This document shows positions 1-64,000 of a DNA stretch of 64,000 nt, piece by piece. The notes below the pieces were generated by a model. That model ran no database searches, was not told the origin of the DNA, and saw nothing but the letters and a program-made list of their open reading frames with translations. Within the stretch, counting starts at the first letter, position 1; each line of letters begins with the position of its first letter. This stretch comes from Gemmatimonadaceae bacterium (GTDB lineage: Bacteria; Gemmatimonadota; Gemmatimonadetes; Gemmatimonadales; Gemmatimonadaceae), in the NCBI GenBank assembly GCA_019186945.1, contig JABAQJ010000001.1:62001-126000 (forward strand). The letters run 5' to 3'. The position numbers were made by a program, and so were the translations under genes.

Positions 1-302
1 TTCAGATGATCGACATGACGTCCTGGACGGCGGGACGACGCCCGGAGATCGAAGGCCCCTGCTACCTCTCACTGGACATGGACGTGCTGGATCCCGCGTT
101 CGCACCTGGACTCTCGCACCGTGAGCCGGGCGGATTGTCACCCAGGGACGTTATCGGCCTCATTCAGAGCATTCCTGGGCCGCTGGTCGCCGCAGACATC
201 GTAGAACTCAACCCGGTCCGCGACTGGGACGGGATAACCGCTCTCGTGGCGGCAAGGTTCGTGAAGGAAGTCGTTTCCAGGATCGCTTCTTCCGCTCGGT
301 GA
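1..302 (+). CDS. Ureohydrolase (arginase/agmatinase family), C-terminal part
   Basis: This is the 3' end of a gene that begins before the window; the reading frame is open from the first bases to a TGA at 300-302. The segment SLDMDVLDPAFAPG is the classic metal-binding strand of the arginase/agmatinase/formimidoylglutamase family, in which the two aspartates of DMD bind the Mn2+ pair. A downstream DIVELNP strand and a C-terminal helix complete the fold. The family hydrolyses guanidino compounds (arginine, agmatine, guanidinobutyrate) to urea plus an amine. The substrate cannot be told from this fragment, because the specificity loops lie upstream. The nearby glutamine synthetases fit a nitrogen-metabolism neighbourhood. 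Confidence 0.85.
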   Translation, partial: QMIDMTSWTAGRRPEIEGPCYLSLDMDVLDPAFAPGLSHREPGGLSPRDVIGLIQSIPGPLVAADIVELNPVRDWDGITALVAARFVKEVVSRIASSAR

Positions 303-365
303 TTTCTGTCGATTTTGCAATTGACATTGCGTTAACATGGTCAAAATCCTAGTATTCCTGCACCT

Positions 366-399
366 TGCTGATACTTTCTTGCGAAATCAGCAGATTTTC
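366..399 (+). terminator. Possible stem-loop/terminator after the ureohydrolase gene
   Basis: A 7-bp inverted repeat (TGCTGAT at 366-372, ATCAGCA at 386-392) with a 13-base loop is followed by GATTTTC. It lies in the unusually AT-rich gap between the ureohydrolase and glnN. It could end the upstream transcript or sit in the glnN leader. The long loop and short T tract keep this tentative. Confidence 0.3.
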
Positions 400-557
400 A
401 TGGTCATCCACAAACTCAGGCATACTCCTTGATGACGAAATGGTGCGCTCGACCTGGCGTCTGACCGGTTTCGCGCATTTCGGTAACGATCGCTGGCAAC
501 CTGCCGCGTACCCGCCGGGATTCGCGGCTTCATTTTTTCCGTCTCGAACCCCGTCCC

Positions 558-2780
558 ATGACTAGTGTCACGACCGCTCGCAAAGCTGCGCTGCACGCAA
601 TCATCAACCGCACTCCCGTGCCGGGCGTCCACAGCGCGAATGGTGACGCGCCGGGCCAGGTATCCGACTATTTCGGTATCAATACCTTTGGCGTTAGGCA
701 GATGCGATCGAAGCTGCCGAAGGATGTCTACGCCAAGCTGGTCAGCGCCAACCGGCACGGAAAGAAGCTGGATGTGGATGTCGCGCCAACGGTCGCGCAA
801 GCCATCAAGGAATGGGCGACTAGTCAGGGCGTAACGCACTTCACACACTGGTTTCTCCCGCAGACCGGCCTGACGGCGGAAAAGCATGATGCTTTCCTGA
901 CCTTCGACGAGAACAAGCATCCCATCGAGCAGTTCTCCGGGGCCCAGCTCATTCAGTCCGAGCCTGACGCGTCGTCCTTCCCATCTGGCGGCTTGAGAGC
1001 CACCTGGGAAGCACGCGGCTATACGGCCTGGAATCCGGCCTCGCCGGTCTTCATCGTCGAGTCCGGAAACGCCCGCACTCTCTGCATCCCCTCCGTCTTC
1101 ATCGGCTACAACGGCGAAGCCCTCGACGAGATGACGCCGCTCCTTCGCTCCTCCGACATCCTGTCGGAAAGAGCCATCAGGCTCTTGGAGCTGATCGGCG
1201 ACAAAGGGGTTATTCGCGTCATCACCACCATGGGTCCGGAACAGGAGTACTTCCTCGTCGACCGCGGACAGTTTGCGCTGCGGCCTGACCTGGTCATGTC
1301 GGGCCGAACGCTCGTAGGCGCGCCGCCACCGCGTGGCCAGCAGCTCGAAGATCATTACTTCGGTGGGATACCCGAGCGCATTCAGGCGTGTATCGCCGAA
1401 GTCGAGCACGAACTCTACAAGCTCGGCGTCCCGATCGTCACTCGGCATAACGAGGTCGCACCCTCGCAGTTCGAGATGGCGCCGTTCTTCGAGGAGACCG
1501 ATATCGCCGTCGACCACAACCAACTGGTCATGTCCGTGTTGCGCCGCGTCGCCTTGCGGCACGGCCTCCAGGCGCTGCTGCATGAGAAGCCGTTCGATGG
1601 CGTCAACGGCTCGGGCAAGCACTGCAACTGGTCGATGTCCATCATCTCCGACAATGCCCTCGACGGCGTCAACCTCCTCAAGCCCGGCAAGACGCCCCAT
1701 CAGAACCTTCGCTTCCTGCTCTTTCTCGCCGCGGTCCTCAAAGGGGTCCACAAACACGCCGGCGTGCTTCGGGCCGGTATCGGGACATCAGGCAATGAAC
1801 ACCGCTTGGGCGCAAACGAAGCGCCGCCGGCGATCATATCCGTGTTCATGGGCTCGATGCTCACGCGCCTCATTGACGACATGGCCGCGGGGCGGAAGGC
1901 ATCTGGCGGCGCTGACGAGCAACTGATCCAGCTGGGAGTTGCCAAGCTCCCGGAGATCGAAAGGGACAACACTGATCGCAATCGTACGTCCCCCTTTGCC
2001 TTTACCGGCGCCAAGTTCGAGTTCCGAGCCGTCGGATCGTCGCAGTCGATCGCGTGGCCCATCACGCTCCTCAATGCCGCTGTCGCCGAGGCGCTGGATG
2101 AGCTATCAACACAACTCAGGGCTGAGCTGCTGAAGACGAAGAAGCCGGACGACGCGGTGCTCAAAGTGGTCCGCAAGGCGTTCCGTGAAACCACGCCGGT
2201 CCGCTTCGAGGGCAACAACTACTCCGACGAGTGGGTGAAGGAAGCCGCACAACGCGGCCTGTTGAACCTGCGACGAACGCCGGAGGCACTCGCCCAGCTC
2301 GTCACGCCGGCGGCCCGGAAACTCCTCGTTGGACTGGGTGTGCTCACCGATGCTGAACTTGAGTCCCGCTATAACGTCCGCCTCGAGCGGTACATCAAGG
2401 ATCTGCTGATCGAAATGCACACGCTCAAGGAAATCGTCGACACCCAGATCCTTCCCGCGGCGTTCGCGTATCTCGCCGTGCTCACACAGAGTGCGGCCGA
2501 AGCCAAGTCGGCAGGCATCCGGGTCATCCCCCAGCTCGATGCCGCGAACGACCTGGGCACCATTGTCCGTAACGCCCGAGCCAAACGCGAACTGATGGCC
2601 GGTGTTCTGGAAAAGGCCGAGCGTATGCACGCGCATCCGGAGAAAGCCGCGAAGCTCCTCACGAGCGACGGCGCGGAAACCATGGGCGCCCTCCGCGCGG
2701 CATGCGACGCGATCGAGCTGTCGATCGCCGACGATGCGTGGCCGTTGCCGAAGTACCGGGAAATGCTCTTCCCGGTCTGA
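558..2780 (+). CDS. glnN: Glutamine synthetase type III
   Basis: ATP-dependent ligation of ammonia to glutamate, giving glutamine, in the cytoplasm. The 740-residue length matches GSIII (about 700-730) rather than GSI (about 450). The N-terminal DYFGINTFGVRQM block and FTHWFLPQTG are typical of the GSIII beta-grasp region. The catalytic barrel shows MGPEQEYFLVD (metal and glutamate binding), RHNEVAPSQFE, and NGSGKHCNWS near residue 350. The start is the ATG at 558; no clear Shine-Dalgarno precedes it. The 250-base upstream gap is AT-rich and contains TTGACA at 321-326, a possible -35. A separate type I enzyme lies 1 kb downstream on the other strand, so the cell has two unrelated-length glutamine synthetases. 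Confidence 0.95.
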   Translation: MTSVTTARKAALHAIINRTPVPGVHSANGDAPGQVSDYFGINTFGVRQMRSKLPKDVYAKLVSANRHGKKLDVDVAPTVAQAIKEWATSQGVTHFTHWFLPQTGLTAEKHDAFLTFDENKHPIEQFSGAQLIQSEPDASSFPSGGLRATWEARGYTAWNPASPVFIVESGNARTLCIPSVFIGYNGEALDEMTPLLRSSDILSERAIRLLELIGDKGVIRVITTMGPEQEYFLVDRGQFALRPDLVMSGRTLVGAPPPRGQQLEDHYFGGIPERIQACIAEVEHELYKLGVPIVTRHNEVAPSQFEMAPFFEETDIAVDHNQLVMSVLRRVALRHGLQALLHEKPFDGVNGSGKHCNWSMSIISDNALDGVNLLKPGKTPHQNLRFLLFLAAVLKGVHKHAGVLRAGIGTSGNEHRLGANEAPPAIISVFMGSMLTRLIDDMAAGRKASGGADEQLIQLGVAKLPEIERDNTDRNRTSPFAFTGAKFEFRAVGSSQSIAWPITLLNAAVAEALDELSTQLRAELLKTKKPDDAVLKVVRKAFRETTPVRFEGNNYSDEWVKEAAQRGLLNLRRTPEALAQLVTPAARKLLVGLGVLTDAELESRYNVRLERYIKDLLIEMHTLKEIVDTQILPAAFAYLAVLTQSAAEAKSAGIRVIPQLDAANDLGTIVRNARAKRELMAGVLEKAERMHAHPEKAAKLLTSDGAETMGALRAACDAIELSIADDAWPLPKYREMLFPV

Positions 2781-2791
2781 TCGCGTCGAGT

Positions 2792-3808
2792 CTACGCCTG
2801 CGGCCGGCTCCCTCCCACGGAGCCGGCCGTTGTTCGTTCCTGGAGCACAGCGCGTAGCACGTCCGACGTGACGTTCGACCCACAGACAACGATGGCACTG
2901 ACGGCCCCCGCCTTCATTGCGTAGCGGCGGAAGCCCGCTATCGCTACGCCAGCCGCACCCTCGACCAGCGTGTGCTCCGCCGTCAGGCAGTGCCGCATCC
3001 CCATTGCGATCTCGTCTTCGCTCACCGTCACCCAGTCGTCGACCAGTGCCCGGCACAACGGGAACGTCATGCTGCCTGGCTCGATTCCCCCTGCCGTGCC
3101 GTCAGACAACGTCGGTCTGGAGATCATTTCGACGATGTGACCGGCCGCGATGGAACGCGCCATCACCGGCGATGCCTCCGGCAAGCAACCAACCACGCGC
3201 GCTGCCGGCCACTTACCCTTCACGGCCGCAGCCACTCCTGCAATCAGCCCGCCACCACCTACCGCTACGAAGACCGTGTCCAGGGACGGCAACTGCCCCT
3301 GCAATTCGACACCCAGTGTTCCCTGGCCGGCGATCACCGCCACATCGTTGTACGGGGAGACATACTCGCACCCGCGCGATGCTGCTACCTCGCGGGCACG
3401 GACTTCCGCGTCGAGACTGTCCGTCCCGAACTGCGTGACGACACTGCCCAGTTGCCGGATCGCAGCGATCTTGGTCGGCGACGTCGACTCCGGAACGAAT
3501 ACGTCAGCCCGCATGCCTAACGCCTCTGCCGCCCACGCAACGGCTACCCCATGATTGCCGGACGACGCCGCCACCACACCGCGCGCGCGCTGCTCGGCCG
3601 TCAAACTGAGCAGCTTGTTGAACGCTCCACGCAGCTTGAACGACCCTGTGTGCTGGACGTTCTCCAGCTTCAGGTATACCCGGCTGCCACCAGCCTCCAG
3701 TGCCCGCGATCGCTCCACCGGCGTCTTCCGCACGTGCGGACGCAGGCGTGCGACCGCCAGCGCGATCTCTGCCAGCAATGCCTGTCGGTCCATCGGCGCG
3801 CTGCCCAT
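2792..3808 (-). CDS. Threonine/serine dehydratase-like PLP enzyme (fold type II)
   Basis: Catabolic threonine/serine ammonia-lyase or racemase-like enzyme. The PLP lysine is K58 in TGSFKLRGA, SSGNHG at 82-87 cradles the substrate, and the phosphate-binding GGGG is at 184-187. At 338 residues it lacks the C-terminal ACT domain of biosynthetic IlvA, so isoleucine feedback is not expected. It starts 10 bp after the stop of the type I glutamine synthetase, so the two are probably co-transcribed, and the released ammonia could feed that enzyme. A second in-frame ATG five codons in is also a possible start. The last 12 codons contain a strong GC-rich hairpin (2802-2828). Serine racemase or a related lyase activity cannot be excluded. 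Confidence 0.8.
   Translation of the reverse strand: MGSAPMDRQALLAEIALAVARLRPHVRKTPVERSRALEAGGSRVYLKLENVQHTGSFKLRGAFNKLLSLTAEQRARGVVAASSGNHGVAVAWAAEALGMRADVFVPESTSPTKIAAIRQLGSVVTQFGTDSLDAEVRAREVAASRGCEYVSPYNDVAVIAGQGTLGVELQGQLPSLDTVFVAVGGGGLIAGVAAAVKGKWPAARVVGCLPEASPVMARSIAAGHIVEMISRPTLSDGTAGGIEPGSMTFPLCRALVDDWVTVSEDEIAMGMRHCLTAEHTLVEGAAGVAIAGFRRYAMKAGAVSAIVVCGSNVTSDVLRAVLQERTTAGSVGGSRPQA
2802..2834. terminator. GC-rich hairpin inside the 3' end of the PLP gene, between convergent genes
   Basis: GGCCGGCTCC (2802-2811) and GGAGCCGGCC (2819-2828) form a perfect 10-bp stem with a 7-base loop, followed on the plus strand by GTTGTTCGTT. It sits 22 bp after the glnN stop and probably terminates glnN, although it is encoded within the last codons of the convergent PLP enzyme. 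The T tract is weak. Confidence 0.5.
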
Positions 3809-3818
3809 GCAGCGCCAG

Positions 3819-5162
3819 TCAGTACTTCAGCAGGTAATTCTCCAACTCCCACTCCGTCACCTGCGTGATGTAGTCGTGCCACTCCTGCCGTTTGGCATGG
3901 AGGAAGTTACTGGCCACGTGCTCGCCTAACGCGTCGAGAATCGTGTTGTCCTTCTCCAGCTCGTCGCACGCCTCGTTCAGATCGTGGGGCAGATCGTCGA
4001 TCCGCAATCGGCGCTTCTCGCGGTACGACATCTCGAAGATATTCGTGTCCACGGGCTCACGATGATCGGCCTCGGTCACCAGTCCGTCGAGCCCCGCCGC
4101 CAGCATCACCGCCAGAGCCAGGTATGGATTAGCCGAGGGGTCCGGCATTCGCACCTCCACACGGGTTCCCGCACCACGCCGCGCAGGCACCCGGATCAGC
4201 GGCGATCGGTTCCGCATCGACCAAGCCACGTTCACCGGCGCCTCGAAACCCGGCACCAGACGCTTGTAGGAGTTCACCAGCGGATTCGTGATCGCACAGA
4301 AACCTCGAGCATGGCGCAACAACCCGCCGATATAGTGCAGCGCCACCGTCGAAAGCTCCCATCGCGCACCCGGATCCCAGAACGCGTTCTCCTTCCCCCG
4401 GAACAGCGACTGATGAGCGTGCATCCCGCTTCCACTCTGACCGAACACCGGTTTGGGCATGAACGACGCCAACAGCCCGAACTGCTGGGCAACATACTTC
4501 ACCACAAATCGAAACGTGGCGATGTTGTCCGCCGTCGTCAGCGCGTCGGCATAACGGAAATCGATCTCATGCTGGCCATGCGCTACCTCATGATGCGCCG
4601 CCTCGACCTCGAAGCCCATCTGTTCCAGCGCGGCCACGATCGCCCGCCGAGCATCCTCGCCGAGGTCCGCCGGCGCGAGATCGAAATATCCCCCGACATC
4701 GTGCGTCGCCGTCGTCGGTTCGCCACGGTCGCCGCGCTTGAAGACAAAGAACTCGGCCTCCATCCCCGCATTCATGGCGTAGCCCAGTTCCGCGGCGTGT
4801 GCAATCTGGCGCTTCAACACGCGCCTTGGATCGCCCTCGAATGGCAGACCGTCCGGCATGCTGATATCGCAAATCACACGGGCCACACGCTGCTCCGGAT
4901 CTCCCCACGGAAAAATCCGGAATGTGCTGAGGTCCGGCGACAGCAACATGTCCGATTCCTCGATCCTAACGAAGCCCTGAATCGACGAGCCGTCGAACAG
5001 GATGTCCCCCTTCAACGCTTTCTCGAACTGCGACGCCGGAACCTCGACGTTCTTGTTCACGCCCAGAATGTCCGTAAACTGCAGCCGAAGAAAGCGCACG
5101 TTCTGCTGCGCCGCATACTCGAGGACGTCCTTCGTTGTCGCGCCAGCAAAGTCGTTGGACAT
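3819..5162 (-). CDS. glnA: Glutamine synthetase type I (alpha type, not adenylylated)
   Basis: Cytosolic dodecameric glutamine synthetase. A start at the ATG at 5162 gives 447 residues, the normal GSI-alpha size; the open frame extends 31 codons upstream but that part looks non-coding. Visible motifs are FTDILGVNK at the N terminus, FDGSSIQGF, the metal site EAEFFVF, the ATP loop around GSGMHAHQSL, and the Glu flap NSYKRLVPGFEAP. The position that carries the adenylylated tyrosine in GSI-beta (NLYDLP) reads LRIDDLP here, so GlnE-type adenylylation is not expected; feedback inhibition as in Bacillus GS is more likely (inference). It is divergent from the zinc-ribbon gene at 5325 and upstream of the PLP lyase. 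Confidence 0.95.
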   Translation of the reverse strand: MSNDFAGATTKDVLEYAAQQNVRFLRLQFTDILGVNKNVEVPASQFEKALKGDILFDGSSIQGFVRIEESDMLLSPDLSTFRIFPWGDPEQRVARVICDISMPDGLPFEGDPRRVLKRQIAHAAELGYAMNAGMEAEFFVFKRGDRGEPTTATHDVGGYFDLAPADLGEDARRAIVAALEQMGFEVEAAHHEVAHGQHEIDFRYADALTTADNIATFRFVVKYVAQQFGLLASFMPKPVFGQSGSGMHAHQSLFRGKENAFWDPGARWELSTVALHYIGGLLRHARGFCAITNPLVNSYKRLVPGFEAPVNVAWSMRNRSPLIRVPARRGAGTRVEVRMPDPSANPYLALAVMLAAGLDGLVTEADHREPVDTNIFEMSYREKRRLRIDDLPHDLNEACDELEKDNTILDALGEHVASNFLHAKRQEWHDYITQVTEWELENYLLKY

Positions 5163-5324
5163 GGGTAGCCGGGAACTCGGCAGCGAGGGCTCGCGCGTCT
5201 CCGCTCTGGCGACGCACTTCGCGCGAACGTTAGCCCGTGATGACGACTCTCTCAACAGCGCTCCTCACCTGCGGATTCTCGCGCCGGCTGGCAACATTCA
5301 CTCCCACGCTCTTAGCTTCCGGTC

Positions 5325-6194
5325 ATGACCGAATCCGCTGCGCCTACAGGTGTGTGCCCAGGTTGCGGTGCGACCACGACCGGCAAGTACTGCTCGGACT
5401 GCGGCGCGCCAGTAAGCGGGGCTTGCTGCGCTGCGTGTCGAACAATCCTCACGCCTGGTGCACGTTTCTGCCATCGATGTGGGTTGGCTGTCGGAGCGGC
5501 AGGTGCATCTGGCACATTCGCCGCACAGTCCCGTCCTGAAGCGGCGTTTACTCAGGGCCCGGGCACTTGGGCTTCTGGCGGGGCGCACCAATCCCCACCC
5601 GCACAGCAGGGAAACCAGTTCCTGCCCTGGAGTATCGCGGCACTCGCGCTGGTCGCCGTCATCGCCATCCTCGCCGGCCAGCGGTTCGGTGCGTCCACTC
5701 CCTCCGCATCGGCCCCGGACTCGCAAAGCTCCCTCGACGGCACCTCCGGAATCGTTCGTGCGCCAGACATCTCCTCGATGTCACCGTCGGAACGCGCCGA
5801 TCGCTTGTACGATCGAATGATGCGCCTGGCGTCGGAGAACAAGACTGACAGTGTCCAGTTCTTCGCTCCCATGGCGCTGTCTGCTTATGCCTCCATGGGT
5901 CCCCTCGACCTCGATCTTCGCTACGATTTCGGCCGTATCGCCGAGATCAGCGGCAACCTCGATATCGCCCAGGCGCAGGCAGACTCCATTCTTGCCAGTA
6001 ACCCAACTCACCTGCTCGGTCTCATTCTCGCGGGTCGTGTGGCCGCGCTACGGGGAGACGCCACGAAACAGGCTGCCCTCACCCGAAGACTCGTGCAGGC
6101 GCAGGCCGCCGAAGCCGCAAAAGGACTCGATGAGTACGCGCGTCACAAGGGTGACATCGATGCCGCTCTCGCCGAAGCCATTCGAAGCAGGTAG
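5325..6194 (+). CDS. Double zinc-ribbon, single-pass membrane protein with TPR-like tail
   Basis: Function unknown. The N terminus has two zinc ribbons built from four CxxC knuckles (CPGCG, CSDCG, CAACR, CHRCG) within the first 55 residues. A Ser/Gly/Pro-rich linker follows, then one membrane helix (WSIAALALVAVIAILAG), and a helical C-terminal half rich in Ala and Asp with the spacing of tetratricopeptide repeats (the segments around DLRYDFGRIAEISG and ASNPTHLLGLILAGRVA). The topology suggests a cytoplasmic zinc ribbon and a periplasmic TPR domain. It is divergent from glnA and 42 bp upstream of mqnD, so co-transcription with mqnD is plausible. Confidence 0.8.
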   Translation: MTESAAPTGVCPGCGATTTGKYCSDCGAPVSGACCAACRTILTPGARFCHRCGLAVGAAGASGTFAAQSRPEAAFTQGPGTWASGGAHQSPPAQQGNQFLPWSIAALALVAVIAILAGQRFGASTPSASAPDSQSSLDGTSGIVRAPDISSMSPSERADRLYDRMMRLASENKTDSVQFFAPMALSAYASMGPLDLDLRYDFGRIAEISGNLDIAQAQADSILASNPTHLLGLILAGRVAALRGDATKQAALTRRLVQAQAAEAAKGLDEYARHKGDIDAALAEAIRSR

Positions 6195-6236
6195 CAACGT
6201 GCTGATCCTCCTTCGCTGGCGTGGAAGCATCCTCCT

Positions 6237-7082
6237 ATGACCGTCACACCCACCACGATCACAGTCTGCCACAGCCCCGATTCGGACGACGCGTTCATGT
6301 TCTACGCGCTGGCGACGGGCAAGGTGGACACTGAAGGCATCGCGTATACTCACGAGCTTCGCGATATAGAGACGCTGAACCAGCGCGCTCTCCGCGGAGA
6401 ACTGGAGGTTACCGCGGTTTCCATACACGCCTACGCCTACCTGAGCGATCGCTATGCGCTTCTCCCGCATGGTGCATCGATGGGGGACCGGTACGGTCCT
6501 CGCCTGGTCGCCTCGAAACCGCTCCGGCGTTCCGACGTGGCCGGGAAGCGTATCGCGGTGCCCGGTCTCCTGACGAGCGCGTACCTCGCGCTCCGCCTCT
6601 ATGAGCCCAACTTCGAGGCAGTTGCGGTGCCGTTCGACCAGATCGAGGATCACGTTCTGGCCGGCGAAGTGGACTTGGGACTGCTGATCCACGAGGGCCA
6701 GCTGACCTTCGGAGACAACGGTCTTCACCTTGTCGCCGACATGGGGCAGTGGTGGTTTGAGGAGACCGGTCTCCCGCTCCCACTAGGAGGTAACGTGGTA
6801 CGAAAGGATCTCGGGCCACAAGTTATTCGGAAGATTTCGAGACACCTTCGAGCCAGCATCAAGTATTCACTAGATCACCGTGAGTTGGCTCTCGATCATG
6901 CGATGCAATATGCACGAGGTTTGGATCGACCAAAGGCTGATACGTTCGTCGGTATGTACGTGAACGACTGGACCTTGGACTACGGTTCCCGTGGCCGGGA
7001 AAGCGTAGCCAGGTTTCTGGAGCGTGGAGTGGCCCAAGGTATCATCCACCGGCCGGTCTCGGTCGAGTTCGTGGACGACTAG
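6237..7082 (+). CDS. mqnD: 1,4-dihydroxy-6-naphthoate synthase (futalosine menaquinone pathway)
   Basis: MqnD opens cyclic de-hypoxanthine futalosine to 1,4-dihydroxy-6-naphthoate, the last committed step before prenylation in the chorismate-futalosine route to menaquinone. It has the periplasmic-binding-protein-like fold: the N-terminal SPDSDDAFMFYAL corresponds to the family signature SPCPNDTF, and LLIHEGQLT lies at the second substrate-binding strand. No signal peptide is present, so it acts in the cytoplasm. The 281 residues match the family. Other mqn genes are not in this window. MqnA is a related family, but the length and the HEGQ block favour MqnD. Confidence 0.9.
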   Translation: MTVTPTTITVCHSPDSDDAFMFYALATGKVDTEGIAYTHELRDIETLNQRALRGELEVTAVSIHAYAYLSDRYALLPHGASMGDRYGPRLVASKPLRRSDVAGKRIAVPGLLTSAYLALRLYEPNFEAVAVPFDQIEDHVLAGEVDLGLLIHEGQLTFGDNGLHLVADMGQWWFEETGLPLPLGGNVVRKDLGPQVIRKISRHLRASIKYSLDHRELALDHAMQYARGLDRPKADTFVGMYVNDWTLDYGSRGRESVARFLERGVAQGIIHRPVSVEFVDD

Positions 7083-7163
7083 GGCAGCCTCCACCCGCTT
7101 ACAGGTCGCACGCTCGCTCGGAGTCAGCATACGCAGGCCGACCCGTCCATTCTGGCATCTGCA

Positions 7164-8252
7164 ATGTCCGATCACGTCGACTCGTCCGTACTGCATCAGA
7201 TGATCGGCGACCGGGAGCCCACTCGGCTCCTCGTCGTTGACGACGAAGACACGGTGCGCCTTGCGATTGCTCGTTTTCTGCGCTCCCGCGGCCATGAAGT
7301 AGAGTCCGCCGCCTCTGCCGACGACGCTTTGGCGCTCCTGAGAAAGACACGCTTTGCTGCAATGGTATGCGACGTTCGCATGCCGGGGATGTCGGGTGTC
7401 GATCTCATTCCGATGGCCCTCGAACTCGACCCCGATCTTGCCGTTGTCATGCTGACTGCCGTCACCGATAGCTCAGTGGCGGCGCAGTCGCTCTCCCGCG
7501 GCGCCGGCGAGTACCTCGTGAAGCCGGTTGCTCTCCGGGAGCTGGAAATCGCCGTCGAGCGGGCGCTGAGCAAGCGGACGATCGCCAGAGAGCAGCGTGA
7601 CATCGAACGGCTCATCTCGGACGAAGTGGACCGCCACACTGCCGCGCTCCGCCATGAACGCGCTGAGTCGTACTCGCGCTTCGTGCAGTCGCTCGCGCTC
7701 ACTGTCGAACTTGCCGAATCCAACGATCCCTACTTCGCCAGAACTGCCGCTCGAGTCACGGCTATTGCCGCCGCTATCGCCGACGTCCTGAAGCTCGACC
7801 AAGGCGCTCGGGAGCATCTCAATACGGCCGCGCTACTGCACGACATTGGGAGACTCGCCACCCGCGACGCCCTCCTGCACAAGTCCCAGCCCCTCGAACC
7901 TGCGGAAGTGCGCCAGCTTCGCGAGCACGTCCGATTGGGTCTCGAAGTGCTTTCGCCGCTGATCTTTCCTCGGACTGTGCTCCACTTCGTTTCCGACCAT
8001 CACGAACACTGGGACGGAACCGGCTATCCTTCAGGCAGGTCTGGCGAAAGGCTCTCGATCGGTGGCCGGATTCTGGCAGCCACGGATGCGCTCGTGTCGC
8101 TCACCTCGAAGCGACCGTACCGTGAGCCGATTCAACCCGACGAAGCCCTGGAACTCCTGGCTAACGACGCCGGAACGCAGTTTGACCCCACCGTTCTTCG
8201 AGCGCTTGGCATCGTCGTGACAGAGCAGCATGTACTGGGCCTAACGGGCTGA
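7164..8252 (+). CDS. Response regulator with HD-GYP phosphodiesterase domain
   Basis: RpfG-like two-component output protein. The receiver domain (about residues 21-130) has the acidic pocket VVDDED, phospho-acceptor D70 in VCDVRMPG and the conserved lysine K120. A coiled linker leads into an HD-GYP domain with H226/D227 in LLHDIGR and the full signature HHEHWDGTGYP at 279-289. These are the residues needed to bind the metal centre and to hydrolyse cyclic di-GMP, so an active phosphodiesterase is predicted (inference). No partner histidine kinase is adjacent. The last codons contain the octamer GCCTAACG. Confidence 0.93.
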   Translation: MSDHVDSSVLHQMIGDREPTRLLVVDDEDTVRLAIARFLRSRGHEVESAASADDALALLRKTRFAAMVCDVRMPGMSGVDLIPMALELDPDLAVVMLTAVTDSSVAAQSLSRGAGEYLVKPVALRELEIAVERALSKRTIAREQRDIERLISDEVDRHTAALRHERAESYSRFVQSLALTVELAESNDPYFARTAARVTAIAAAIADVLKLDQGAREHLNTAALLHDIGRLATRDALLHKSQPLEPAEVRQLREHVRLGLEVLSPLIFPRTVLHFVSDHHEHWDGTGYPSGRSGERLSIGGRILAATDALVSLTSKRPYREPIQPDEALELLANDAGTQFDPTVLRALGIVVTEQHVLGLTG

Positions 8253-8275
8253 CTGCCATCCTCGACCAGAGACGC

Positions 8276-8304
8276 TTGACGGAGAGCCAAGTCGGTTGTA
8301 CTAG
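8276..8304 (+). promoter_or_regulatory. Possible promoter of the acidic/basic protein gene
   Basis: TTGACG at 8276-8281 is followed after exactly 17 bases by TACTAG at 8299-8304. The -35 is good and the -10 weak. It would give a leader of about 110 bases. Confidence 0.3.
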
Positions 8305-8424
8305 GGTGAGCAATCAGCGCGCTCGATTACGGATCCCGGTCCCGATGCGCAAAGAAGGGCGTGCAAGACCGACAAGCTCGCACGCGACGAAACAATCCTG
8401 ACACTTTGGTTAAGGAGGCTTGCA

Positions 8425-9030
8425 ATGCCGCGTGATGCGGAGTGGTACGACACGCTGCGTTCTTCAGATCGTGACGACGACGTCGATGATGTGGGTTACG
8501 GTGGCGGATCGTACGACGACGATGACGACGAGGAAGGCGGCTGGGGATCGACTAAGCATCAGGACGATCTCTGGGATGAACCTGAAGACGCATCGCTCGA
8601 CGACGAGGAAGACGCTTCGGAGAGCGAAGGCGATCTCGATGATGACGCCGATGAGGAAGAAGAAGTCGTCTTCCCACCGCCGACGTCGCGACGAAGCTCG
8701 CCTGTCGCGCCTCCCTCCCCGCCTCCGCCGCCGATCCCCGCCGCTCCACCGAAGACGACGGCTCCCAAGTCGACAGCGATTCCAAAGCCGGCAGCGGCTC
8801 CCAAGCCGGCGCCCAAAGCCGCGGCCAAACCGGCAGTCAAGACCGCTGCGCGCAAGACTGCAGCCCCGAAGAAGAAGGCGCCCGTCAAACCGGCAAAGAC
8901 GGTGAAGAAGGTGGCCAAGAGGGCCGCTCCGAAAAAGATCGTGAAAAAGGCGGTCAAGAAGGCATCGCCCAAGAAGAAGGCTGCTCCGCGAACAACGCCG
9001 AAGAAGGCAGCCAAGGGAAAGAAGAAGTAG
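8425..9030 (+). CDS. Two-faced protein: acidic N-half, Pro linker, H1-like Lys/Ala/Pro tail
   Basis: A near-ideal ribosome site (AAGGAGG, 8412-8418) lies 6 bases before the ATG, suggesting strong expression. Residues 1-82 are dominated by Asp/Glu, residues 83-105 are proline-rich, and residues 106-201 are an Ala/Lys/Pro-rich tail of KKA, PKK and AKPA units like the C-terminal tails of histone H1, Hc1 and AlgP. No folded domain is apparent. The basic half would bind DNA or RNA, and the acidic half could mask it or bind basic partners (inference). A strong terminator follows 18 bp after the stop. Similar low-complexity proteins are often chromosome-associated, but the function here is unproven. 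Confidence 0.85.
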   Translation: MPRDAEWYDTLRSSDRDDDVDDVGYGGGSYDDDDDEEGGWGSTKHQDDLWDEPEDASLDDEEDASESEGDLDDDADEEEEVVFPPPTSRRSSPVAPPSPPPPPIPAAPPKTTAPKSTAIPKPAAAPKPAPKAAAKPAVKTAARKTAAPKKKAPVKPAKTVKKVAKRAAPKKIVKKAVKKASPKKKAAPRTTPKKAAKGKKK

Positions 9031-9048
9031 GTCTCTTCACGCTCATCA

Positions 9049-9084
9049 GGGACGCGGCCGCACATGCCGCGTCCCTTTTTTCTT
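9049..9084 (+). terminator. Strong Rho-independent terminator
   Basis: GGGACGCGGC (9049-9058) pairs perfectly with GCCGCGTCCC (9066-9075) around a 7-base loop and runs into TTTTTTCTT. It ends the transcript of the acidic/basic protein. Confidence 0.92.
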
Positions 9085-9132
9085 GATGACCGCGGCTGGC
9101 GGATCGTGCCACTGTCGCCATAATGTTGGCAC

Positions 9133-9678
9133 ATGACAGAGTCCCCGGTGACTTTGCTTCGTTCTCATGCCCGGCACGCTCCCTGGAACGCACGCGGGCT
9201 CGCGACACATGTGTCCGCCCTGGTCGATGCAGCTGGCGTGAAACCGACGAACGCCTCGGCGCGGGCGGCGCCGAGCGCTCGTGCTGTCCGCTTCTACGTT
9301 GCGAACAAGCTCCTCGATCGACCGGAGGGCCTCGGGACAGCTGCGACGTACAACTACCGTCACTTCCTTCAACTGCTTTCCATCAAGATCCGTCAGCGGG
9401 AAGGCATGACGCTGGAGACCATCAAGAAGGAGATGCGCGAGTTGACGGGCGACGCGCTCGAGAGACGCGTCGCTCAGGCCTTGGCGCCAGTCCTACTGAC
9501 CGGAATGCCGGCCGCGGCGGCGCGCGACGACCTTCGCGTAGCGTCCTGGCGCCGTGTGCCGGTAGCCGACGGCATCGAATTGCACCTCAGGGACGATTCT
9601 CCTGCCGCCACCGAGGATACGACAGTCATCCTGCGAGAGGCGCTCCGTACCGCCCTCGGCAGATCCGACGTAAAATGA
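9133..9678 (+). CDS. MerR-family transcriptional regulator with extended N terminus
   Basis: A MerR winged-helix DNA-binding domain is recognisable at about residues 50-105: AVRFYVANKLLDRPEG followed by TYNYRHFLQLLSIK and a recognition-to-linker helix. About 45 Ala/Arg-rich residues precede it, so the true start may lie downstream. The C-terminal part has no cysteines suited to metal sensing. The TGA stop overlaps the ATG of the SDR gene (ATGA, 9675-9678), so the two are translationally coupled. Regulation of that operon is a fair guess. Confidence 0.75.
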   Translation: MTESPVTLLRSHARHAPWNARGLATHVSALVDAAGVKPTNASARAAPSARAVRFYVANKLLDRPEGLGTAATYNYRHFLQLLSIKIRQREGMTLETIKKEMRELTGDALERRVAQALAPVLLTGMPAAAARDDLRVASWRRVPVADGIELHLRDDSPAATEDTTVILREALRTALGRSDVK

Positions 9679-10397
9679 CCGCCGTACTCGATTTTGCCGG
9701 CAAGACTGTTCTGGTCGCCGGCATCGGGAAGCGGGGGCAGACCGGTGAGGCAATCGTCGATGCCTTCGCCGACCGAGGCGCGCGTCTTGTCCTTGTCGGC
9801 CGGAGCGCTGAGTCCGCTGACCAGTATGTAGAAGTCTTGCGAGTTCGAAACATCGAGGCTTTCGGGCATGGGTGCGATCTCACGGACGCCGCCGCGCTCG
9901 CCGCGCTCGGCAACCTAGTGGCAGCTCAGGCGCCCACGGGTGTGCATGGCCTCGTGCTCCTCGCCGGCGGTTATGAGACCAGCGGACCAATAGAAGAAAG
10001 CGATCCGGCCGTGTGGGACCACCTGATGTCCATCAACCTCGCGACTGCTTACCACACCACACGCGCGTTCCTCCCGCTCGTCCGTCAGGCTCGTGGCTCC
10101 CTGGTCTACTTCAGTTCCGCGTCGGCCTTGCCCGGAGGAACCGTGTCCGGGATGTCCGCATACGTTGCGGCGAAATCCGGTGTTCTGGCGCTCATGCGTG
10201 CGGTTGCGGCGGAAGAGAGAGGCAGCGGTGTCCGCGCCAATGCCCTTGCTCCAACCGCGATCCGCACTGCGAGCAACCTCGCGTCCATGGGAACGGATAT
10301 GCGTTACGTCGACCGCGAGACTATCGCGCAATGGGTTCTGTATCTGACGGATCCATCCAGTGGGCCCGTCTCGGGACAGGCCTTCAGGCTCGGTTAG
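9675..10397 (+). CDS. Short-chain dehydrogenase/reductase
   Basis: A 240-residue classical SDR with a Rossmann fold. The dinucleotide loop is VAGIGKRGQTG, the catalytic serine is in SSASALPGG, and the YxxxK pair is in YVAAKSG. The segment VRANALAPTAIRT after the active site is typical of the family. Oxidoreduction of an alcohol or keto group with NAD(P)H is expected; the substrate is unknown. The start overlaps the stop of the MerR-like gene. The next frame begins immediately after its stop, so the three genes may form one transcript. Confidence 0.88.
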   Translation: MTAVLDFAGKTVLVAGIGKRGQTGEAIVDAFADRGARLVLVGRSAESADQYVEVLRVRNIEAFGHGCDLTDAAALAALGNLVAAQAPTGVHGLVLLAGGYETSGPIEESDPAVWDHLMSINLATAYHTTRAFLPLVRQARGSLVYFSSASALPGGTVSGMSAYVAAKSGVLALMRAVAAEERGSGVRANALAPTAIRTASNLASMGTDMRYVDRETIAQWVLYLTDPSSGPVSGQAFRLG

Positions 10398-10398
10398 C

Positions 10399-11286
10399 GT
10401 GGTCGGTTTTCCGCGCCCCGCGTCGACGCCCGGGGTCCAGGGATCTGCCGGCAGGCGTTACCCGCAGCGCACGTTCCCGCTCGACCGATCGCTCGAGGGT
10501 CTGCCCCTCTTCCGCCTTAGTGACTCAACCGACGAGGGAGTGGTTCTGTACGCACCGGAAGCCGGCGGTCGATGGCGCGTGCTCCCCGCCCCGGGCGATC
10601 GCTTGCCGGGTACCTTCGACCAGGACGTATACGTCGAAGTCTGCCGACGCTACTGCGATGCCGGTATGCCTAACGACGGTTCGGTCACGTTCACACTCCA
10701 TGCCTTCTTGCGCTCGATCGGACGCCGCGCCGACGGACGCACGTACGAGCAAATGCGAGCGGCATTGAATCGCCTCGAGCGCACCAGCCTCGAGTCCCTC
10801 GGTACGTACTGGAGTGCCGCCTCCGCCGCGAGCGTGCACGGCCGCTTTACCGTCCTCTCCGCGGTCACCATTGATCGCCGTCGTATCGTCGACCGCGACC
10901 AGCTGGCGTTGTTCGCCGCCTTTACCGCTTCGGAACCGGGCGACGCGCGAGTCGTGCTGGCCCCGCAGCTGCGTACCAACATCGCCGCCGGTCACGTGAC
11001 CTTACTTTCCGCGTCGCACTACCTCGGACTCTCCTCACCTGTCGCCCGCCGCCTGTACCGACTGCTAGAGGTCGCTCGCGCAGACGGCATGGTGACTTGG
11101 CGCGTTCCCCTGGAGCACCTCGCGGAACTGGTTCCCCTCGCTCAACGCTACCCATCGCACCTCCAGCGCGTCCTTCAGCCGGCGCACGAGATGCTCCTCA
11201 GCGCCGGCATTCTGCGCGCTTGTACAATTCATCAACTCCGCCGGCAGTGGCACGTCGATTACGTGCTCGGCCTTCGCACAACCTGA
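10399..11286 (+). CDS. Replication initiator protein A (RPA)-like protein
   Basis: The N-terminal pattern (LPLFRLSD, a beta-rich WRVLPAPG segment, then FDQDVYVEVCRRY) and the winged-helix body (TFTLHAFLRSIGR, then YEQMRAALNRLERT) match the RPA family of plasmid replication initiators. The second wing lies around RLYRLLEVARADG and HLQRVLQPAHEMLLSAG. A GTG at 10399, one base after the SDR stop, is the likeliest start; the frame is open back to an ATG at 10360. No iterons or AT-rich origin are visible nearby, so it may be a chromosomal orphan used as a DNA-binding protein. An IS3 element is inserted directly behind its stop codon. Confidence 0.7.
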   Translation: MVGFPRPASTPGVQGSAGRRYPQRTFPLDRSLEGLPLFRLSDSTDEGVVLYAPEAGGRWRVLPAPGDRLPGTFDQDVYVEVCRRYCDAGMPNDGSVTFTLHAFLRSIGRRADGRTYEQMRAALNRLERTSLESLGTYWSAASAASVHGRFTVLSAVTIDRRRIVDRDQLALFAAFTASEPGDARVVLAPQLRTNIAAGHVTLLSASHYLGLSSPVARRLYRLLEVARADGMVTWRVPLEHLAELVPLAQRYPSHLQRVLQPAHEMLLSAGILRACTIHQLRRQWHVDYVLGLRTT

Positions 11287-11287
11287 G

Positions 11288-11290
11288 ATT
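11288..11290. repeat. IS target-site duplication, left copy (ATT)
   Basis: The three bases ATT directly before the left end of the IS recur directly after its right end (12600-12602), the expected result of an IS3-family insertion. Joining them restores an uninterrupted pre-insertion sequence. Confidence 0.75.
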
Positions 11291-11320
11291 TGAACCGCCC
11301 CGTCTTTTCCGGAGACTTGG

Positions 11321-12549
<1,229 letters not shown>

Positions 12550-12599
12550 GACTCCAACCTCTCACACATTGGAGTCTCCGGGAATCCCGGGGCGGTTCA

Positions 12600-12602
12600 A
12601 TT
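12600..12602. repeat. IS target-site duplication, right copy (ATT)
   Basis: ATT directly after the right inverted repeat of the IS3 element, matching 11288-11290. Confidence 0.75.
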
Positions 12603-12839
12603 CTGTCGTTTGGCGCGGGCTGGCCGCTCCCTGCCCCCCCTTTCTCCAGCGAGCGAAGCGACACAATCTTCAGAGGCCCGGCTGGTGTTTAGCGTTGCCC
12701 AGCGGCTGGGTCAGCAATCCCTGCGGTAGAATCGTACTCGTTGTCCCGTCCGGTGTTTTGGGCCACGTGGTGGATGACCGGAACTCGACACGGTGCTATT
12801 GGTACGGGCACTCTTCGTTTCATCTTCTCGAGTAACTCC

Positions 12840-14423
12840 ATGCGTCGATTTCGGTCAGCAACTCTCGTCGCCGTCCTCCTCGTTCCGCTTCTCGTCGGCG
12901 CGTTCGGCTTTCAGGATCGCTCGGAGCGTGAGGGTGGACGCCTTTTCGGCCAGGTGCTCGATCTGGTGTCGAGCCGTTTCGTCGATTCGACGGACGCTAA
13001 CGATCTGTATGAGAAGGCAGCCCGGGGTTTGGTCAGCCAGCTGCAGGATCCCTACTCCGAGTTGATGTCGCCAAAGCAACTGCAAGGGTTCAACACGAAC
13101 ACCGCCGGCAGGTACGGTGGCATCGGTATGCGGATCGAAGAGCAGGCCGGTAAGGGCGTGACAATCGTGACCGTGTTTCACAATACACCAGCCGAGCGCG
13201 CTGGAATTCGCGAAGGCGACCTCATTGTCGGAATCGACACGCTCTCGACGCGCGGCTGGAGTTCACGGCGCGTTGCGGACTCCTTGACGGGCGTGCCCGG
13301 CACGAAGGTCTCCGTCACGTTTGCGCGACCGGGGATCACCGAGCCAATCAAGGCAACGTTCACTCGAGCGATCATCCGCGTTCCCGCTGTTCCCTACGCG
13401 ATCCAGTTCGACGGGAACGTCGGCTATATCCCGGTCACCGGATTCAATGAGACATCGAGCGCAGAAGTCGCGGCAGCGGTGAAACAACTGCAGGATGAGG
13501 GAGCGAAGAGCTTGGTGCTGGATCTTCGCAGCAATCCGGGTGGGTTCCTGGAGCAGGCGCTTCAGATGAGCAATCTCTTCCTGCCGGAAGGTGTGGAGAT
13601 AGCGAGTGTGCGTGGGCGAAACGTCGAGGCGCAAACCTACGTGGCGCAGGAAAAGCCCATCGCTCCCGCAATTCCGATGGTGATCCTGACGGATCAGTTC
13701 ACCGCCTCGGCATCCGAAATTGTCGCTGGTGCGCTCCAGGATCATGATCGTGCGGTCATCATCGGCACAACCTCGTTCGGCAAAGGCCTCGTGCAGACGT
13801 TGTTCAACCTGGACGGCGGCTATGCACTCAAGATGACGACGGGAAAGTGGTATACGCCCAGCGGCAGATCCATCCAGAAAGAGCGCAAGTTGAATGCGGA
13901 TGGTCAGCTGGTCGAAATCCACCCCGACTCTGCAGAGACGGACTCGGCGCGGAAGGCGCGGCCGACATTCAAATCGGATGGTGGTAGGGTCGTTTATGGT
14001 GGAGGGGCGATCACGCCGGACCTAACTGTCCAACCCGACACGTTTACGACCGCCGAACAGGAGTTCAGGAAAGCCACGGCATCGAAGGGACCGGACATGT
14101 ACGTCGCCCTATACGACTACGCATTCGAACTCAGCAAGCAGGTAAAGCCGAACTTCACGGTCCCGCCAGCATGGCGCGACGAGCTCTACGCAAGGCTCAA
14201 GCAAAAGGGTATCGATATCGACCGCAAACAATACGATGGCGCGTCACACTACCTCGATCGTCTCCTAGAGAACCGTGTGGCCCGACTCGCATTTGGCGAT
14301 TCGACCGCCAAGCGCCGCGAGCTGGACGACGACACCCAACTGCGTCGGGCCCTCGACTTGCTCCGAAAGGGACAGAACCAGAAGGAACTCTTCGCTCTCG
14401 TGGCGGCGAACGCGCGCGATTAG
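12840..14423 (+). CDS. S41-family C-terminal processing peptidase (CtpA-like)
   Basis: Periplasmic serine protease that recognises C termini. The start chosen is the ATG at 12840, which puts a signal sequence at the N terminus (RRFRSATLVAVLLVPLLVGA); the open frame extends upstream but looks non-coding. A PDZ domain follows (GIGMRIEE, NTPAERAGIREGDLIVGID), then the S41 core with LDLRSNPGG, the catalytic Ser in TASASEIVAGAL and the catalytic Lys in SFGKGLVQT. A C-terminal extension of about 150 residues is helical. It is the first gene of a plus-strand run with a TolB-like lipoprotein and an SPFH protein. Confidence 0.9.
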   Translation: MRRFRSATLVAVLLVPLLVGAFGFQDRSEREGGRLFGQVLDLVSSRFVDSTDANDLYEKAARGLVSQLQDPYSELMSPKQLQGFNTNTAGRYGGIGMRIEEQAGKGVTIVTVFHNTPAERAGIREGDLIVGIDTLSTRGWSSRRVADSLTGVPGTKVSVTFARPGITEPIKATFTRAIIRVPAVPYAIQFDGNVGYIPVTGFNETSSAEVAAAVKQLQDEGAKSLVLDLRSNPGGFLEQALQMSNLFLPEGVEIASVRGRNVEAQTYVAQEKPIAPAIPMVILTDQFTASASEIVAGALQDHDRAVIIGTTSFGKGLVQTLFNLDGGYALKMTTGKWYTPSGRSIQKERKLNADGQLVEIHPDSAETDSARKARPTFKSDGGRVVYGGGAITPDLTVQPDTFTTAEQEFRKATASKGPDMYVALYDYAFELSKQVKPNFTVPPAWRDELYARLKQKGIDIDRKQYDGASHYLDRLLENRVARLAFGDSTAKRRELDDDTQLRRALDLLRKGQNQKELFALVAANARD

Positions 14424-14434
14424 ATTCGGCACGT

Positions 14435-15502
14435 ATGCGACGCCTGCCTTTCCTTGCCGCCACGTTCGCCGTGGCGGCATTTTCTTGCCGCCCGATTCCT
14501 TCTTCGGAATCGGGCCTCGTCACGCCCGAAAGCGGTGAACGGCACCTCACCAACATCCGCCAGCTGACCAATGGCGGCGAGAACGCCGAAGCGTACTTCA
14601 GCCGCGATGGCCAGTGGCTGACGTTTCAGTCCACGCGTGGCGGACGCACGTGCGACCAGCAGTACGTCATGCGTATCGATGGCACCGGTCTGGTGCGCGT
14701 CTCGAATGGCCTCGGGAAGACGACATGCGGCTGGTTCCTGCCGGACGGACAGCGACTCTTCTTCGCGTCATCGCACGCCCACGACTCCACGTGCCCACCG
14801 CGCCCCGATCCTTCATCCGGGTACGTGTGGCCGCTCGACCGCTATGACATCTACACGGTCGACAGAGATGGCTCGGGACTGCAGCGCATTACGCACTACG
14901 ACGAGTACACGGCGGAAGGAGTGCTCTCTCCCGACGGTCGCCGGATCGTTTTTACGTCGTTGAAAGACGGCGACCTAGACATCTACACGATGAACGTGGA
15001 TGGGTCCGACGTTAGGCGCCTCACAAACACGCCGGGGTACGATGGCGGACCGTGGTGGTCCCCGGATGGCAAGCGCATTGCTTATCGTGCCAATCACCCG
15101 ACGGATTCCGCCCAGCTCGCCGACTATCGACGTCTTCTGGGAGAGCGCCTGGTGCGACCCAGCCGTGTGGAAATCTTCGTCATGAACGCGGATGGATCCG
15201 ACCAGCGGCAGGTCACGCAGCTCGGTGGTGCGAACTTCGGACCGTCATGGACGCCGGATGGACAGAAGATCATCTTCTCCTCGAACTTCCAGAATCCGCG
15301 CGGTGGGAACTTCGACCTGTTCCTGGTGGACGCAGGCTCGACGCGCGCAGGGGCAGACCAGATCGAACAGATCACCTTCTCCCCGGTGTTCGACGGCTTT
15401 CCCATGTTCAGCCCGGATGGAAGGAAGCTCATCTGGGCCTCGAACAGGCATGACGCCAAGCCCAACGAGACGAACCTCTTCCTCGCTGACTGGACGCCGT
15501 AG
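14435..15502 (+). CDS. TolB-like beta-propeller lipoprotein (PD40 repeats)
   Basis: 355 residues from the ATG at 14435, 11 bp after the ctpA-like stop. The N terminus MRRLPFLAATFAVAAFSC is a type II signal with lipobox AFSC, so it is a lipoprotein. Repeats of the WD40-like PD40 type follow: AYFSRDGQWLTFQS, VLSPDGRRIVFTS, WSPDGKRIAYRA, WTPDGQKIIFSS, FSPDGRKLIWAS. Such propellers mediate protein-protein contacts in the periplasm or are secreted peptidase-like propellers. It is not TolB itself, because no tol-pal genes are adjacent. The site CGTTAGGC lies at 15010. Confidence 0.85.
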   Translation: MRRLPFLAATFAVAAFSCRPIPSSESGLVTPESGERHLTNIRQLTNGGENAEAYFSRDGQWLTFQSTRGGRTCDQQYVMRIDGTGLVRVSNGLGKTTCGWFLPDGQRLFFASSHAHDSTCPPRPDPSSGYVWPLDRYDIYTVDRDGSGLQRITHYDEYTAEGVLSPDGRRIVFTSLKDGDLDIYTMNVDGSDVRRLTNTPGYDGGPWWSPDGKRIAYRANHPTDSAQLADYRRLLGERLVRPSRVEIFVMNADGSDQRQVTQLGGANFGPSWTPDGQKIIFSSNFQNPRGGNFDLFLVDAGSTRAGADQIEQITFSPVFDGFPMFSPDGRKLIWASNRHDAKPNETNLFLADWTP

Positions 15503-15569
15503 CGCCGAAGGTTCGACGCGCCGCCCTGGAAAGCGTAGCTTACCGGCAATGGACGTACCCGAGGTGCCC

Positions 15570-16616
15570 ATGCTGATTCTCCCCGCTGTCATTGCGCTCC
15601 TGATCGTCTACCTGCTCGGTCGATCAGTGAAGATCATTGGCCAGGCAGAGGTCATCGTGGTCGAACGGCTCGGAAGATTTCATCGCGTCGCTCGATCTGG
15701 TCTCAACATCCTCATCCCGGTTGTCGAGCGACCACGTCACTTGGAAGTCCGCTACACCGAGGCCGGACCAGGAGGACTCACGCGCGTCATGTCGTCCTCG
15801 ACAGCGCGGATCGACCTGCGAGAACAAGTCCTGAACTTTCCCAGCCAGTCGGTCATTACCAAGGACAACGTCACGATCGGCATCGACGCAGTGCTCTACT
15901 ATCGGGTGGTCGACCCTCAGAAAGCGACCTACGCGGTCCAGAATCTCCCATACGCCTTGGAGACGCTCACCAGAACCACGCTTCGGAACATCGTCGGAGA
16001 GATGGAGCTGGACCACACGCTGGCATCTCGCGATGAGATCAATCGACGCATGCGAGAGGTCATCGAGGAGGTATCGATCAACTGGGGCTGCGATGTCACT
16101 CGCGTCGAGCTGCAGGCCATCGAACCGCCACGTGATATCCAGGCATCCATGGAACTCCAGATGCGCGCCGAGCGTGAGCGCCGCGCCGCCGTCACGCAAG
16201 CGGAGGCGGGGAAGCGCGCCGCGATCCTCGAAGCCGAGGGACTACGCGAATCCCAGGTCAGAAAAGCCGAGGGCGAGCGCGAAGCGGCTATTCTCCGCGC
16301 CGACGGCCTGGCACAGGGACGTTTGGCGATGGCGCAGGCTGAAGCAGAGGCAATTCGACGGATCGCGGCCGCCCTTCCCGAAGGTCAGGCCGCAACCTAC
16401 CTGCTCGGCCTGAAGTATCTGGAGGCCCTACCGACGCTGGCGCAGGGTAAGGGTTCCACAATCTTCCTCCCGGCCGAAGCTGCTGGCGTCATGGGTGCCC
16501 TCGGCGGCCTGAAAGAGCTTCTCGCCAAGTCGTCCGGGGAGGCTGGAACTACCTCCGGATCCCGCGCCTCGATACCAGCAGTCCCGCGGGCAATTCCACC
16601 AGGTACGGATCAGTAG
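15570..16616 (+). CDS. SPFH/Band 7 membrane protein (QmcA/stomatin-like)
   Basis: A 348-residue scaffold protein of flotillin/stomatin type. An N-terminal membrane helix (LPAVIALLIVYLLG) is followed by the Band 7 domain (EVIVVERLGRFHRV, then DREQVLNFP-like LREQVLNFPSQSVITKDNV) and a long Ala/Glu/Arg coiled coil (RAAVTQAEAGKRAAILEAEG). I prefer the ATG at 15570 because GAGGTG lies 5 bases before it; another ATG at 15549 is in frame. These proteins organise membrane microdomains and often work with NfeD-like partners; an NfeD-like protein exists at 55651 but is not adjacent. Confidence 0.92.
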   Translation: MLILPAVIALLIVYLLGRSVKIIGQAEVIVVERLGRFHRVARSGLNILIPVVERPRHLEVRYTEAGPGGLTRVMSSSTARIDLREQVLNFPSQSVITKDNVTIGIDAVLYYRVVDPQKATYAVQNLPYALETLTRTTLRNIVGEMELDHTLASRDEINRRMREVIEEVSINWGCDVTRVELQAIEPPRDIQASMELQMRAERERRAAVTQAEAGKRAAILEAEGLRESQVRKAEGEREAAILRADGLAQGRLAMAQAEAEAIRRIAAALPEGQAATYLLGLKYLEALPTLAQGKGSTIFLPAEAAGVMGALGGLKELLAKSSGEAGTTSGSRASIPAVPRAIPPGTDQ

Positions 16617-16618
16617 CA

Positions 16619-16846
16619 TTGGTCCCTCGAGCTATCTCCCGCGAGCGGGCTGACCGCATTGCGCGCTCGAAGCACTGTTCGCATTGCCTTGAATACAGCT
16701 TCAAGAAAGTAGTCGTGAAGCCGGCTAGCACGATGCAGCGCGATGAGTTCGGAGCCGTATGGCAGGTCAGTCGTGTGTGCGGGGTGTGCGGTCTGGATGA
16801 GGAACTGGTCCTGGATGCCGACGGCGAGGTCATCTACACGACCTGA
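16619..16846 (+). CDS. Small CxxC-CxxC protein
   Basis: A 75-residue frame directly after the SPFH stop, apparently starting at TTG. It has two CxxC knuckles 34 residues apart (CSHC and CGVC) around a beta-rich centre (AVWQVSRVCGVCGLDEEL), consistent with a zinc ribbon. The start codon is uncertain because no ATG precedes the first knuckle. Function unknown. Confidence 0.55.
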   Translation: MVPRAISRERADRIARSKHCSHCLEYSFKKVVVKPASTMQRDEFGAVWQVSRVCGVCGLDEELVLDADGEVIYTT

Positions 16847-17068
16847 GCTCGGGAACGGATCCTTACAACCCTGGCGCATCGGTGCATGAACGGGGTCTAC
16901 TCGCTCTGCAATCGCACTGGCAAACGAGGCGCGTGATCTGAGGTCTTTAGTCGCCTGTCGACCGCGTTTCCGAATCGGGAACTTGGAGTTGTAACTTTTG
17001 ACGGTTACCTTCAAATGTGTTAATCCGCGTGCTTTACCGCGCTCGAACAGTCGAAATCTGGAGGTTGC

Positions 17069-17278
17069 ATGCGAAAGCCACGTCCGGCGACGTACAACCC
17101 GGCCCAAGCGCTCCATCTCATCGCGAGTGACCGAAGCGGCGAACCGCTCAGCTGCCCGTCCTGCTCAGGCAACATCGAACGCTTTCCAGCGCACATCCCG
17201 CCTCCACCTCGCTCACATGTGACCTTGAGGTGCATCTCATGTGGCCGAGTCGCACGCTACATCGCAGGCGCCGCCTGA
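17069..17278 (+). CDS. Small zinc-ribbon-like protein
   Basis: 69 residues with CPSC and CISC knuckles separated by a Pro/His-rich stretch, ending in a basic tail. The ATG at 17069 is preceded by TGGAGG (17060-17065), a good ribosome site 3 bases away. It lies upstream of the cold-shock gene. No known family recognised. Confidence 0.6.
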   Translation: MRKPRPATYNPAQALHLIASDRSGEPLSCPSCSGNIERFPAHIPPPPRSHVTLRCISCGRVARYIAGAA

Positions 17279-17477
17279 ACGCGACTCCCGTGATCGCGCT
17301 GCGGCCAACATCGTCCACCGCACTGATACCGCTCAGTGCAACCTTCGTGCGTCCCTGTTTGGATGACCCTCTCTGGGACGCATGTTCACCGCCCAGTGCA
17401 TGGGTTACCGATGCGCGGTGACTTCTGTCTGGGAGAGCAACACCGTTAGCCCCTGCAGGGGAAAAGAGGAACACAGC

Positions 17478-17684
17478 ATGGCACGCATCTCCGGCACCGT
17501 GAAGTGGTTCAACGACGCGAAAGGATTCGGTTTCATTTCCCGCGAGGGAGGTCCGGATGTTTTCGTCCACTTCAGCGCAATCCAGACGCCAGGATTCAAG
17601 ACCCTTGCAGAGGGTGACCGCGTCGAATTCGAAATCGTTCAGGGCCAGAAAGGGCCACAGGCCGCGGACGTAATCAAGGTCTAG
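17478..17684 (+). CDS. Cold-shock protein (CspA family)
   Basis: A 68-residue single OB-fold RNA chaperone. RNP1 is KGFGFISR and RNP2 is VFVHFSAI, preceded by [11 protein letters not shown]. The ATG at 17478 follows AAAGAGGA (17463-17470). The roughly 200-base gap to the preceding small gene leaves room for the long structured 5' leader usual in this family; I cannot fix the transcription start. A long perfect hairpin follows the stop. Confidence 0.95.
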
Positions 17685-17710
17685 GCTCTTTCCCGAAGAT
17701 CGAGGGTCCG

Positions 17711-17751
17711 CGCGTGGCGTCCTGGCTGGGCCAGGACGCCACGCGTTCTTT
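17711..17751 (+). terminator. 16-bp perfect hairpin after the cold-shock gene
   Basis: CGCGTGGCGTCCTGGC (17711-17726) pairs with 17730-17745 around a 3-base loop, followed by TTCTTTCC. It begins 26 bp after the csp stop. The stem is very stable; the T run is interrupted. Confidence 0.8.
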
Positions 17752-18120
17752 CCGGAGTCCTGAGGTGTCGAGGACACCACGAGGTCGTTGCTCGATCCGA
17801 AAGGGCCTGGTAACTCTTGATAACTCTTTGAATGGTTAGTTACCCCGGCCAGCGTACACCTGTCCCTCGGCCGCTGGAGTCAGTTCGGCGACCGGCGGAA
17901 ACGCCGCCCCGAGTGTCCAATTATCTCCGCCATTTCTGTGTAATCTCACGCCGTCACCAACCCGGAGGTCGCCTATCTCGACCTCGTACTCGTCCGGAGG
18001 CACACGCCGCAAGGCCAGATGGCCTTGGACCGCGTCGTCCAGAGATCCCCGGCACGCAGAGTCTCTCTGGAAATCGCCGCTCCGTGCAGACCACGCGGGT
18101 GTTAGTCTGTCGCTAACCCT
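17752..18120. other. Intergenic stretch, no convincing gene
   Basis: It holds a small inverted repeat (GGTGTC-GAG-GACACC, 17764-17778) and an AT-richer patch with GGTAACT/AGTTACC arms (17809-17844) that could be a promoter or operator. A 94-codon frame at 17832 on the plus strand is Arg/Pro-rich and has no ribosome site. I call no gene here. Confidence 0.5.
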
Positions 18121-18429
18121 CTACCGGGCCGGGATTCGTTCAAACGGGAGTTCGATCTGCTGCGTGGAGTAGCCGACCCGCGTCGTAGAGTTGGGTCTCC
18201 GCTGCGCTGGATCCGCGCACGCACCGAGCAGGTGTGCCGTCTGGTGATAGAGCTGCAACGCCTGCAGCGGGGCGAGATTTCCACCAGCGTTCCCGTTCGC
18301 AATCCCGCGTGCCTCGTCACGCACAGCGCGTGGGAGTGCCTGAGCAAGAGGATGCTGCAACAGGCGCAGAATCAGCTCCGCGTCACGGGCGCTCAGCGCA
18401 CCACAAAGAGACTCCAGAAAGGCTAACAC
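18121..18429 (-). CDS. Small helical hypothetical protein
   Basis: A 102-residue frame starting at GTG, with AGGAG four bases upstream, which supports translation. The first 75 residues alternate as amphipathic helices (LAFLESLCGALSARDAELILRLL, then ALQLYHQTAHLLGACA) and look genuinely coding; the last 25 are low-complexity. No family recognised. It lies downstream of the NrtR-like gene on the same strand with a 123-bp gap. Confidence 0.55.
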   Translation of the reverse strand: MLAFLESLCGALSARDAELILRLLQHPLAQALPRAVRDEARGIANGNAGGNLAPLQALQLYHQTAHLLGACADPAQRRPNSTTRVGYSTQQIELPFERIPAR

Positions 18430-18552
18430 ACGACTCCTGCGGCTTTGTGTGCTACTGACACTTTGCCACTACGAACCGTAACGGTCAAGGCAGCCGGGAT
18501 GTTGATAGGCGAGCTGAACGTAGACTGAGCGTATCGTCTCCCCGACGAATAG

Positions 18553-19257
18553 TCAGTCCGAGCACACGATCCGATCGAACCGAAACGTGCGAGGGGAGCG
18601 CCCCTGCTTCGTTGGTGCGTACCTGAACAGCTTCGCGGGACGTCCTCGACCCTCCTGCCGCCACTCCCCTGTCGGCTCGACAAGCTGCGCTGCCCGTAGC
18701 GCGCGTCTGAAACTCGCCTTGTGCAGACTCCGGCCCAACAGGAGCTCGAACGTCAGCTGCAGTTCGCCAAGGGTAAACGCGGTTGACAGCAGCTTGAAGG
18801 CGATAGGGGTACTATCCGCCCGCGCTCGAAGCACTGCCATTCCTTCTGCTAGCATGCGCCGTTGCCGACCCGACTCCGGCTGAACTGCGCCCAAATACTC
18901 CCAACACGTGCCGTCACGGATGCACACGTGGGGCCGAAGTGCCGCGATGAAGGCGACCGACAGGCCAGCGCCCGACGGATGCCTGTCGGTATCGCTGTAG
19001 GCGCCAAGTTGCTCGACCCACGCAGCCTCACGTCCGGTCCGCTCCCGCACCAGACGACGTGCCACAGCGAGCAGGTCGCTGCCCACGGCCACCTCATCCC
19101 AAGGAAGCGCATGGCGGGTGGTCGCGGCTGAACCACGATCCAGATCGAACATGGTCGCCAGCCTGCATCCAGTTGCGCTCACCGCCAAGACGTCAACGCT
19201 GCAGTTCAGCGGGCGCGATGAAGTGCGGGTGCTGGCAGTGGGATAGGTCTCGATCAT
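18553..19257 (-). CDS. NrtR-like regulator: degenerate Nudix domain plus winged helix
   Basis: The N-terminal half has the Nudix beta-alpha-beta layout (NCSVDVLAVSATGCRLATMFDLD, then ALPWDEVAVGSDLLAVARRLVRERTG). The Nudix box lacks most of its catalytic glutamates (RRLVRERTG instead of REXXEEXG), so ligand sensing rather than hydrolysis is expected, as in NrtR. The C-terminal half is the NrtR winged helix (FTLGELQLTFELLLGRSLHKASFRRAL, then GRPAKLFRY). NrtR proteins repress NAD or sugar genes in response to ADP-ribose-type ligands; the target here is unknown. It follows the GH3 gene on the same strand with a 111-bp gap. Confidence 0.8.
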   Translation of the reverse strand: MIETYPTASTRTSSRPLNCSVDVLAVSATGCRLATMFDLDRGSAATTRHALPWDEVAVGSDLLAVARRLVRERTGREAAWVEQLGAYSDTDRHPSGAGLSVAFIAALRPHVCIRDGTCWEYLGAVQPESGRQRRMLAEGMAVLRARADSTPIAFKLLSTAFTLGELQLTFELLLGRSLHKASFRRALRAAQLVEPTGEWRQEGRGRPAKLFRYAPTKQGRSPRTFRFDRIVCSD

Positions 19258-19368
19258 GGATTGCGAACGACCGCTCGTTGAACCAGAACCCGGGCCGAAC
19301 TCGCTGGCTGGCCTTTCCGCTAACTCCGACGCGACTCCGATCGAAAGCGCCAGAAGGAAATCTCGAGG

Positions 19369-21204
19369 CTACCGGTGCTGCGGGCTCACTTGGCGCACTA
19401 TACCTGCTCCGATTGGGAGTATCGGTGGGATGGCGATCGGAAGGGTACCGCTGATCGGTCTTGACCCAAGGAGCGCGCGAGCGACCGCCCGCTGTGATGC
19501 CGGACTCCCGCCCCACCCCACAACGTAAGTCGAAACGCTCGGCACCTGCTGCAGCAGATATGGTGTTCCCAAGGACACAAGCACCACGCGGCGCCCGCTC
19601 GAAATCAACCCGCTGACAAAGTCGGCGAACGCGCGCGGTGCCAAGGCCGTTGCGGTCTCGGAAGTGATATTCACGTAGCTGCACACGACGACGACGTCGG
19701 CGGCATCCGCCATGCGCATCGGCGTCTCGAACCGAGGATCTTCATCGTCTGCACTGACGAACGTACTCGTCACGTGTGGAAGGCCGCGCCGCAATTCCGA
19801 GATCAGCGTCGTCCCTGCGCTCAAGTCCGTGCGGCGGGCATAGGTGATGACAGCAACCTTGGGCGCTGTTCCGTTGCCGCCGAGCGGAACGAGAGCCGAC
19901 GAATCCTTCGCCAGGACAATGCTGCGCTGGGCGATGCTGTCGGCCAAACGCAGGTTCATCGAATCGCCGACGATCGCTCGCACTCCTTCAACCGACACGA
20001 ACCGATCGCGAACGAGCCCGAAGCGCGCTTTTAACGTGAGCACGCGGCGCACTGACTGGTTGAGTCGATCTTCGGTGTAGCGGCCGGATTGCACACCTTT
20101 GATGACCGCGTCGATCGCCGCTGGGACATTGGCGGGCATCAAGAGCACGTCGTTGCCCGCGGCAATTGCCATCGTTGCAGCTTCGGCTGCGCCGAACTTG
20201 TCCACAACCCCACGCATGTCCATGGCATCCGTGACCAGCAGTCCCTGGAAACCGAGTTCGTGCCGGAGCAAGCCGGTCATCACACGAGGTGATAGCGTGG
20301 CTGGCACACCTGAGGAGTCCAGCGCCGGCAGGAACCCATGAAAAGTCATGATCGCGCCCACATTGGCCGCGATTGCCGCCCGGAACGGAAGGAGTTCAAC
20401 TGAATCGAGCCGTGCCCGACTGGCCGTCACGACGCTCAGCGCCAGATGCGAGTTCGTTTCGGTGTCCCCGTGACCCGGGAAGTGCTTTCCCGTGGCCAGT
20501 ACTCCGCCATCCTGAAGACCACGTATCGTCGCGACCCCAAGGCGTGCGGCCAATTGCGGATCCTCGGCGAAAGATCTCGCTCCAATGACTGGATTGGCGG
20601 GATTGTTGTTCACGTCGAGCACGGGTCCGAACACTACTGGGATACCGAGCGCACGTGCTTCCCGCGCTGTCGCGAGCCCGAAGGCATAGGCAAGGGCCGT
20701 GTCGCGCGAAGCCCCGAGAGCCATCTGAGACGGGAAGACCGTGGCCCCACCGAGGTCGATGCCATTCGGCACGAAGAAGCCCGCGCGCGCGCGGAACCCC
20801 GCGCCAGTCTCCATGTCCGCACTCATCAGCAACGGAAGGGCGCTCAGTCGCTGGAGGGCGTTGGCCTTTGCCGCAATGTCGAGCGGTGAGCCGACACTGA
20901 GGATGAAGCCACCCACATGGTCCTCACGAACGAGCCGTGCGATTCTGCTCCACTCAGCGCTGCGCTCGGAAACGTAGTCGCTGAGTATCCATGGCCAGAC
21001 CAGTTGTGCCGCTCGATCCCGAAGCGAAAGCGTTGCGATCACGGAATCCACCCACACCGAGCCATCGTTCGAGCTGGCTGGTACCGGAGAAGGTCGTTGT
21101 GTCGCAACACCACCGCAGGCCGCCGTGCACAGCAGCAGGACGATCTGGAATCGCTGGCGCCATCCAGGTCTCCGGCGCGGCTGGATCGCCGCGCGCCAGG
21201 TCAC
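19369..21204 (-). CDS. Glycoside hydrolase family 3 lipoprotein (NagZ-like N domain plus C domain)
   Basis: Predicted beta-N-acetylglucosaminidase or beta-glucosidase on the cell envelope. The start is a GTG at 21204 whose GTGA overlaps the stop of the YggX-like gene, giving 611 residues. A type II signal ends in TAAC (Cys about 30). The GH3 N domain carries the NagZ-type loop KHFPGHGDT and the nucleophile Asp in LVTDAMDMRG. A second alpha/beta domain (AVITYARR, VVVVCSYVN, VVLVSLGTPYLLQQ) follows, which is absent from cytosolic NagZ. The His of the GHGDT loop suggests an N-acetylhexosaminidase mechanism, so peptidoglycan or chitin fragments are likely substrates (inference). Confidence 0.88.
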   Translation of the reverse strand: MTWRAAIQPRRRPGWRQRFQIVLLLCTAACGGVATQRPSPVPASSNDGSVWVDSVIATLSLRDRAAQLVWPWILSDYVSERSAEWSRIARLVREDHVGGFILSVGSPLDIAAKANALQRLSALPLLMSADMETGAGFRARAGFFVPNGIDLGGATVFPSQMALGASRDTALAYAFGLATAREARALGIPVVFGPVLDVNNNPANPVIGARSFAEDPQLAARLGVATIRGLQDGGVLATGKHFPGHGDTETNSHLALSVVTASRARLDSVELLPFRAAIAANVGAIMTFHGFLPALDSSGVPATLSPRVMTGLLRHELGFQGLLVTDAMDMRGVVDKFGAAEAATMAIAAGNDVLLMPANVPAAIDAVIKGVQSGRYTEDRLNQSVRRVLTLKARFGLVRDRFVSVEGVRAIVGDSMNLRLADSIAQRSIVLAKDSSALVPLGGNGTAPKVAVITYARRTDLSAGTTLISELRRGLPHVTSTFVSADDEDPRFETPMRMADAADVVVVCSYVNITSETATALAPRAFADFVSGLISSGRRVVLVSLGTPYLLQQVPSVSTYVVGWGGSPASQRAVARALLGSRPISGTLPIAIPPILPIGAGIVRQVSPQHR

Positions 21205-21479
21205 CACGTGATCGTCCCTTTCCTGGTTGTGTCCACGTCTTCTGAATTGCCCGTTTTGAACAGAAACGACTGCATGTTGCGTGTCAGGAACTGGCGCGCT
21301 TGTGGATCCATCACGTTCAGGCCGTAGTGGTTGATCAGCATGGTCTGTTGTCTCAACCAGTCGCCCCAACACGTCTGACAGATCTCCGCCACAACCCGGG
21401 TGCCGATCTGACCCGGAAATGGCGACCGTTCGAACCCAAGCTTGATACTGCCGCACCGCGTGCAGGTCACTTCAGGCAT
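21201..21479 (-). CDS. Fe(2+)-trafficking protein YggX-like, with two CxxC pairs
   Basis: 92 residues aligning well by eye with YggX: FPGQIGTRV matches YPGELGKRI, QQTMLINHYGLNVM matches KQTMLINEKKLNMM, and NMQSFLF matches EMVNFLF. YggX protects Fe-S clusters and handles labile iron in the cytoplasm. The conserved N-terminal cysteine is here part of CTRC (6-9), and a second pair CQTC (34-37) replaces the helix segment KEAW of the E. coli protein, so a zinc- or iron-binding ribbon is possible. Its stop overlaps the start of the GH3 gene. Confidence 0.85.
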   Translation of the reverse strand: MPEVTCTRCGSIKLGFERSPFPGQIGTRVVAEICQTCWGDWLRQQTMLINHYGLNVMDPQARQFLTRNMQSFLFKTGNSEDVDTTRKGTITW

Positions 21480-21539
21480 ACGCGCTCCACAGAGGTCTTT
21501 GCGGCGTGCCAGTGTCGGAACGACGCCGCGAACGAATCG

Positions 21540-22295
21540 TCAGACGTCCGAGTGCGCGTACTGGACCTTCGCGAGCCCGAACAGCGACAACAGGCGAATG
21601 TAGATCCAGCCGATATCGAACTCGTACCATTTATGCTGGAACTTCGCCGAATGCGGATCTGCGTGATGGTTGTTGTGCAGCTCCTCACCACCCAGCCAAA
21701 TGGCGATGGGCACGATGTTCCGGCTCTCGTCCTTCACGTTGTGATTGCGGTAGCCGATGGCGTGGCCGACGCCGTTGATGATCCCGGCAGCCCAGAATGG
21801 TATCCAGAGCATCTGCACCGCCCACACCACTGCGCCAACGAAGAAACCGAACAAGTATATGTCGACCGCGAGCATCAACACGATGCCCAGCCAATTGTAG
21901 CGTGAAAGGAGGAACCGCTCGAGCACATCGTTAGGGGTTCCGCGTCCATACTTCTCCAGCATTCCCGGCTGTCGCACCGCACGCCGATAGTAGAACGCGC
22001 CTTTCAAGACGATATTGCGCAGCCCCTCCAGAAGCGGGGAGTGCGGATCGCCTTCACGGTCGGCGAATGCGTGGTGCTTACGATGGCAGGCGACCCATTC
22101 CCTCGTCACGATTGCGGTGGTTAGCCACAGCCAGAGACGCATCGGGATCGTTGCTATGCCATGGAACTTCACGGACCGATGTGTCTGCATGCGATGCAGA
22201 AAGAGCGTAACGCAGACGTTCGTCAGGTGGCCCACCACAACTATGAAGACGAGGGGTTTCCACCACGAGGTGCCCCAGCTTCCGAAGTCCGGCAT
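21540..22295 (-). CDS. Acyl-CoA/fatty-acid desaturase (membrane di-iron)
   Basis: 251 residues from the ATG at 22295. The three histidine boxes are present in order: HRMQTH, HRKHH and HNNHH. Four hydrophobic segments lie around them, and ELHNNHHADPHSAKF is typical of the delta-9 desaturase type 1 family (DesC/OLE1-like). It would introduce a double bond into membrane-bound acyl chains using an external electron donor, which is not encoded nearby. The open frame continues 104 codons upstream but looks non-coding. Divergent from the hydrogenase-like gene. Confidence 0.92.
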   Translation of the reverse strand: MPDFGSWGTSWWKPLVFIVVVGHLTNVCVTLFLHRMQTHRSVKFHGIATIPMRLWLWLTTAIVTREWVACHRKHHAFADREGDPHSPLLEGLRNIVLKGAFYYRRAVRQPGMLEKYGRGTPNDVLERFLLSRYNWLGIVLMLAVDIYLFGFFVGAVVWAVQMLWIPFWAAGIINGVGHAIGYRNHNVKDESRNIVPIAIWLGGEELHNNHHADPHSAKFQHKWYEFDIGWIYIRLLSLFGLAKVQYAHSDV

Positions 22296-22437
22296 GGCTC
22301 GGTTGGGTGCAGGTTGGGGGAGTTCCCTCCGGCGGTCATTGTCACGGAGGGCATCCAAGCTTCGGAATGTAGTCTGCTCCGTGCACTCGACTCCAGTAGC
22401 CCGCCGCGACGAATGGGCGACATGCTGACGGCCATCG

Positions 22438-23934
22438 ATGCCGCGTGCGGAGCCTGGACGACAATATATCGGCATTGCTTCACTGGACATCCAAGCGTCG
22501 GAAGGGTTGCTTTGTGGCCCTGCCGGGCTCGTCCGGATGCTCCTCCAAATGTCGCCACCGCCAGAAATCGACAGACCCCGAGGGGATCTGCTCTCAGTTG
22601 CCATCATCGGAAACGATGCGGTTCTGGCGGCTCTTCCCGCGCATCCCGTGCAGCTCGCGCACGGCTGTCACCTGCTCGGATATCACGCGGTGGTTCCAGC
22701 GAGCTGGGGCGACGAACTCGTAGCCGACACCGTCCTGCAGAGCGCTGAACGGCTCGGTCGTCAGCCCGCAATCGTCTGCGCCTGCGATTTGGCCCGCTCG
22801 CGCCTAACAAACGGATGGGGCGGACTGCAGCCGTTCCTGATCTCCACCATTTCGCCTCCGGTCGCGGCCGCCCGCCACCTTCGGGCGATGCTCACGGGAC
22901 GACGACTGGATATCACGTTCGTCGGAGATTGTGTCAGCGGTGCGGATCCCGTCTTTGACGCCCGCTTTTCGCCGGATGTTTTCCTCGTCCGGCTGCGTTC
23001 CGCGGGCATCGACCTGAAGGAACTTCCTGCGCATTTCGATAATCTGGTGCCGCCGGATCGTCGGCGATTCGCGTCGTTGCCCGGCGGTTGTCCGGCGCCC
23101 GAGGCGCTCGCGAGGCGCTGTCCGGACCGTGAGCTGATCGAGCTGGCAGACGAGGATCTCGTTACCGAACTGGCGCAGCAGCTGTTGGCGCAGGATGCCG
23201 TCTTGCTCGACGTCGCCACGGGCGTGGGGTGTGCCTGCACCGGAGTCCGGCGATCAGCCTCATCCCGGACAGCTCGCGTGGCCGTCATGTCGCTGGAGCC
23301 TCCCCGGTCCCTTCAGCCCATCATCGAAGGGAAGCCACTCGTCGATCTGTCCGCAGGGAGCACACCCCCTGCCTTGGTTCTCCTCCCACGGGATCCGAGC
23401 GCCGATCTCATACAGTCTGAACTGCCGCACACGAAGCCGGGCGAGGCCGAACCGCACGAACCTGATTTCACTCCAGGCAGCGACTTCGTGGCGGACACTG
23501 CAGCCGCGTCGCTCCAGGCCCGGGAGTCGGTCCGCCGATCGCGGCCACCTGTGGCCACGACGCCTCCTCGAGCGCTCCGCGGGGTACGCTCCACGCGTTC
23601 GACGCCGTTATCAGCGACGATGCGAGAGCCATCTCGGTCGACCGTGAGAGCAACAGAAAACCCGGTAGGGCTTGCTCCTTCGGATGACGAGCAGAATGAA
23701 CGAACGCGTGTGGGTCTCGCCGTCGCGGCGCCCGTACCCACCGCGCCCGCGGTACGTCCGGCGGTGGATGGGCGCACGATGAGCCATCGGCGGGCACGGG
23801 TTGGCGTCGGTGCGCGCCGACCGCACGCCTTGTCGTGGCTTCGTCAGGATCTGCTGCGACAGGTGCTGCTCTGGACGGCGATCGCCATCGCGTCGGGGCT
23901 ACTCGCGCTCGCCATAGTAGCCAGGTCGCGTTAG
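22438..23934 (+). CDS. Divergent [FeFe]-hydrogenase-fold protein with C-terminal membrane anchor
   Basis: Residues about 50-225 resemble the large-subunit C domain of iron-only hydrogenase (Fe_hyd_lg_C): ASWGDELVADTVLQSAERL fits the GADL helix, ACDLARSRL lies where TSCCPGW should be, ISTISPPVAAARHL fits the SVKSP helix, ITFVGDCVSGAD fits MPCTAKKFE, and SLPGGCPAPE fits the late GG segment. Cysteines at 114, 116, 165, 265 and 267 are in roughly the H-cluster places, but the CCP and CxxxC spacings are lost. A Ser/Pro/Arg-rich linker of about 150 residues leads to one C-terminal helix (VLLWTAIAIASGLLALAIV). Probably a paralogue recruited for sensing or assembly. The homology is my reading and needs a profile search. 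Confidence 0.55.
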   Translation: MPRAEPGRQYIGIASLDIQASEGLLCGPAGLVRMLLQMSPPPEIDRPRGDLLSVAIIGNDAVLAALPAHPVQLAHGCHLLGYHAVVPASWGDELVADTVLQSAERLGRQPAIVCACDLARSRLTNGWGGLQPFLISTISPPVAAARHLRAMLTGRRLDITFVGDCVSGADPVFDARFSPDVFLVRLRSAGIDLKELPAHFDNLVPPDRRRFASLPGGCPAPEALARRCPDRELIELADEDLVTELAQQLLAQDAVLLDVATGVGCACTGVRRSASSRTARVAVMSLEPPRSLQPIIEGKPLVDLSAGSTPPALVLLPRDPSADLIQSELPHTKPGEAEPHEPDFTPGSDFVADTAAASLQARESVRRSRPPVATTPPRALRGVRSTRSTPLSATMREPSRSTVRATENPVGLAPSDDEQNERTRVGLAVAAPVPTAPAVRPAVDGRTMSHRRARVGVGARRPHALSWLRQDLLRQVLLWTAIAIASGLLALAIVARSR

Positions 23935-24548
23935 GTGTCCCGCTCGTCGTAGTCGGCCACGGCGCGTCGCATGGCGGCTGCGAACGACCGCTCGCTGAAC
24001 TCCGCTCGCGGTATCTGCCGAGTCATGAGCGAAAACTGCCGCTCCATCTCGGCTTCTATCATGGACTCGGTAGGGCCACGGACACCTAACGCTTCCACGG
24101 ATTGTACTGCCAGACGATGCAGCACCGCGCAAGTCTCCGGACGGAGAGCAGCGAATGCCGGCGGCACTCGGGCCGGGGGGGCGCTCCGTGCCAGATCCTT
24201 CCTTCGCCCGGACGCCTCGAACACCGCACTGGGTGGCGCCAGCGTCACGACGAAGGAGCCCGAGGTGTGCTCCTTCACGCCCGCCACCACGCCGAGCCTT
24301 CGCAACCTCGCGAGCAACCGTTCGACGTCGATCCGAATCACGGGTATCCCACCCGGACTGCCATTGCCGCGACCGGTAATGATCAGCACCTCTCCCGTCA
24401 GCTCAATCTGCTTGCCGCGCAGCCAGACCTCCGCCCGCCGGACGGCCTCCGGCGCCGCGGGCAAGCCGTCGCGCAAGTTCAGGGTTCGCGTGGGTCCGAA
24501 GCGCGCTTCGTCGAACGCCTGATGGACGCCGAGCGGCCGACGTCTCAC
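23931..24548 (-). CDS. Smr-domain-like protein (degenerate)
   Basis: 205 residues from a GTG at 24548 that overlaps the stop of the phosphatase gene (GTGA). The N-terminal half follows the Smr pattern: LNLRDG in place of LDLHG, a helix, VLIITGRGNGS matching the IITGRGxxS strand, a helix (VERLLARLRRLG), and HTSGSFVVTLA at the GGxGAxxVxL end. Active Smr domains are nucleases of MutS2 and RNA decay. The His of LDLHG is missing, so activity is doubtful. The C-terminal half is helical and unassigned. Confidence 0.65.
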   Translation of the reverse strand: MRRRPLGVHQAFDEARFGPTRTLNLRDGLPAAPEAVRRAEVWLRGKQIELTGEVLIITGRGNGSPGGIPVIRIDVERLLARLRRLGVVAGVKEHTSGSFVVTLAPPSAVFEASGRRKDLARSAPPARVPPAFAALRPETCAVLHRLAVQSVEALGVRGPTESMIEAEMERQFSLMTRQIPRAEFSERSFAAAMRRAVADYDERDT

Positions 24549-26134
24549 GGCCTCATCGCCACCCGTAGCACCTGGCCATCGAGCCGCTCCATTGGCCGAA
24601 TCCCCGCCAGTTCCGCCAACGTGGGCGCAAGATCTACTACGCGTACGCGATTTGGGTATCTCCCCGGCTTGATCCGCGCTCCCCACAGGATGATCGGCAC
24701 GTTGGCATCGTAATCGTGCGGCGTCCCATGCGTGGAGTAGTTGACGCCCTCACGATACCAGTACGGTTTGAGGGTGACCACGGCAGCGGCAGGAACATCG
24801 GGCGGCAGCATGTGGATCCAGCGGCGCGCCACGTAGTCCTTCACGGTGTCCTTCCGTGCGAGTTCGCTCACCAGGTCTACGCGCAGCACACCGTTGACGC
24901 GCATCGCGGCCCGTGCGAACGCTCGCGCCACAGAGTCCGGCTTGAGCTTCGCAACAGCGAGCGCGCCTGGATGCAGGTACAAAATGCCCTCATCGAAACC
25001 AATACCCTTGGGGTCGGCCCCTGCGGCAACCAGGCTTGCCTGCGTAGCAGCCCAGAGTTCTCGCAGCTCCACGCGATCCGCACCCGCGTTCGGATAGCGC
25101 GATTTAGCCTCTGGGAGCGGGGCAACCGCGTGATCGGCGGTCAACGCGACCAGCACCCTCGTCGAGTCCCGTAGCTTGAACAGCGAGTCAAAGAACGCAC
25201 CCAGGTAGCGATCGAGCCGCAGGATCTGGTCGTGGATCTCGCGTGAGTCCGGCCCGTATCGATGACCAACCGCATCTGTGCTCGAAAGCGAGACGGCGAG
25301 AAGGTCCGTGCGATCACTGGTGCCCAACGCCCTCTGCTGGAGCCCGTCGAGTGCGAGGGCAAGCGTGACCTGGTCCATCATCGGGACGCCAGCAAGCGCC
25401 ACCGCCGCCTGGCTCGAGTCCCGCGGCAGCAGGTGAGGAAACAGGAAGTCGCGACCGCCGCCCTCGTACCAGACGCTGTCAGGCTCGGGATACTGCGACT
25501 GGTCGAGCAGCAGAGTCCACGACTTCCCCGCGAAACTCTGCGGCAGTTGCCTCGCGTTGAACCGCTTGACCCAATCCGGCAGCGTATCCGCGTAGTAGGT
25601 ACTGGTCGTGAATGCGCCAGCAGGCCCGAACCAGAAGACATCCTGCTTCGCCCTGCCTAACGGCAAGATGGCTCCGCGATCCTTCCGGGAAACGGATACC
25701 GCACGCATGGTGGGATCCGCATAGCGCAACCAGTCGGCGAGCACTGTTCCGCGAAACCTGAATGGTGACGCGCCGTCACCTCGCACGCCAACGAGAGGCG
25801 ATTCCGGATCGTTCACGCCTGCCGCATTGGCCACGATCCCCGTACTGCGAGGAAACCGACCGGACATCGTGGATGCGTGACCTGGTGCCGTTTCCGTGAT
25901 CGCATGATCCTGAAATCCGTTCAGAAAAACGGCACCGCCCGACGTGAGCCGAGCGAGGCCACCGGTGAACTGCGGTGCGAACAACGTCAGGTAATCCGGC
26001 CGGAACTGGTCGATCGTAAGAAAGACGATCAACGTCGGCGTTGTTGCCGTGGCGCGCGGACGAATCGGCTGCGCGACGACGCCGCTCGGTAGCCATACCA
26101 GCAGCGCAAAGACGATGAGAGTACGACGCATCAT
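24545..26134 (-). CDS. PafA-like alkaline phosphatase (type I phosphodiesterase/NPP superfamily)
   Basis: Secreted metal-dependent phosphomonoesterase. The preferred start is the second of two in-frame ATG sites (26134; the other is at 26167), giving a signal peptide MRRTLIVFALLVWLPSGVVAQ. The metal site FLTIDQFRPDYL is followed by the nucleophile threonine in ITETAPGHASTMSG, the PafA/NPP arrangement. Further metal ligands are in SSTDAVGHRYGP and TADHAVAP, and the late His in THGTPHDYD. Close relatives release phosphate from many monoesters in the periplasm. Coupled with the Smr-like gene behind it. Confidence 0.92.
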   Translation of the reverse strand: MMRRTLIVFALLVWLPSGVVAQPIRPRATATTPTLIVFLTIDQFRPDYLTLFAPQFTGGLARLTSGGAVFLNGFQDHAITETAPGHASTMSGRFPRSTGIVANAAGVNDPESPLVGVRGDGASPFRFRGTVLADWLRYADPTMRAVSVSRKDRGAILPLGRAKQDVFWFGPAGAFTTSTYYADTLPDWVKRFNARQLPQSFAGKSWTLLLDQSQYPEPDSVWYEGGGRDFLFPHLLPRDSSQAAVALAGVPMMDQVTLALALDGLQQRALGTSDRTDLLAVSLSSTDAVGHRYGPDSREIHDQILRLDRYLGAFFDSLFKLRDSTRVLVALTADHAVAPLPEAKSRYPNAGADRVELRELWAATQASLVAAGADPKGIGFDEGILYLHPGALAVAKLKPDSVARAFARAAMRVNGVLRVDLVSELARKDTVKDYVARRWIHMLPPDVPAAAVVTLKPYWYREGVNYSTHGTPHDYDANVPIILWGARIKPGRYPNRVRVVDLAPTLAELAGIRPMERLDGQVLRVAMRP

Positions 26135-26275
26135 TCCGAGCCACTCGGTGACGAAGGACGCTTCCATGATTCATTTACGACTCTCGTTCCAGCCCTCGCA
26201 ATCCCTGCCCCGAAAATGCAGTATTCGGAAGGATCGCTCCGGTCGGTCGATCCACAACCTCCACGGGAGGCACGC

Positions 26276-26881
26276 ATGCAGCGCCGCCACATGGGCCTGG
26301 CCATCGCAGGTGTTGTCCTGTTGTCGAGTACTACCCGCTCCACAGCGTACGCGCAGGTGCCGCGAGGCGATGCGCCCAGCCGTCCCGTCCAGGTAGTCGT
26401 GAGTGGAGGGCTGTCCCTTCCCGCCGGCGATCTGAAAGACTTCCACGATACCGGATTCCACTACGACGCCTCTCTGCTGATCAACTTCGCGGGCTTCCCA
26501 CTGACGCTTCGCCCGGAAGCGTCGCTTACACGACTGAAGCTCAAGGATCCCAGCGGGGGTACGACCGCGAGCTCCGGCTCCTCGAGCGACGTCACGCAGA
26601 TGTTCGCAGCGTTGGGCAACATAGAGCTGCCACTGGGCGGCGGACTTTACGCGCTTGCCGGTGGCGGCGTGTTGAATCTGAAGACACCCACCGGGTCAGC
26701 GAGCACCGCTGACCTGTCGCAGAGCAAGGTGACCTTCGACGCGGGCGCCGGTCTTCGGTTCCGACTGGGCGGGATAAGCGGCTTTCTCGAAGGACGCGTG
26801 GGGACGGCGTCCTATGACCAAGGGAAGTTCGGCTTCTCGAAGGCCACGCTGATTCCGATCACGTTCGGCCTCGTGTTCTGA
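26276..26881 (+). CDS. Small outer-membrane beta-barrel protein
   Basis: 201 residues. The ATG at 26276 follows GGGAGG (26265-26270). A signal peptide ends at AYA-Q. The rest alternates polar and hydrophobic residues in strands (VQVVVSGGLSLPAGD, LRPEASLTRLKL, GLYALAGGGVLNL, FDAGAGLRFRLG, SGFLEGRVGTAS) and ends in a terminal phenylalanine, the signature recognised by the BAM machinery. This suggests an 8-strand barrel of OmpX/OmpA-N size. Specific function unknown. Divergent from the phosphatase gene. Confidence 0.82.
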   Translation: MQRRHMGLAIAGVVLLSSTTRSTAYAQVPRGDAPSRPVQVVVSGGLSLPAGDLKDFHDTGFHYDASLLINFAGFPLTLRPEASLTRLKLKDPSGGTTASSGSSSDVTQMFAALGNIELPLGGGLYALAGGGVLNLKTPTGSASTADLSQSKVTFDAGAGLRFRLGGISGFLEGRVGTASYDQGKFGFSKATLIPITFGLVF

Positions 26882-26939
26882 GACGTAATGTGGCCCTGGC
26901 GCACGTTGCCGATGCTCCAGGGCCCGCGCCGGCACCGCC

Positions 26940-27605
26940 TCAAAGCCAAGCGACGATCTCGTCCATGTTCTTGCGATGGATGTCCGGAACCCGCGCATCC
27001 CTCGCTGGATAGCCAACCGGCAGTATAAGAAATGCCTTTTCGTTGGCAGGCCGGTTAAGCAAGTCCGCCAGGAACCCCATGGGGTTGGGCGTGTGGGTGA
27101 GGGTAACAAGACCCATCTGGTGAATCGCGGCGATGAAGAATCCGACGGCGATTCCGACAGACTCCATCGTGTAGTAAAAGGTTCTCTTCTGCTCGTGTGC
27201 GTCGACACCGTACGCCTGCCGGAACACCACAACCAGCCAGGGAGCGTCCGTGAGGTGTGGCTTGTGCTCGTCCGTACCCAGCGGAGCGAGTGCGTCAAGC
27301 CAGTCCTTCGGCGCACGACCGCCATAAAACGCTCGTTCTTCGCGTTCCGCTGCCTCACGTATGGCGGCTTTCGTCTCGGGATCCGAGACCGCCACGAATG
27401 TCCAAGGCTGTTGGTGGGCGCCACTCGGCGCCGTACCCGCCGTGCGAATCGCCAGTTCGATCGCCTCCCGTGGCACGGGAGTGGTCGCGAAGTGACGCGT
27501 GGTCCGGCGGCGGTTCATAGACTCGTAGAACGCGCGCGCTCGTTTCAGCGTCTCGTCGATCGGCAGTGCCGTGAAGTCGAGCGGACGAAATGAGGATTCG
27601 GACAT
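26940..27605 (-). CDS. Nitroreductase-family flavoprotein
   Basis: 221 residues from the ATG at 27605. FMN-binding features are RRTTRHF near residue 33, the PSGAHQQPW loop and NPMGFLADLL near the C terminus. The order resembles the iodotyrosine deiodinase-like branch, which reductively dehalogenates or reduces nitroaromatics and related substrates with NAD(P)H. The physiological substrate is unknown. It is just downstream of the argCBD genes with a 63-bp gap, so it might be read through from them. Confidence 0.88.
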   Translation of the reverse strand: MSESSFRPLDFTALPIDETLKRARAFYESMNRRRTTRHFATTPVPREAIELAIRTAGTAPSGAHQQPWTFVAVSDPETKAAIREAAEREERAFYGGRAPKDWLDALAPLGTDEHKPHLTDAPWLVVVFRQAYGVDAHEQKRTFYYTMESVGIAVGFFIAAIHQMGLVTLTHTPNPMGFLADLLNRPANEKAFLILPVGYPARDARVPDIHRKNMDEIVAWL

Positions 27606-27668
27606 TCGAAAATGGTAGCTACCGCAGCTGTAGGCGGGCAGAGCCCCAAAGGCTCGTGCCTGCACCGT

Positions 27669-28847
27669 TCAACCCAGCGCCGCCTCCATCAACTCGAGGC
27701 CGCGTGCCAGTTCTTCGCGTGTGATGATCAGCGGCGGGAGAAGGCGCAACGTATGTTCGCCTGCCGTGACGAGGAGCAGCCCTGACGATCGTGCTCGTGC
27801 GACCACGTCGGCTGCCGGGTCGCTCACGTCGATCCCCCACATCATCCCCATCCCACGCGCGGCTCGGATTTTCGGGTTGCGTGTCTTCAGCGCCTGCAGC
27901 ACCTCGCCCAGCCATCGACCCTCCGTCGTGACATGCGACAGGAGAGCAGGGTCCGCCAACCGGCCCAGGACGTAGAGCGCCACCGCGGCTACGAGCGGAC
28001 CACCACCGAACGTCGTACCATGATCTCCCGGCTGAACCGCGCTCGCGATTTCTTCAGTCATCAACACCGCTCCCATCGGAAGGCCACCCGCAAGCGGTTT
28101 CGCCAGCGTCATCACGTCCGGCCTCACGCCGAATTGCTCGTGAGCAAACAGCGTCCCGGTGCGACCAAGGCCGCACTGTATCTCGTCGAAGATGAGGGCG
28201 ATGCCGCGCTCCTTCGTCATCCGACGCAACGCTTGCACGAAGTCGGTGTCGAGGACTCGGACCCCGCCTTCGCCCTGGATTGGCTCCAGTATGAGCGCGG
28301 CAACCGACTCCGGATTCAGCAGGGCGGCCAGCTCATCGAGATGACGCTCGGCGATCGCTATGCCGCCAGCCAGCGGACGGAATGGCGCGCGATAGCCCGG
28401 ACGGTCGGTCGCCGCCAGCGAGGCAAAGAGTCGACCGTGAAACGACCCGCGCAGTGCCACGATCTCGTTCCTGGCCGGACCTCCGATCGATCGCGCCCAG
28501 CGTCGCACGAACTTGAACGCGCCTTCGTTCGCTTCCGCCCCCGAGTTGCAGAAGAACACCCGATCGGCGAACGAAAGCTCCACAAGCCGCTCTGCAAGGG
28601 CTTCGCCTGGAGCCGTGCGAAAAAGGTTCGAGACGTGGATCAGACCATCGGCTGCCCGTTCGATGGCACGACGAAGCCCCTCGTCTCCGTAGCCTAACGC
28701 GTTCACGGCGATGCCGCTTGTGAAGTCGACGTACTCCTTGCCGTCAGCGTCGAACAGGATCACTCCCTGACCCCGCACCAGTTCCATCGGCGCGCGCTTG
28801 TAAACGGGGAGCAGAGCATCAGTCACGGGAGCAGTTACCGTCGCCAT
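27669..28847 (-). CDS. argD: Acetylornithine aminotransferase
   Basis: Class III PLP aminotransferase, 392 residues, converting N-acetylglutamate semialdehyde to N-acetylornithine with glutamate as donor. Motifs: DFTSGIAVNALGYGD at the N terminus, FFCNSGAEANEGAFKF, the PLP aspartate in IFDEIQCGLGRTG, and the Schiff-base lysine in TLAKPLAGGLPMG. It overlaps the end of argB by 13 bases, the third gene of argC-argB-argD. A GCCTAACG octamer at 28692 supplies a TTA leucine codon in NALGYG. LysW-type aminoadipate use is possible but no lysW is present here. Confidence 0.93.
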   Translation of the reverse strand: MATVTAPVTDALLPVYKRAPMELVRGQGVILFDADGKEYVDFTSGIAVNALGYGDEGLRRAIERAADGLIHVSNLFRTAPGEALAERLVELSFADRVFFCNSGAEANEGAFKFVRRWARSIGGPARNEIVALRGSFHGRLFASLAATDRPGYRAPFRPLAGGIAIAERHLDELAALLNPESVAALILEPIQGEGGVRVLDTDFVQALRRMTKERGIALIFDEIQCGLGRTGTLFAHEQFGVRPDVMTLAKPLAGGLPMGAVLMTEEIASAVQPGDHGTTFGGGPLVAAVALYVLGRLADPALLSHVTTEGRWLGEVLQALKTRNPKIRAARGMGMMWGIDVSDPAADVVARARSSGLLLVTAGEHTLRLLPPLIITREELARGLELMEAALG

Positions 28848-29605
28848 GGAGATCGGACCGCTGAGGAAACGTGGCGTACCGAGGTACCGGCGCGTTCATC
28901 GTAGATCGACGTCGCGTCGCCAATTCGCACGCGCGCAGCGCCGTGTTGCAGGGCGCGCACGGCTGCTTCGAGCTTGGCGGCCATACCGCTCCTGGCCACG
29001 CCGTCTGCCACCAGGCGCGGCACTTCGCCGGCCGCGACTTCACGAAGCAACGACCCGGAACCGTCGAGGACGCCGGGCACGTCGGCAACCAGAAGCAGCT
29101 CGCTTGCGCCAAGCGCGGCGGCAATCGCCGCGGCCGCGTCATCGCCGTTGACATTGAGGGCGGCACCTCCTGGTCCTCGCGCCAGCGGAGAAATCACCGG
29201 AAGATACCCGCCGTTGAGCAGCGTTTCGATCACGTGAACCTGCACGTGCTCCGGCTCACCGACAGCACCTAACGAACCGTCGCCGAACGGCCTGGCTGTC
29301 AGGAGCGCTCCGTCCTCTCCGGACACACCGATTGCCGCGATGCCGGCTGTCAGGAACTGCGACACCAGCCGTTTGTTCACACTCGCCGACAGCACCATGC
29401 GGACGAGTGCGACGTCATCCGGCGTCGTTACGCGACGCCCCTGCACGAACGTAGGCTCCCGTCCCATTTGCCGCATCAGCACGGTAACCTCTTCGCCGCC
29501 CCCATGCACGATGCACAGACGTTCGCTGGCAGCTGCTCGCGCCACGATGGCGGGCAGCTGCGGGTCATTCTGTGCACGCCCGCCCAGCTTGATTACTCGC
29601 GTCAC
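28835..29605 (-). CDS. argB: Acetylglutamate kinase
   Basis: Amino-acid kinase family, 256 residues. It phosphorylates N-acetylglutamate. IKLGGRA is the N-terminal phosphate loop, CIVHGGGEEVT the glycine-rich substrate loop, and NVNGDDAAAAIA and LLLVADVPGVLDG the nucleotide-binding strands. It overlaps argC by 4 bases (ATGA) and argD by 13 bases, so the three genes are translationally linked. The short N terminus lacks the helix found in arginine-inhibited hexameric enzymes, so feedback by arginine is uncertain. Confidence 0.92.
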   Translation of the reverse strand: MTRVIKLGGRAQNDPQLPAIVARAAASERLCIVHGGGEEVTVLMRQMGREPTFVQGRRVTTPDDVALVRMVLSASVNKRLVSQFLTAGIAAIGVSGEDGALLTARPFGDGSLGAVGEPEHVQVHVIETLLNGGYLPVISPLARGPGGAALNVNGDDAAAAIAAALGASELLLVADVPGVLDGSGSLLREVAAGEVPRLVADGVARSGMAAKLEAAVRALQHGAARVRIGDATSIYDERAGTSVRHVSSAVRSPWRR

Positions 29606-30564
29606 CCCAGCAACCCCGTCGTTTCCGGGATGCCGAACGCCACGTTTGCATTCTGGATAGCCTGACCGGCGGCACCCTTTACCAAGTTGTCGATTGCCGA
29701 AAATACGATCACCGTGGGACGCCTCACGTGTGCGACCGGGCGTGCGGTGATCCGTACCACGTTCCGCCGTATGACATCGCGCAAAGCAGGAAGCTGCTCG
29801 CGGACTTCGACGAACGGCTCGCCCGCGTAGCGCTGTTGCCAGACCGCGAGCAGGTCGGTCGGCATCCGGCGGAGCGGCACCGTAATCGTCGCCAGGATTC
29901 CGCGTGCGACCGGAAGGAGATGAGGAGTGAAAAGAAGGTCGACATCGCGGTTGAATCGCCCTACCGTCTCGCGCATCTCCGCAAGGTGGCGGTGCTCATT
30001 GCCAACCCCGTAGGCGCGGAAATTCTCCGCTACCTCGGCGAACAGGAGCTCCGGCCTGGGCGCGTTTCCGGCTCCACTAACGCCACTGGCGGCATCAATC
30101 GTGACCAGCGCCCCCGACTCGATATGGTCACCTTCGAGCAGCGGTAGTAGCGCCAGCAGAATCGCGGTGGGATAGCACCCTGGATTAGCGATGATCTCCG
30201 CATCTACGAGGTCTGCCCGGAAAAGCTCAGTCAAACCGTATGGGACGTCACGGCTTGTGTGCCCCGGTCGCAGATCCGACGACAAGTCAACCGCGCGAAC
30301 ACCATTGGAGGAGACGCGATCGACCCACAGCTCTGATGCGCCATGGGGAAGGGCACTGAAGACGAGTTCTACCGACTTGAGCGGCGCATCGTCCGGTGCC
30401 AGCAAGGTCAGCTCACGGTCGCCTACGGCGAATGGCTCACCTCGACGCTCCTTCGCCGTCGCGAAAGCCACCTCGAACTTCGGGTGAGACGCCAGGATGC
30501 GTCCCAGCTCCCGGCCGGCGTAACCGCTGCCACCGAGGATACCTACGGGTATTCTATGCACCAT
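29602..30564 (-). CDS. argC: N-acetyl-gamma-glutamyl-phosphate reductase
   Basis: NADPH-dependent reduction of acetylglutamyl phosphate. The Rossmann loop is VGILGGSGYAGREL, the catalytic Cys lies in IIANPGCYPTA, and the His in GNEHRHLAEM. I take the ATG at 30564 as start; an in-frame ATG six codons upstream (30582) lies inside the likely promoter. No Shine-Dalgarno precedes either, and the likely -10 ends only three bases before the ATG, so a leaderless or near-leaderless message is possible. First gene of argCBD. Confidence 0.92.
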   Translation of the reverse strand: MVHRIPVGILGGSGYAGRELGRILASHPKFEVAFATAKERRGEPFAVGDRELTLLAPDDAPLKSVELVFSALPHGASELWVDRVSSNGVRAVDLSSDLRPGHTSRDVPYGLTELFRADLVDAEIIANPGCYPTAILLALLPLLEGDHIESGALVTIDAASGVSGAGNAPRPELLFAEVAENFRAYGVGNEHRHLAEMRETVGRFNRDVDLLFTPHLLPVARGILATITVPLRRMPTDLLAVWQQRYAGEPFVEVREQLPALRDVIRRNVVRITARPVAHVRRPTVIVFSAIDNLVKGAAGQAIQNANVAFGIPETTGLLG

Positions 30565-30596
30565 GAATGCATATTCTTGCATGCGCCCGATGTCAA
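30564..30596 (-). promoter_or_regulatory. argC promoter with overlapping ARG-box-like operator
   Basis: On the minus strand TTGACA (30596-30591) is followed after 17 bases by TATGCA (30573-30568). Overlapping the -10 is TGAAT-GCAT-ATTCT (plus strand 30564-30577), which matches 9 of 10 arm positions of the ARG box TGAAT-N4-ATTCA. ArgR binding there would block the promoter. Confidence 0.6.
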
Positions 30597-30708
30597 CCAG
30601 CCTAGCGAGATTTTCTGCTGCCTCAGTCGGTGCCCGGTGCGCCCGCCTTACGCTTGCTGGCGGCCGGCGCTAAGCTCGATCGGGCCCCGTCGAGCTGAGG
30701 CTACAGGA

Positions 30709-31164
30709 GTGAACAAGAAGGAACGACAGGCAGCCATTCATGACATCGTGCGCTCGCGCGCGGTCGCCAGCCAGGAGGAGCTTCGCTCCCTGCTGGCGGA
30801 ACGCGGCATGGCAGTGACGCAGTCGACACTGTCGCGGGATCTGCGCGAGATGCGGCTCGCGAGGATCCCGACCCAGTCCGGCGCACGTTACGCTCATCCC
30901 GAAGCGCTGGGAGATGACGATCGAGCTTCGCTGAGCGACCTGCTGCCGCAGTTCTTTTCCTCATGCGACGGCGTCGCAGAGCTGCTCGTGATCAAGACGG
31001 TTCCCGGCGGCGCTCAGCCAATCGCGGAGGCCATCGATTCCGAGGGGATTGCTGACGTGGTTGGCACCATCGGGGGCGAGAACACGATTCTCGTGATCTG
31101 TCGATCGTCAGCTGCACGCGAGCGACTGGATCGCCGGCTACGAAAGCTTGCCAGCGAAGACTGA
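30709..31164 (+). CDS. argR: Arginine repressor
   Basis: A GTG start gives 151 residues, the normal ArgR size. The N-terminal winged helix (ERQAAIHDIVRSRAVASQEELRSLL, then MAVTQSTLSRDLREM) is the ArgR DNA-binding domain with SxxTxSRD-type recognition. The C-terminal hexamerisation and arginine-binding domain has the GT-[IV]-GG-[ED]-NT signature as GTIGGENTILVI. AGGAG (30705-30709) abuts the GTG, which is closer than usual. It lies between the divergent argCBD and argGH sets, both of which carry ARG-box-like sites. Confidence 0.93.
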   Translation: MNKKERQAAIHDIVRSRAVASQEELRSLLAERGMAVTQSTLSRDLREMRLARIPTQSGARYAHPEALGDDDRASLSDLLPQFFSSCDGVAELLVIKTVPGGAQPIAEAIDSEGIADVVGTIGGENTILVICRSSAARERLDRRLRKLASED

Positions 31165-31221
31165 TCCACTGACCTGGTCTCGCCGCGATGCCGCTCCATC
31201 GACCGGAACTTCCGGTTGAGG

Positions 31222-31254
31222 TTGACTTCGCATCGTCTTACGACTAATTATGCA
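31222..31254 (+). promoter_or_regulatory. argG promoter with ARG-box-like operator
   Basis: TTGACT (31222-31227) and TAATTA (31245-31250) are separated by 17 bases. CGACT-AATT-ATGCA (31241-31254) is a weaker ARG-box-like palindrome covering the -10, in the same geometry as at argC. The gene start is 42 bases downstream. Confidence 0.5.
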
Positions 31255-31295
31255 CACGTTTTGGATAGTACGGATCCTTGGATTGGAGCCTGGAC

Positions 31296-32555
31296 ATGAA
31301 GACGATTGCGCTCGCGTATTCTGGCGGGCTGGACACTTCCATCATTGTACCGTGGTTGCGCGAGCACTATGACGCCCAAGTGATCTGTGTCGCCGCGGAC
31401 GTCGGCCAAGGCGTCGATGAGTTGCGCGGCGTGCGCGAAAAGGCGCTGGCGTCTGGCGCCGCGGAGTGCTACGTCGAGGATCTCCGCCGGGAGTTCGTCG
31501 AGGACTTCATCTACCCGACGCTTCGCGCCGGCGCCATCTACAATCGCAAGTACTTGCTGGGCACGTCGATGGCCCGCCCGATCATCGCCAAGCGGCAGGT
31601 GGACGTCGCCCGAGCAGTGGGCGCCGATGCGCTGGCGCACGGATGCACGGGGAAGGGCAACGATCAGGTTCGATTCGAGCTGACCTACATGACCTTCGCC
31701 CCCGATCTCGAGGTCATCGCGCCGTGGCGTGAGAACGACTGGAAAATCCGGAGCCGCGAAGACGCCCTGGCCTACGCGGCCACCCGGAACATCCCGGTGA
31801 CGGCGACGGCGACGAAGATCTACTCGCGCGACCGGAATCTCTGGCACATTTCTCACGAAGGCGGGATGCTGGAAGACCCGAATCAGATACCGCCCAAGGA
31901 TCTTTTTCTCCTGACGACGGATCCGAGTGACGCACCGGACGAGGGCGAACTCGTCTCGATCGCTTTCGAGTCCGGCACGCCTGTCGCAGTCAACGGCGCA
32001 CGAATGGGCCCCGTCGAACTGATCGAGGCGCTGAATGCGATCGGTGGCCGTCACGGAATCGGCCGTGCCGACATCGTGGAGGATCGCTTGATCGGCATGA
32101 AGTCCCGCGGCGTTTACGAAACGCCGGGAGGTACGCTGCTCTACACGGCGCTGAGCGAACTCGAGATGCTGGTCCTCGACAGGCGGACGCTCGCCGCCAA
32201 GGACGCGATCGCACCGCGTTATGCAGACCTCGTGTACGAGGGACGCTGGTGGACTACGGAGCGGGAAGCCTACGACGCCTTCATCAACGTGATTGAGTCC
32301 CGCGTCTCGGGATCGGTGTCGTTGCGGCTGTACAAGGGGAACGTCGTCATCGCCGGCCGCGAGAGTCCACAGGCCCTGTACGACGAACGCTTCGTGACGT
32401 TCGGCGAGGACGACGTATACCAGCAGAGCGACGCGGCCGGCTTCATTCGGCTCTATGGACTTCCGCAGCGGGTTCGGGCGCTCAAGGACCGCCAGATGGC
32501 GGACGCGCGAGGTTCCACCGAATCCTCCGAGGTGGACGCGCTCGCCCTCGCGTGA
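31296..32555 (+). CDS. argG: Argininosuccinate synthase
   Basis: ATP-dependent ligation of citrulline and aspartate. The ATG at 31296 has GGAG seven bases upstream and gives 419 residues. The N-terminal PP-loop AYSGGLDTS binds ATP. GCTGKGNDQVRFE is the citrulline/aspartate-binding segment, and SRDRNLWHISHEGG the second conserved block. The TGA overlaps the GTG start of argH, so the two are coupled. Confidence 0.96.
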   Translation: MKTIALAYSGGLDTSIIVPWLREHYDAQVICVAADVGQGVDELRGVREKALASGAAECYVEDLRREFVEDFIYPTLRAGAIYNRKYLLGTSMARPIIAKRQVDVARAVGADALAHGCTGKGNDQVRFELTYMTFAPDLEVIAPWRENDWKIRSREDALAYAATRNIPVTATATKIYSRDRNLWHISHEGGMLEDPNQIPPKDLFLLTTDPSDAPDEGELVSIAFESGTPVAVNGARMGPVELIEALNAIGGRHGIGRADIVEDRLIGMKSRGVYETPGGTLLYTALSELEMLVLDRRTLAAKDAIAPRYADLVYEGRWWTTEREAYDAFINVIESRVSGSVSLRLYKGNVVIAGRESPQALYDERFVTFGEDDVYQQSDAAGFIRLYGLPQRVRALKDRQMADARGSTESSEVDALALA

Positions 32556-33997
32556 CGCGGGTCGGACTCGTGACTGATTCTTCGCACAAACTCTGGGGCG
32601 GCCGGTTCTCCGGCCGCACCTCGCCGATCATGGATGCCGTGAATCGGTCGATCGGCGTGGACTTCCGCCTCTGGCCGTTCGACATCCGTCTGTCCAAAGC
32701 ATGGGCGGTGGCACTTTGGAGCGCAGGTGTCCTGACACTCGAGGAAAGCAAGCAACTCGAACGCGGTCTGGACGCCGTCGCCCGGCGATTCGCCGATGGC
32801 GAGTCCCCCGCGCCTTCCGATGAAGACGTGCACACGATGATCGACCGGTTGCTCCATGAGGAAATCGGCGACGTCGCATCCCGCCTTCACACCGGCCGCA
32901 GCCGCAACGATCAGGTCGCGACGGCTACGCGCATGTGGGCCATGGACGCGTGCCAACGGGTCGACGAGGCCATCCGTGAGCTGCAAAGCGTCATGCTCAG
33001 GCGGGCTCGCGAGCTGCAGGATGCAATGTTGCCGGCCTACACGCACATGCAGCGTGCACAACCGGTATCTGCCGCGCACTGGATGCTGTCGCACTTCTGG
33101 CCGCTCGACCGCGATCGGCTGCGCCTCGCCGCGGCAGCAAGGGGCGCCTCGACGCTGCCGTTAGGCAGCGGCGCGGTCGCTGGCTGCGCATTCCCGGTTT
33201 CTCGCGTCCTGCTGCAGGGAAGCCTCGGCTTTTCCGCCATCTCGCGCAACTCCATGGACGCCGTCGCGGATCGCGACTTCATCGCCGAAGTCATCTTTTC
33301 GCTCGCGCTTCTGGGAACGCACCTGTCGCGCCTTGCCGAAGATCTGATTCTCTACGGTTCCAGTGAATTCGGTTTCGTGCGGTTCGGCGACGGTTTCAGC
33401 ACGGGATCCAGCATGATGCCGCAGAAGAGGAACCCCGACGCTCTGGAGATCGCGCGTGGATCGGCGTCGCGGATGCTGGGCGACCTTACCGCACTGCTCG
33501 GGACGCTCAAGGGACTCCCCAGCGGCTACAACAAGGATCTGCAGGATGACAAGCGCACGCTGTTCGACGCAGTTGATTCGTCGCTCCTCGTAATCCCTGC
33601 AGTCGCTGGCACGCTCGACGAACTCGCCTTCGTCGACGAGCGCATGCGCAACGCCGTGTCCAGCACGATGATGGCCACCGACCTGGCGGACTACCTGGTG
33701 CATCGCGGCGTATCGTTCAGGGACGCGCACGCAGCAGTCGGCCAGCTGATCCGGCTCAGTGAAGAATCCGGTACCGAACTGCACGCCCTGCCAAGAACCG
33801 CGTTTCGCTCTGCGCACGAACGCTTTGGCGAAGACGTGTTCGACGCCCTATCGCCCCGTCGCTCGATCGAGCGACGCGACGTCGATGGAGGTACGAGTCC
33901 GAATTCGGTGAAGGCGCAGATCGAACTGGCCGTGCAGTCGCTCGTCCCGCCGACGGAGACGCGCGGAAACGAGCTGAACCTGCGCGCCGCTGGTTGA
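32552..33997 (+). CDS. argH: Argininosuccinate lyase
   Basis: Fumarase/aspartase superfamily, 481 residues, releasing arginine and fumarate. The N terminus LWGGRFSG, the HTGRSRNDQVATA block, the THMQRAQPV block, and the flexible signature loop GSSMMPQKRNPD containing the catalytic serine are all present. It starts at a GTG overlapping the argG stop (GTGA). CGTTAGGC at 33159 provides a TTA codon. The C-terminal tail is slightly longer than usual. Confidence 0.96.
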   Translation: MTRVGLVTDSSHKLWGGRFSGRTSPIMDAVNRSIGVDFRLWPFDIRLSKAWAVALWSAGVLTLEESKQLERGLDAVARRFADGESPAPSDEDVHTMIDRLLHEEIGDVASRLHTGRSRNDQVATATRMWAMDACQRVDEAIRELQSVMLRRARELQDAMLPAYTHMQRAQPVSAAHWMLSHFWPLDRDRLRLAAAARGASTLPLGSGAVAGCAFPVSRVLLQGSLGFSAISRNSMDAVADRDFIAEVIFSLALLGTHLSRLAEDLILYGSSEFGFVRFGDGFSTGSSMMPQKRNPDALEIARGSASRMLGDLTALLGTLKGLPSGYNKDLQDDKRTLFDAVDSSLLVIPAVAGTLDELAFVDERMRNAVSSTMMATDLADYLVHRGVSFRDAHAAVGQLIRLSEESGTELHALPRTAFRSAHERFGEDVFDALSPRRSIERRDVDGGTSPNSVKAQIELAVQSLVPPTETRGNELNLRAAG

Positions 33998-34015
33998 CCG
34001 CGTCCGCGCGCAAGG

Positions 34016-34462
34016 TTACTTCGGAAGCTCGATCGCTGTGACGCCAGTCGCGAAATATTCCGTCTCGCCAAAGCACGACGAGGGCACTCCAACGTGCTGG
34101 TCGTAGTGCAGCGATACCTGTCGGCCCTGCAACTTCTGAATCTCCCGAGCGATCGAATCGCTGCGGATAGAAAACTCGAATATCACCGGTGCACCCCCCG
34201 GTATGTTCGAAAGTTGCAGCTCGCCCTCCCAGGTTTTGCACAACCACCCCTTTCTGGCCAGCTTCTGTACATAGCCGACGCGATCGCCTGAGGAATAGCT
34301 GTAGCTCAGTGCAACGCCCGCCCAGATAGTGAATATCAGGAGTGGCGCACCCACAACGACAGCGATGGTCACCTTGCCCCAATGCCGCCGAAGGAAAGGT
34401 CGTTGATTCGGCACCGGTGTCGTCGGTGCCGATGCGGCAGACTGGTTCGGGCCTTCCGGCAT
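34016..34462 (-). CDS. Hypothetical single-pass membrane protein
   Basis: 148 residues: a Pro/Ser-rich cytoplasmic start, one transmembrane helix (VTIAVVVGAPLLIFTIWAGVAL), and an external domain of about 90 residues with two cysteines (WLCKTWEG and SSCFGE) that could form a disulphide. The strands FEFSIRSDSIA and VSLHYDQHVG look folded. No family recognised. Convergent with argH and divergent from ispG. Confidence 0.72.
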   Translation of the reverse strand: MPEGPNQSAASAPTTPVPNQRPFLRRHWGKVTIAVVVGAPLLIFTIWAGVALSYSYSSGDRVGYVQKLARKGWLCKTWEGELQLSNIPGGAPVIFEFSIRSDSIAREIQKLQGRQVSLHYDQHVGVPSSCFGETEYFATGVTAIELPK

Positions 34463-34547
34463 ATGCTAGCTCCAGATGACACACTGGCCACGATGCCGAG
34501 TGCATGTGGGCGAGGATAACTTACGCTGGAACCCGGTTGGAGAGACA

Positions 34548-35789
34548 GTGACGGCCTGGACGCGTCGAAGAACGGTGACAACGGACGTGGGCGGGGTGAA
34601 GATCGGATCTTCTTCTCCCGTCGTTGTCCAGTCGATGACTAACACGGACACGGCCGATGCGGCCGCGACGGCCACCCAGATCGCTGCTCTGGCACAGGCC
34701 GGCTCTCAACTTGTCAGAGTCACCGTCAACAACGACGACGCAGCCGCCGCAGTCCCGGAGATCGCAGTACGCCTGCAAGACCTGGGTGTGCGCGTGCCGC
34801 TCGTCGGTGACTTCCACTACAACGGGCACCTGCTTCTTACGCGTCATCCGGACTGCGCTCGCGTACTCGCGAAATACCGCATCAACCCCGGAAACGTGGG
34901 CAGCAAGCACCGGAACGAGAACTTCCGCGCGATCGTCGATGTCGCGCTCGCGAACGACAAGCCGGTACGCATCGGTGTCAATTGGGGATCGCTGGATCAG
35001 GATCTCCTGACGTCGCTGATGGAAACCAATGCGGCGCTCCCGATGCCGCGTGAGGCCCGCGACGTCTACATCGAGGCGATGATCGAGAGCGCGATCCGGT
35101 CCGCCGCCCTCGCGGAAGAATGTGGACTCCGGCACGATCGCATCCTGATCTCTGCGAAAGTCTCGGTAGTCGCCGACCTCGTGGAAACGTATCGCCGGCT
35201 GGCGGCGCGTTGCGACTTTCCGTTGCATCTGGGGCTGACAGAGGCTGGCATCGGTACGAAGGGTGTTATCGCCAGTACGGCTGGTCTGTCCATCCTGCTC
35301 GCCGAGGGCATCGGCGACACGATTCGCGTGTCCCTGACTCCGCGCCCGCAGGGAGATCGCACGGAAGAAGTGCAAGTCGCCCAGCAGATTCTCCAGTCGT
35401 TAGGCCTCCGGCATTTCACGCCACAGGTCACGGCGTGTCCGGGATGCGGTCGTACGACATCCACCTTCTTTCAACAGCTCGCGCAGGACGTCCAGCAGCA
35501 CCTGCGCGAGCGCATGACCGAGTGGCGCGGACGCCGGCCGGGAGTCGAGGAGCTTCGCGTCGCCGTCATGGGATGCGTCGTCAACGGCCCAGGAGAATCG
35601 AAGCACGCGCACATCGGCATCTCTCTCCCAGGCACGTTCGAGGAACCCAAGGCACCGGTATACGTGAACGGACGGCTCCAAACCACATTGCGCGGCGACA
35701 GGTTAGTGGATGAGTTCTTCGAGATCCTGGACGACTATGTCGCCAGCCACTACCCGGTTACGGATTCGCCCCCGGTCACGCCCCGCTAA
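34548..35789 (+). CDS. ispG: 4-hydroxy-3-methylbut-2-enyl diphosphate synthase (flavodoxin)
   Basis: The penultimate enzyme of the MEP isoprenoid pathway. A GTG at 34548 with GGAG a few bases upstream gives 413 residues; an upstream ATG in the same frame (34476) adds sequence with no homology. The TIM barrel starts at [11 protein letters not shown] and RINPGNVG; the C-terminal domain has the [4Fe-4S] ligands in CPGCGRT and GCVVNGPGE. It acts in the cytoplasm with flavodoxin or ferredoxin. Confidence 0.95.
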
Positions 35790-35796
35790 TTGCGGG

Positions 35797-36408
35797 TCAC
35801 GGCACCCCGATCAGCTGCAATTCCTCGACAACCGATCGGAGTTCGTCAGCGAGTGGGGCCGAGAACCCCACATCGCGTAACCGGCGCTGCACACGCCGAT
35901 ACCAGTCGAGCGTGGCGTCCCGGCCGGGCCCTGTTCGTTGCCAGACGGTGTCCGGATCCACGGTGCGCCGCAAGTCGGCCAGCAGGGACGCGGCGGCATG
36001 CAGCATGGTAGCCGCAAATGTCCAGCGGGCTGCGTCCGATGCCGCGCCCAGCCGATCCAGCGTGTCGGATCGGCGTTCGTCGGCGGACAGCTCGATGCCG
36101 TCGTCGTCAGCGCGCCGCGGAACGACTGCCACCAGGGTAGCCAGCGTCTCGTGCCCGAACTTCTCGCCGATACGTTCGTCCAGCACCTCCGAGGTTGTCC
36201 CTGCCCGCACAAGATCCTCCACAACGTCATACAGCACGCCAGCCACGACAACATCGTCCGAGCATCCATATCGCGTCAGGATGATGGCGACGTTCGCCGG
36301 CTGCGTCAGGTACGGCGGCCGGGTTCCGCGCCGAACCTGTTGGTCGTGATGCTTCGCAGCAAACGCAAGAGCGTGGTTGATGCGATCAGAGTACCCCAAA
36401 GTTGACAT
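35797..36408 (-). CDS. Degenerate RelA/SpoT-type HD-domain protein
   Basis: 203 residues resembling the N-terminal hydrolase domain of SpoT/Rel (HD_4): FAAKHHDQQVRRGTRPPYLTQPANVAIIL matches the segment usually reading PYixHPl.VA, and VVAGVLYDVVEDL matches aa.LHDvvEDt. Both metal ligands are changed: H to Q in the first motif and H to Y in the HD motif. Hydrolysis of (p)ppGpp is therefore not expected. It may still bind nucleotides or act as a regulator. No synthetase domain follows. Convergent with ispG. Confidence 0.75.
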   Translation of the reverse strand: MSTLGYSDRINHALAFAAKHHDQQVRRGTRPPYLTQPANVAIILTRYGCSDDVVVAGVLYDVVEDLVRAGTTSEVLDERIGEKFGHETLATLVAVVPRRADDDGIELSADERRSDTLDRLGAASDAARWTFAATMLHAAASLLADLRRTVDPDTVWQRTGPGRDATLDWYRRVQRRLRDVGFSAPLADELRSVVEELQLIGVP

Positions 36409-36494
36409 TCGCTGTGGCGATGGGCGTTGCTCGTCGACGACGGCGGGCGGATAACATAGTGCTGGCCGACGCGGCCCGTCACCAGCTGGCTCCG

Positions 36495-36992
36495 TCAGGA
36501 CGCGGGTACCTGCGAAAACCAGCGAACGATCTCTTCGAGGCCGGTCTTGTCGATTTCGTCGAACGCGGCACGTCTTGCTGAGTCCACATCCAGCACCGCT
36601 ATCAGTTCTCCAGCTGCGTTGAATACCGGTACGACGATTTCCGAACGCGACCTTGCATCACAACTGATGTGTCCGGGAAAGCGATCGACGTCCTCAACTA
36701 TCACGGTACGTCGCTCCCTCGCGGCCGTCCCGCACACGCCTTTGCCGAAGGCGATTTCCAGACAGCCCAGCGATCCCTGGTACGGACCCACACGAAGTAG
36801 TCGATCCCGTTCGACAACGCGATAGAACCCTACCCACAAGTGCCCGAACGCGCTCGCGACAAGGCAGCTGATGGTCGCCATCCCCGTCACGTCGTCGCTG
36901 ATTCCTGCGAGCACCTGTTGGATCTCGCGACACAATACTCCGTAGGCTTCGGACTTCGGCAGGTGCCGCAGGTCGAGCGCGGCTTCAGCCAT
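36495..36992 (-). CDS. msrC: Free methionine-(R)-sulfoxide reductase (GAF domain)
   Basis: The ATG at 36992 has the very strong ribosome site GGAGGAGG just upstream and yields 165 residues. The GAF fold carries three cysteines at 77, 87 and 111 with exactly the spacing of the E. coli fRMsr active site (84, 94, 118), in GCLEIAFGKGVCGTA and GHISCDA. The conserved RSRSEIVVPVF follows. It reduces free Met-R-O, a repair and antioxidant role in the cytoplasm, with thioredoxin as usual donor. Confidence 0.9.
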   Translation of the reverse strand: MAEAALDLRHLPKSEAYGVLCREIQQVLAGISDDVTGMATISCLVASAFGHLWVGFYRVVERDRLLRVGPYQGSLGCLEIAFGKGVCGTAARERRTVIVEDVDRFPGHISCDARSRSEIVVPVFNAAGELIAVLDVDSARRAAFDEIDKTGLEEIVRWFSQVPAS

Positions 36993-37098
36993 GGCCTCCT
37001 CCTGCCGCGGCGGACGAAGAAATCCCGCTGGTACGGAAACACGTTCCCATGGTGCCCAGCGCGGCCCGAATGATAACATCGGTGCCGCATCGTGCGGC

Positions 37099-38811
37099 TC
37101 ACGCGACCTGCGAATGTCGATGGGTACTCGCACCCGGTGGAACGGTGCCATCGTCAACGTTTCGGTTAGTCGTCGGCTTCTTCCTCTCCCAGAGAGCGAC
37201 ACACAGGATCTGCGAGCCACCCAGTCGCAATCGCTCCGCGGAGCGCACGAGTGTTGAGACCTTCGTGCTCGTGCGCCTTGCACAGATCACCGCATCTTCA
37301 CCAGACAGAACTCTTCCAGCAAGCTCAAGCGGAGCATTCACCACGGTCATGTCGTAGCGACGTGACGCGCGCTGGATTTCTGCCCTGAGCGCCTCACCCT
37401 CCGACGGTCCAACGGCTCGTGGGCGAATCCCCGCTGGAATGCAGTCCATGCTGTTTCCACGGCCAACTGTCACGGCGATGACGGCCTCCGACCACTGGCG
37501 GCGGTTCCCAAGGATGTCGACCATCCCCGCCACCGCGCGTCTGATCGACAGGGCCCTTGCCACTGGGTTACTCAAGAAGTCGATATCCAGCAACAACACC
37601 GAGCGTGCCTCGTTTGCCAACACTGCCGCCAGGTTCGCCGCAACGGTTCCGGCCACGACCGGCTCATCGCCAACAACGACGACCCGTGAGCGGGGCGGCA
37701 CGTGTGCGGACGCGTGCCACGCGAGCAATCGGTATGCGTCCTGCTCCGGGTCAAGCGACGACGGACGCTCACGATCCGCCCTCCGTCGTACATGTGACTG
37801 TGAAATCGTACGCCCCACCACACCCAGTGCGTGGGCGTCTGCCGCCAGTTCCGCTTCGCCAAGATCCGCAATTCGAGGCGACCGCGCCTCTCTGACGAGC
37901 AGAAGTCCGAACGCGAGAACCAAAGCAAGAACGACGCTCCCGATCAGGATCGCCGACACCGGAGCGATTCGATTCGCAGCCCTCTCCGCTGATGCCAACG
38001 ACCTCGCGGTCTCGTTCAGACGTCGTGCCTGTGCGGTCGCCCGAACCACCTCAGCCAACAAGGCCCTGGCGGTGTCACGCGCGAGGGCGAGAGCGATCGT
38101 GTCCGGGAGCTCTATCATCGTGTCTCGCGACGTTGCACGCGAACGAGAAGCGGCCAGTTGTGCCCGCCTCAGGCCGGCACGCGCTTCGTTCGCCGCAGCA
38201 ACGATCTCGCGTCCAAGGACGTTGGCCCTGGTTGTCAAGGCCACGAAGACCGGATCGACGGCTGCGCCAGTACCGAACTCGTCACGTTCCCGATCGACAT
38301 CGGAGAGCGAGTCGAGCAGTGCGCCAATACGCGGGTTACCCCGCAATGCCGGCGATTCAGCGATCGCACGATAGGACTCCAGAAGCGGAGCGTTCGCCGC
38401 GCGCGCAATCAGCGCGTCCAGCGCGACCACCAATCGACCGAGCGAATCGGCTCCGTGTGACGTCTCCCTATCCCGACTCCCGCGTTCCTCAGCTTCGGCG
38501 TCACGCCGACGCTGGCGCTGAAGAGCAAGCATCGAGTCGGCTGCCGCCAGATCCAACCGCGCCCGCGTCTCAGCACGCAGAAGCGAGATGGTGTCGTCTA
38601 CCTGCTCCGCGGCGTGAGTGTGCGCGAGCATCTTGCGGGCCCCCGCTGGAATCACGAGGAATGCTGTCGCCAGCCCAAGAAAGACTGGCGCCAGCAGCGC
38701 CGCCAGCTGACCCTTCCGCGCCAGGACATTTCTCGCCCGGGCGCCCCACCACCTGGACCGAGACGCACGGAGCCGACGTGTGAGTGTTGGCGATCGCGTC
38801 GAGAGTTGCAT
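37099..38811 (-). CDS. Wzc/GumC-like chain-length protein with a dead ATPase domain
   Basis: 570 residues with the layout of a polysaccharide co-polymerase: an N-terminal membrane helix (AALLAPVFLGLATAFLVIP), about 250 residues of Ala/Arg-rich coiled coil, a second helix (AILIGSVVLALVLAFGLLLV), then a MinD/BY-kinase-like alpha/beta domain. In that domain the Walker A position reads VVGDEPVVAGTVAANL, with no GKT/GKS, while the Walker B-like strand SVLLLDIDF is kept. The C terminus has no tyrosine cluster. It may act as a structural partner of another ATPase. No glycan genes are adjacent. Confidence 0.7.
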   Translation of the reverse strand: MQLSTRSPTLTRRLRASRSRWWGARARNVLARKGQLAALLAPVFLGLATAFLVIPAGARKMLAHTHAAEQVDDTISLLRAETRARLDLAAADSMLALQRQRRRDAEAEERGSRDRETSHGADSLGRLVVALDALIARAANAPLLESYRAIAESPALRGNPRIGALLDSLSDVDRERDEFGTGAAVDPVFVALTTRANVLGREIVAAANEARAGLRRAQLAASRSRATSRDTMIELPDTIALALARDTARALLAEVVRATAQARRLNETARSLASAERAANRIAPVSAILIGSVVLALVLAFGLLLVREARSPRIADLGEAELAADAHALGVVGRTISQSHVRRRADRERPSSLDPEQDAYRLLAWHASAHVPPRSRVVVVGDEPVVAGTVAANLAAVLANEARSVLLLDIDFLSNPVARALSIRRAVAGMVDILGNRRQWSEAVIAVTVGRGNSMDCIPAGIRPRAVGPSEGEALRAEIQRASRRYDMTVVNAPLELAGRVLSGEDAVICARRTSTKVSTLVRSAERLRLGGSQILCVALWERKKPTTNRNVDDGTVPPGASTHRHSQVA

Positions 38812-38895
38812 GCCCCGTCAAACTACTGCGCGCACGACATCCGAGGGCGAGCCTGCCGCGGGCTTTCATGCGCGCGATCAAGGCACAGATATGAC

Positions 38896-38923
38896 AAAGG
38901 GGGCGCCTTCAAGCGCCCCCTTC
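38896..38923 (-). terminator. Terminator of the cupredoxin gene
   Basis: GGGGGCGC (38899-38906) and GCGCCCCC (38913-38920) form an 8-bp stem with a 6-base loop. Read on the minus strand it follows the cupredoxin stop by about 20 bases and runs into TTTGTC. Confidence 0.75.
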
Positions 38924-38940
38924 TGGTCGGGCAATTCGAA

Positions 38941-39441
38941 CTACTGGACCGTGATCACGCCCTTCATGGCCATCGCAAGGTGCGGTGTGCAGTGGTACGG
39001 GTACGTACCGGGCTGGATGTTGCCGAGTGACAGCGTCCACGTCTCGTTCGGATTCATCATCATCGGTGAAGAGCCATCGATCGAGTTCGGCATGTTGGCA
39101 AACAGCTGGTCCTTCGAACCCGCCGGGAGGGTTGCAGGATCGAAGGCGATATTGTGCGGTCCGCCGGACTCCATGATGAACTTGATGCCATCGCCCGGCT
39201 TCACGGTGATGTTGGCCGGCTCGTACCGATATCCCTGTGCATCGCCTACCATTTTGATTTCGTGCGTAGTCCCGGTGATCGCAACCGGTGCCACTGACCC
39301 AGCGGCTGGCGCCGCTGCCTGTGTTTCGGACGGAGCCGGAGCGGGCGTCGCCGCCGCCGAGTCTGCCGACTTGGGTTCACCGCCACCGCATGCCCCAACG
39401 ACGAACGCACTCGCAATGAGTGCCAGTCCGTAAGAACGCAT
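38941..39441 (-). CDS. Cupredoxin lipoprotein (plastocyanin/azurin-like)
   Basis: 166 residues from the ATG at 39441. A lipobox VGAC sits at the end of the signal sequence, followed by an Ala/Pro/Ser linker. The cupredoxin domain has type 1 copper ligands in the right order: His in GGPHNIAFD, then Cys, His and Met in YHCTPHLAMAMKG. It should be an outer-surface or periplasmic electron carrier. It has its own terminator and is divergent from the HisA-like gene. Confidence 0.92.
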   Translation of the reverse strand: MRSYGLALIASAFVVGACGGGEPKSADSAAATPAPAPSETQAAAPAAGSVAPVAITGTTHEIKMVGDAQGYRYEPANITVKPGDGIKFIMESGGPHNIAFDPATLPAGSKDQLFANMPNSIDGSSPMMMNPNETWTLSLGNIQPGTYPYHCTPHLAMAMKGVITVQ

Positions 39442-39581
39442 TTTCTGAAGGCCTCCCAGAGCCGAACGATACCGCTGTAGGTTGGAGTGTCTGAACGCTA
39501 GTCCCGCGATACTCATCGCAGTCCTTGTGAACTTATTCACAAAGACGCGCAGTGCCAAGGGGATTACTTGACCACAAACTC

Positions 39582-40262
39582 ATGATTGTGATCCCTGTCG
39601 TCGCGGTCGCGCCAGCTCCAGGATCAACACGCTCTTCGCGACACCGTCCACTTGGTCCGGCGGACACGTTGCTGGAACTGAGCAGGCTCGGCTTCTCCCA
39701 TGCACATCTTCGGATCGACGGTACCTGCATCACGGATTTCTGTCAGGAATTCCCGATCAGTCACGGACTTCATCTTCAAGTTGGCGCTGACATTCAGCAG
39801 CCGGACGACGTCGATGCATTCCTGACGGGAGGCGCGGAGTACGTGGTGGTCCAATCGCACGATCGCGACGTGGACCGGTTCTGGGCGTTGATCGAACCCC
39901 ACGATCACGCGGTAATCGCTGCCGTGAGTGTCTGTGAGAAGCGGGTAGTCTGCCGCCAACCGGGCCCGTGTTCCGTGATGCGCCAGCCCGCAGACTGGAT
40001 CGAGGAGTTGGCTCGGCTGGGGATAGCCGGCGTCCTGGTTGACCATTGCGACGACCAGGGTCGCCCAGGACGATGCGATCTGTCTTTCCTGGAAGATCTG
40101 GTCGAAACCGCGAACCTGCCGATCATGGCAGCGGGTGTCTTCGATCGCCTTGGCGATCTGGATGCACTTCAGGACCGCGGTGTGTTCGCGGCACTACTCG
40201 GCGACGGTCTCGACACTCGCGGCATCGATCTCGCGGCGGCGGCAGGAGAGTTTGGCGGCTGA
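39582..40262 (+). CDS. HisA-like TIM-barrel protein without catalytic aspartates
   Basis: 226 residues from the ATG at 39582. The layout follows HisA/HisF: an N-terminal IPVV strand, LLELSRLGFSHAHLRIDG, HGLHLQVGADIQ with GGAEYVVV, and in the second half ELARLGIAGVLVDHCDDQG, LPIMAAGVF and GVFAALLGDGL. The first catalytic Asp (IPAIDLKDG in HisA) is replaced in IPVVAVAPAPG, and the second (strand 5, VSID) reads AAVSVCEK. ProFAR isomerase activity is therefore unlikely. No his genes are nearby. It may be a lineage-specific paralogue that binds a phosphosugar. Confidence 0.7.
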   Translation: MIVIPVVAVAPAPGSTRSSRHRPLGPADTLLELSRLGFSHAHLRIDGTCITDFCQEFPISHGLHLQVGADIQQPDDVDAFLTGGAEYVVVQSHDRDVDRFWALIEPHDHAVIAAVSVCEKRVVCRQPGPCSVMRQPADWIEELARLGIAGVLVDHCDDQGRPGRCDLSFLEDLVETANLPIMAAGVFDRLGDLDALQDRGVFAALLGDGLDTRGIDLAAAAGEFGG

Positions 40263-40673
40263 GGGGCTGGTACTACCAAACGCAACTGAGCAGTCTCCGA
40301 TCCATCGCTGCCCTTGGGTCGCTAACTCCACCAGTACTGGAAGCAGTTCCATCGGATTGACGGCCATGGAGCTGGCGAACGGAGAGCGCCGCTCCCTGGT
40401 GGGCCGGACACGCCCCGGGTCGGCGGAACAGCAGTGTACGTGACACGACCCTTCCATCCTGATGCTTGAAGCCGCCAATCCAGGCTTTGGAACGCGCGGG
40501 GCTATCTGCGGCTGCCCAACGGGCGCCAGCTTCACGAGGCCCTGGAGCGTACGCGGAGGCGTCGACGCCCGCATCGAGGTCTACAATCCAGAAGCAGCAC
40601 CCTTCGGGTACCGCTAGGAGTGGTACACGCAGTCGGCCTGCAGAAACGTTGTTTCGTCCCGCGGAAGAAAGTA
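40263..40673. other. Intergenic region, no gene supported
   Basis: About 410 bases between the HisA-like gene and the M16 genes. Several frames stay open for 50-120 codons because of GC richness, but none has a ribosome site or a recognisable family. No hairpin with a T tract was seen. Confidence 0.5.
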
Positions 40674-42011
40674 CTAGAAGCGCTCCATCTGGCGTGTCGG
40701 AGCTCGCTTGGGATCGCCAATGTAGACGAACCGAAAGTCCTTCATGTACCGCTGCGCGACTCGCCGGACATCCTCTGGGCTGACGGCGCGGAGGTCCTCC
40801 GCGAAGCGGTCCAGAGCGCTGATGCTTCCGTGGAACAGGTAGGCGCGCGCAAGGAAATTCGCCTGTGATGCGTTCGATTCGTTCTCGAGGAAGTACTGTG
40901 TCGAGAATTGTGCGACCAGCCGATCGAGTCCTGCTTCGTCGAGCGTCCCGCCTTTCAGGCCATCGAGCTGCTCGCGCATGAGGTCGATGGTCACGTCGGG
41001 CGCGACCGTGGTGACATACAGGCCGCCAGCGCCAACTGCGCGCTCGATGAACGGAGCGTCAACGGCGTACGTCAGATTGCGGCGCGATCGGATCTCCCCG
41101 AACAGCTGGCCCGACAGTACTGCAGATGCCACCCGTAGCGCGACATAGTCGTTGGAGCTGGCAAGCGGTCCGGCGTATCGGCCCATGATGTAGTTCGTGG
41201 GCAGCGCGCGGTCCACGATCAGCGCCGCGTCCTTCGACCGCGGCAGCGTGTCCGGCAACGTCCAGCGATATGTACCGGCAGGTAGCCGGGCCAGGGTCTT
41301 GCCCACGAGTCGCTGGATGTGCGTCGGTGTCACGTTCCCGACAACCACCAGCAACATTCGCGATGTGACGAACTGTTCGGCGTGATAGCGGCGCAGGTCC
41401 GTCAGTTTCAATCGCGCGATCGACGTCTCGGTCCCTGTCGTGGGAACGGCATACGGGTGGCCGGAAAACGCAAACGAGTCGGCCAGAAACTCCAGGAGCG
41501 CATCCGGTGAGTCCTTGCGCTGGCGCACCGCGCCCAGAAACTGGCTCCGCACGATTTCGAACTCCAGCGAATCGAGGGTTGGTTGCATCACTCGACTCGC
41601 GAAGACGGCCCAGGTGGAGTCCAGTGTGCTCCGCGTGGCCCGGATTCCGAAGTTCGTCCAGTCGGGGTCGGCACTCGTGACGATGGAGGTTCCCAACCTT
41701 GCCATCTGTCGGCGCAAGCGGTCTTTGGGGTACGTTCGCGTTCCCCGTTCGGATGCCTCGAGCAGCAACGGCTCGATGCCGGCGTTATCAGCGGTCATCT
41801 GCCGCGCACCACCCAGCAAGTACAGGTTGGCGACCACGACGTCCGAGGACGGGGAGTACCGATGGATCACCCGGATGCCGCCTGTTTCGTAGGTCGTGGT
41901 AGCGGCGCTATCCGGCGGCGATGCCGCGACGGTCGATTGCGCGCGTGCTGGCCCGGGAATCCCGGAGACGAACAGCACCAGCGCGAGGGCGCGTCCCCAA
42001 CCCCGGTTCAT
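40674..42011 (-). CDS. M16-family peptidase-like protein, inactive subunit
   Basis: 445 residues with signal peptide (MNRGWGRALALVLFVSGIPGPARA). Two M16 domains are visible, but the zinc motif HxxEH is missing: the segment reads AGIEPLLLEASERGT where active enzymes have GLAHLLEHMLFKGT. The C-terminal RSRRNLTYAVD block, which shapes the substrate pocket, is kept. Such proteins pair with an active subunit, as in mitochondrial processing peptidase. Its ATG overlaps the stop of the active M16 gene (ATGA), supporting a heterodimer. Confidence 0.88.
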   Translation of the reverse strand: MNRGWGRALALVLFVSGIPGPARAQSTVAASPPDSAATTTYETGGIRVIHRYSPSSDVVVANLYLLGGARQMTADNAGIEPLLLEASERGTRTYPKDRLRRQMARLGTSIVTSADPDWTNFGIRATRSTLDSTWAVFASRVMQPTLDSLEFEIVRSQFLGAVRQRKDSPDALLEFLADSFAFSGHPYAVPTTGTETSIARLKLTDLRRYHAEQFVTSRMLLVVVGNVTPTHIQRLVGKTLARLPAGTYRWTLPDTLPRSKDAALIVDRALPTNYIMGRYAGPLASSNDYVALRVASAVLSGQLFGEIRSRRNLTYAVDAPFIERAVGAGGLYVTTVAPDVTIDLMREQLDGLKGGTLDEAGLDRLVAQFSTQYFLENESNASQANFLARAYLFHGSISALDRFAEDLRAVSPEDVRRVAQRYMKDFRFVYIGDPKRAPTRQMERF

Positions 42012-43444
42012 GGTGTCACCCTGGCGAGCAAGTCCGCTTCCGTCAGACCCAACTGGCGCCTGACGTCGGCCGGCATTAGTACGCCCACCACGTATGGTTT
42101 GCCGAGTATGTAATCCCGTGCGTATTTCCGCATGTCCTCCTGCGTACGACGTGCCATGCTGTCGATGTACCTCATGTAGTAGTCCAGGCTTGCCACGCTC
42201 CACCAGAAGCCGATCGTGTGCGCGAAGTCCGAGGGACGGTCGAAACCGAACGCGGTGCTTACCGCGCGCTCCGCCTTGGAAGCGTCGAGCTGCTCGCGTG
42301 TGATATAGCCGGGATCGGCGAACTGCTCGATCTCGCGATACAACGCTGAGAGCGCAGCCTTGAATCGATCTGGTGACGTCTGTCCGGATATCGTGATGGG
42401 TCCGGCGTTATTGAGCGTGTAATAGTTCACTCCGACAGAGTGCCACAGGCCGCTGTCGACCAGACGACGCTGGAGCGTCGAACCCGGCTGATTGAGTGCG
42501 TCGGAAAACACGTCGGCTGAGAATGTTGCCTCGGGGTCTGCCCGCACACTCGGCCCCTGCCACCGGATGAACACGGTGATCGCGCCAACGTCCTGCTCCA
42601 CGAACAGCGCGGAGCTTCCCGTCATCGGGGTAATCGGTGGAATCGGATCGGCGATGAAGGGATCGGACCCGCGTTTCCAGTCCCCGAAGACGTGTTCCGC
42701 CAGCTCAAACACACGATCGGCATCCACGTCGCCGGTGACGATCAACGCGGCGTTGTTCGGCACGTAGTACTTGCGCTGAATTTCCCGCATCTTGTCCGGC
42801 GTGACCGTCTGCAGAACCTGACGTTCGCCGATGACGTTCTTGCGGCTCCATTGCCCCGGATACAGTGCCTGCGTCGTGCGCTTGTCGAGCTCGAAGAACG
42901 GACTGGCTTCGTTGCGATCGTACTCGCCCAGTACCACCAGCCGCTCGCGATCCAGTTCCTCGCGAAGGAACTTCGGCTCTCGCAGCGCGCCGGCGATCAA
43001 CCGAAGCCCTCCCTCCAGACTGTCAGACGGCAAGGAGAGGTAGTAGTTGACTCGTTCCTCCTGCGTCGTGCCGTTGAATATCGCGCCCAGTTCTGACGCA
43101 CGGTCGATGAACTCGTCGGGCCGCGACAACTGTGCGTTGGCCTTGAAGAACATGTGCTCGTACATGTGCGCCAGCCCCTCGTAGCCCGGCGGCTGGGTAA
43201 ACGATCCGTTGCGCACATCGATCTCGATGGTCGCGATTGGTACCCCATGGTTCTCTGCAACTATTACCTCCAGTCCGTTGTCCAGAACCTTCTGGCGCAC
43301 GAACTTCTCCAACTCCGCACGTTGTGCCTGCAGGACCGCCGGCAACCATGACAGGAGTAGACCCAGGGCAGCGATGCCGCTGCGTAGCTGGCGCCACCTC
43401 TGAAGGAATGGTTTCTTACGCGAACCATGTCGACAACCGAACAC
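42008..43444 (-). CDS. M16-family zinc peptidase, active subunit
   Basis: Periplasmic insulinase-like peptidase with the inverted zinc motif HMYEH in GLAHMYEHMFFKA and the downstream glutamate in LVVLGEYDRNEA. No ATG is available in the right place. A GTG at 43444 gives 478 residues with a basic n-region and a hydrophobic signal core (SGIAALGLLLSWLPAVLQAQ). That start lies 18 bases inside the divergent murB reading frame, so the 5' ends of the two genes overlap. The open frame upstream of 43444 looks non-coding. Confidence 0.88.
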   Translation of the reverse strand: MFGCRHGSRKKPFLQRWRQLRSGIAALGLLLSWLPAVLQAQRAELEKFVRQKVLDNGLEVIVAENHGVPIATIEIDVRNGSFTQPPGYEGLAHMYEHMFFKANAQLSRPDEFIDRASELGAIFNGTTQEERVNYYLSLPSDSLEGGLRLIAGALREPKFLREELDRERLVVLGEYDRNEASPFFELDKRTTQALYPGQWSRKNVIGERQVLQTVTPDKMREIQRKYYVPNNAALIVTGDVDADRVFELAEHVFGDWKRGSDPFIADPIPPITPMTGSSALFVEQDVGAITVFIRWQGPSVRADPEATFSADVFSDALNQPGSTLQRRLVDSGLWHSVGVNYYTLNNAGPITISGQTSPDRFKAALSALYREIEQFADPGYITREQLDASKAERAVSTAFGFDRPSDFAHTIGFWWSVASLDYYMRYIDSMARRTQEDMRKYARDYILGKPYVVGVLMPADVRRQLGLTEADLLARVTP

Positions 43445-44383
43445 GCGACTCAGTCCTTTGATGTAGAAGCTCGCCGAGTACTTCGCGCGGAAGCTCTGCG
43501 AAAAAATGAGGTGCTGGCCCCGCACACTACATTTCGGATCGGCGGACCAGCGGACTCGATGTACGATGCCACATCGGCTGACGATCTGGCAAACGCAGTT
43601 CTTCTCGCTCGTCGCGTCGGCGTACCGTACTTCGTCCTCGGCCTGGGTGCGAACATCCTGGTCGGCGATCTCGGCTTCCGGGGCGTCGTGATCCGCAACA
43701 TGGCCCGTGCCTTCGACCTTGGTGAGGACGGAATGCTTTGGGCAGAAAGTGGCGCGATCATGGCCGACATCGTTCGCACTACTGTGCGGGCCGGCTTCTC
43801 GGGCCTCCAGCATTACGCCGGCATCCCGAGCACCGTCGGCGGTGCAATCTGGCAGAATCTCCACTTCCTCTCGCCGGCGCCCCAGCGCGAGCGGACCATG
43901 TTCATTGCCGAAGTCGTCGAATCGTGCGACCTGCTCACGAAGGAGGGCAAGCGAATATCAGCGGATGCCACGTACATGGAGTTCGGATACGACACCAGCG
44001 TGCTGCATCGGCGCCGGGATATCGCGCTCGCCGTCACCTTCCGCCTGACGCCAGGCGATCCAGCGACGCTACATCGCATCGTGCAGGAGAACCTTGCCTG
44101 GCGCGGATCTCGGCATCCCTGGCTCGAATATCATCCCAGCGCCGGCAGCGTCTTCAGGAAGATCGAAGGCGTAGGTGCCGGGCGTCTGATCGATCAATGC
44201 GGATTGAAGGGGTTTCGTGTTGGCGACGCGCAGATCTCGCACATCCACGCCAACATCGTCGTGAACCTGGGCAAAGCGACGGCTGCAGATGTGCGAGCTG
44301 TCATCGCCCACGCACAGTCTGCTGTCCGGGAGCGATTCGATCAGAATCTCGTTCCCGAGATCGGTTTCATCGGCGAGTTCTAG
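43427..44383 (+). CDS. murB: UDP-N-acetylmuramate dehydrogenase
   Basis: FAD-dependent reduction of enolpyruvyl-UDP-GlcNAc in peptidoglycan synthesis. The FAD-binding part has TTFRIGGPAD and VLGLGANILVGD; GIPSTVGGAIWQN is the substrate loop; SAGSVFRK carries the catalytic serine and LIDQCGLKGFRVG follows; a C-terminal glutamate is in LVPEIGFIG. At 318 residues it fits type II MurB (Bacillus-like). The ATG at 43427 gives about 35 residues before the FAD motif; a slightly later start is possible and would remove the overlap with the divergent M16 gene. No other mur gene is adjacent. Confidence 0.94.
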   Translation: MSTTEHATQSFDVEARRVLRAEALRKNEVLAPHTTFRIGGPADSMYDATSADDLANAVLLARRVGVPYFVLGLGANILVGDLGFRGVVIRNMARAFDLGEDGMLWAESGAIMADIVRTTVRAGFSGLQHYAGIPSTVGGAIWQNLHFLSPAPQRERTMFIAEVVESCDLLTKEGKRISADATYMEFGYDTSVLHRRRDIALAVTFRLTPGDPATLHRIVQENLAWRGSRHPWLEYHPSAGSVFRKIEGVGAGRLIDQCGLKGFRVGDAQISHIHANIVVNLGKATAADVRAVIAHAQSAVRERFDQNLVPEIGFIGEF

Positions 44384-44455
44384 ACCGCCCAGCATCAGCG
44401 GCGCCGCGAAGCGCCGTCAGCTGCATGCCGTCGTTAGGCACCCCTTCGCCGTGCT

Positions 44456-46707
44456 TCACGCTGCCACCGCCATTAGGCGCATCGCCTCCAAGGTCCGGAG
44501 GAGTTCATCCATCTCGACCGCCTTGAAGAGCGCTTCGGGGCCTTGTGATGCGAGATCGGTGAACGGCGATTCGTAGAGGCGGGACGTTTCCACCACGCCG
44601 TACTCCGTCAGGTGATCCACGATGAGGTTCACGAATTCCAACTGGTTCGCGGTCAACGTCTTGCCGTTCGTGAACCCGGCCAGTGCCTGCTTGGCAGCCG
44701 CCCGGTCCATACCGACGAGAGAACGCACGAGAAGCCCCAAGCCCTGAGCATCCTCCGCTGCCTGGCGGATGTCCTTCGGCTCGCCCACCCCACTCTCGCG
44801 GAGCAGACGTTCCAGTTCAGAGATGTCTGACAACGTGAGCGGCCGGTTCATCCTCAGCGTCGCTACGGCGACATGATCGAGATGCTGGCGCAGGAACGCT
44901 CTCGCCTTGGCAATGAACTTCGCCTGATCGGTGCCGACGGCGAAGCCCGGCAGCGTGAAGTCGGCTTCGCCGCCCATTGAATCTTCGAAATCGGTGTACA
45001 CCGGCTTGCGCTGGTTCTTGTCGATAAGTTGCACGAGCCCGCGCAGCCGGCGACGCATCGCCTCGATCATCGGCACGGTGACGTCCTGCCACCACGCATC
45101 GCTCAGCACATCCTGGATGAGCGCCATCTGTTCGCGGACCATCGGAATCGCATCCTTCTCCGCCAGAAGTCCCGCGATCTCCCTGACCCGGTCGCGCAGC
45201 CGCTCGAAGCCCGGCTCGGCATGCAGAAGCGTGAGCTGGAGCTTCAAAACGAGCAGGTCGAAGCGTTTTGCCTCCTCGTTCTCGGGATCGAGTTCCGTAG
45301 GGAGCCCCGCAACCTCGTGGGATAACTCCGCGATGGCATCTGACGCCAATGCCAACCATGCCTCGGCTCCGCGTACTTCTCCACCAGGCGCCGGTGCGGC
45401 CGCACGATGAAGTTGTCCAGCTTCATCGCGGCGACTTCGCGCTGCAGCAGATCCGCGACGGCTCGTCGCACCTCTTCGTCCGTCCTGGGGTCGCCGTACG
45501 TCGCCGTCGCCTCCCTGACCGCCGCAGCCAAGGCCTCGTTGGGCCGGCCATCGAGCGCCGCGATCAGGTCCAGCCGCGCGTCGAACAGCCGCTTGGCGAG
45601 CGATTCGGCCGCGTAGCCGTCGGTTCCCGGGATGTCCTGGCTGAAGTACTCGAGGTTCTGGCAGTAGTCGAACAGGTAGAAGAACTTCTTGTCCTCGCCC
45701 AGCCCGAACAGGTCCTGACAGAGCCGCGTGCCGCGCCCCAGCATCTGCCAGAACTTGGTCTTCGAGCGCACCAGCTTGAAGAAGACGAGGTTCACCACCT
45801 CCGGGATGTCGATGCCGGTATCCAGCATGTCCACCGAGATCGCGATGTGCGGAGCCTTGTCCTTGTTCGAGAAGTCGTCGATCAGGCTCTGCGCGTACTC
45901 CGTCTTGAAGGTGATGACGCGCGCGAACGCGCCCTTCAGGTGCGGGTAGTTGGCGTCGAAGCGCTCGGCGATGAACTCGGCGTGCTGCTGGTTCTTGGCG
46001 AAGATGATGGTCTTGCCCAGCCGGTCGCCCCCCGCGACCTTCTGGCCGCGCGTCATCAGGTGCTCCAGCACCTTGTCCACGGTGTCCTTGTTGAAGAGCC
46101 AGCGGTTGACGGCCTCGGCTTCGATCCGGTCGGGGACGTTTCCTTCGTCGTCCCACTCCAGCGCGTCCCACTGGTCCTTGTCCTCTTCCGACAGCTCGTC
46201 GTACCTGATCCCCTCGCGCTGGAACCTGAGCGGCACCGAGACCGCCTGCGGCGGAACGAGGTACCCGTCACGCACGGCCTCCTCGAGCGAGTAGGCGTCG
46301 GTCGGCACGCCGTCCTCGAGATCGAACAGGCCGTAGGTGTTGCGGTCCACCTCGTCCCTGGGCGTCGCGGTCAGCCCCACGAGCAGCGAATCGAAGTAGT
46401 CGAAGATGGCGCGGTACTTCTGGAACACCGAGCGGTGTGCGAGCGTGTTGATCACCCGCGCCTTGCTGAACACCGCCTCGCTGGCCGCCTGCTTGAGGCT
46501 CGGCTCGTGGATCAGCGCCGAGAGGTTGTCCTGGTACGGAAGCCGCAGCGCCGCGTCGTGCTTGAACGCCCAGCTCACCGCCAGCTCGAGCGTACGGCGG
46601 GCGTAGAAGCACGCGGTGCGCGGATCGGCGTGCACCGCGCCTTCCGCTTTCGACGCCGCCTCGAAGACGGCGGCCCATTCGCGCTGGAGGAAGGTGAACT
46701 GGCTCAT
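44456..46707 (-). pseudogene. hsdR: Type I restriction enzyme R subunit (hsdR), internally deleted and frameshifted
   Basis: The frame starts at the ATG at 46707 with the N-terminal DUF4145-like domain (FLQREWAAVFEAASKAEGAV). After about 90 residues it jumps to VINTLAHRSVFQKYRAIFDYFDSLLVGLTATP, the middle of the helicase. The nuclease region, Walker A and the DE of the DEAH box are gone. The second RecA-like half (AISVDMLDTGIDIP, QMLGRGTRLC) is intact. Near 45375 the frame shifts, and the EcoEI-type C-terminal domain continues in another frame to 44456. At least two lesions make it non-functional. Its ATG overlaps the stop of the AAA/DUF4143 gene. Confidence 0.88.
46532..46706 (-). repeat. 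Duplicated hsdR 5' segment, copy 1
   Basis: About 175 bp covering the first codons of hsdR. It recurs with roughly 90 % identity by eye at 48146-48320 in the same orientation. Confidence 0.85.
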
Positions 46708-47870
46708 GCTGCGGAGAGCTCCTCGCACAGTCCGATGAGCGAGACCGTCTCCACGTCTTCCGCTAGGGGAAAACGTTCCACGCCGCCATAGACCACGAGG
46801 CGCCGCTCCGGGCGAACGGCTTCGCAGGCCAGGCGGAAACCACGCTCCAGCTTCGGCGCGAGTCCGCGCTTGATCTCGATCGCCCAGGGCTTGCGATGGC
46901 CGGGGAGCTTCAGCAGCAGGTCGATCTCCGCGCCGGCCGCCGTGCGGAAGAAATGCGGCTCGGCGCCACTCGGCGCGGCGGCGATCAGCGACTCGATGGC
47001 CAGGCCCTCCCAGCTCCCGCCCACGGCCGGGTGCGCCAGCAGCGCTTCGCGGTCGCCGATCCCAAGCAACGCGTGCACCAGCCCGCTGTCGCGGATGTAG
47101 ACCTTGGGCGACTTGACCAGACGCTTACGGACGTTGCCGTGCCACGGGGGAAGGCGGCGCACGAGGAGCAGATCCACGAGCAGGTCGAGATACACGGCGA
47201 CCGTCTTGCCGTCCACGGCCAGCGCGCGAGCCAGCGCCGACGCGTTGAGCAGACCGCCCTGCTGATGCGCGAGCATCGTCCAGAGCCGGCGCAGGGTCTC
47301 GGCCGGGATCCGCGGCCCGAGTTGCGGGATGTCGCGCTCGAGGTAGGTGCGGATGAAGTCCGTGCGCCAGCGCAGGCTCGCCGCATCGGTAGCGGCCAGG
47401 AGACTCTCGGGAAACCCCCCGCGCAGCCAAAGCGCGTCGAGGCGTTTCCGACCCACCTCGCCCGCGTCGAGCGGGCCGAGCTCCAGATAGCGGATGCGTC
47501 CCGCGAGCGACTCGCTCGACTGCCTGAGCAGATCGATCGACGCCGAGCCCAGGACGAGGAAGCGGCCCGTCCCGCGTCCGCTGCGGCGGCCTTTGTCGAC
47601 GAGCCCGCGGAGGCTCCGGAAGAGGTGCGGGGTGCGCTGGATCTCGTCGAGGATGACCAGCTTGTCCGCGTGCTGCGCCAGGTAGAGCTCGGGCTCGGAG
47701 AGCTTTGCCCGGTCGGCTTCGGACTCCAGATCGAGATAGACCGTCGGCCGTGTCCCGGCGACTTCATGCGCCAGCGTGGTCTTGCCCGCCTGACGCGGCC
47801 CCAGCAGCGCCACCGTCGGAACTTCTGCAAGGGCAGACGTGAGCGTCGAGAGAAGCCGGCGGGGGATCAT
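46704..47870 (-). CDS. AAA ATPase with DUF4143 domain
   Basis: 388 residues, intact. Walker A GPRQAGKT is at 24-31 and Walker B LVILDEIQ has D75/E76; the sensor-like LVLGSASIDLLR follows. The C-terminal DUF4143 domain has ESLLAATDAASLRWRTDFIRTYLERDIPQLG, a winged-helix region, and a PD-(D/E)xK-like end with AEIDLLLKLPG and WAIEIKRG. Such proteins are common in defence and toxin-antitoxin islands, with unknown mechanism. It is inserted between two copies of the hsdR 5' end and overlaps the start of the hsdR pseudogene by 4 bases. Confidence 0.9.
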   Translation of the reverse strand: MIPRRLLSTLTSALAEVPTVALLGPRQAGKTTLAHEVAGTRPTVYLDLESEADRAKLSEPELYLAQHADKLVILDEIQRTPHLFRSLRGLVDKGRRSGRGTGRFLVLGSASIDLLRQSSESLAGRIRYLELGPLDAGEVGRKRLDALWLRGGFPESLLAATDAASLRWRTDFIRTYLERDIPQLGPRIPAETLRRLWTMLAHQQGGLLNASALARALAVDGKTVAVYLDLLVDLLLVRRLPPWHGNVRKRLVKSPKVYIRDSGLVHALLGIGDREALLAHPAVGGSWEGLAIESLIAAAPSGAEPHFFRTAAGAEIDLLLKLPGHRKPWAIEIKRGLAPKLERGFRLACEAVRPERRLVVYGGVERFPLAEDVETVSLIGLCEELSAA

Positions 47871-48145
47871 CCGTGCAATTATGGAGCTACGCTCCAGAAA
47901 TACAAGGATGCCTGGGGCCGATGCCAGGCGCGAGCATTCCCGGGCACATCGGCCGTCGGCGTCTCGAGGAACACCGCCTGGCTTGCCGCCTCATAGCACG
48001 CCCCGCGTCAAACGACCTCCGGACACGATCCGTGGCGCCATAGCTGGCGCATACTGGGCGCGATTGGTGGCGCGATTCATCGTAAACCCTTGTCCTGCAG
48101 GCGATAACGTCTGGCTCTACCGGTTCGTTCAGCGACCGCAATCCG

Positions 48146-48320
48146 TGGTACGGAAGCCGGAGCGCCGCGTCGTGCTTGAACGCCCAGCTCACCGCCAGCT
48201 CCAGCGCGCGGCGGGCATAGAAGCACGCGGTGCGCGGATCGGCGTGCACCGCGACTTCCGCTTTGGACGCCGCCTCGAAGACGCCGCTCCATTCAAGCTG
48301 GAGGAGGTGAACTGGCTCAC
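48146..48320 (-). pseudogene. Second hsdR 5' fragment (remnant; duplicate of 46532-46706)
   Basis: The minus-strand frames encode VFEAASKAEVAVHADPRTACFY and ALELAVSWAFKHDAALRLPY, the same DUF4145-like start as the larger hsdR copy. The initiation codon is GTG rather than ATG, and a one-base deletion a few codons later breaks the frame. Homology stops abruptly after RLPY. The flanks, 47871-48145 and 48321-48542, contain no recognisable gene. Confidence 0.82.
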
Positions 48321-48542
48321 TCCTCGATGCCCCCATGTTCTAGCCAGCCTTTAGCATGGCGGCGGCAGCCATCCATGTGAAAGGCTGGACCATCTTCACC
48401 CGGCGGGCCGTTTGCATCGTTTTGCTCCGGGATTGCAACCAGCGCCCGGCTCGTTGCAATCCCCCCGGCCCAACGGCCTTATCGATCAGCCAGTTACAAG
48501 GGGGCGAGGGGCGCTGGTCGGTCGCACCCCGAAGATCGCGCT

Positions 48543-50722
48543 TCACGGTTGCAATTCCTCGCGACCGACGCCTGGGTACCAACGGGCCGCCTTTGTCGTC
48601 CCGACGCTGTGGATCGTCCCCTCCTTGCGCAGTTCACGCAGCAGCACCTGAATCTGGCTTCGCGACAGCGCCGGCAGTACCTGCTGCAACTCCTTCATCT
48701 GTGCGCCGTTCGCTGCGTTGTCCCGGATGTGCTTCAGCAGAAGCGCTTTGTTGGTCCCTCGGTCAAGTCCCTTCGTGCGGGTGTAAACGCCCTTGCTGCC
48801 CAGCGCCGCGTAAAGCCCGCGCGCCAGGATGTATCTGGTTCCCCGTCCGCGCCCAATCGACTCCACCGCGCCGGCAGCAATCAATCCCGGCAGGCAGGCC
48901 TTGAGGTGCTCCGGCATTGATTGTTCGCGCCGGAGATAGTCCAAGGCGAGGAAATCGTACGTCGAGAACGACTTGAGCTTCTCCTCACCCAACCGCTCGA
49001 TGAAGCGCACGAACGCCGGGCTGGCAACCGTTCCATGCAGGGCCAGCCGCACCTGGTGCGCCGACGTGCCCGCAAAGCTGGGGGCGCCTTGCCCTGCCGA
49101 ATCGCGCTTTCGAAGATCAGGTTCATACCCTGGCCCGAGCGTTCGATCAGCCCGCACTTCGCCAACGCCTCGGCCAGCCGGCGATTGCGTGGGTTCTGCT
49201 GGTCGAGGATGTTCGCCGGGGTGACGCCCGCCGGCAGGCCACCAGGGCTCACCACCTCGAGCCGCTGGGGATACTGGCGCACGAACACCGAACCGCCGAG
49301 CCGGTAGTCCCGATGCGCGACAGCATTGAGCAGCGCTTCGCGTACCGGTACTTCGTCGAAGGTGGGGAGTTCGATACGGAACAACCCGTCCTGATAGCTC
49401 TGCCGGTCGTTGCGCAGGTTGATCTTGTTCCAGATGCCGTCATGCCAGAGGAAGAAACCCTCCCGGTACTCCTCACGGTCCTCAGCAAGCAGCGGCGTGC
49501 GCTTGTCGTCCAGGCTCCAGCCGTCGGCCTCCACGTCGTAGAACCAGACGAAGTCGGTGCCGCCGGAGTTGGTCTTGGTGAAGACGAGGATTGCGGTCGA
49601 GACGCCGGCGTACGGCTTGAACACGCCGCCGGGCAGCGACACCACGGCGTCGAGCTTCTGGTCTTCCACCAGAATGCGGCGCAGCTCCTTGTGCGCCTTG
49701 CTGGAGCCGAAGAGCACGCCGTCGGGCACGATCACCGCCGCGCGCCCGCCGGGCTTCAGGAGCCGCAGGAAGAGCGCGAGGAAGAGCAGCTCGGTCTTCT
49801 TCGTCTTGACGATCTGGAGCAGGTCCCTGGCGGTGTTCTCGTAGTCGAGGCTGCCCGCGAACGGTGGATTGGCGAGCACCAGCGTGTACTTCTCCTCCTC
49901 GCCCGCGTGGTCCTGCGCGAGGGAGTCGCGGTAGCGGATGTCCGGACTCTCCACGCCGTGCAGCAGCATGTTCATGCTGCCGATGCGCAGCATCGTGTTG
50001 TCGAAGTCGAAGCCGTGGAACATCCGGTGGTGGAAGTGCTCGTTCTGCTTCTTGTCGTGCAGCAGCTTCGGATGCCGCCCGCGCAGGTACTCGCCCGCCG
50101 CGATCAGAAAGCCCGCCGTACCGCAGGCCGGGTCGCAGATCACGTCGGTGGGCGTGGGCGCCGTCAGCTCGACCATCAGCCGGATGATGTGGCGCGGCGT
50201 GCGGAACTGGCCGTTCTGCCCGGCGCTGGCGATCTTGGCCAGCATGTACTCGTAGATGTCGCCCTTGGTGTCGCGCTCCTCCATCGGCACCTGGTCGAGC
50301 AGGTCCACCACCTTCGCGAGCAGAGCCGGCGTCGGGATGGTGAAGCGCGCGTCCTTCATGTGGTGCGCGTAGGTCGAGTCGCCGTTGCCGAGCTGGCGCG
50401 CGAGGTCGGCGCGCAGATACGGGAAGACGTGCTCGCCGACGACGGCCAACATGTCGGCCGGGGCGAAGTGCCTGAAGCGCGACCAGCGGAAGTCCGCGTA
50501 AGCCCGGCCCTTCGCGTCCTTGCCCTCCGGGAAGATGCGGCGCTCCATCGGCTGCTTGAGCCGGTTGGCCTTGTTTTCCTCCAGCGTGTGCAGGTCGTCG
50601 AGGCGGCGGATGAAGAGCAGGTAGGTGATCTGCTCGATGACTTCGAGGGGATTGGAGATGCCGCCGGACCAGAAGGAGTCCCAGATGCGGTCGATCTGGT
50701 TCTTGATATCACCGGTAATCAT
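48543..50722 (-). pseudogene. hsdM: hsdM fused to an AlbA_2/HATPase_c_4-type gene, then frameshifted
   Basis: Codons 1 to about 410 are a type I N6-adenine methyltransferase: DIYEYMLAKIASAGQNGQFRTP, motif I DPACGTAGFL and motif IV LVLANPPFAGS. Near residue 412 (about 49486) the sequence passes in frame, after SLDDKRTPLLAE, into DREEYREGFFLWHDGIWNKINLRND and REALLNAVAHRDYR, the C-terminal ATP-binding and winged-helix part of an AlbA_2/RecG-like regulator. A frameshift at about 49087 interrupts this, and the rest (HQVRLALHGTV to RYILARGLY and SRSQIQVLLREL) continues in another frame to 48543. The methylase C terminus, the AlbA_2 N terminus and any hsdS gene are missing. Confidence 0.85.
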
Positions 50723-50820
50723 GCGCTGGGCCTTACTCCCTGTCTGGAATCATGCGTCGCTGCTTCCTCGCCCCGGTTCTGAAGGGGGGCAACCACTGGA
50801 ACTCACTCTGGGGTGCCTAA

Positions 50821-53019
50821 CTACAGGATCTGCCCGACATCGAACTGCAGGCGCCATCGCCCACGATGATCGATTGGTCGAGCGAGCGTAAGGCCAATGG
50901 CGCCTCCAAAGACCCGGAGCCCGACGCCAATCGCAGAGCGCCATCCACATGTGGGACGGGAAATCAACCCGTGATCCGCCGCATCCGCGCGGCATAGATC
51001 GATCGCGCTGCCTTCGACGGGCACCGACCCACTGAGATCGACAAGCGCCCCCATGGCCCCCGCGCCACGGGCACCAACCCAAGCAGTCTGACCACTCAAC
51101 GACACTGCAGGTGAGAGGCCCGGCAGGATGAACCGCGATCCGATCCGAAGCGGCGTTCTCAGAACCGGGAGTCGACGCATCGCCAGCGCCCTCCCCACCA
51201 CGGCACGATTCCCCGCGAACTCCTTGTACCCGTATCCAATCAGATTCTGCGCCGAACCGACTTCGAACAACTCCTGTGCGGGAATCCTGGAGCCTGTCAG
51301 GAGTCCCGCATCCACCCGCACAACGGTAGTCATTTGCGCGCCATTCCACCGCGCGATCGCTCGCGCCTCCACACGTTCGTACTTCAGCCCGCCGGTTCCA
51401 ACTTGCGCCAATGCCTTCGCGCCGAAACCTGGCTGTACGAACCCGACACCAACCGCCGGATTCAGTTCCATCGTGATCGTGGTTCGCCTGTACGATCCCG
51501 CCGTAATGCCGCGGTTCGCACGAAAGTCCGCACCGAATCCCAACGGGCTGCGTTTCATGTGGACGGTCGCAGACCCGTCATGAACGAGAGCCACCTCGAT
51601 CCCGGATAAGAGCTGCTGGCGAAGTCCAAATGCATGGCTCACGGTTACACCTGCAATGTCGCGCGCTACGTAATCGTAATCGTCCACACCGAGCGCGGCG
51701 CCTAACGTGGATCCCGAGTCCAGCGGTGGGCGGAAGTCGTTCGTCATGTCCAGAGTGCGCCCGGCATGCAGGCCGGTGCGAGTTCTACCCCGGTCCCAGG
51801 TCACGAGCGCATGGCCGCGGGCTTCCCGTTCCATCCATGCCCACCCGGCATTCGCGTGAATTCGCAGACCGGGCGCGGCGTCACGCGCCAGAAGTTCGGC
51901 CGCCAGTCCCGTATACCATCCTTCCACGCGATTGATGTGAACCAGCTCCGCCAACCGGGCTGCCTGAACCCGGAGGACGGGCCACCCGGTGGGTCGCCAA
52001 CCTGCAGGAGCAAGGTCATCGAAGTCCTCCGACGTCGCATTCGGCGACGCCGTACCGAGCGGTTGCCGCCAGTACGTGAAACGGCCCAGAGAGTCACCGC
52101 CTGCCAACGTCAACCGATGCGGACGCGGTTCCAGGGAATCGCTTGCCAGTGGCGTGCGCGAGGGATCGAGCGTCAGCCGATAGTCGCGGAACCGGGATGT
52201 GACGCGGAAGATGGATCGAGTGTCGCTGGCAATTCGAAAGAGGATTTGCGCCTCGAAGCGCTGAGTGGCCGGCAGCCACACCTGTCGCTCGACCTCGAGA
52301 TTGTCGAGTTCTACGTACAGGACGCTTTCCAGCGTCGCACCGATCGCGCGACCGAGGAACGAGGTGGCGTCGTCCGTCGTGGAGAACCGGCCTCGCATCC
52401 TCACGACGTGCCCCCGAGTCACGTCGAGCGACAGCTCACCGGCGAAGACGACCGTGTGTTGGGGCAACACACTCCGTGGCTCGACAAGGACACGGACTAC
52501 CGGTATCGACCGTCCGTCGATCCGCATGGTCACGACTGTGTCTCCACCGCTGTACCGGTAGTAGCGCTCTCGTCCCGCTGCCAAGGGATGGATCGCCGTG
52601 ACTTGCCTTCGCGGGCGCGCACGGTCGGCTCGCCGCCCGGTACTGTCCCGCCCGAACAGAAGCTGGATCTCGTTTCCGTACAGGTGCGGAACCAGCAGCG
52701 ACTGTCGCAGGAACGACAGCGCCGAAAGTTGCGGTCCGATAGCCTCGACGCGTTCGCCAACCACGTGCTGGACGAACGTTCCAGGACGTCTCCACTCGAC
52801 GCGTGAGCTTAGCTGTTCGAGCGAAACAGGAGCTTCGATACCGCGCGCCTGACGGACTCCGATCGCCACTTCGCTCTCGACAGCCGCGTAGTACGCGCGG
52901 ACCGCCGTGGGGATGTTGCGGTTCTCCGTTGCCGCAATGGCAATTAGCTGGCGCAATGCCGGACTGCTGTAAACCGAATCGCTGAACGCCACTTGCAGGC
53001 ACAACGCGACTGCCAGCAC
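50821..53019 (-). CDS. Large outer-membrane beta-barrel protein
   Basis: 732 residues with a short signal peptide (MLAVALCLQVAFS). The first 330 residues include a beta-rich periplasmic region (VTMRIDGRSIPVVRVLVEPR, TVVFAGELSLDVTRGHVVRMRGRF). The remainder is a run of amphipathic strands (GLRIHANAGWAWMERE, RTRTGLHAGRTLDM, GVTVSHAFGLRQQLLSG, RWRLQFDVGQ) ending FDVGQIL. This resembles DUF5686/surface-antigen-like barrels, but I cannot name the family. Three bases CTA on the minus strand, as part of TAG, end it 100 bp from the restriction island. It is 9 bp downstream of terC on the same strand. Confidence 0.75.
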   Translation of the reverse strand: MLAVALCLQVAFSDSVYSSPALRQLIAIAATENRNIPTAVRAYYAAVESEVAIGVRQARGIEAPVSLEQLSSRVEWRRPGTFVQHVVGERVEAIGPQLSALSFLRQSLLVPHLYGNEIQLLFGRDSTGRRADRARPRRQVTAIHPLAAGRERYYRYSGGDTVVTMRIDGRSIPVVRVLVEPRSVLPQHTVVFAGELSLDVTRGHVVRMRGRFSTTDDATSFLGRAIGATLESVLYVELDNLEVERQVWLPATQRFEAQILFRIASDTRSIFRVTSRFRDYRLTLDPSRTPLASDSLEPRPHRLTLAGGDSLGRFTYWRQPLGTASPNATSEDFDDLAPAGWRPTGWPVLRVQAARLAELVHINRVEGWYTGLAAELLARDAAPGLRIHANAGWAWMEREARGHALVTWDRGRTRTGLHAGRTLDMTNDFRPPLDSGSTLGAALGVDDYDYVARDIAGVTVSHAFGLRQQLLSGIEVALVHDGSATVHMKRSPLGFGADFRANRGITAGSYRRTTITMELNPAVGVGFVQPGFGAKALAQVGTGGLKYERVEARAIARWNGAQMTTVVRVDAGLLTGSRIPAQELFEVGSAQNLIGYGYKEFAGNRAVVGRALAMRRLPVLRTPLRIGSRFILPGLSPAVSLSGQTAWVGARGAGAMGALVDLSGSVPVEGSAIDLCRADAADHGLISRPTCGWRSAIGVGLRVFGGAIGLTLARPIDHRGRWRLQFDVGQIL

Positions 53020-53028
53020 GACGGCCGT

Positions 53029-54036
53029 CTAACCGCTGAGTGGTCGCGTGCGCCGGTCCGCACGCACGGATGCCAGCACGCCGGCCAGCAGGATGAGCGC
53101 TACCACACCCAACAGGTACAGGTTGAAGTTCGCTCCCATCAATTCGTGCAACTGCTCGCCCAGAAGCATCTTGAAGCCGATCAATCCGAGGATGGCGGAC
53201 AGGGAGACCTTGAGGTAGCGGAACCGCTCGATGATGCCGGCAAGGACGAAGTAAAGCGACCGCAAGCCGAGAATCGCGAAGACGTTGGACGTGAACACCA
53301 GGAAAGGATCGGCCGTGATCGCGAACGTAGCGGGGATCGAGTCGAGGGCAAAAACCAGATCCATCGCTTCGATAAGCACTAGTGCCACAGCCAGTGGCGT
53401 CAACATTCGGACGCCGTCGTGCACCGAAACGAAATGTGGACCGTTCAATTCTCCGGTGATCGGGACGATCCGCCGCAGTTGCGTGATGACGAATGCTTCC
53501 TCGGTCACGACGTCGTGCGCGTCCTTGCTCCGCAGCATCTTGTACGCCGTATAGATCAGGAACACACCGAAGATGTACAGGATCCAGTGATAGCGAGCGA
53601 CCAGAGTGGCCCCCAGTACGATCATCAACCCCCGCATCACCAACGCCCCGAGAATGCCCCAGAACAACACACGATGCTGGTAAATCGGCGGGATTCGCAG
53701 GTGCGCGAAAATCATCGCCATGACAAAGACGTTGTCAGCGCTCAGAGACAGCTCGACGAGATACGCCGTAAAGAACTTGAGTGCCGCAATGTGGCCTGTA
53801 TTGACGCGCCCATCGAGACGATCGACGTGCACCCCCAGTCCGAGCAGGTGGTGGTTGTATGCGTACCAGACGAGCACGTTGAAGGCGATCGCACACGCAC
53901 ATACGACCGCCGTCAGCGTCAACGCCTCGCGTACGGAGATGACGTGGGCCTTCCTGTTCACCAGCCCCAGGTCGATGGCCAGCATGACGAGGACGAAAGC
54001 CAGGAAGGCCCCCCATGCCCATAGCGTCGGATCGAT
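53029..54036 (-). CDS. TerC-family membrane protein, start codon ATC or missing
   Basis: Seven to nine membrane helices of the TerC/Alx family (manganese export or tellurite-type membrane protein), with the conserved acidic pairs in LSLSADNVFVMA and ALDSIPATFAI. The first ATG (53985) would cut the first helix in half. The frame continues upstream as DPTLWAWGAFLAFVLVMLAIDLG, exactly what homologues begin with. But the codon where ATG is expected (54036-54034) is ATC, and an in-frame TGA lies two codons before it. Either ATC or an internal CTG is used, or the gene has lost its start. Confidence 0.85.
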   Translation of the reverse strand: MDPTLWAWGAFLAFVLVMLAIDLGLVNRKAHVISVREALTLTAVVCACAIAFNVLVWYAYNHHLLGLGVHVDRLDGRVNTGHIAALKFFTAYLVELSLSADNVFVMAMIFAHLRIPPIYQHRVLFWGILGALVMRGLMIVLGATLVARYHWILYIFGVFLIYTAYKMLRSKDAHDVVTEEAFVITQLRRIVPITGELNGPHFVSVHDGVRMLTPLAVALVLIEAMDLVFALDSIPATFAITADPFLVFTSNVFAILGLRSLYFVLAGIIERFRYLKVSLSAILGLIGFKMLLGEQLHELMGANFNLYLLGVVALILLAGVLASVRADRRTRPLSG

Positions 54037-54140
54037 GGTTCAGGCGCCTCGGCGCGAGTCGAAGGTGCGCAATCAGATACGGGCGTGAAGGCCGACGATC
54101 GCCTTCGCGATCACGCCATCTCGCGTAGTCCTCACTATGA

Positions 54141-54506
54141 TCATCGGGATGCCTTCCCTTCAACCCAGTCGCGCCACTCATCCTCGACAAGGCCAACCGT
54201 CACCCTTGGTCCGCATCGCGTGAGCGGCACGCGCAGAATCAGCGGTTCCTCCGCCGCCTTCTTCAGCCAGAAATCGTCAGAATACGAAGCTGACCCAAGC
54301 CCAAGCTCCGCAAACCGCTTGGCTTTCCGATCGATCAACCCATCCACGCCGCACCGCTGCGCGAACCTCCGGAGTTCCCCAACCGACGCCGCGCGTTCCG
54401 AAAGATCCACGAAGTGTGCTTTCACGCGACGCTCCGCGAAGAACCGTAACGCCTTCCGTGTGTCCGCGCTCCTCTTCGTACCAAACACCTGGACTTCAAT
54501 CGCCAT
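54141..54506 (-). CDS. ArsC/Spx-fold protein without the catalytic cysteine
   Basis: 121 residues with the ArsC-like thioredoxin fold: VQVFGTKRSADTRKALRFFAE, then VDLSERAASVGELRRFAQRCG, and LILRVPLTRCGPRVTVGL at the C terminus. In ArsC, YffB and Spx the first loop carries the active cysteine (KNCDT); here it reads KRSADT. It is therefore not a normal arsenate reductase. A non-enzymatic role is likely. Divergent from the hydrolase gene, and next to terC with a 104-bp gap. Confidence 0.8.
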   Translation of the reverse strand: MAIEVQVFGTKRSADTRKALRFFAERRVKAHFVDLSERAASVGELRRFAQRCGVDGLIDRKAKRFAELGLGSASYSDDFWLKKAAEEPLILRVPLTRCGPRVTVGLVEDEWRDWVEGKASR

Positions 54507-54589
54507 CGAGCGCTCTCGCAGCTATTGTTTTGCACTGTGCCGACTGTCCGGCCAACCCCCCGCCGGATCATCGCCCAGAATCTATTAGC

Positions 54590-55645
54590 ATGCACGAACC
54601 CTTCATCCCGGCATGGTGGCTTCCAGAAGGGCACAGCCAGACGCTCTGGGGGAAGTTCTTCCGCAGGCGCCATGACGTGCCATGGATCGTCGAGCGGATT
54701 CCAACGCCTGACGACGACTTTCTTGACATCTACCGGCTGCCGGCACCGCCCACCGCCCCCCGGATCGTCCTCCTCCATGGGCTCGAGGGCGGCCCCAGTT
54801 CCGGATTCGTGACGGCTCTGGCTGATAGCGCTCGGAGATCCTCCTGGGGATTCGATGTCGTCGTAAATCGCGGGTGTGGTGGCGAGATCAACCTTGCACC
54901 CCGGTACTACTTCGCTGGCGACTCCGCTGACTTCAGCACCGCACTCGCCCACGTAGGTCGAACGCACCCGCGCTCTCCGCTCCTGCTGTGTGGCATCTCG
55001 CTCGGCGGAAATGCCCTACTGAAGTGGCTGGGCGAACTGGGTGCCAGTTTCCCACGGGCAGTCCTCGCCGCTGCTGCCGTCTCGGTGCCGTTCGACCTCG
55101 CCCGTTCCTGTCGACGTATCGACTCGGGGGTCTCGCGCATCTACTCGCGGAACTTCCTGAGTACCATGAAGCCAAAGGCGCTTGCGAAGATCGAACAATA
55201 TCCGGGCATTGCCTCTCCGGAGGCTGTGGGGCATGCCAGTTCCATCTGGGCACTGGACGACTCGTTTACCTCGATCGTTCACGGGTATCGTGACGCTGCG
55301 GATTACTACGCTCGGTGCTCGTCGCTCCAGTTTCTCGATCGTATCCGCTGTCCGACGCTGCTCCTGTCCGCGAGGGATGACCCATTTCATCCGCCTGAGG
55401 TGCTGGATGAGGTCCGACAGGTCGCCAGCGTGAACCGCATGCTGACGCTCGACTTCCCCGACAAGGGCGGACACGTTGGGTTCGTGAGTGGCAGGTGGCC
55501 TTGGCGCACCGCCGATTACGCCAAGGCTCGTGTCTTTTCCTTCCTCTCGCAACATTCTCCTGCTTCGATCAGTGAGTTGGGCCGCGAAAGCCGACGCGCG
55601 CTCGCTGCCACGCCTTGTGAGTGGAGCTCAGCCGGGAGGCCGTGA
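54590..55645 (+). CDS. YheT-like alpha/beta hydrolase
   Basis: 351 residues from the ATG at 54590. The N-terminal PAWWLPEGHSQTLWGKFFRR is the hallmark of the YheT/ABHD1-3 group. The oxyanion strand is VLLHGLEGG, the nucleophile Ser is in CGISLGGNALLKWL, the acid Asp in LLSARDDPFHP, and the His in DKGGHVGFV. The family contains esterases and lipid hydrolases; the natural substrate is unknown. The cytoplasm is the likely site, as no signal peptide is present. Confidence 0.9.
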   Translation: MHEPFIPAWWLPEGHSQTLWGKFFRRRHDVPWIVERIPTPDDDFLDIYRLPAPPTAPRIVLLHGLEGGPSSGFVTALADSARRSSWGFDVVVNRGCGGEINLAPRYYFAGDSADFSTALAHVGRTHPRSPLLLCGISLGGNALLKWLGELGASFPRAVLAAAAVSVPFDLARSCRRIDSGVSRIYSRNFLSTMKPKALAKIEQYPGIASPEAVGHASSIWALDDSFTSIVHGYRDAADYYARCSSLQFLDRIRCPTLLLSARDDPFHPPEVLDEVRQVASVNRMLTLDFPDKGGHVGFVSGRWPWRTADYAKARVFSFLSQHSPASISELGRESRRALAATPCEWSSAGRP

Positions 55646-55650
55646 TTTCG

Positions 55651-56205
55651 ATGTCATTGCTGTTCCTCGCGATTCTGTTCACTGGCCTCTTCCTCAGCGT
55701 CGTCGTCATGTGGAAGGGTGTCGAGCGACACGATCGGCGTGTGCCGACCTCGGACAGTCTGGGGCGAGAGCTTCCCCCTGGCATTGTCGCACACTGGCTT
55801 CCGGTCGTGGCCGTATTCGCGTTGTCGCTCGGGTTCATCGGCTACTGGCTGCTCCGGACGACATCGCTGGACGCAACGACCGCGCTCCTTGTAGCTGGCG
55901 GGACGTCAGTCGTTGCATCAGGAGTGGCGTACCTCTCGATGACGCGCTGGATCCTGCCGGCCGCCAGGCGATCGCCCGAGGATCCGCGCTACGCACTTCA
56001 GGGCGTTCCCGGTACGATCGTTGCCGATGTCGGAGCGTTGGGCACCGGGATGGTGGCTTATTCCGCCAATGGGCGCACGGTCAGTCTCCGTGCGAGAAGT
56101 GTCGACGGGTTGCCCCTCGCCGCAGGCTCTGAAGTGGTAATCGATCGCATCGAGGAAGGGATTGCTTTCGTGGAGCTGTGGTCTCAGGTCGAGGCGCGCA
56201 TTTAG
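55651..56205 (+). CDS. Membrane protein with NfeD-like OB-fold domain
   Basis: 184 residues from the ATG at 55651; a GTG at 55621, inside the end of the hydrolase gene, is also in frame. Three hydrophobic helices (SLLFLAILFTGLFLSVVVM, WLPVVAVFALSLGFIGYWLL and a third near TALLVAGGTSVVASGVAYL) precede a beta-rich end (GVPGTIVADVGALGTGMVAYSANG, then VVIDRIEEGIAFVELW) like the NfeD C-terminal OB fold. NfeD proteins work with SPFH scaffolds. Probably co-transcribed with the hydrolase. Confidence 0.75.
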   Translation: MSLLFLAILFTGLFLSVVVMWKGVERHDRRVPTSDSLGRELPPGIVAHWLPVVAVFALSLGFIGYWLLRTTSLDATTALLVAGGTSVVASGVAYLSMTRWILPAARRSPEDPRYALQGVPGTIVADVGALGTGMVAYSANGRTVSLRARSVDGLPLAAGSEVVIDRIEEGIAFVELWSQVEARI

Positions 56206-56496
56206 TGAGTTGGAGCCTTCCTCGCGATTCAGCCGATACACCTTCTTCACGTTGACCCGAAGGCTCTCACGCCGAAGAAAAACGTGCAGACGCTTCTAGC
56301 CAAACGTGAGCCTGACGGCTGCCAGTTCGTGCAAGCCGACAGCGAAAATGCGCGTCCGTCAGACGGACTGAACGACACAACATCAAGCAACGTCTCGTGC
56401 CCAACACGCGGCACGCCCGAGGTGCGCTCAGGCGGTAGCTCTCCAGCGCCTGGCCCACCGCCGCCCGTCGCTGGGCTGGGCCCGGAAGCAAGTCCC
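56206..56496. other. Intergenic region between convergent genes
   Basis: About 290 bases without a supported gene. GC-rich, with no clear hairpin followed by T residues. Confidence 0.5.
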
Positions 56497-57768
56497 TCAC
56501 GACGCGAGGTGATCGATCATCGGCTGTGTGATGAGAACACGCCCGCGTTCAGTCCGACGGAAACGCTTCGCGTCCAGTTCCGCGTCCTCGCCGACCACAA
56601 GGCCCGGCGGAATCCGCACACCGCTGTCGATGACCACGTTCCGTAATCTCGCTGACCGGCCGATATCCACGTACGGCAGCACTACCGCACCGTCCAGGTA
56701 TGCGTACGAGCGCACGCGAACCCCGGTGAACAGAAGGCTCTTGTGCACGTGCGCCCCTGATACGATGCAACCACCGGACACCAGCGCGTTCAGCGCCAGC
56801 CCACGCCGGCTGTCCTCGTTATGCACGAACTTGGCAGGTGGCGTGATTTCGGCATAAGTCCAGATCGGCCATCGCTGGTCGTACAAATCCAGCGAGGGCG
56901 TGACGCTGGTCAGGTCGATGTTCGCCTCCCAGTAACCATCCACAGTCCCGACATCGCGCCAGTACGCTTCGCCCTCGGACTCCGCACGCACGCACGATGC
57001 GCTGAACCGATGTGCGACGGCCTTACCGTGTGAGACGAGGTGCGGAATGACGTTCTTTCCGAAATCCCGGCTTGAGTCCGCGTCCTCCGCATCACGACGC
57101 AACTGGTCGAACAGGAATTTCGTCTTGAATACGTAGATGCCCATGCTCGCCAGTGCCTTGTCCGGATTGCCGGGAATCGCCGGAGGATCCGCCGGCTTCT
57201 CGATGAACGACACGATACGATCGTGCTCGTCAACGTGCATCACGCCGAAGCCCGTGGCCTCGAGTCGAGGAACCTCCAGGCATCCCACCGTCACGTCCGC
57301 CTGTTGCTCGACATGCTGTTCCAGCATCAACTCGTAGTCCATCTTGTAGACGTGATCTCCCGCCAGGATAACCATGTACTCCGGAGCGTACGACTCGATG
57401 ATGTCGATGTTCTGGAATACCGCATCCGCAGTCCCGGCGTACCACTCCGTCTCCGAAACTCGTTGGCTGGCGGGAAGGATGTCGAAGCTCTCGTTCCGCT
57501 CAGGACGGAAGAAGTTCCAGCCGCGCTGCAAGTGGCGGATGAGACTGTGCGCCTTGTACTGCGTGGCGACACCGATCCGGCGGATTCCCGAATTGAGCGC
57601 GTTCGAGAGCGCAAAGTCGATAATCCTCGACTTGCCGCCGAAGTAGACGGCTGGTTTGGCACGGCGATCGGTAAGTTCGAACAGACGTGAGCCACGACCG
57701 CCGGCCAACACGTAGGCCATGGCGGAACGTGCAACGGTGAAGGATCGGCGGAGTGGAAGCACAGTCAT
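56497..57768 (-). CDS. glgC: Glucose-1-phosphate adenylyltransferase
   Basis: Makes ADP-glucose for glycogen. I take the ATG at 57768, giving 423 residues; a GTG two codons earlier and an ATG at 57720 are alternatives. The nucleotide loop is [10 protein letters not shown], followed by [21 protein letters not shown], the activator- and substrate-binding [29 protein letters not shown], and a left-handed beta-helix at the C terminus ([34 protein letters not shown]). The sequence is of the proteobacterial type controlled by fructose metabolites (inference). It is divergent from glgA with about 180 bp between the starts. Confidence 0.95.
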
Positions 57769-57946
57769 GGCCACAAGAACGAAGTCGACTGATGCGCGCT
57801 CACGTATGGGCGCGACCCCTGCCCTCGGGAAACGACGGTCACCGCTGATTGTGGCTTCGGGTCAGTCACGGCGGAAGGGCGGAAAACGCGATACATTGGC
57901 GACTGATTGCCGGGCTACGCCCACTTCCCACCTACCGCTGATCACT

Positions 57947-59392
57947 ATGCGGATACTGTTCGTCGCTGCGGAAGTCGCGCCTCTGGTCAAGACGGGAGGG
58001 CTGGCTGACGTTGCCGGAGCCTTGCCCCAAGCGCTGCGGCAGGCCGGCCATGACGTACGCGTCGTGCTACCACGCTACCGCACGTTGCGAGAGAACGGAG
58101 TGCCCGCAGTGGGACCGATAGCCGCGACGTTTCTACCGATCGAGGAGCGGGCTGAAGAGCTCCGGGTCTGGCGGGCAACCGAACGCGAAACACCGACTTA
58201 CTTCCTTGATATCCCGGCTGCCTTCGAACGCGAAGCGATCTATGGGGAATCGGACGACCACCGCCGCTTCATTCTGTTTTGTCGAGGTGTCATGGCGTTC
58301 ATGCAGCACCTGCGAGAAGTGGACAAGTGGCAGCCCGACGTGGTGCATTCTCATGACTGGCACTCCGCTCTTGTGCCAAACTACATCAAGACGAACTACG
58401 CCTACACCTTCGGCCACATTGCCACGGTCTTCACCATCCATAACCTCGCGTACCAGGGACAGGTGACACCAAACACACTGACACTTGCCGGACTGAGCGG
58501 AGGGGGGTTGATAGAGGACGGTCTCGGCAATGGCGTCGCCGGCACGTTCAACTTCATGGCGCGCGGCATCGCGTTCAGTGACGAGGTTAGTACCGTCAGT
58601 CCGACATATGCCGCCGAAATCATGACCGCGGAGTATGGCGAGCGTCTGAATGGCTTGTTGCTTAGGCGGCGTAATCGGGTGTCCGGAATCCTGAATGGCA
58701 TCGATACCACAGTCCTCGATCCGGCCACGGACCCAAACATCGTCGCCCACTACAGCGCCGAGGATCCATCCGCGAAGGCAAGATGCAAGGAGGAACTCCA
58801 GCGCGAGCTACGACTGCCAGTGGCACCGAGCGCGCCACTTCTGGGGATCGTCTCCCGACTGGTAGAACAAAAAGGGCTGGACTTGCTCGACCGCATCATC
58901 CCGTGGCTGGTCGGGAAGACAGATGCTCAACTCGCCGTGCTGGGTTCAGGACATCGGACCTTGCAGGCCGTCTTTCGCCAGCATGCCCGAGCACATCCCG
59001 ACCGCGTGGCCGTCCGATTCGGATTCGACGCAGCGCTGGCCCAACGCATCTACTCCGGAAGTGACGCGTTTCTGATGCCGTCCCGCTTCGAACCGTGCGG
59101 GCTCGGTCAGATGATCGCGCTCCGCTACGGAAGCGTGCCCATCGTCCGCGCCACAGGCGGACTCAGCGACACCGTCCACGAGGGTCTCCACGGAAACGGG
59201 TTTCGCTTTCATCCGCACGACGCTCGGCATTTTGCCGAGACAATCGAGCGCGCATTGCGCGTGTACCGTGACCCGAAGAGCTGGGCTCTTGTGCGAGAGC
59301 GAGGCATGCGTGAGGACAACTCGTGGGCCCATGCTGCGCAGCAGTACGTGCAGCTCTACCAGCGTGCGGTGGCATCCATCGGTCGCGCCTAG
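57947..59392 (+). CDS. glgA: Glycogen synthase (ADP-glucose)
   Basis: GT5-family retaining glucosyltransferase, 481 residues from the ATG at 57947. The acceptor loop is AEVAPLVKTGGLADV (KTGGL binds ADP-glucose), then DVVHSHDWHSAL, TIHNLAYQG, STVSPTYAAEI, the C-domain SRLVEQKGLDLL, and the catalytic EPCGLGQM. The open frame reaches 76 codons further upstream, but that part has no homology. With glgC it forms the two-gene glycogen route; glgB is not in the window. Confidence 0.96.
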   Translation: MRILFVAAEVAPLVKTGGLADVAGALPQALRQAGHDVRVVLPRYRTLRENGVPAVGPIAATFLPIEERAEELRVWRATERETPTYFLDIPAAFEREAIYGESDDHRRFILFCRGVMAFMQHLREVDKWQPDVVHSHDWHSALVPNYIKTNYAYTFGHIATVFTIHNLAYQGQVTPNTLTLAGLSGGGLIEDGLGNGVAGTFNFMARGIAFSDEVSTVSPTYAAEIMTAEYGERLNGLLLRRRNRVSGILNGIDTTVLDPATDPNIVAHYSAEDPSAKARCKEELQRELRLPVAPSAPLLGIVSRLVEQKGLDLLDRIIPWLVGKTDAQLAVLGSGHRTLQAVFRQHARAHPDRVAVRFGFDAALAQRIYSGSDAFLMPSRFEPCGLGQMIALRYGSVPIVRATGGLSDTVHEGLHGNGFRFHPHDARHFAETIERALRVYRDPKSWALVRERGMREDNSWAHAAQQYVQLYQRAVASIGRA

Positions 59393-59584
59393 ACAGATTC
59401 ATGGGTATCGCCCCGTAATTACGCGCCATCAACGAGCCACTACTACTGACAGTGAAGAGCCACTCGGTGGACTCGGAGCAAACCACCGGCCGAGCCAAAG
59501 ACATGCTCGGCGTCGATAGGTATGTTGCCACACAGCTGCCTGTTTCCGTATCCTTTTTTTGTCGCATTTCCTGTTGGAGTTCAC

Positions 59585-59860
59585 GTGTTGGATCTCCTGC
59601 TTTTCGTCGCATTATTCGCCGGTCTCATGGCACTGCGCTTCCTTGCTGCCACGATCATCTTCCTGGCGCTCTTGCCCGCAGGAGACCGCTGCCCCAACTG
59701 TGACGCTCCGACAATGCGAGTCTCATCCCGGTTCGCCGACGCCCTGATCCCGTGGTTCCGCAAGCGCTGGTGCCTTGGGTGTGGCTGGGAGGGCATGCTG
59801 CGCCGTGGACCCGTGGGCGAGATGCCTGGCTCCACCCCACAGCTCAGCCAGTCCCCTTAG
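59585..59860 (+). CDS. Small membrane protein with zinc knuckle
   Basis: 91 residues from a GTG at 59585 with GGAG five bases upstream; the longer frame from ATG 59522 has no ribosome site. A hydrophobic N-terminal part (LLLFVALFAGLMALRFLAATIIFLALLP) gives one or two helices, followed by a zinc knuckle pair CPNC and CLGC around a basic stretch. No named family recognised. The 190 bases between glgA and this gene contain a T7 run (59554-59560) but no clear hairpin. Confidence 0.7.
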   Translation: MLDLLLFVALFAGLMALRFLAATIIFLALLPAGDRCPNCDAPTMRVSSRFADALIPWFRKRWCLGCGWEGMLRRGPVGEMPGSTPQLSQSP

Positions 59861-60150
59861 GTCTCGCGAGGACTCACGGCATAGAGCCTTAGCCACGATG
59901 GCCAGTTGCCTGACAGGTCGAAGAAGTCTTCGAAATGCCGCAAGCCAGACGCCTCGAGACTGTCGATGAACACGTGCAATTCGCCCGTCGCATGAATGGG
60001 ACCGATGCAGACCAGCCGGTCCTCGACCTGAAACTCTTCGTCTGTTAGCCCCAGACGTGCGTCAACTGCCGCACGCGTTAGGCCGCTCCGTTCCCAGGCT
60101 TCGCGGCGAAGCAGGATGCTCGGGTGGCTGGCAGGAAGCAGTATTGGCAT
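59857..60150 (-). CDS. Conserved-looking small protein
   Basis: 97 residues. The mixed composition (RREAWERSGLTRAAVDARLGLTDEEFQVEDRL, then GELHVFIDSLEASGL and HFEDFFDLSGNWPSWLRLY) reads as a folded soluble protein. No family recognised. The first ATG at 60150 is plausible; the frame overlaps the stop of the preceding convergent gene by 4 bases. A CGTTAGGC octamer lies at 60076 and encodes Leu-Thr through a CTA codon. Confidence 0.7.
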   Translation of the reverse strand: MPILLPASHPSILLRREAWERSGLTRAAVDARLGLTDEEFQVEDRLVCIGPIHATGELHVFIDSLEASGLRHFEDFFDLSGNWPSWLRLYAVSPRET

Positions 60151-60289
60151 GGCAATTCCACTCTCATTCAGGTGAGGCGCGGCGCACAGGGCTGTCCGCC
60201 GCGCAGGAAGCTGTTGTTACCTTACATCGCTGCGGGGGACGCCGGCAGACTGACGTAACCCTGGCCAACGCGTCTCAAACTTCGTTCGC

Positions 60290-62230
60290 ATGTCGTCTCG
60301 GCCGATAGAACAGTCCTTTGACGTCCTTGTCGTTGGAGCTGGCCACGCCGGGACGGAGGCAGCTGTACTTGCTGCTCGTCTTGGCGCACGCGTCGGTCTC
60401 GTTACCAGTGCCATCGAGACCATTGGCCAGTTGTCCTGCAATCCCGCTATCGGCGGCATCGCCAAAGGCACCGTGGTCCGCGAAGTCGATGCACTGGGTG
60501 GAATCATGGCAAGGGCCACGGACCTTGCCATGGTCCAGTTCAGGATGCTCAATCGAGGCAAGGGTGCGGCCGTCTGGTCTCCACGCGCTCAGTGCGATCG
60601 CGGGCTCTATAGGCGAGCTGTCCGCGCACTCATCGAGCGGCACCAACTGCTTCACGTGGTGCAGGGCACTGTGGCGCGACTTCTGCTCGATCCACAGTCC
60701 CGCGAAGTGCGTGGAGTAGAGACTCTTGAAGGTCGTGCGTTTGCCGCGCGCACCGTGGTAATCACATCCGGTACGTTCTTGCGCGGCCGAATTCATATCG
60801 GGACAGAAACCAGACTGTCCGGTGGCCGAGCCGGTGAGGCACCTGCCGTACATCTGGCTGAACAGTTGGAGCAGGCAGGACTTGCGGTCGCCAGATTCAA
60901 GACCGGAACTCCGCCACGAATCGACGGAAGATCGGTCGACTTCTCTGGCCTCGAACGACAGGACAGCGAGGTTGAAGCGCTCGACTACTCCTGGTCCCAC
61001 TTCTGGACAACGCCACGACGGGACTCAGCCGGGACTCGGCACCCAGCTCAGATCCCCTGCTGGATCACGTACTTGGAGAAGCCCGGGAAAAAGCTCATCG
61101 AGGAGCGATATCGCGAGTCCGCGATGTACGGCGGAGCGATTGCCGCTCGTGGCCCTCGTTACTGCCCTTCCGTCGAGGACAAGGTTCTTCGCTTTCCGAC
61201 TGCAGACAGGCATCAAATCTTTCTCGAGCCAGAGGGCCACGATACTTCGGAGCTTTACGTCAACGGTCTCTCGACATCCCTTCCCGCTGCTCTGCAGATG
61301 GAAGTCCTAAGGACCGTTCCTGGGCTGAGTAACGTACGAATGACGCGGGCAGGTTATGCCATTGAGTACGACTACTTCCCGCCAACCCAACTCCTCCCCT
61401 GGCTAGAGACACGCGCCATTCCCGGGCTCTTCCTGGCCGGACAGGTCAACGGAACGACGGGATACGAGGAGGCAGCTGGACAGGGCGCGGTTGCCGGTTG
61501 CAATGCAGCACGAAAGGTCTTGGGAAAGCCACCCGTCATACTTGGCAGGGAGACCTCGTATATCGGCGTCCTGATTGACGACCTGGTCTCGAAAGGTGTC
61601 GACGAGCCGTATCGGCTGTTTACTTCGCGGTCCGAGTTTCGACTGACGGTCCGGCAGGACAATGCACTCGGGCGTCTCGCACCGCTTTCCCTCGAAATCG
61701 GTCTCTTGTCTGACGAGGAGGCCAGAATGGTCTCCACTCGACTCGGCGATGTAGAGCGCGCAGTTCGATTTGCCCGCGACCTGTCAGTGAGTCCGGAACA
61801 GGTCGCTGACGTCCTCGCTGCCGCCGAAACCAGTCCAGTGGGTCAGCCTGTGAAGATAATCGATCTGGCCAGGCGCCAGCGGGTCTCGCTGCGTACTCTC
61901 CTCGATACGGTTGGTGTCGGTCAGGAGCTAAGTCCGGATTCGGTCGTCACTGCGGATCTGGAGATCAAGTACGCTGGGTACTTTGAGCGCGAACGAGTGC
62001 ATGCCGATAGGCTTCGGAGAATGGGATCGTTCGCCCTACCTGACTCGCTCCCTTACGAGAGCTTCCGGTCATTGACGGTCGAGGCAAGGCAGAAGCTTGC
62101 AGTTAGGCGCCCGTCATCACTCGCTCAGGCCGCGTCTATCCCGGGAGTGGGTCCGAACGACCTGCAAAACCTGATCATCGAAGTTGAGCGTTGGCGTCGG
62201 GTTGCTGCGAGCGCCTCGCATGCGTCCTAG
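60290..62230 (+). CDS. mnmG: tRNA uridine-5-carboxymethylaminomethyl(34) synthesis enzyme MnmG
   Basis: FAD-dependent partner of MnmE that modifies U34 of certain tRNAs. The 646 residues match GidA/MnmG. The FAD loop is VVGAGHAGTEAA, followed by NPAIGGIAKG, FRMLNRGKGAAVWSPRAQCDR, TRAGYAIEYDYFPP, GTTGYEEAAGQG (second FAD site), and the C-terminal helical MnmE/tRNA domain with SLAQAASIPGVGPNDLQNL. No mnmE or rsmG is in the window. Confidence 0.97.
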   Translation: MSSRPIEQSFDVLVVGAGHAGTEAAVLAARLGARVGLVTSAIETIGQLSCNPAIGGIAKGTVVREVDALGGIMARATDLAMVQFRMLNRGKGAAVWSPRAQCDRGLYRRAVRALIERHQLLHVVQGTVARLLLDPQSREVRGVETLEGRAFAARTVVITSGTFLRGRIHIGTETRLSGGRAGEAPAVHLAEQLEQAGLAVARFKTGTPPRIDGRSVDFSGLERQDSEVEALDYSWSHFWTTPRRDSAGTRHPAQIPCWITYLEKPGKKLIEERYRESAMYGGAIAARGPRYCPSVEDKVLRFPTADRHQIFLEPEGHDTSELYVNGLSTSLPAALQMEVLRTVPGLSNVRMTRAGYAIEYDYFPPTQLLPWLETRAIPGLFLAGQVNGTTGYEEAAGQGAVAGCNAARKVLGKPPVILGRETSYIGVLIDDLVSKGVDEPYRLFTSRSEFRLTVRQDNALGRLAPLSLEIGLLSDEEARMVSTRLGDVERAVRFARDLSVSPEQVADVLAAAETSPVGQPVKIIDLARRQRVSLRTLLDTVGVGQELSPDSVVTADLEIKYAGYFERERVHADRLRRMGSFALPDSLPYESFRSLTVEARQKLAVRRPSSLAQAASIPGVGPNDLQNLIIEVERWRRVAASASHAS

Positions 62231-62261
62231 GCGGAGGCCCGCGTGACATTAGCCCACACCG

Positions 62262-64000
62262 ATGACTCTGCCCGATTCCCAAGACCGGTCGTCCTTTGCC
62301 ACGTCGGGCTCTTGGGTACGAGTCCTTCTGGTACTCGGAATCGGTTTGCTCGGGACGCTACCTGCAGCGAATTGGCTTGACGGCGGCCACGACGCGCCCT
62401 GGTTCAACGAGATTGCCAGCGAGTGGTTGAGCGGGACCGCGATCGCGGTCGGCACCGGACTCGTCCTGGCCATATTGTCGCGACGCTTTCCGTACCTGTG
62501 GAACCGGGATCTCGCGACCAGAGTCGCGCAGGCAGCCGAGGCGAAGCGCTGGCGAACAGGCATCGTGTGGTCCGCATCGATGTTCCTGCTGTATGCAACG
62601 ATCGCGCGGACTGTCTTTGATGGGCGGCCCCTGCTGATCGACGAGCTCGTCCAGGTCATGCAGGCGAAGATCTTCGCCCGAGGGCTTACTTCGCTTCCTG
62701 CGCCCGCGCACCCGGAGTTTTTCAGCATTCTGCACGTCGTGGACTTTGGAGGCCGCTGGTACGCGCAGTTTCCGCCTGGTGGCCCCGCGATGCTGGTACC
62801 AGGCGTCATGCTTGGGGCACCGTGGCTAGTGGGTCCCATCTGCGGAGCGCTTTCCGTATTGTCGTTCTGGCTGTTGGCTCCCAGCCTGGATCCACGCCCG
62901 ACGGTCAGGCTCGGTGCGACGCTGGTATTCTCCTGTGCACCGTTCATGCTGTTCATGTCGGGCTCGCACATGAACCATGTGCCGACACTCATGTGGAGTC
63001 TGTTCGCGCTCCTCGCGCTGATTCGCGTTATCGGGGCGACTTCCGCTGTGCCGCTGGCCTCGGCCTCGTTAGGCTTCTGCCTCGGCATGATGGCGGCGAT
63101 CCGACCGGTCGACGGAGCTGCGTTGGCGCTGCCTGTCGGCGGCTGGCTCCTGTGGCGTACATGCCGCGGGCGCCTTCCGCTTGGCGATCTTCTGCTTGCG
63201 GGCACTGGCGTCGCGATTCCACTCGCTGGCGTTCTGCTCTTCAACCTGCGCACGACTGGCGATCCGTTTCTCTTCGGCTACGAACTGCTCTGGGGCAAGA
63301 GCCATGCGCTCGGATTCCACAGTGCGCCTTGGGGTGTAGCCCATACGCCGTCCCGCGGACTCGAGCTGTTGAACCTGTACTTCCTGCGCCTGCAGACCTA
63401 CTTTCTCGAAACGCCGTTTCCGTCGCTCTTGCCGGTGCTCGGTGCCTTGGCGCTGGGGTCGCTGCGCTCGAGCCTCGATCGGGTGCTGCTATGGAGCGGT
63501 GGGTTGCTGCTGGCGGGGTATTTCGCCTACTGGCACGACGGATTCTATCTCGGGCCGCGTTTCATGTTTCCGTTGATGCCTCTGCTCGCGTTGTGGTCGG
63601 CACGGTTTCCTGCCGAGGTACGCAGACGCAGTGGACCGGGGAGCATGACGGTGAGAGCAGTGACGTTTTCGCTCGTGGCCGGCGCCATGATCGCGCTGTG
63701 CGTGGCTGTTCCGTTCCGCGTCAGACAGTACGCGGGCGGATTGACGTCGATGCGGTTGGACTACACCGGGCCGGCTCGTCGTGCCAACGTGTCCAATGCG
63801 ATCATCCTCGTCCGAGAGAGCTGGGGGACGCAGCTGGTCGCACGTATGTGGGCACTCGATGTGCCCCGGAGCGAAACAGAACTTCTCTACCGCAACGTGG
63901 ACACGTGTCTGCTGGAACAGCGGGTGCAGCAGCTCGAACAGCAGGGGACGCGCGGTCGCACGGCCATTGCCGCGCTCGTGCCGCTGCTCCGGGATTCGGC
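62262..64000 (+). CDS. GT-C-type membrane glycosyltransferase (GT39/ArnT-like), 3' end off window
   Basis: The frame is open from the ATG at 62262 to the last base, so at least 579 residues. It begins MTLPDSQDRSSFATSG and then shows many hydrophobic segments (VRVLLVLGIGLLGTLP, GTAIAVGTGLVLAIL, VWSASMFLLYATIA, LGATLVFSCAPFMLFM, YFAYWHDGFYLGPRFMFPLMPLLALWSA). The first large loop carries LLIDELVQVMQAKIFARG, an Asp-Glu pair in the place of the catalytic acid loop of GT-C enzymes, and GPRFMFPL is a late conserved element of this group. It would transfer a sugar from a polyprenyl-phosphate donor outside the membrane. Substrate unknown. The TTA of CGTTAGGC at 63067 is in frame. Confidence 0.82.
   Translation, partial: MTLPDSQDRSSFATSGSWVRVLLVLGIGLLGTLPAANWLDGGHDAPWFNEIASEWLSGTAIAVGTGLVLAILSRRFPYLWNRDLATRVAQAAEAKRWRTGIVWSASMFLLYATIARTVFDGRPLLIDELVQVMQAKIFARGLTSLPAPAHPEFFSILHVVDFGGRWYAQFPPGGPAMLVPGVMLGAPWLVGPICGALSVLSFWLLAPSLDPRPTVRLGATLVFSCAPFMLFMSGSHMNHVPTLMWSLFALLALIRVIGATSAVPLASASLGFCLGMMAAIRPVDGAALALPVGGWLLWRTCRGRLPLGDLLLAGTGVAIPLAGVLLFNLRTTGDPFLFGYELLWGKSHALGFHSAPWGVAHTPSRGLELLNLYFLRLQTYFLETPFPSLLPVLGALALGSLRSSLDRVLLWSGGLLLAGYFAYWHDGFYLGPRFMFPLMPLLALWSARFPAEVRRRSGPGSMTVRAVTFSLVAGAMIALCVAVPFRVRQYAGGLTSMRLDYTGPARRANVSNAIILVRESWGTQLVARMWALDVPRSETELLYRNVDTCLLEQRVQQLEQQGTRGRTAIAALVPLLRDS

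Follow-up and report, generated by a model that had tools for sequence, protein, structure and literature searches.

The window, a stretch of 64 kb from a soil bacterium of the Gemmatimonadaceae, carries a frame that is open as the preliminary description had it, encoding 498 amino acids from the first ATG to the stop codon (P0001; Table 1). The gene is solitary: a desaturase gene lies divergently upstream on the minus strand, an Smr-like gene lies convergently downstream on the minus strand, and within the window we found neither operon partners nor neighboring genes for iron-sulfur assembly. The Smr-like protein has a weak Smr domain match, and its gene is the most constant neighbor of the P0001 family (21 of 28 loci, a count that possibly includes antisense frames). 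Elsewhere, the window holds an IS3-type transposase ORF with an ALIL frameshift pseudoknot, as well as type I restriction-modification-like genes in which two overlapping ORFs (44456-46171 and 45244-46728) seem to divide the frame of the R subunit between them, a sign of a possible frameshift.

Judging from the sequence, translation of P0001 more likely begins at one of two internal ATG codons, since homologues begin just before the domain (their start codons lie 10 to 25 residues ahead of it) and promoter-like DNA lies inside the first 25 codons of the annotated ORF. The same hexamers with the same spacing occur upstream of the homologues L026, L027, and L028. A generic sigma-70 scan did not call a promoter at this position, and the resemblance to a conserved promoter is a possible one.

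Table 1. Features of the P0001 locus and related genes; positions are those of the window unless preceded by a locus or contig handle
Feature	Position	Strand	Basis or remark
ORF P0001	22438..23934	+	First ATG to stop; likely start ATG 22537 (Met34) or 22549 (Met38)
Possible promoter	22484..22512	+	TGGACA 22484-22489, 17 bp, TTGCTT 22507-22512
Degenerate [FeFe]-hydrogenase H-domain-like (Fe_hyd_lg_C superfamily) domain	22585..23330	+	Homologue profiles, predicted fold
L1 remnant C-A-C (TSCCP in hydrogenases)	22777..22785	+	Second Cys invariant in family
L2 Cys (MPC in hydrogenases)	22930..22932	+	Invariant in family
L3 remnant C-A-C (CxxxC in hydrogenases)	23230..23238	+	Both Cys invariant in family
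Low-complexity Pro/Ala/Ser/Arg-rich linker	23331..23862	+	Sequence composition
C-terminal transmembrane helix (predicted tail anchor)	23863..23919	+	Arg-rich N side, 4 residues after
Smr-like protein	23931..24686	-	Weak Smr domain match
IS3-type transposase ORF	11321..12271	-	
ALIL frameshift pseudoknot	12155..12271		Rfam RF01497
Type I restriction-modification-like genes	44456..50722		
Crp-family regulator	L037:5010-5849, L041:4987-5787, L026:5112-5957	-	Divergent from H-domain gene
Second domain copy (P0002, L002)	G000:C8:10438-11613		Same genome as P0001

Behind the domain, the low-complexity linker that had been described earlier is present and rich in proline and arginine, and the proposed tail anchoring is supported by a single C-terminal hydrophobic helix (KD 2.48 over 19 aa) that stops four residues short of the C terminus. 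Such a single C-terminal helix is seen in roughly half of the homologues; L027 and L028, the closest clade mates of P0001, have neither a tail anchor nor a Crp-family neighbor. The motif LPRAYVARRR or a similar one occurs in the linkers of about 20 of the 34 family sequences, and no clear copy was seen in P0001. In the form G-x-x-LPR(A/T)YVARRR, it stands in otherwise variable linkers of L007-L009, L026, L030, L033, L036-L041, and others.

Ancestry of the domain and loss of the catalytic motifs

Scanned alone against Pfam and NCBIfam, P0001 gave no match, even at an E value of ≤10, and thus does not itself reach the gathering cut-off of PF02906. A single-sequence search of the named genome contigs likewise returned nothing; an alignment-based search of the same contigs, those with homologues being from Gemmatimonadaceae/Gemmatimonadetes, returned 26 loci. 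PF02906 is matched by 18 of the 26 homologous domains (best E value, 1.7e-8), one of which (L009) exceeds the curated cut-off, and a profile-profile comparison joins the P0001 family to PF02906-positive relatives that carry a GGDEF domain (99.9%, 6e-34). No hydrogenase was found when the P0001-family profile was run against PDB sequences. Because the direct profile scans and this last search were negative, it is the fold and the intermediate relatives that link P0001 to the hydrogenases.

The fold was predicted with AlphaFold2 from 26 sequences (pLDDT, 87.5; pTM, 0.86). The PDB matches listed by Foldseek for the model are [FeFe]-hydrogenases (best E value, 7e-10), and alignment with VIA-align places CpI (6gm3) at the top of the PDB list, with a Z score of 18.9 over 260 residues. 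By fold and homology, then, P0001 belongs to the Fe_hyd_lg_C superfamily. The preliminary description had claimed the segment order and descent of the H-domain and had named a PF02906 search and structure prediction as checks on it, with a missing profile match and an unlike fold as the outcome that would speak against it. The segment order and descent are borne out by the homologue matches and by a predicted fold that is that of [FeFe]-hydrogenases; the profile match holds through the relatives and fails for P0001 directly. Altogether, the domain is almost certainly homologous to the [FeFe]-hydrogenase H-domain. In the same genome we dismissed one PF02906 match (C3; E value, 0.27) as chance and a third match (C10, L003; E value, 0.012) as unrelated. 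The genome also holds a second copy of the domain, P0002, which is 34% identical, reads AHCP, GACP, and GCHC at L1, L2, and L3, and has no predicted membrane helix.

The motifs that make a hydrogenase are gone. At L1, where P0001 departs most, CACD stands where hydrogenases have TSCCP, so that the proline after the cysteine is lost as well; at L2, GDCVSG stands where hydrogenases have MPCxxK, and the lysine is absent; and at L3, DVATGVGCACTG replaces ExMACxxGC. None of the three segments (CACD, GDCVSG, and DVATGVGCAC) is a catalytic [FeFe]-hydrogenase motif, and the canonical CCP and CxxxC spacings are lost just as the preliminary description stated, with GCAC at L3. The same description proposed to look for co-occurring maturase genes: HydF gave no match over the cut-off in the P0001 genome and 39 relatives (0 of 40), and HydG was absent from the same genomes, with the Thermotoga control positive for both. 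One could imagine an extreme variant that still works as a hydrogenase or H2 sensor, given that reactivity with H2 persists in group C/D enzymes whose proton paths are altered (PMC8163306), but with TSCCP, the L2 lysine, and CxxxC lost and HydF and HydG missing from the genome, such an activity is very improbable, and we conclude with high confidence that P0001 is not a hydrogenase.

Four retained cysteines

What has been kept is a set of four cysteines, namely, the second cysteine of the L1 CxC, the L2 cysteine, and both cysteines of the L3 GCxC, and none of the 34 family sequences lacks any of them; the remaining domain is only about 33 to 48% identical to P0001 among them. P0001 thus holds a conserved four-cysteine ligand set of the kind that marks an iron-sulfur protein. 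The fourth putative ligand is off its canonical position, in GCxC rather than CxxxC: L3 of P0001 has the bridging-cysteine position plus a new cysteine at +2, a placement made by eye and by profile alignment since the automatic alignment is off by one column at L3.

Could the frame simply be decaying, or open by chance in GC-rich DNA? The lack of a direct profile match and the strong departure at L1 would fit such an origin, but the H-domain gene occurs in 42 of the 148 Gemmatimonadaceae genomes sampled, nearly all with E values below 1e-80, so P0001 is no isolated curiosity and belongs to a wider family. For eight pairs of relatives of P0001, dN/dS is 0.04 to 0.17 over the domain, and the homologous linkers, at 0.27 to 0.55, are under weaker constraint. 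The domain in these relatives is under purifying selection, and together with the four cysteines found throughout the family, P0001 included, this argues that P0001 is not debris; a pseudogene or chance frame is hardly credible.

The nearest relatives outside the family, by profile and tree, are Gemmatimonadota proteins in which Fer4, Fe_hyd_lg_C, and FeS segments precede a GGDEF domain (e.g., L014 and L016). They comprise two ferredoxin clusters, the H-domain, a Cx2Cx4Cx16C cluster, and GGDEF, the first three parts (ferredoxin, H-domain, and C-terminal cluster) being arranged as in group C/D sensory hydrogenases (PMC8163306, PMC13104023). In the neighboring family f2, the best match to PF02906 reaches 1.6e-22; there, as in two further families of the class, the PF02906 protein that we read is about 580 aa long. 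The GGDEF relatives share the GDEL, RRR-S-GG-P, and EPPR segments with the P0001 family, which forms one clade apart from them in the tree; they differ in having the ferredoxin clusters, the C-terminal cluster, and GGDEF, all absent from P0001, and in reading PCEGC at L3 where the P0001 family has GCxC.

Among 31 GGDEF sequences, 20 keep all four cysteines, 3 keep one, and 8 keep none. Not one keeps two or three, compared with a shuffled mean of 21 rows if the columns were independent, a contrast that the relatedness of the sequences inflates. The tree requires two separate losses of the four cysteines. Keeping or losing the set as a block fits one shared cofactor, and the survival of two lineages that are without it means that the H-domain fold needs no cluster. 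The cysteine-poor cyclase fusions (L075, L081, L082, L084, and L062, and L016, L020, L021, L079, L080, and L083) appear to represent two independent losses; in those that were read by eye, the ferredoxin and C-terminal cluster motifs on either side seem to be intact.

These observations bear on whether the domain has a cofactor at all. P0001 might be a pseudoenzyme scaffold in which the H-domain serves as a binding platform only and the cysteines have a structural role or hold zinc; the two GGDEF lineages that retain the domain but almost no cysteine of the set, and the lost proline after the L1 cysteine, are what one would expect in that case. We consider a cofactor-free scaffold unlikely in view of four cysteines that stay invariant in 34 sequences despite such low identity and that the sister family drops as a block. 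A cluster is probably bound by the domain of P0001.

A divergent regulator and a proposed mechanism

In 15 of 27 loci, the H-domain gene is divergent from a gene for a Crp-family regulator (cNMP_binding and HTH_Crp_2 domains). The regulator is found in 60 of the 148 genomes, and where a genome has both genes, their coordinates place them adjacent and divergent in 26 of 26 cases (association of the two genes over the 148 genomes, P = 0.0014, uncorrected for relatedness). A close Crp-family partner was not found in P0001's own genome, and because L027 and L028 also lack such a neighbor, the link stands on the other relatives only. We considered an FNR-type cluster in the partner and rejected it, as no N-terminal cysteine set was seen.

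With the hydrogenase function lost and four cysteines kept at or beside the old metal site, we regard P0001 as a probable iron-sulfur sensor or scaffold. The preliminary suggestion of a redox or cluster sensor at the membrane, or a scaffold, is a fair hypothesis, and it is strengthened by the invariant cysteines, the cyclase-fused sister family, and the divergent Crp-family neighbor in relatives. We posit that P0001 descended from a group C/D-like sensory [FeFe]-hydrogenase that was pared down, losing its output domain along with the ferredoxin domain and the Cx2Cx4Cx16C cluster at the C terminus, and that the retained H-domain would be unable to carry the catalytic [2Fe] subsite. One iron-sulfur cluster would probably sit on the L1 cysteine, the L2 cysteine, and the GCxC of L3, and the C-terminal helix would tether the protein with the domain on the cytoplasmic side. 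O2, NO, or redox stress would then probably act through this cluster, whose presence or redox state would change how the domain or the long linker contacts another protein; where relatives have the Crp-family gene, this may be a contact or regulatory link to the divergent regulator, the partner missing in the P0001 genome.

That P0001 is a stripped, membrane-tethered iron-sulfur sensor or scaffold derived from a sensory [FeFe]-hydrogenase is, on our reckoning, an evenly poised proposition, in which the cluster, its type, the signal, and the partner are what we infer. That it acts as a sensor rather than in another role is credible, and we put it forward with some reserve. More tentatively still, the Gemmatimonadaceae family as a whole might be membrane-tethered, cubane-only redox or gas sensors that arose from H2-sensing hydrogenases by way of a hydrogenase-like diguanylate cyclase as ancestor, with input and output domains shed, the cluster site rebuilt as GCxC, and the domain rewired to the divergent Crp-family regulator.

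Relation to known H-domain proteins

P0001 shares its H-domain ancestry with the group C/D sensory [FeFe]-hydrogenases TmHydS and TamHydS, in which group the proton-relay cysteine C299 has already been lost (PMC8163306, PMC13104023). In TmHydS and TamHydS, the H-cluster motifs are retained along with the ferredoxin domain and the Cx2Cx4Cx16C cluster at the C terminus, whereas P0001 consists of only the H-domain, linker, and membrane tail; it has neither the N-terminal two-cluster ferredoxin nor the Cx2Cx4Cx16C segment that define that group, and both are present in L014 and L016. HydDB links [FeFe] groups C1 to C3 to histidine-kinase, chemotactic, and phosphatase partners and has no cyclase-linked group, and our literature searches, which were partial in coverage, returned no GGDEF-linked [FeFe]-hydrogenase. 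The fold of P0001 is like those of CpI (6gm3) and HydA1 (3lx4), with VIA Z scores of 18.9 and 17.7, at an identity of 11 to 13% and with their catalytic motifs absent.

Nar1 has an N-terminal four-cysteine cluster site and a C-terminal tryptophan. P0001 has no such N-terminal domain, ends in ARSR, and differs further in its C-terminal membrane helix. Like P0001, Nar1/CIAO3 have the H-domain fold without [2Fe]H and without maturases. One might therefore ask whether P0001 carries or traffics iron-sulfur clusters, as a functional counterpart of Nar1/CIAO3, since Nar1 is an H-domain protein without [2Fe] that keeps its [4Fe-4S]H site in the absence of maturases (PMC12621388) and P0001 follows the same logic. 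The missing N-terminal site and tryptophan argue against a carrier, as do the lack of iron-sulfur assembly neighbors in the window and a transcription regulator as the neighbor common to many relatives; we judge this role improbable.

Our literature searches, again partial in coverage, returned no stripped, membrane-tethered bacterial form of the H-domain. To our knowledge, uses of the H-domain other than as a hydrogenase are mainly those of eukaryotic Nar1 and NARF. If the sensor or scaffold reading of P0001 is true, it would be a bacterial case of a non-hydrogenase H-domain, in organisms without HydF and HydG. It would also make testable how an H2 sensor loses its catalytic center and whether sensing is possible with just the [4Fe-4S] site that remains, in a readable series that would start at the hydrogenase and pass through the sensory form and the cyclase fusion, in which the cluster site is present or absent, to a bare, membrane-tethered domain.
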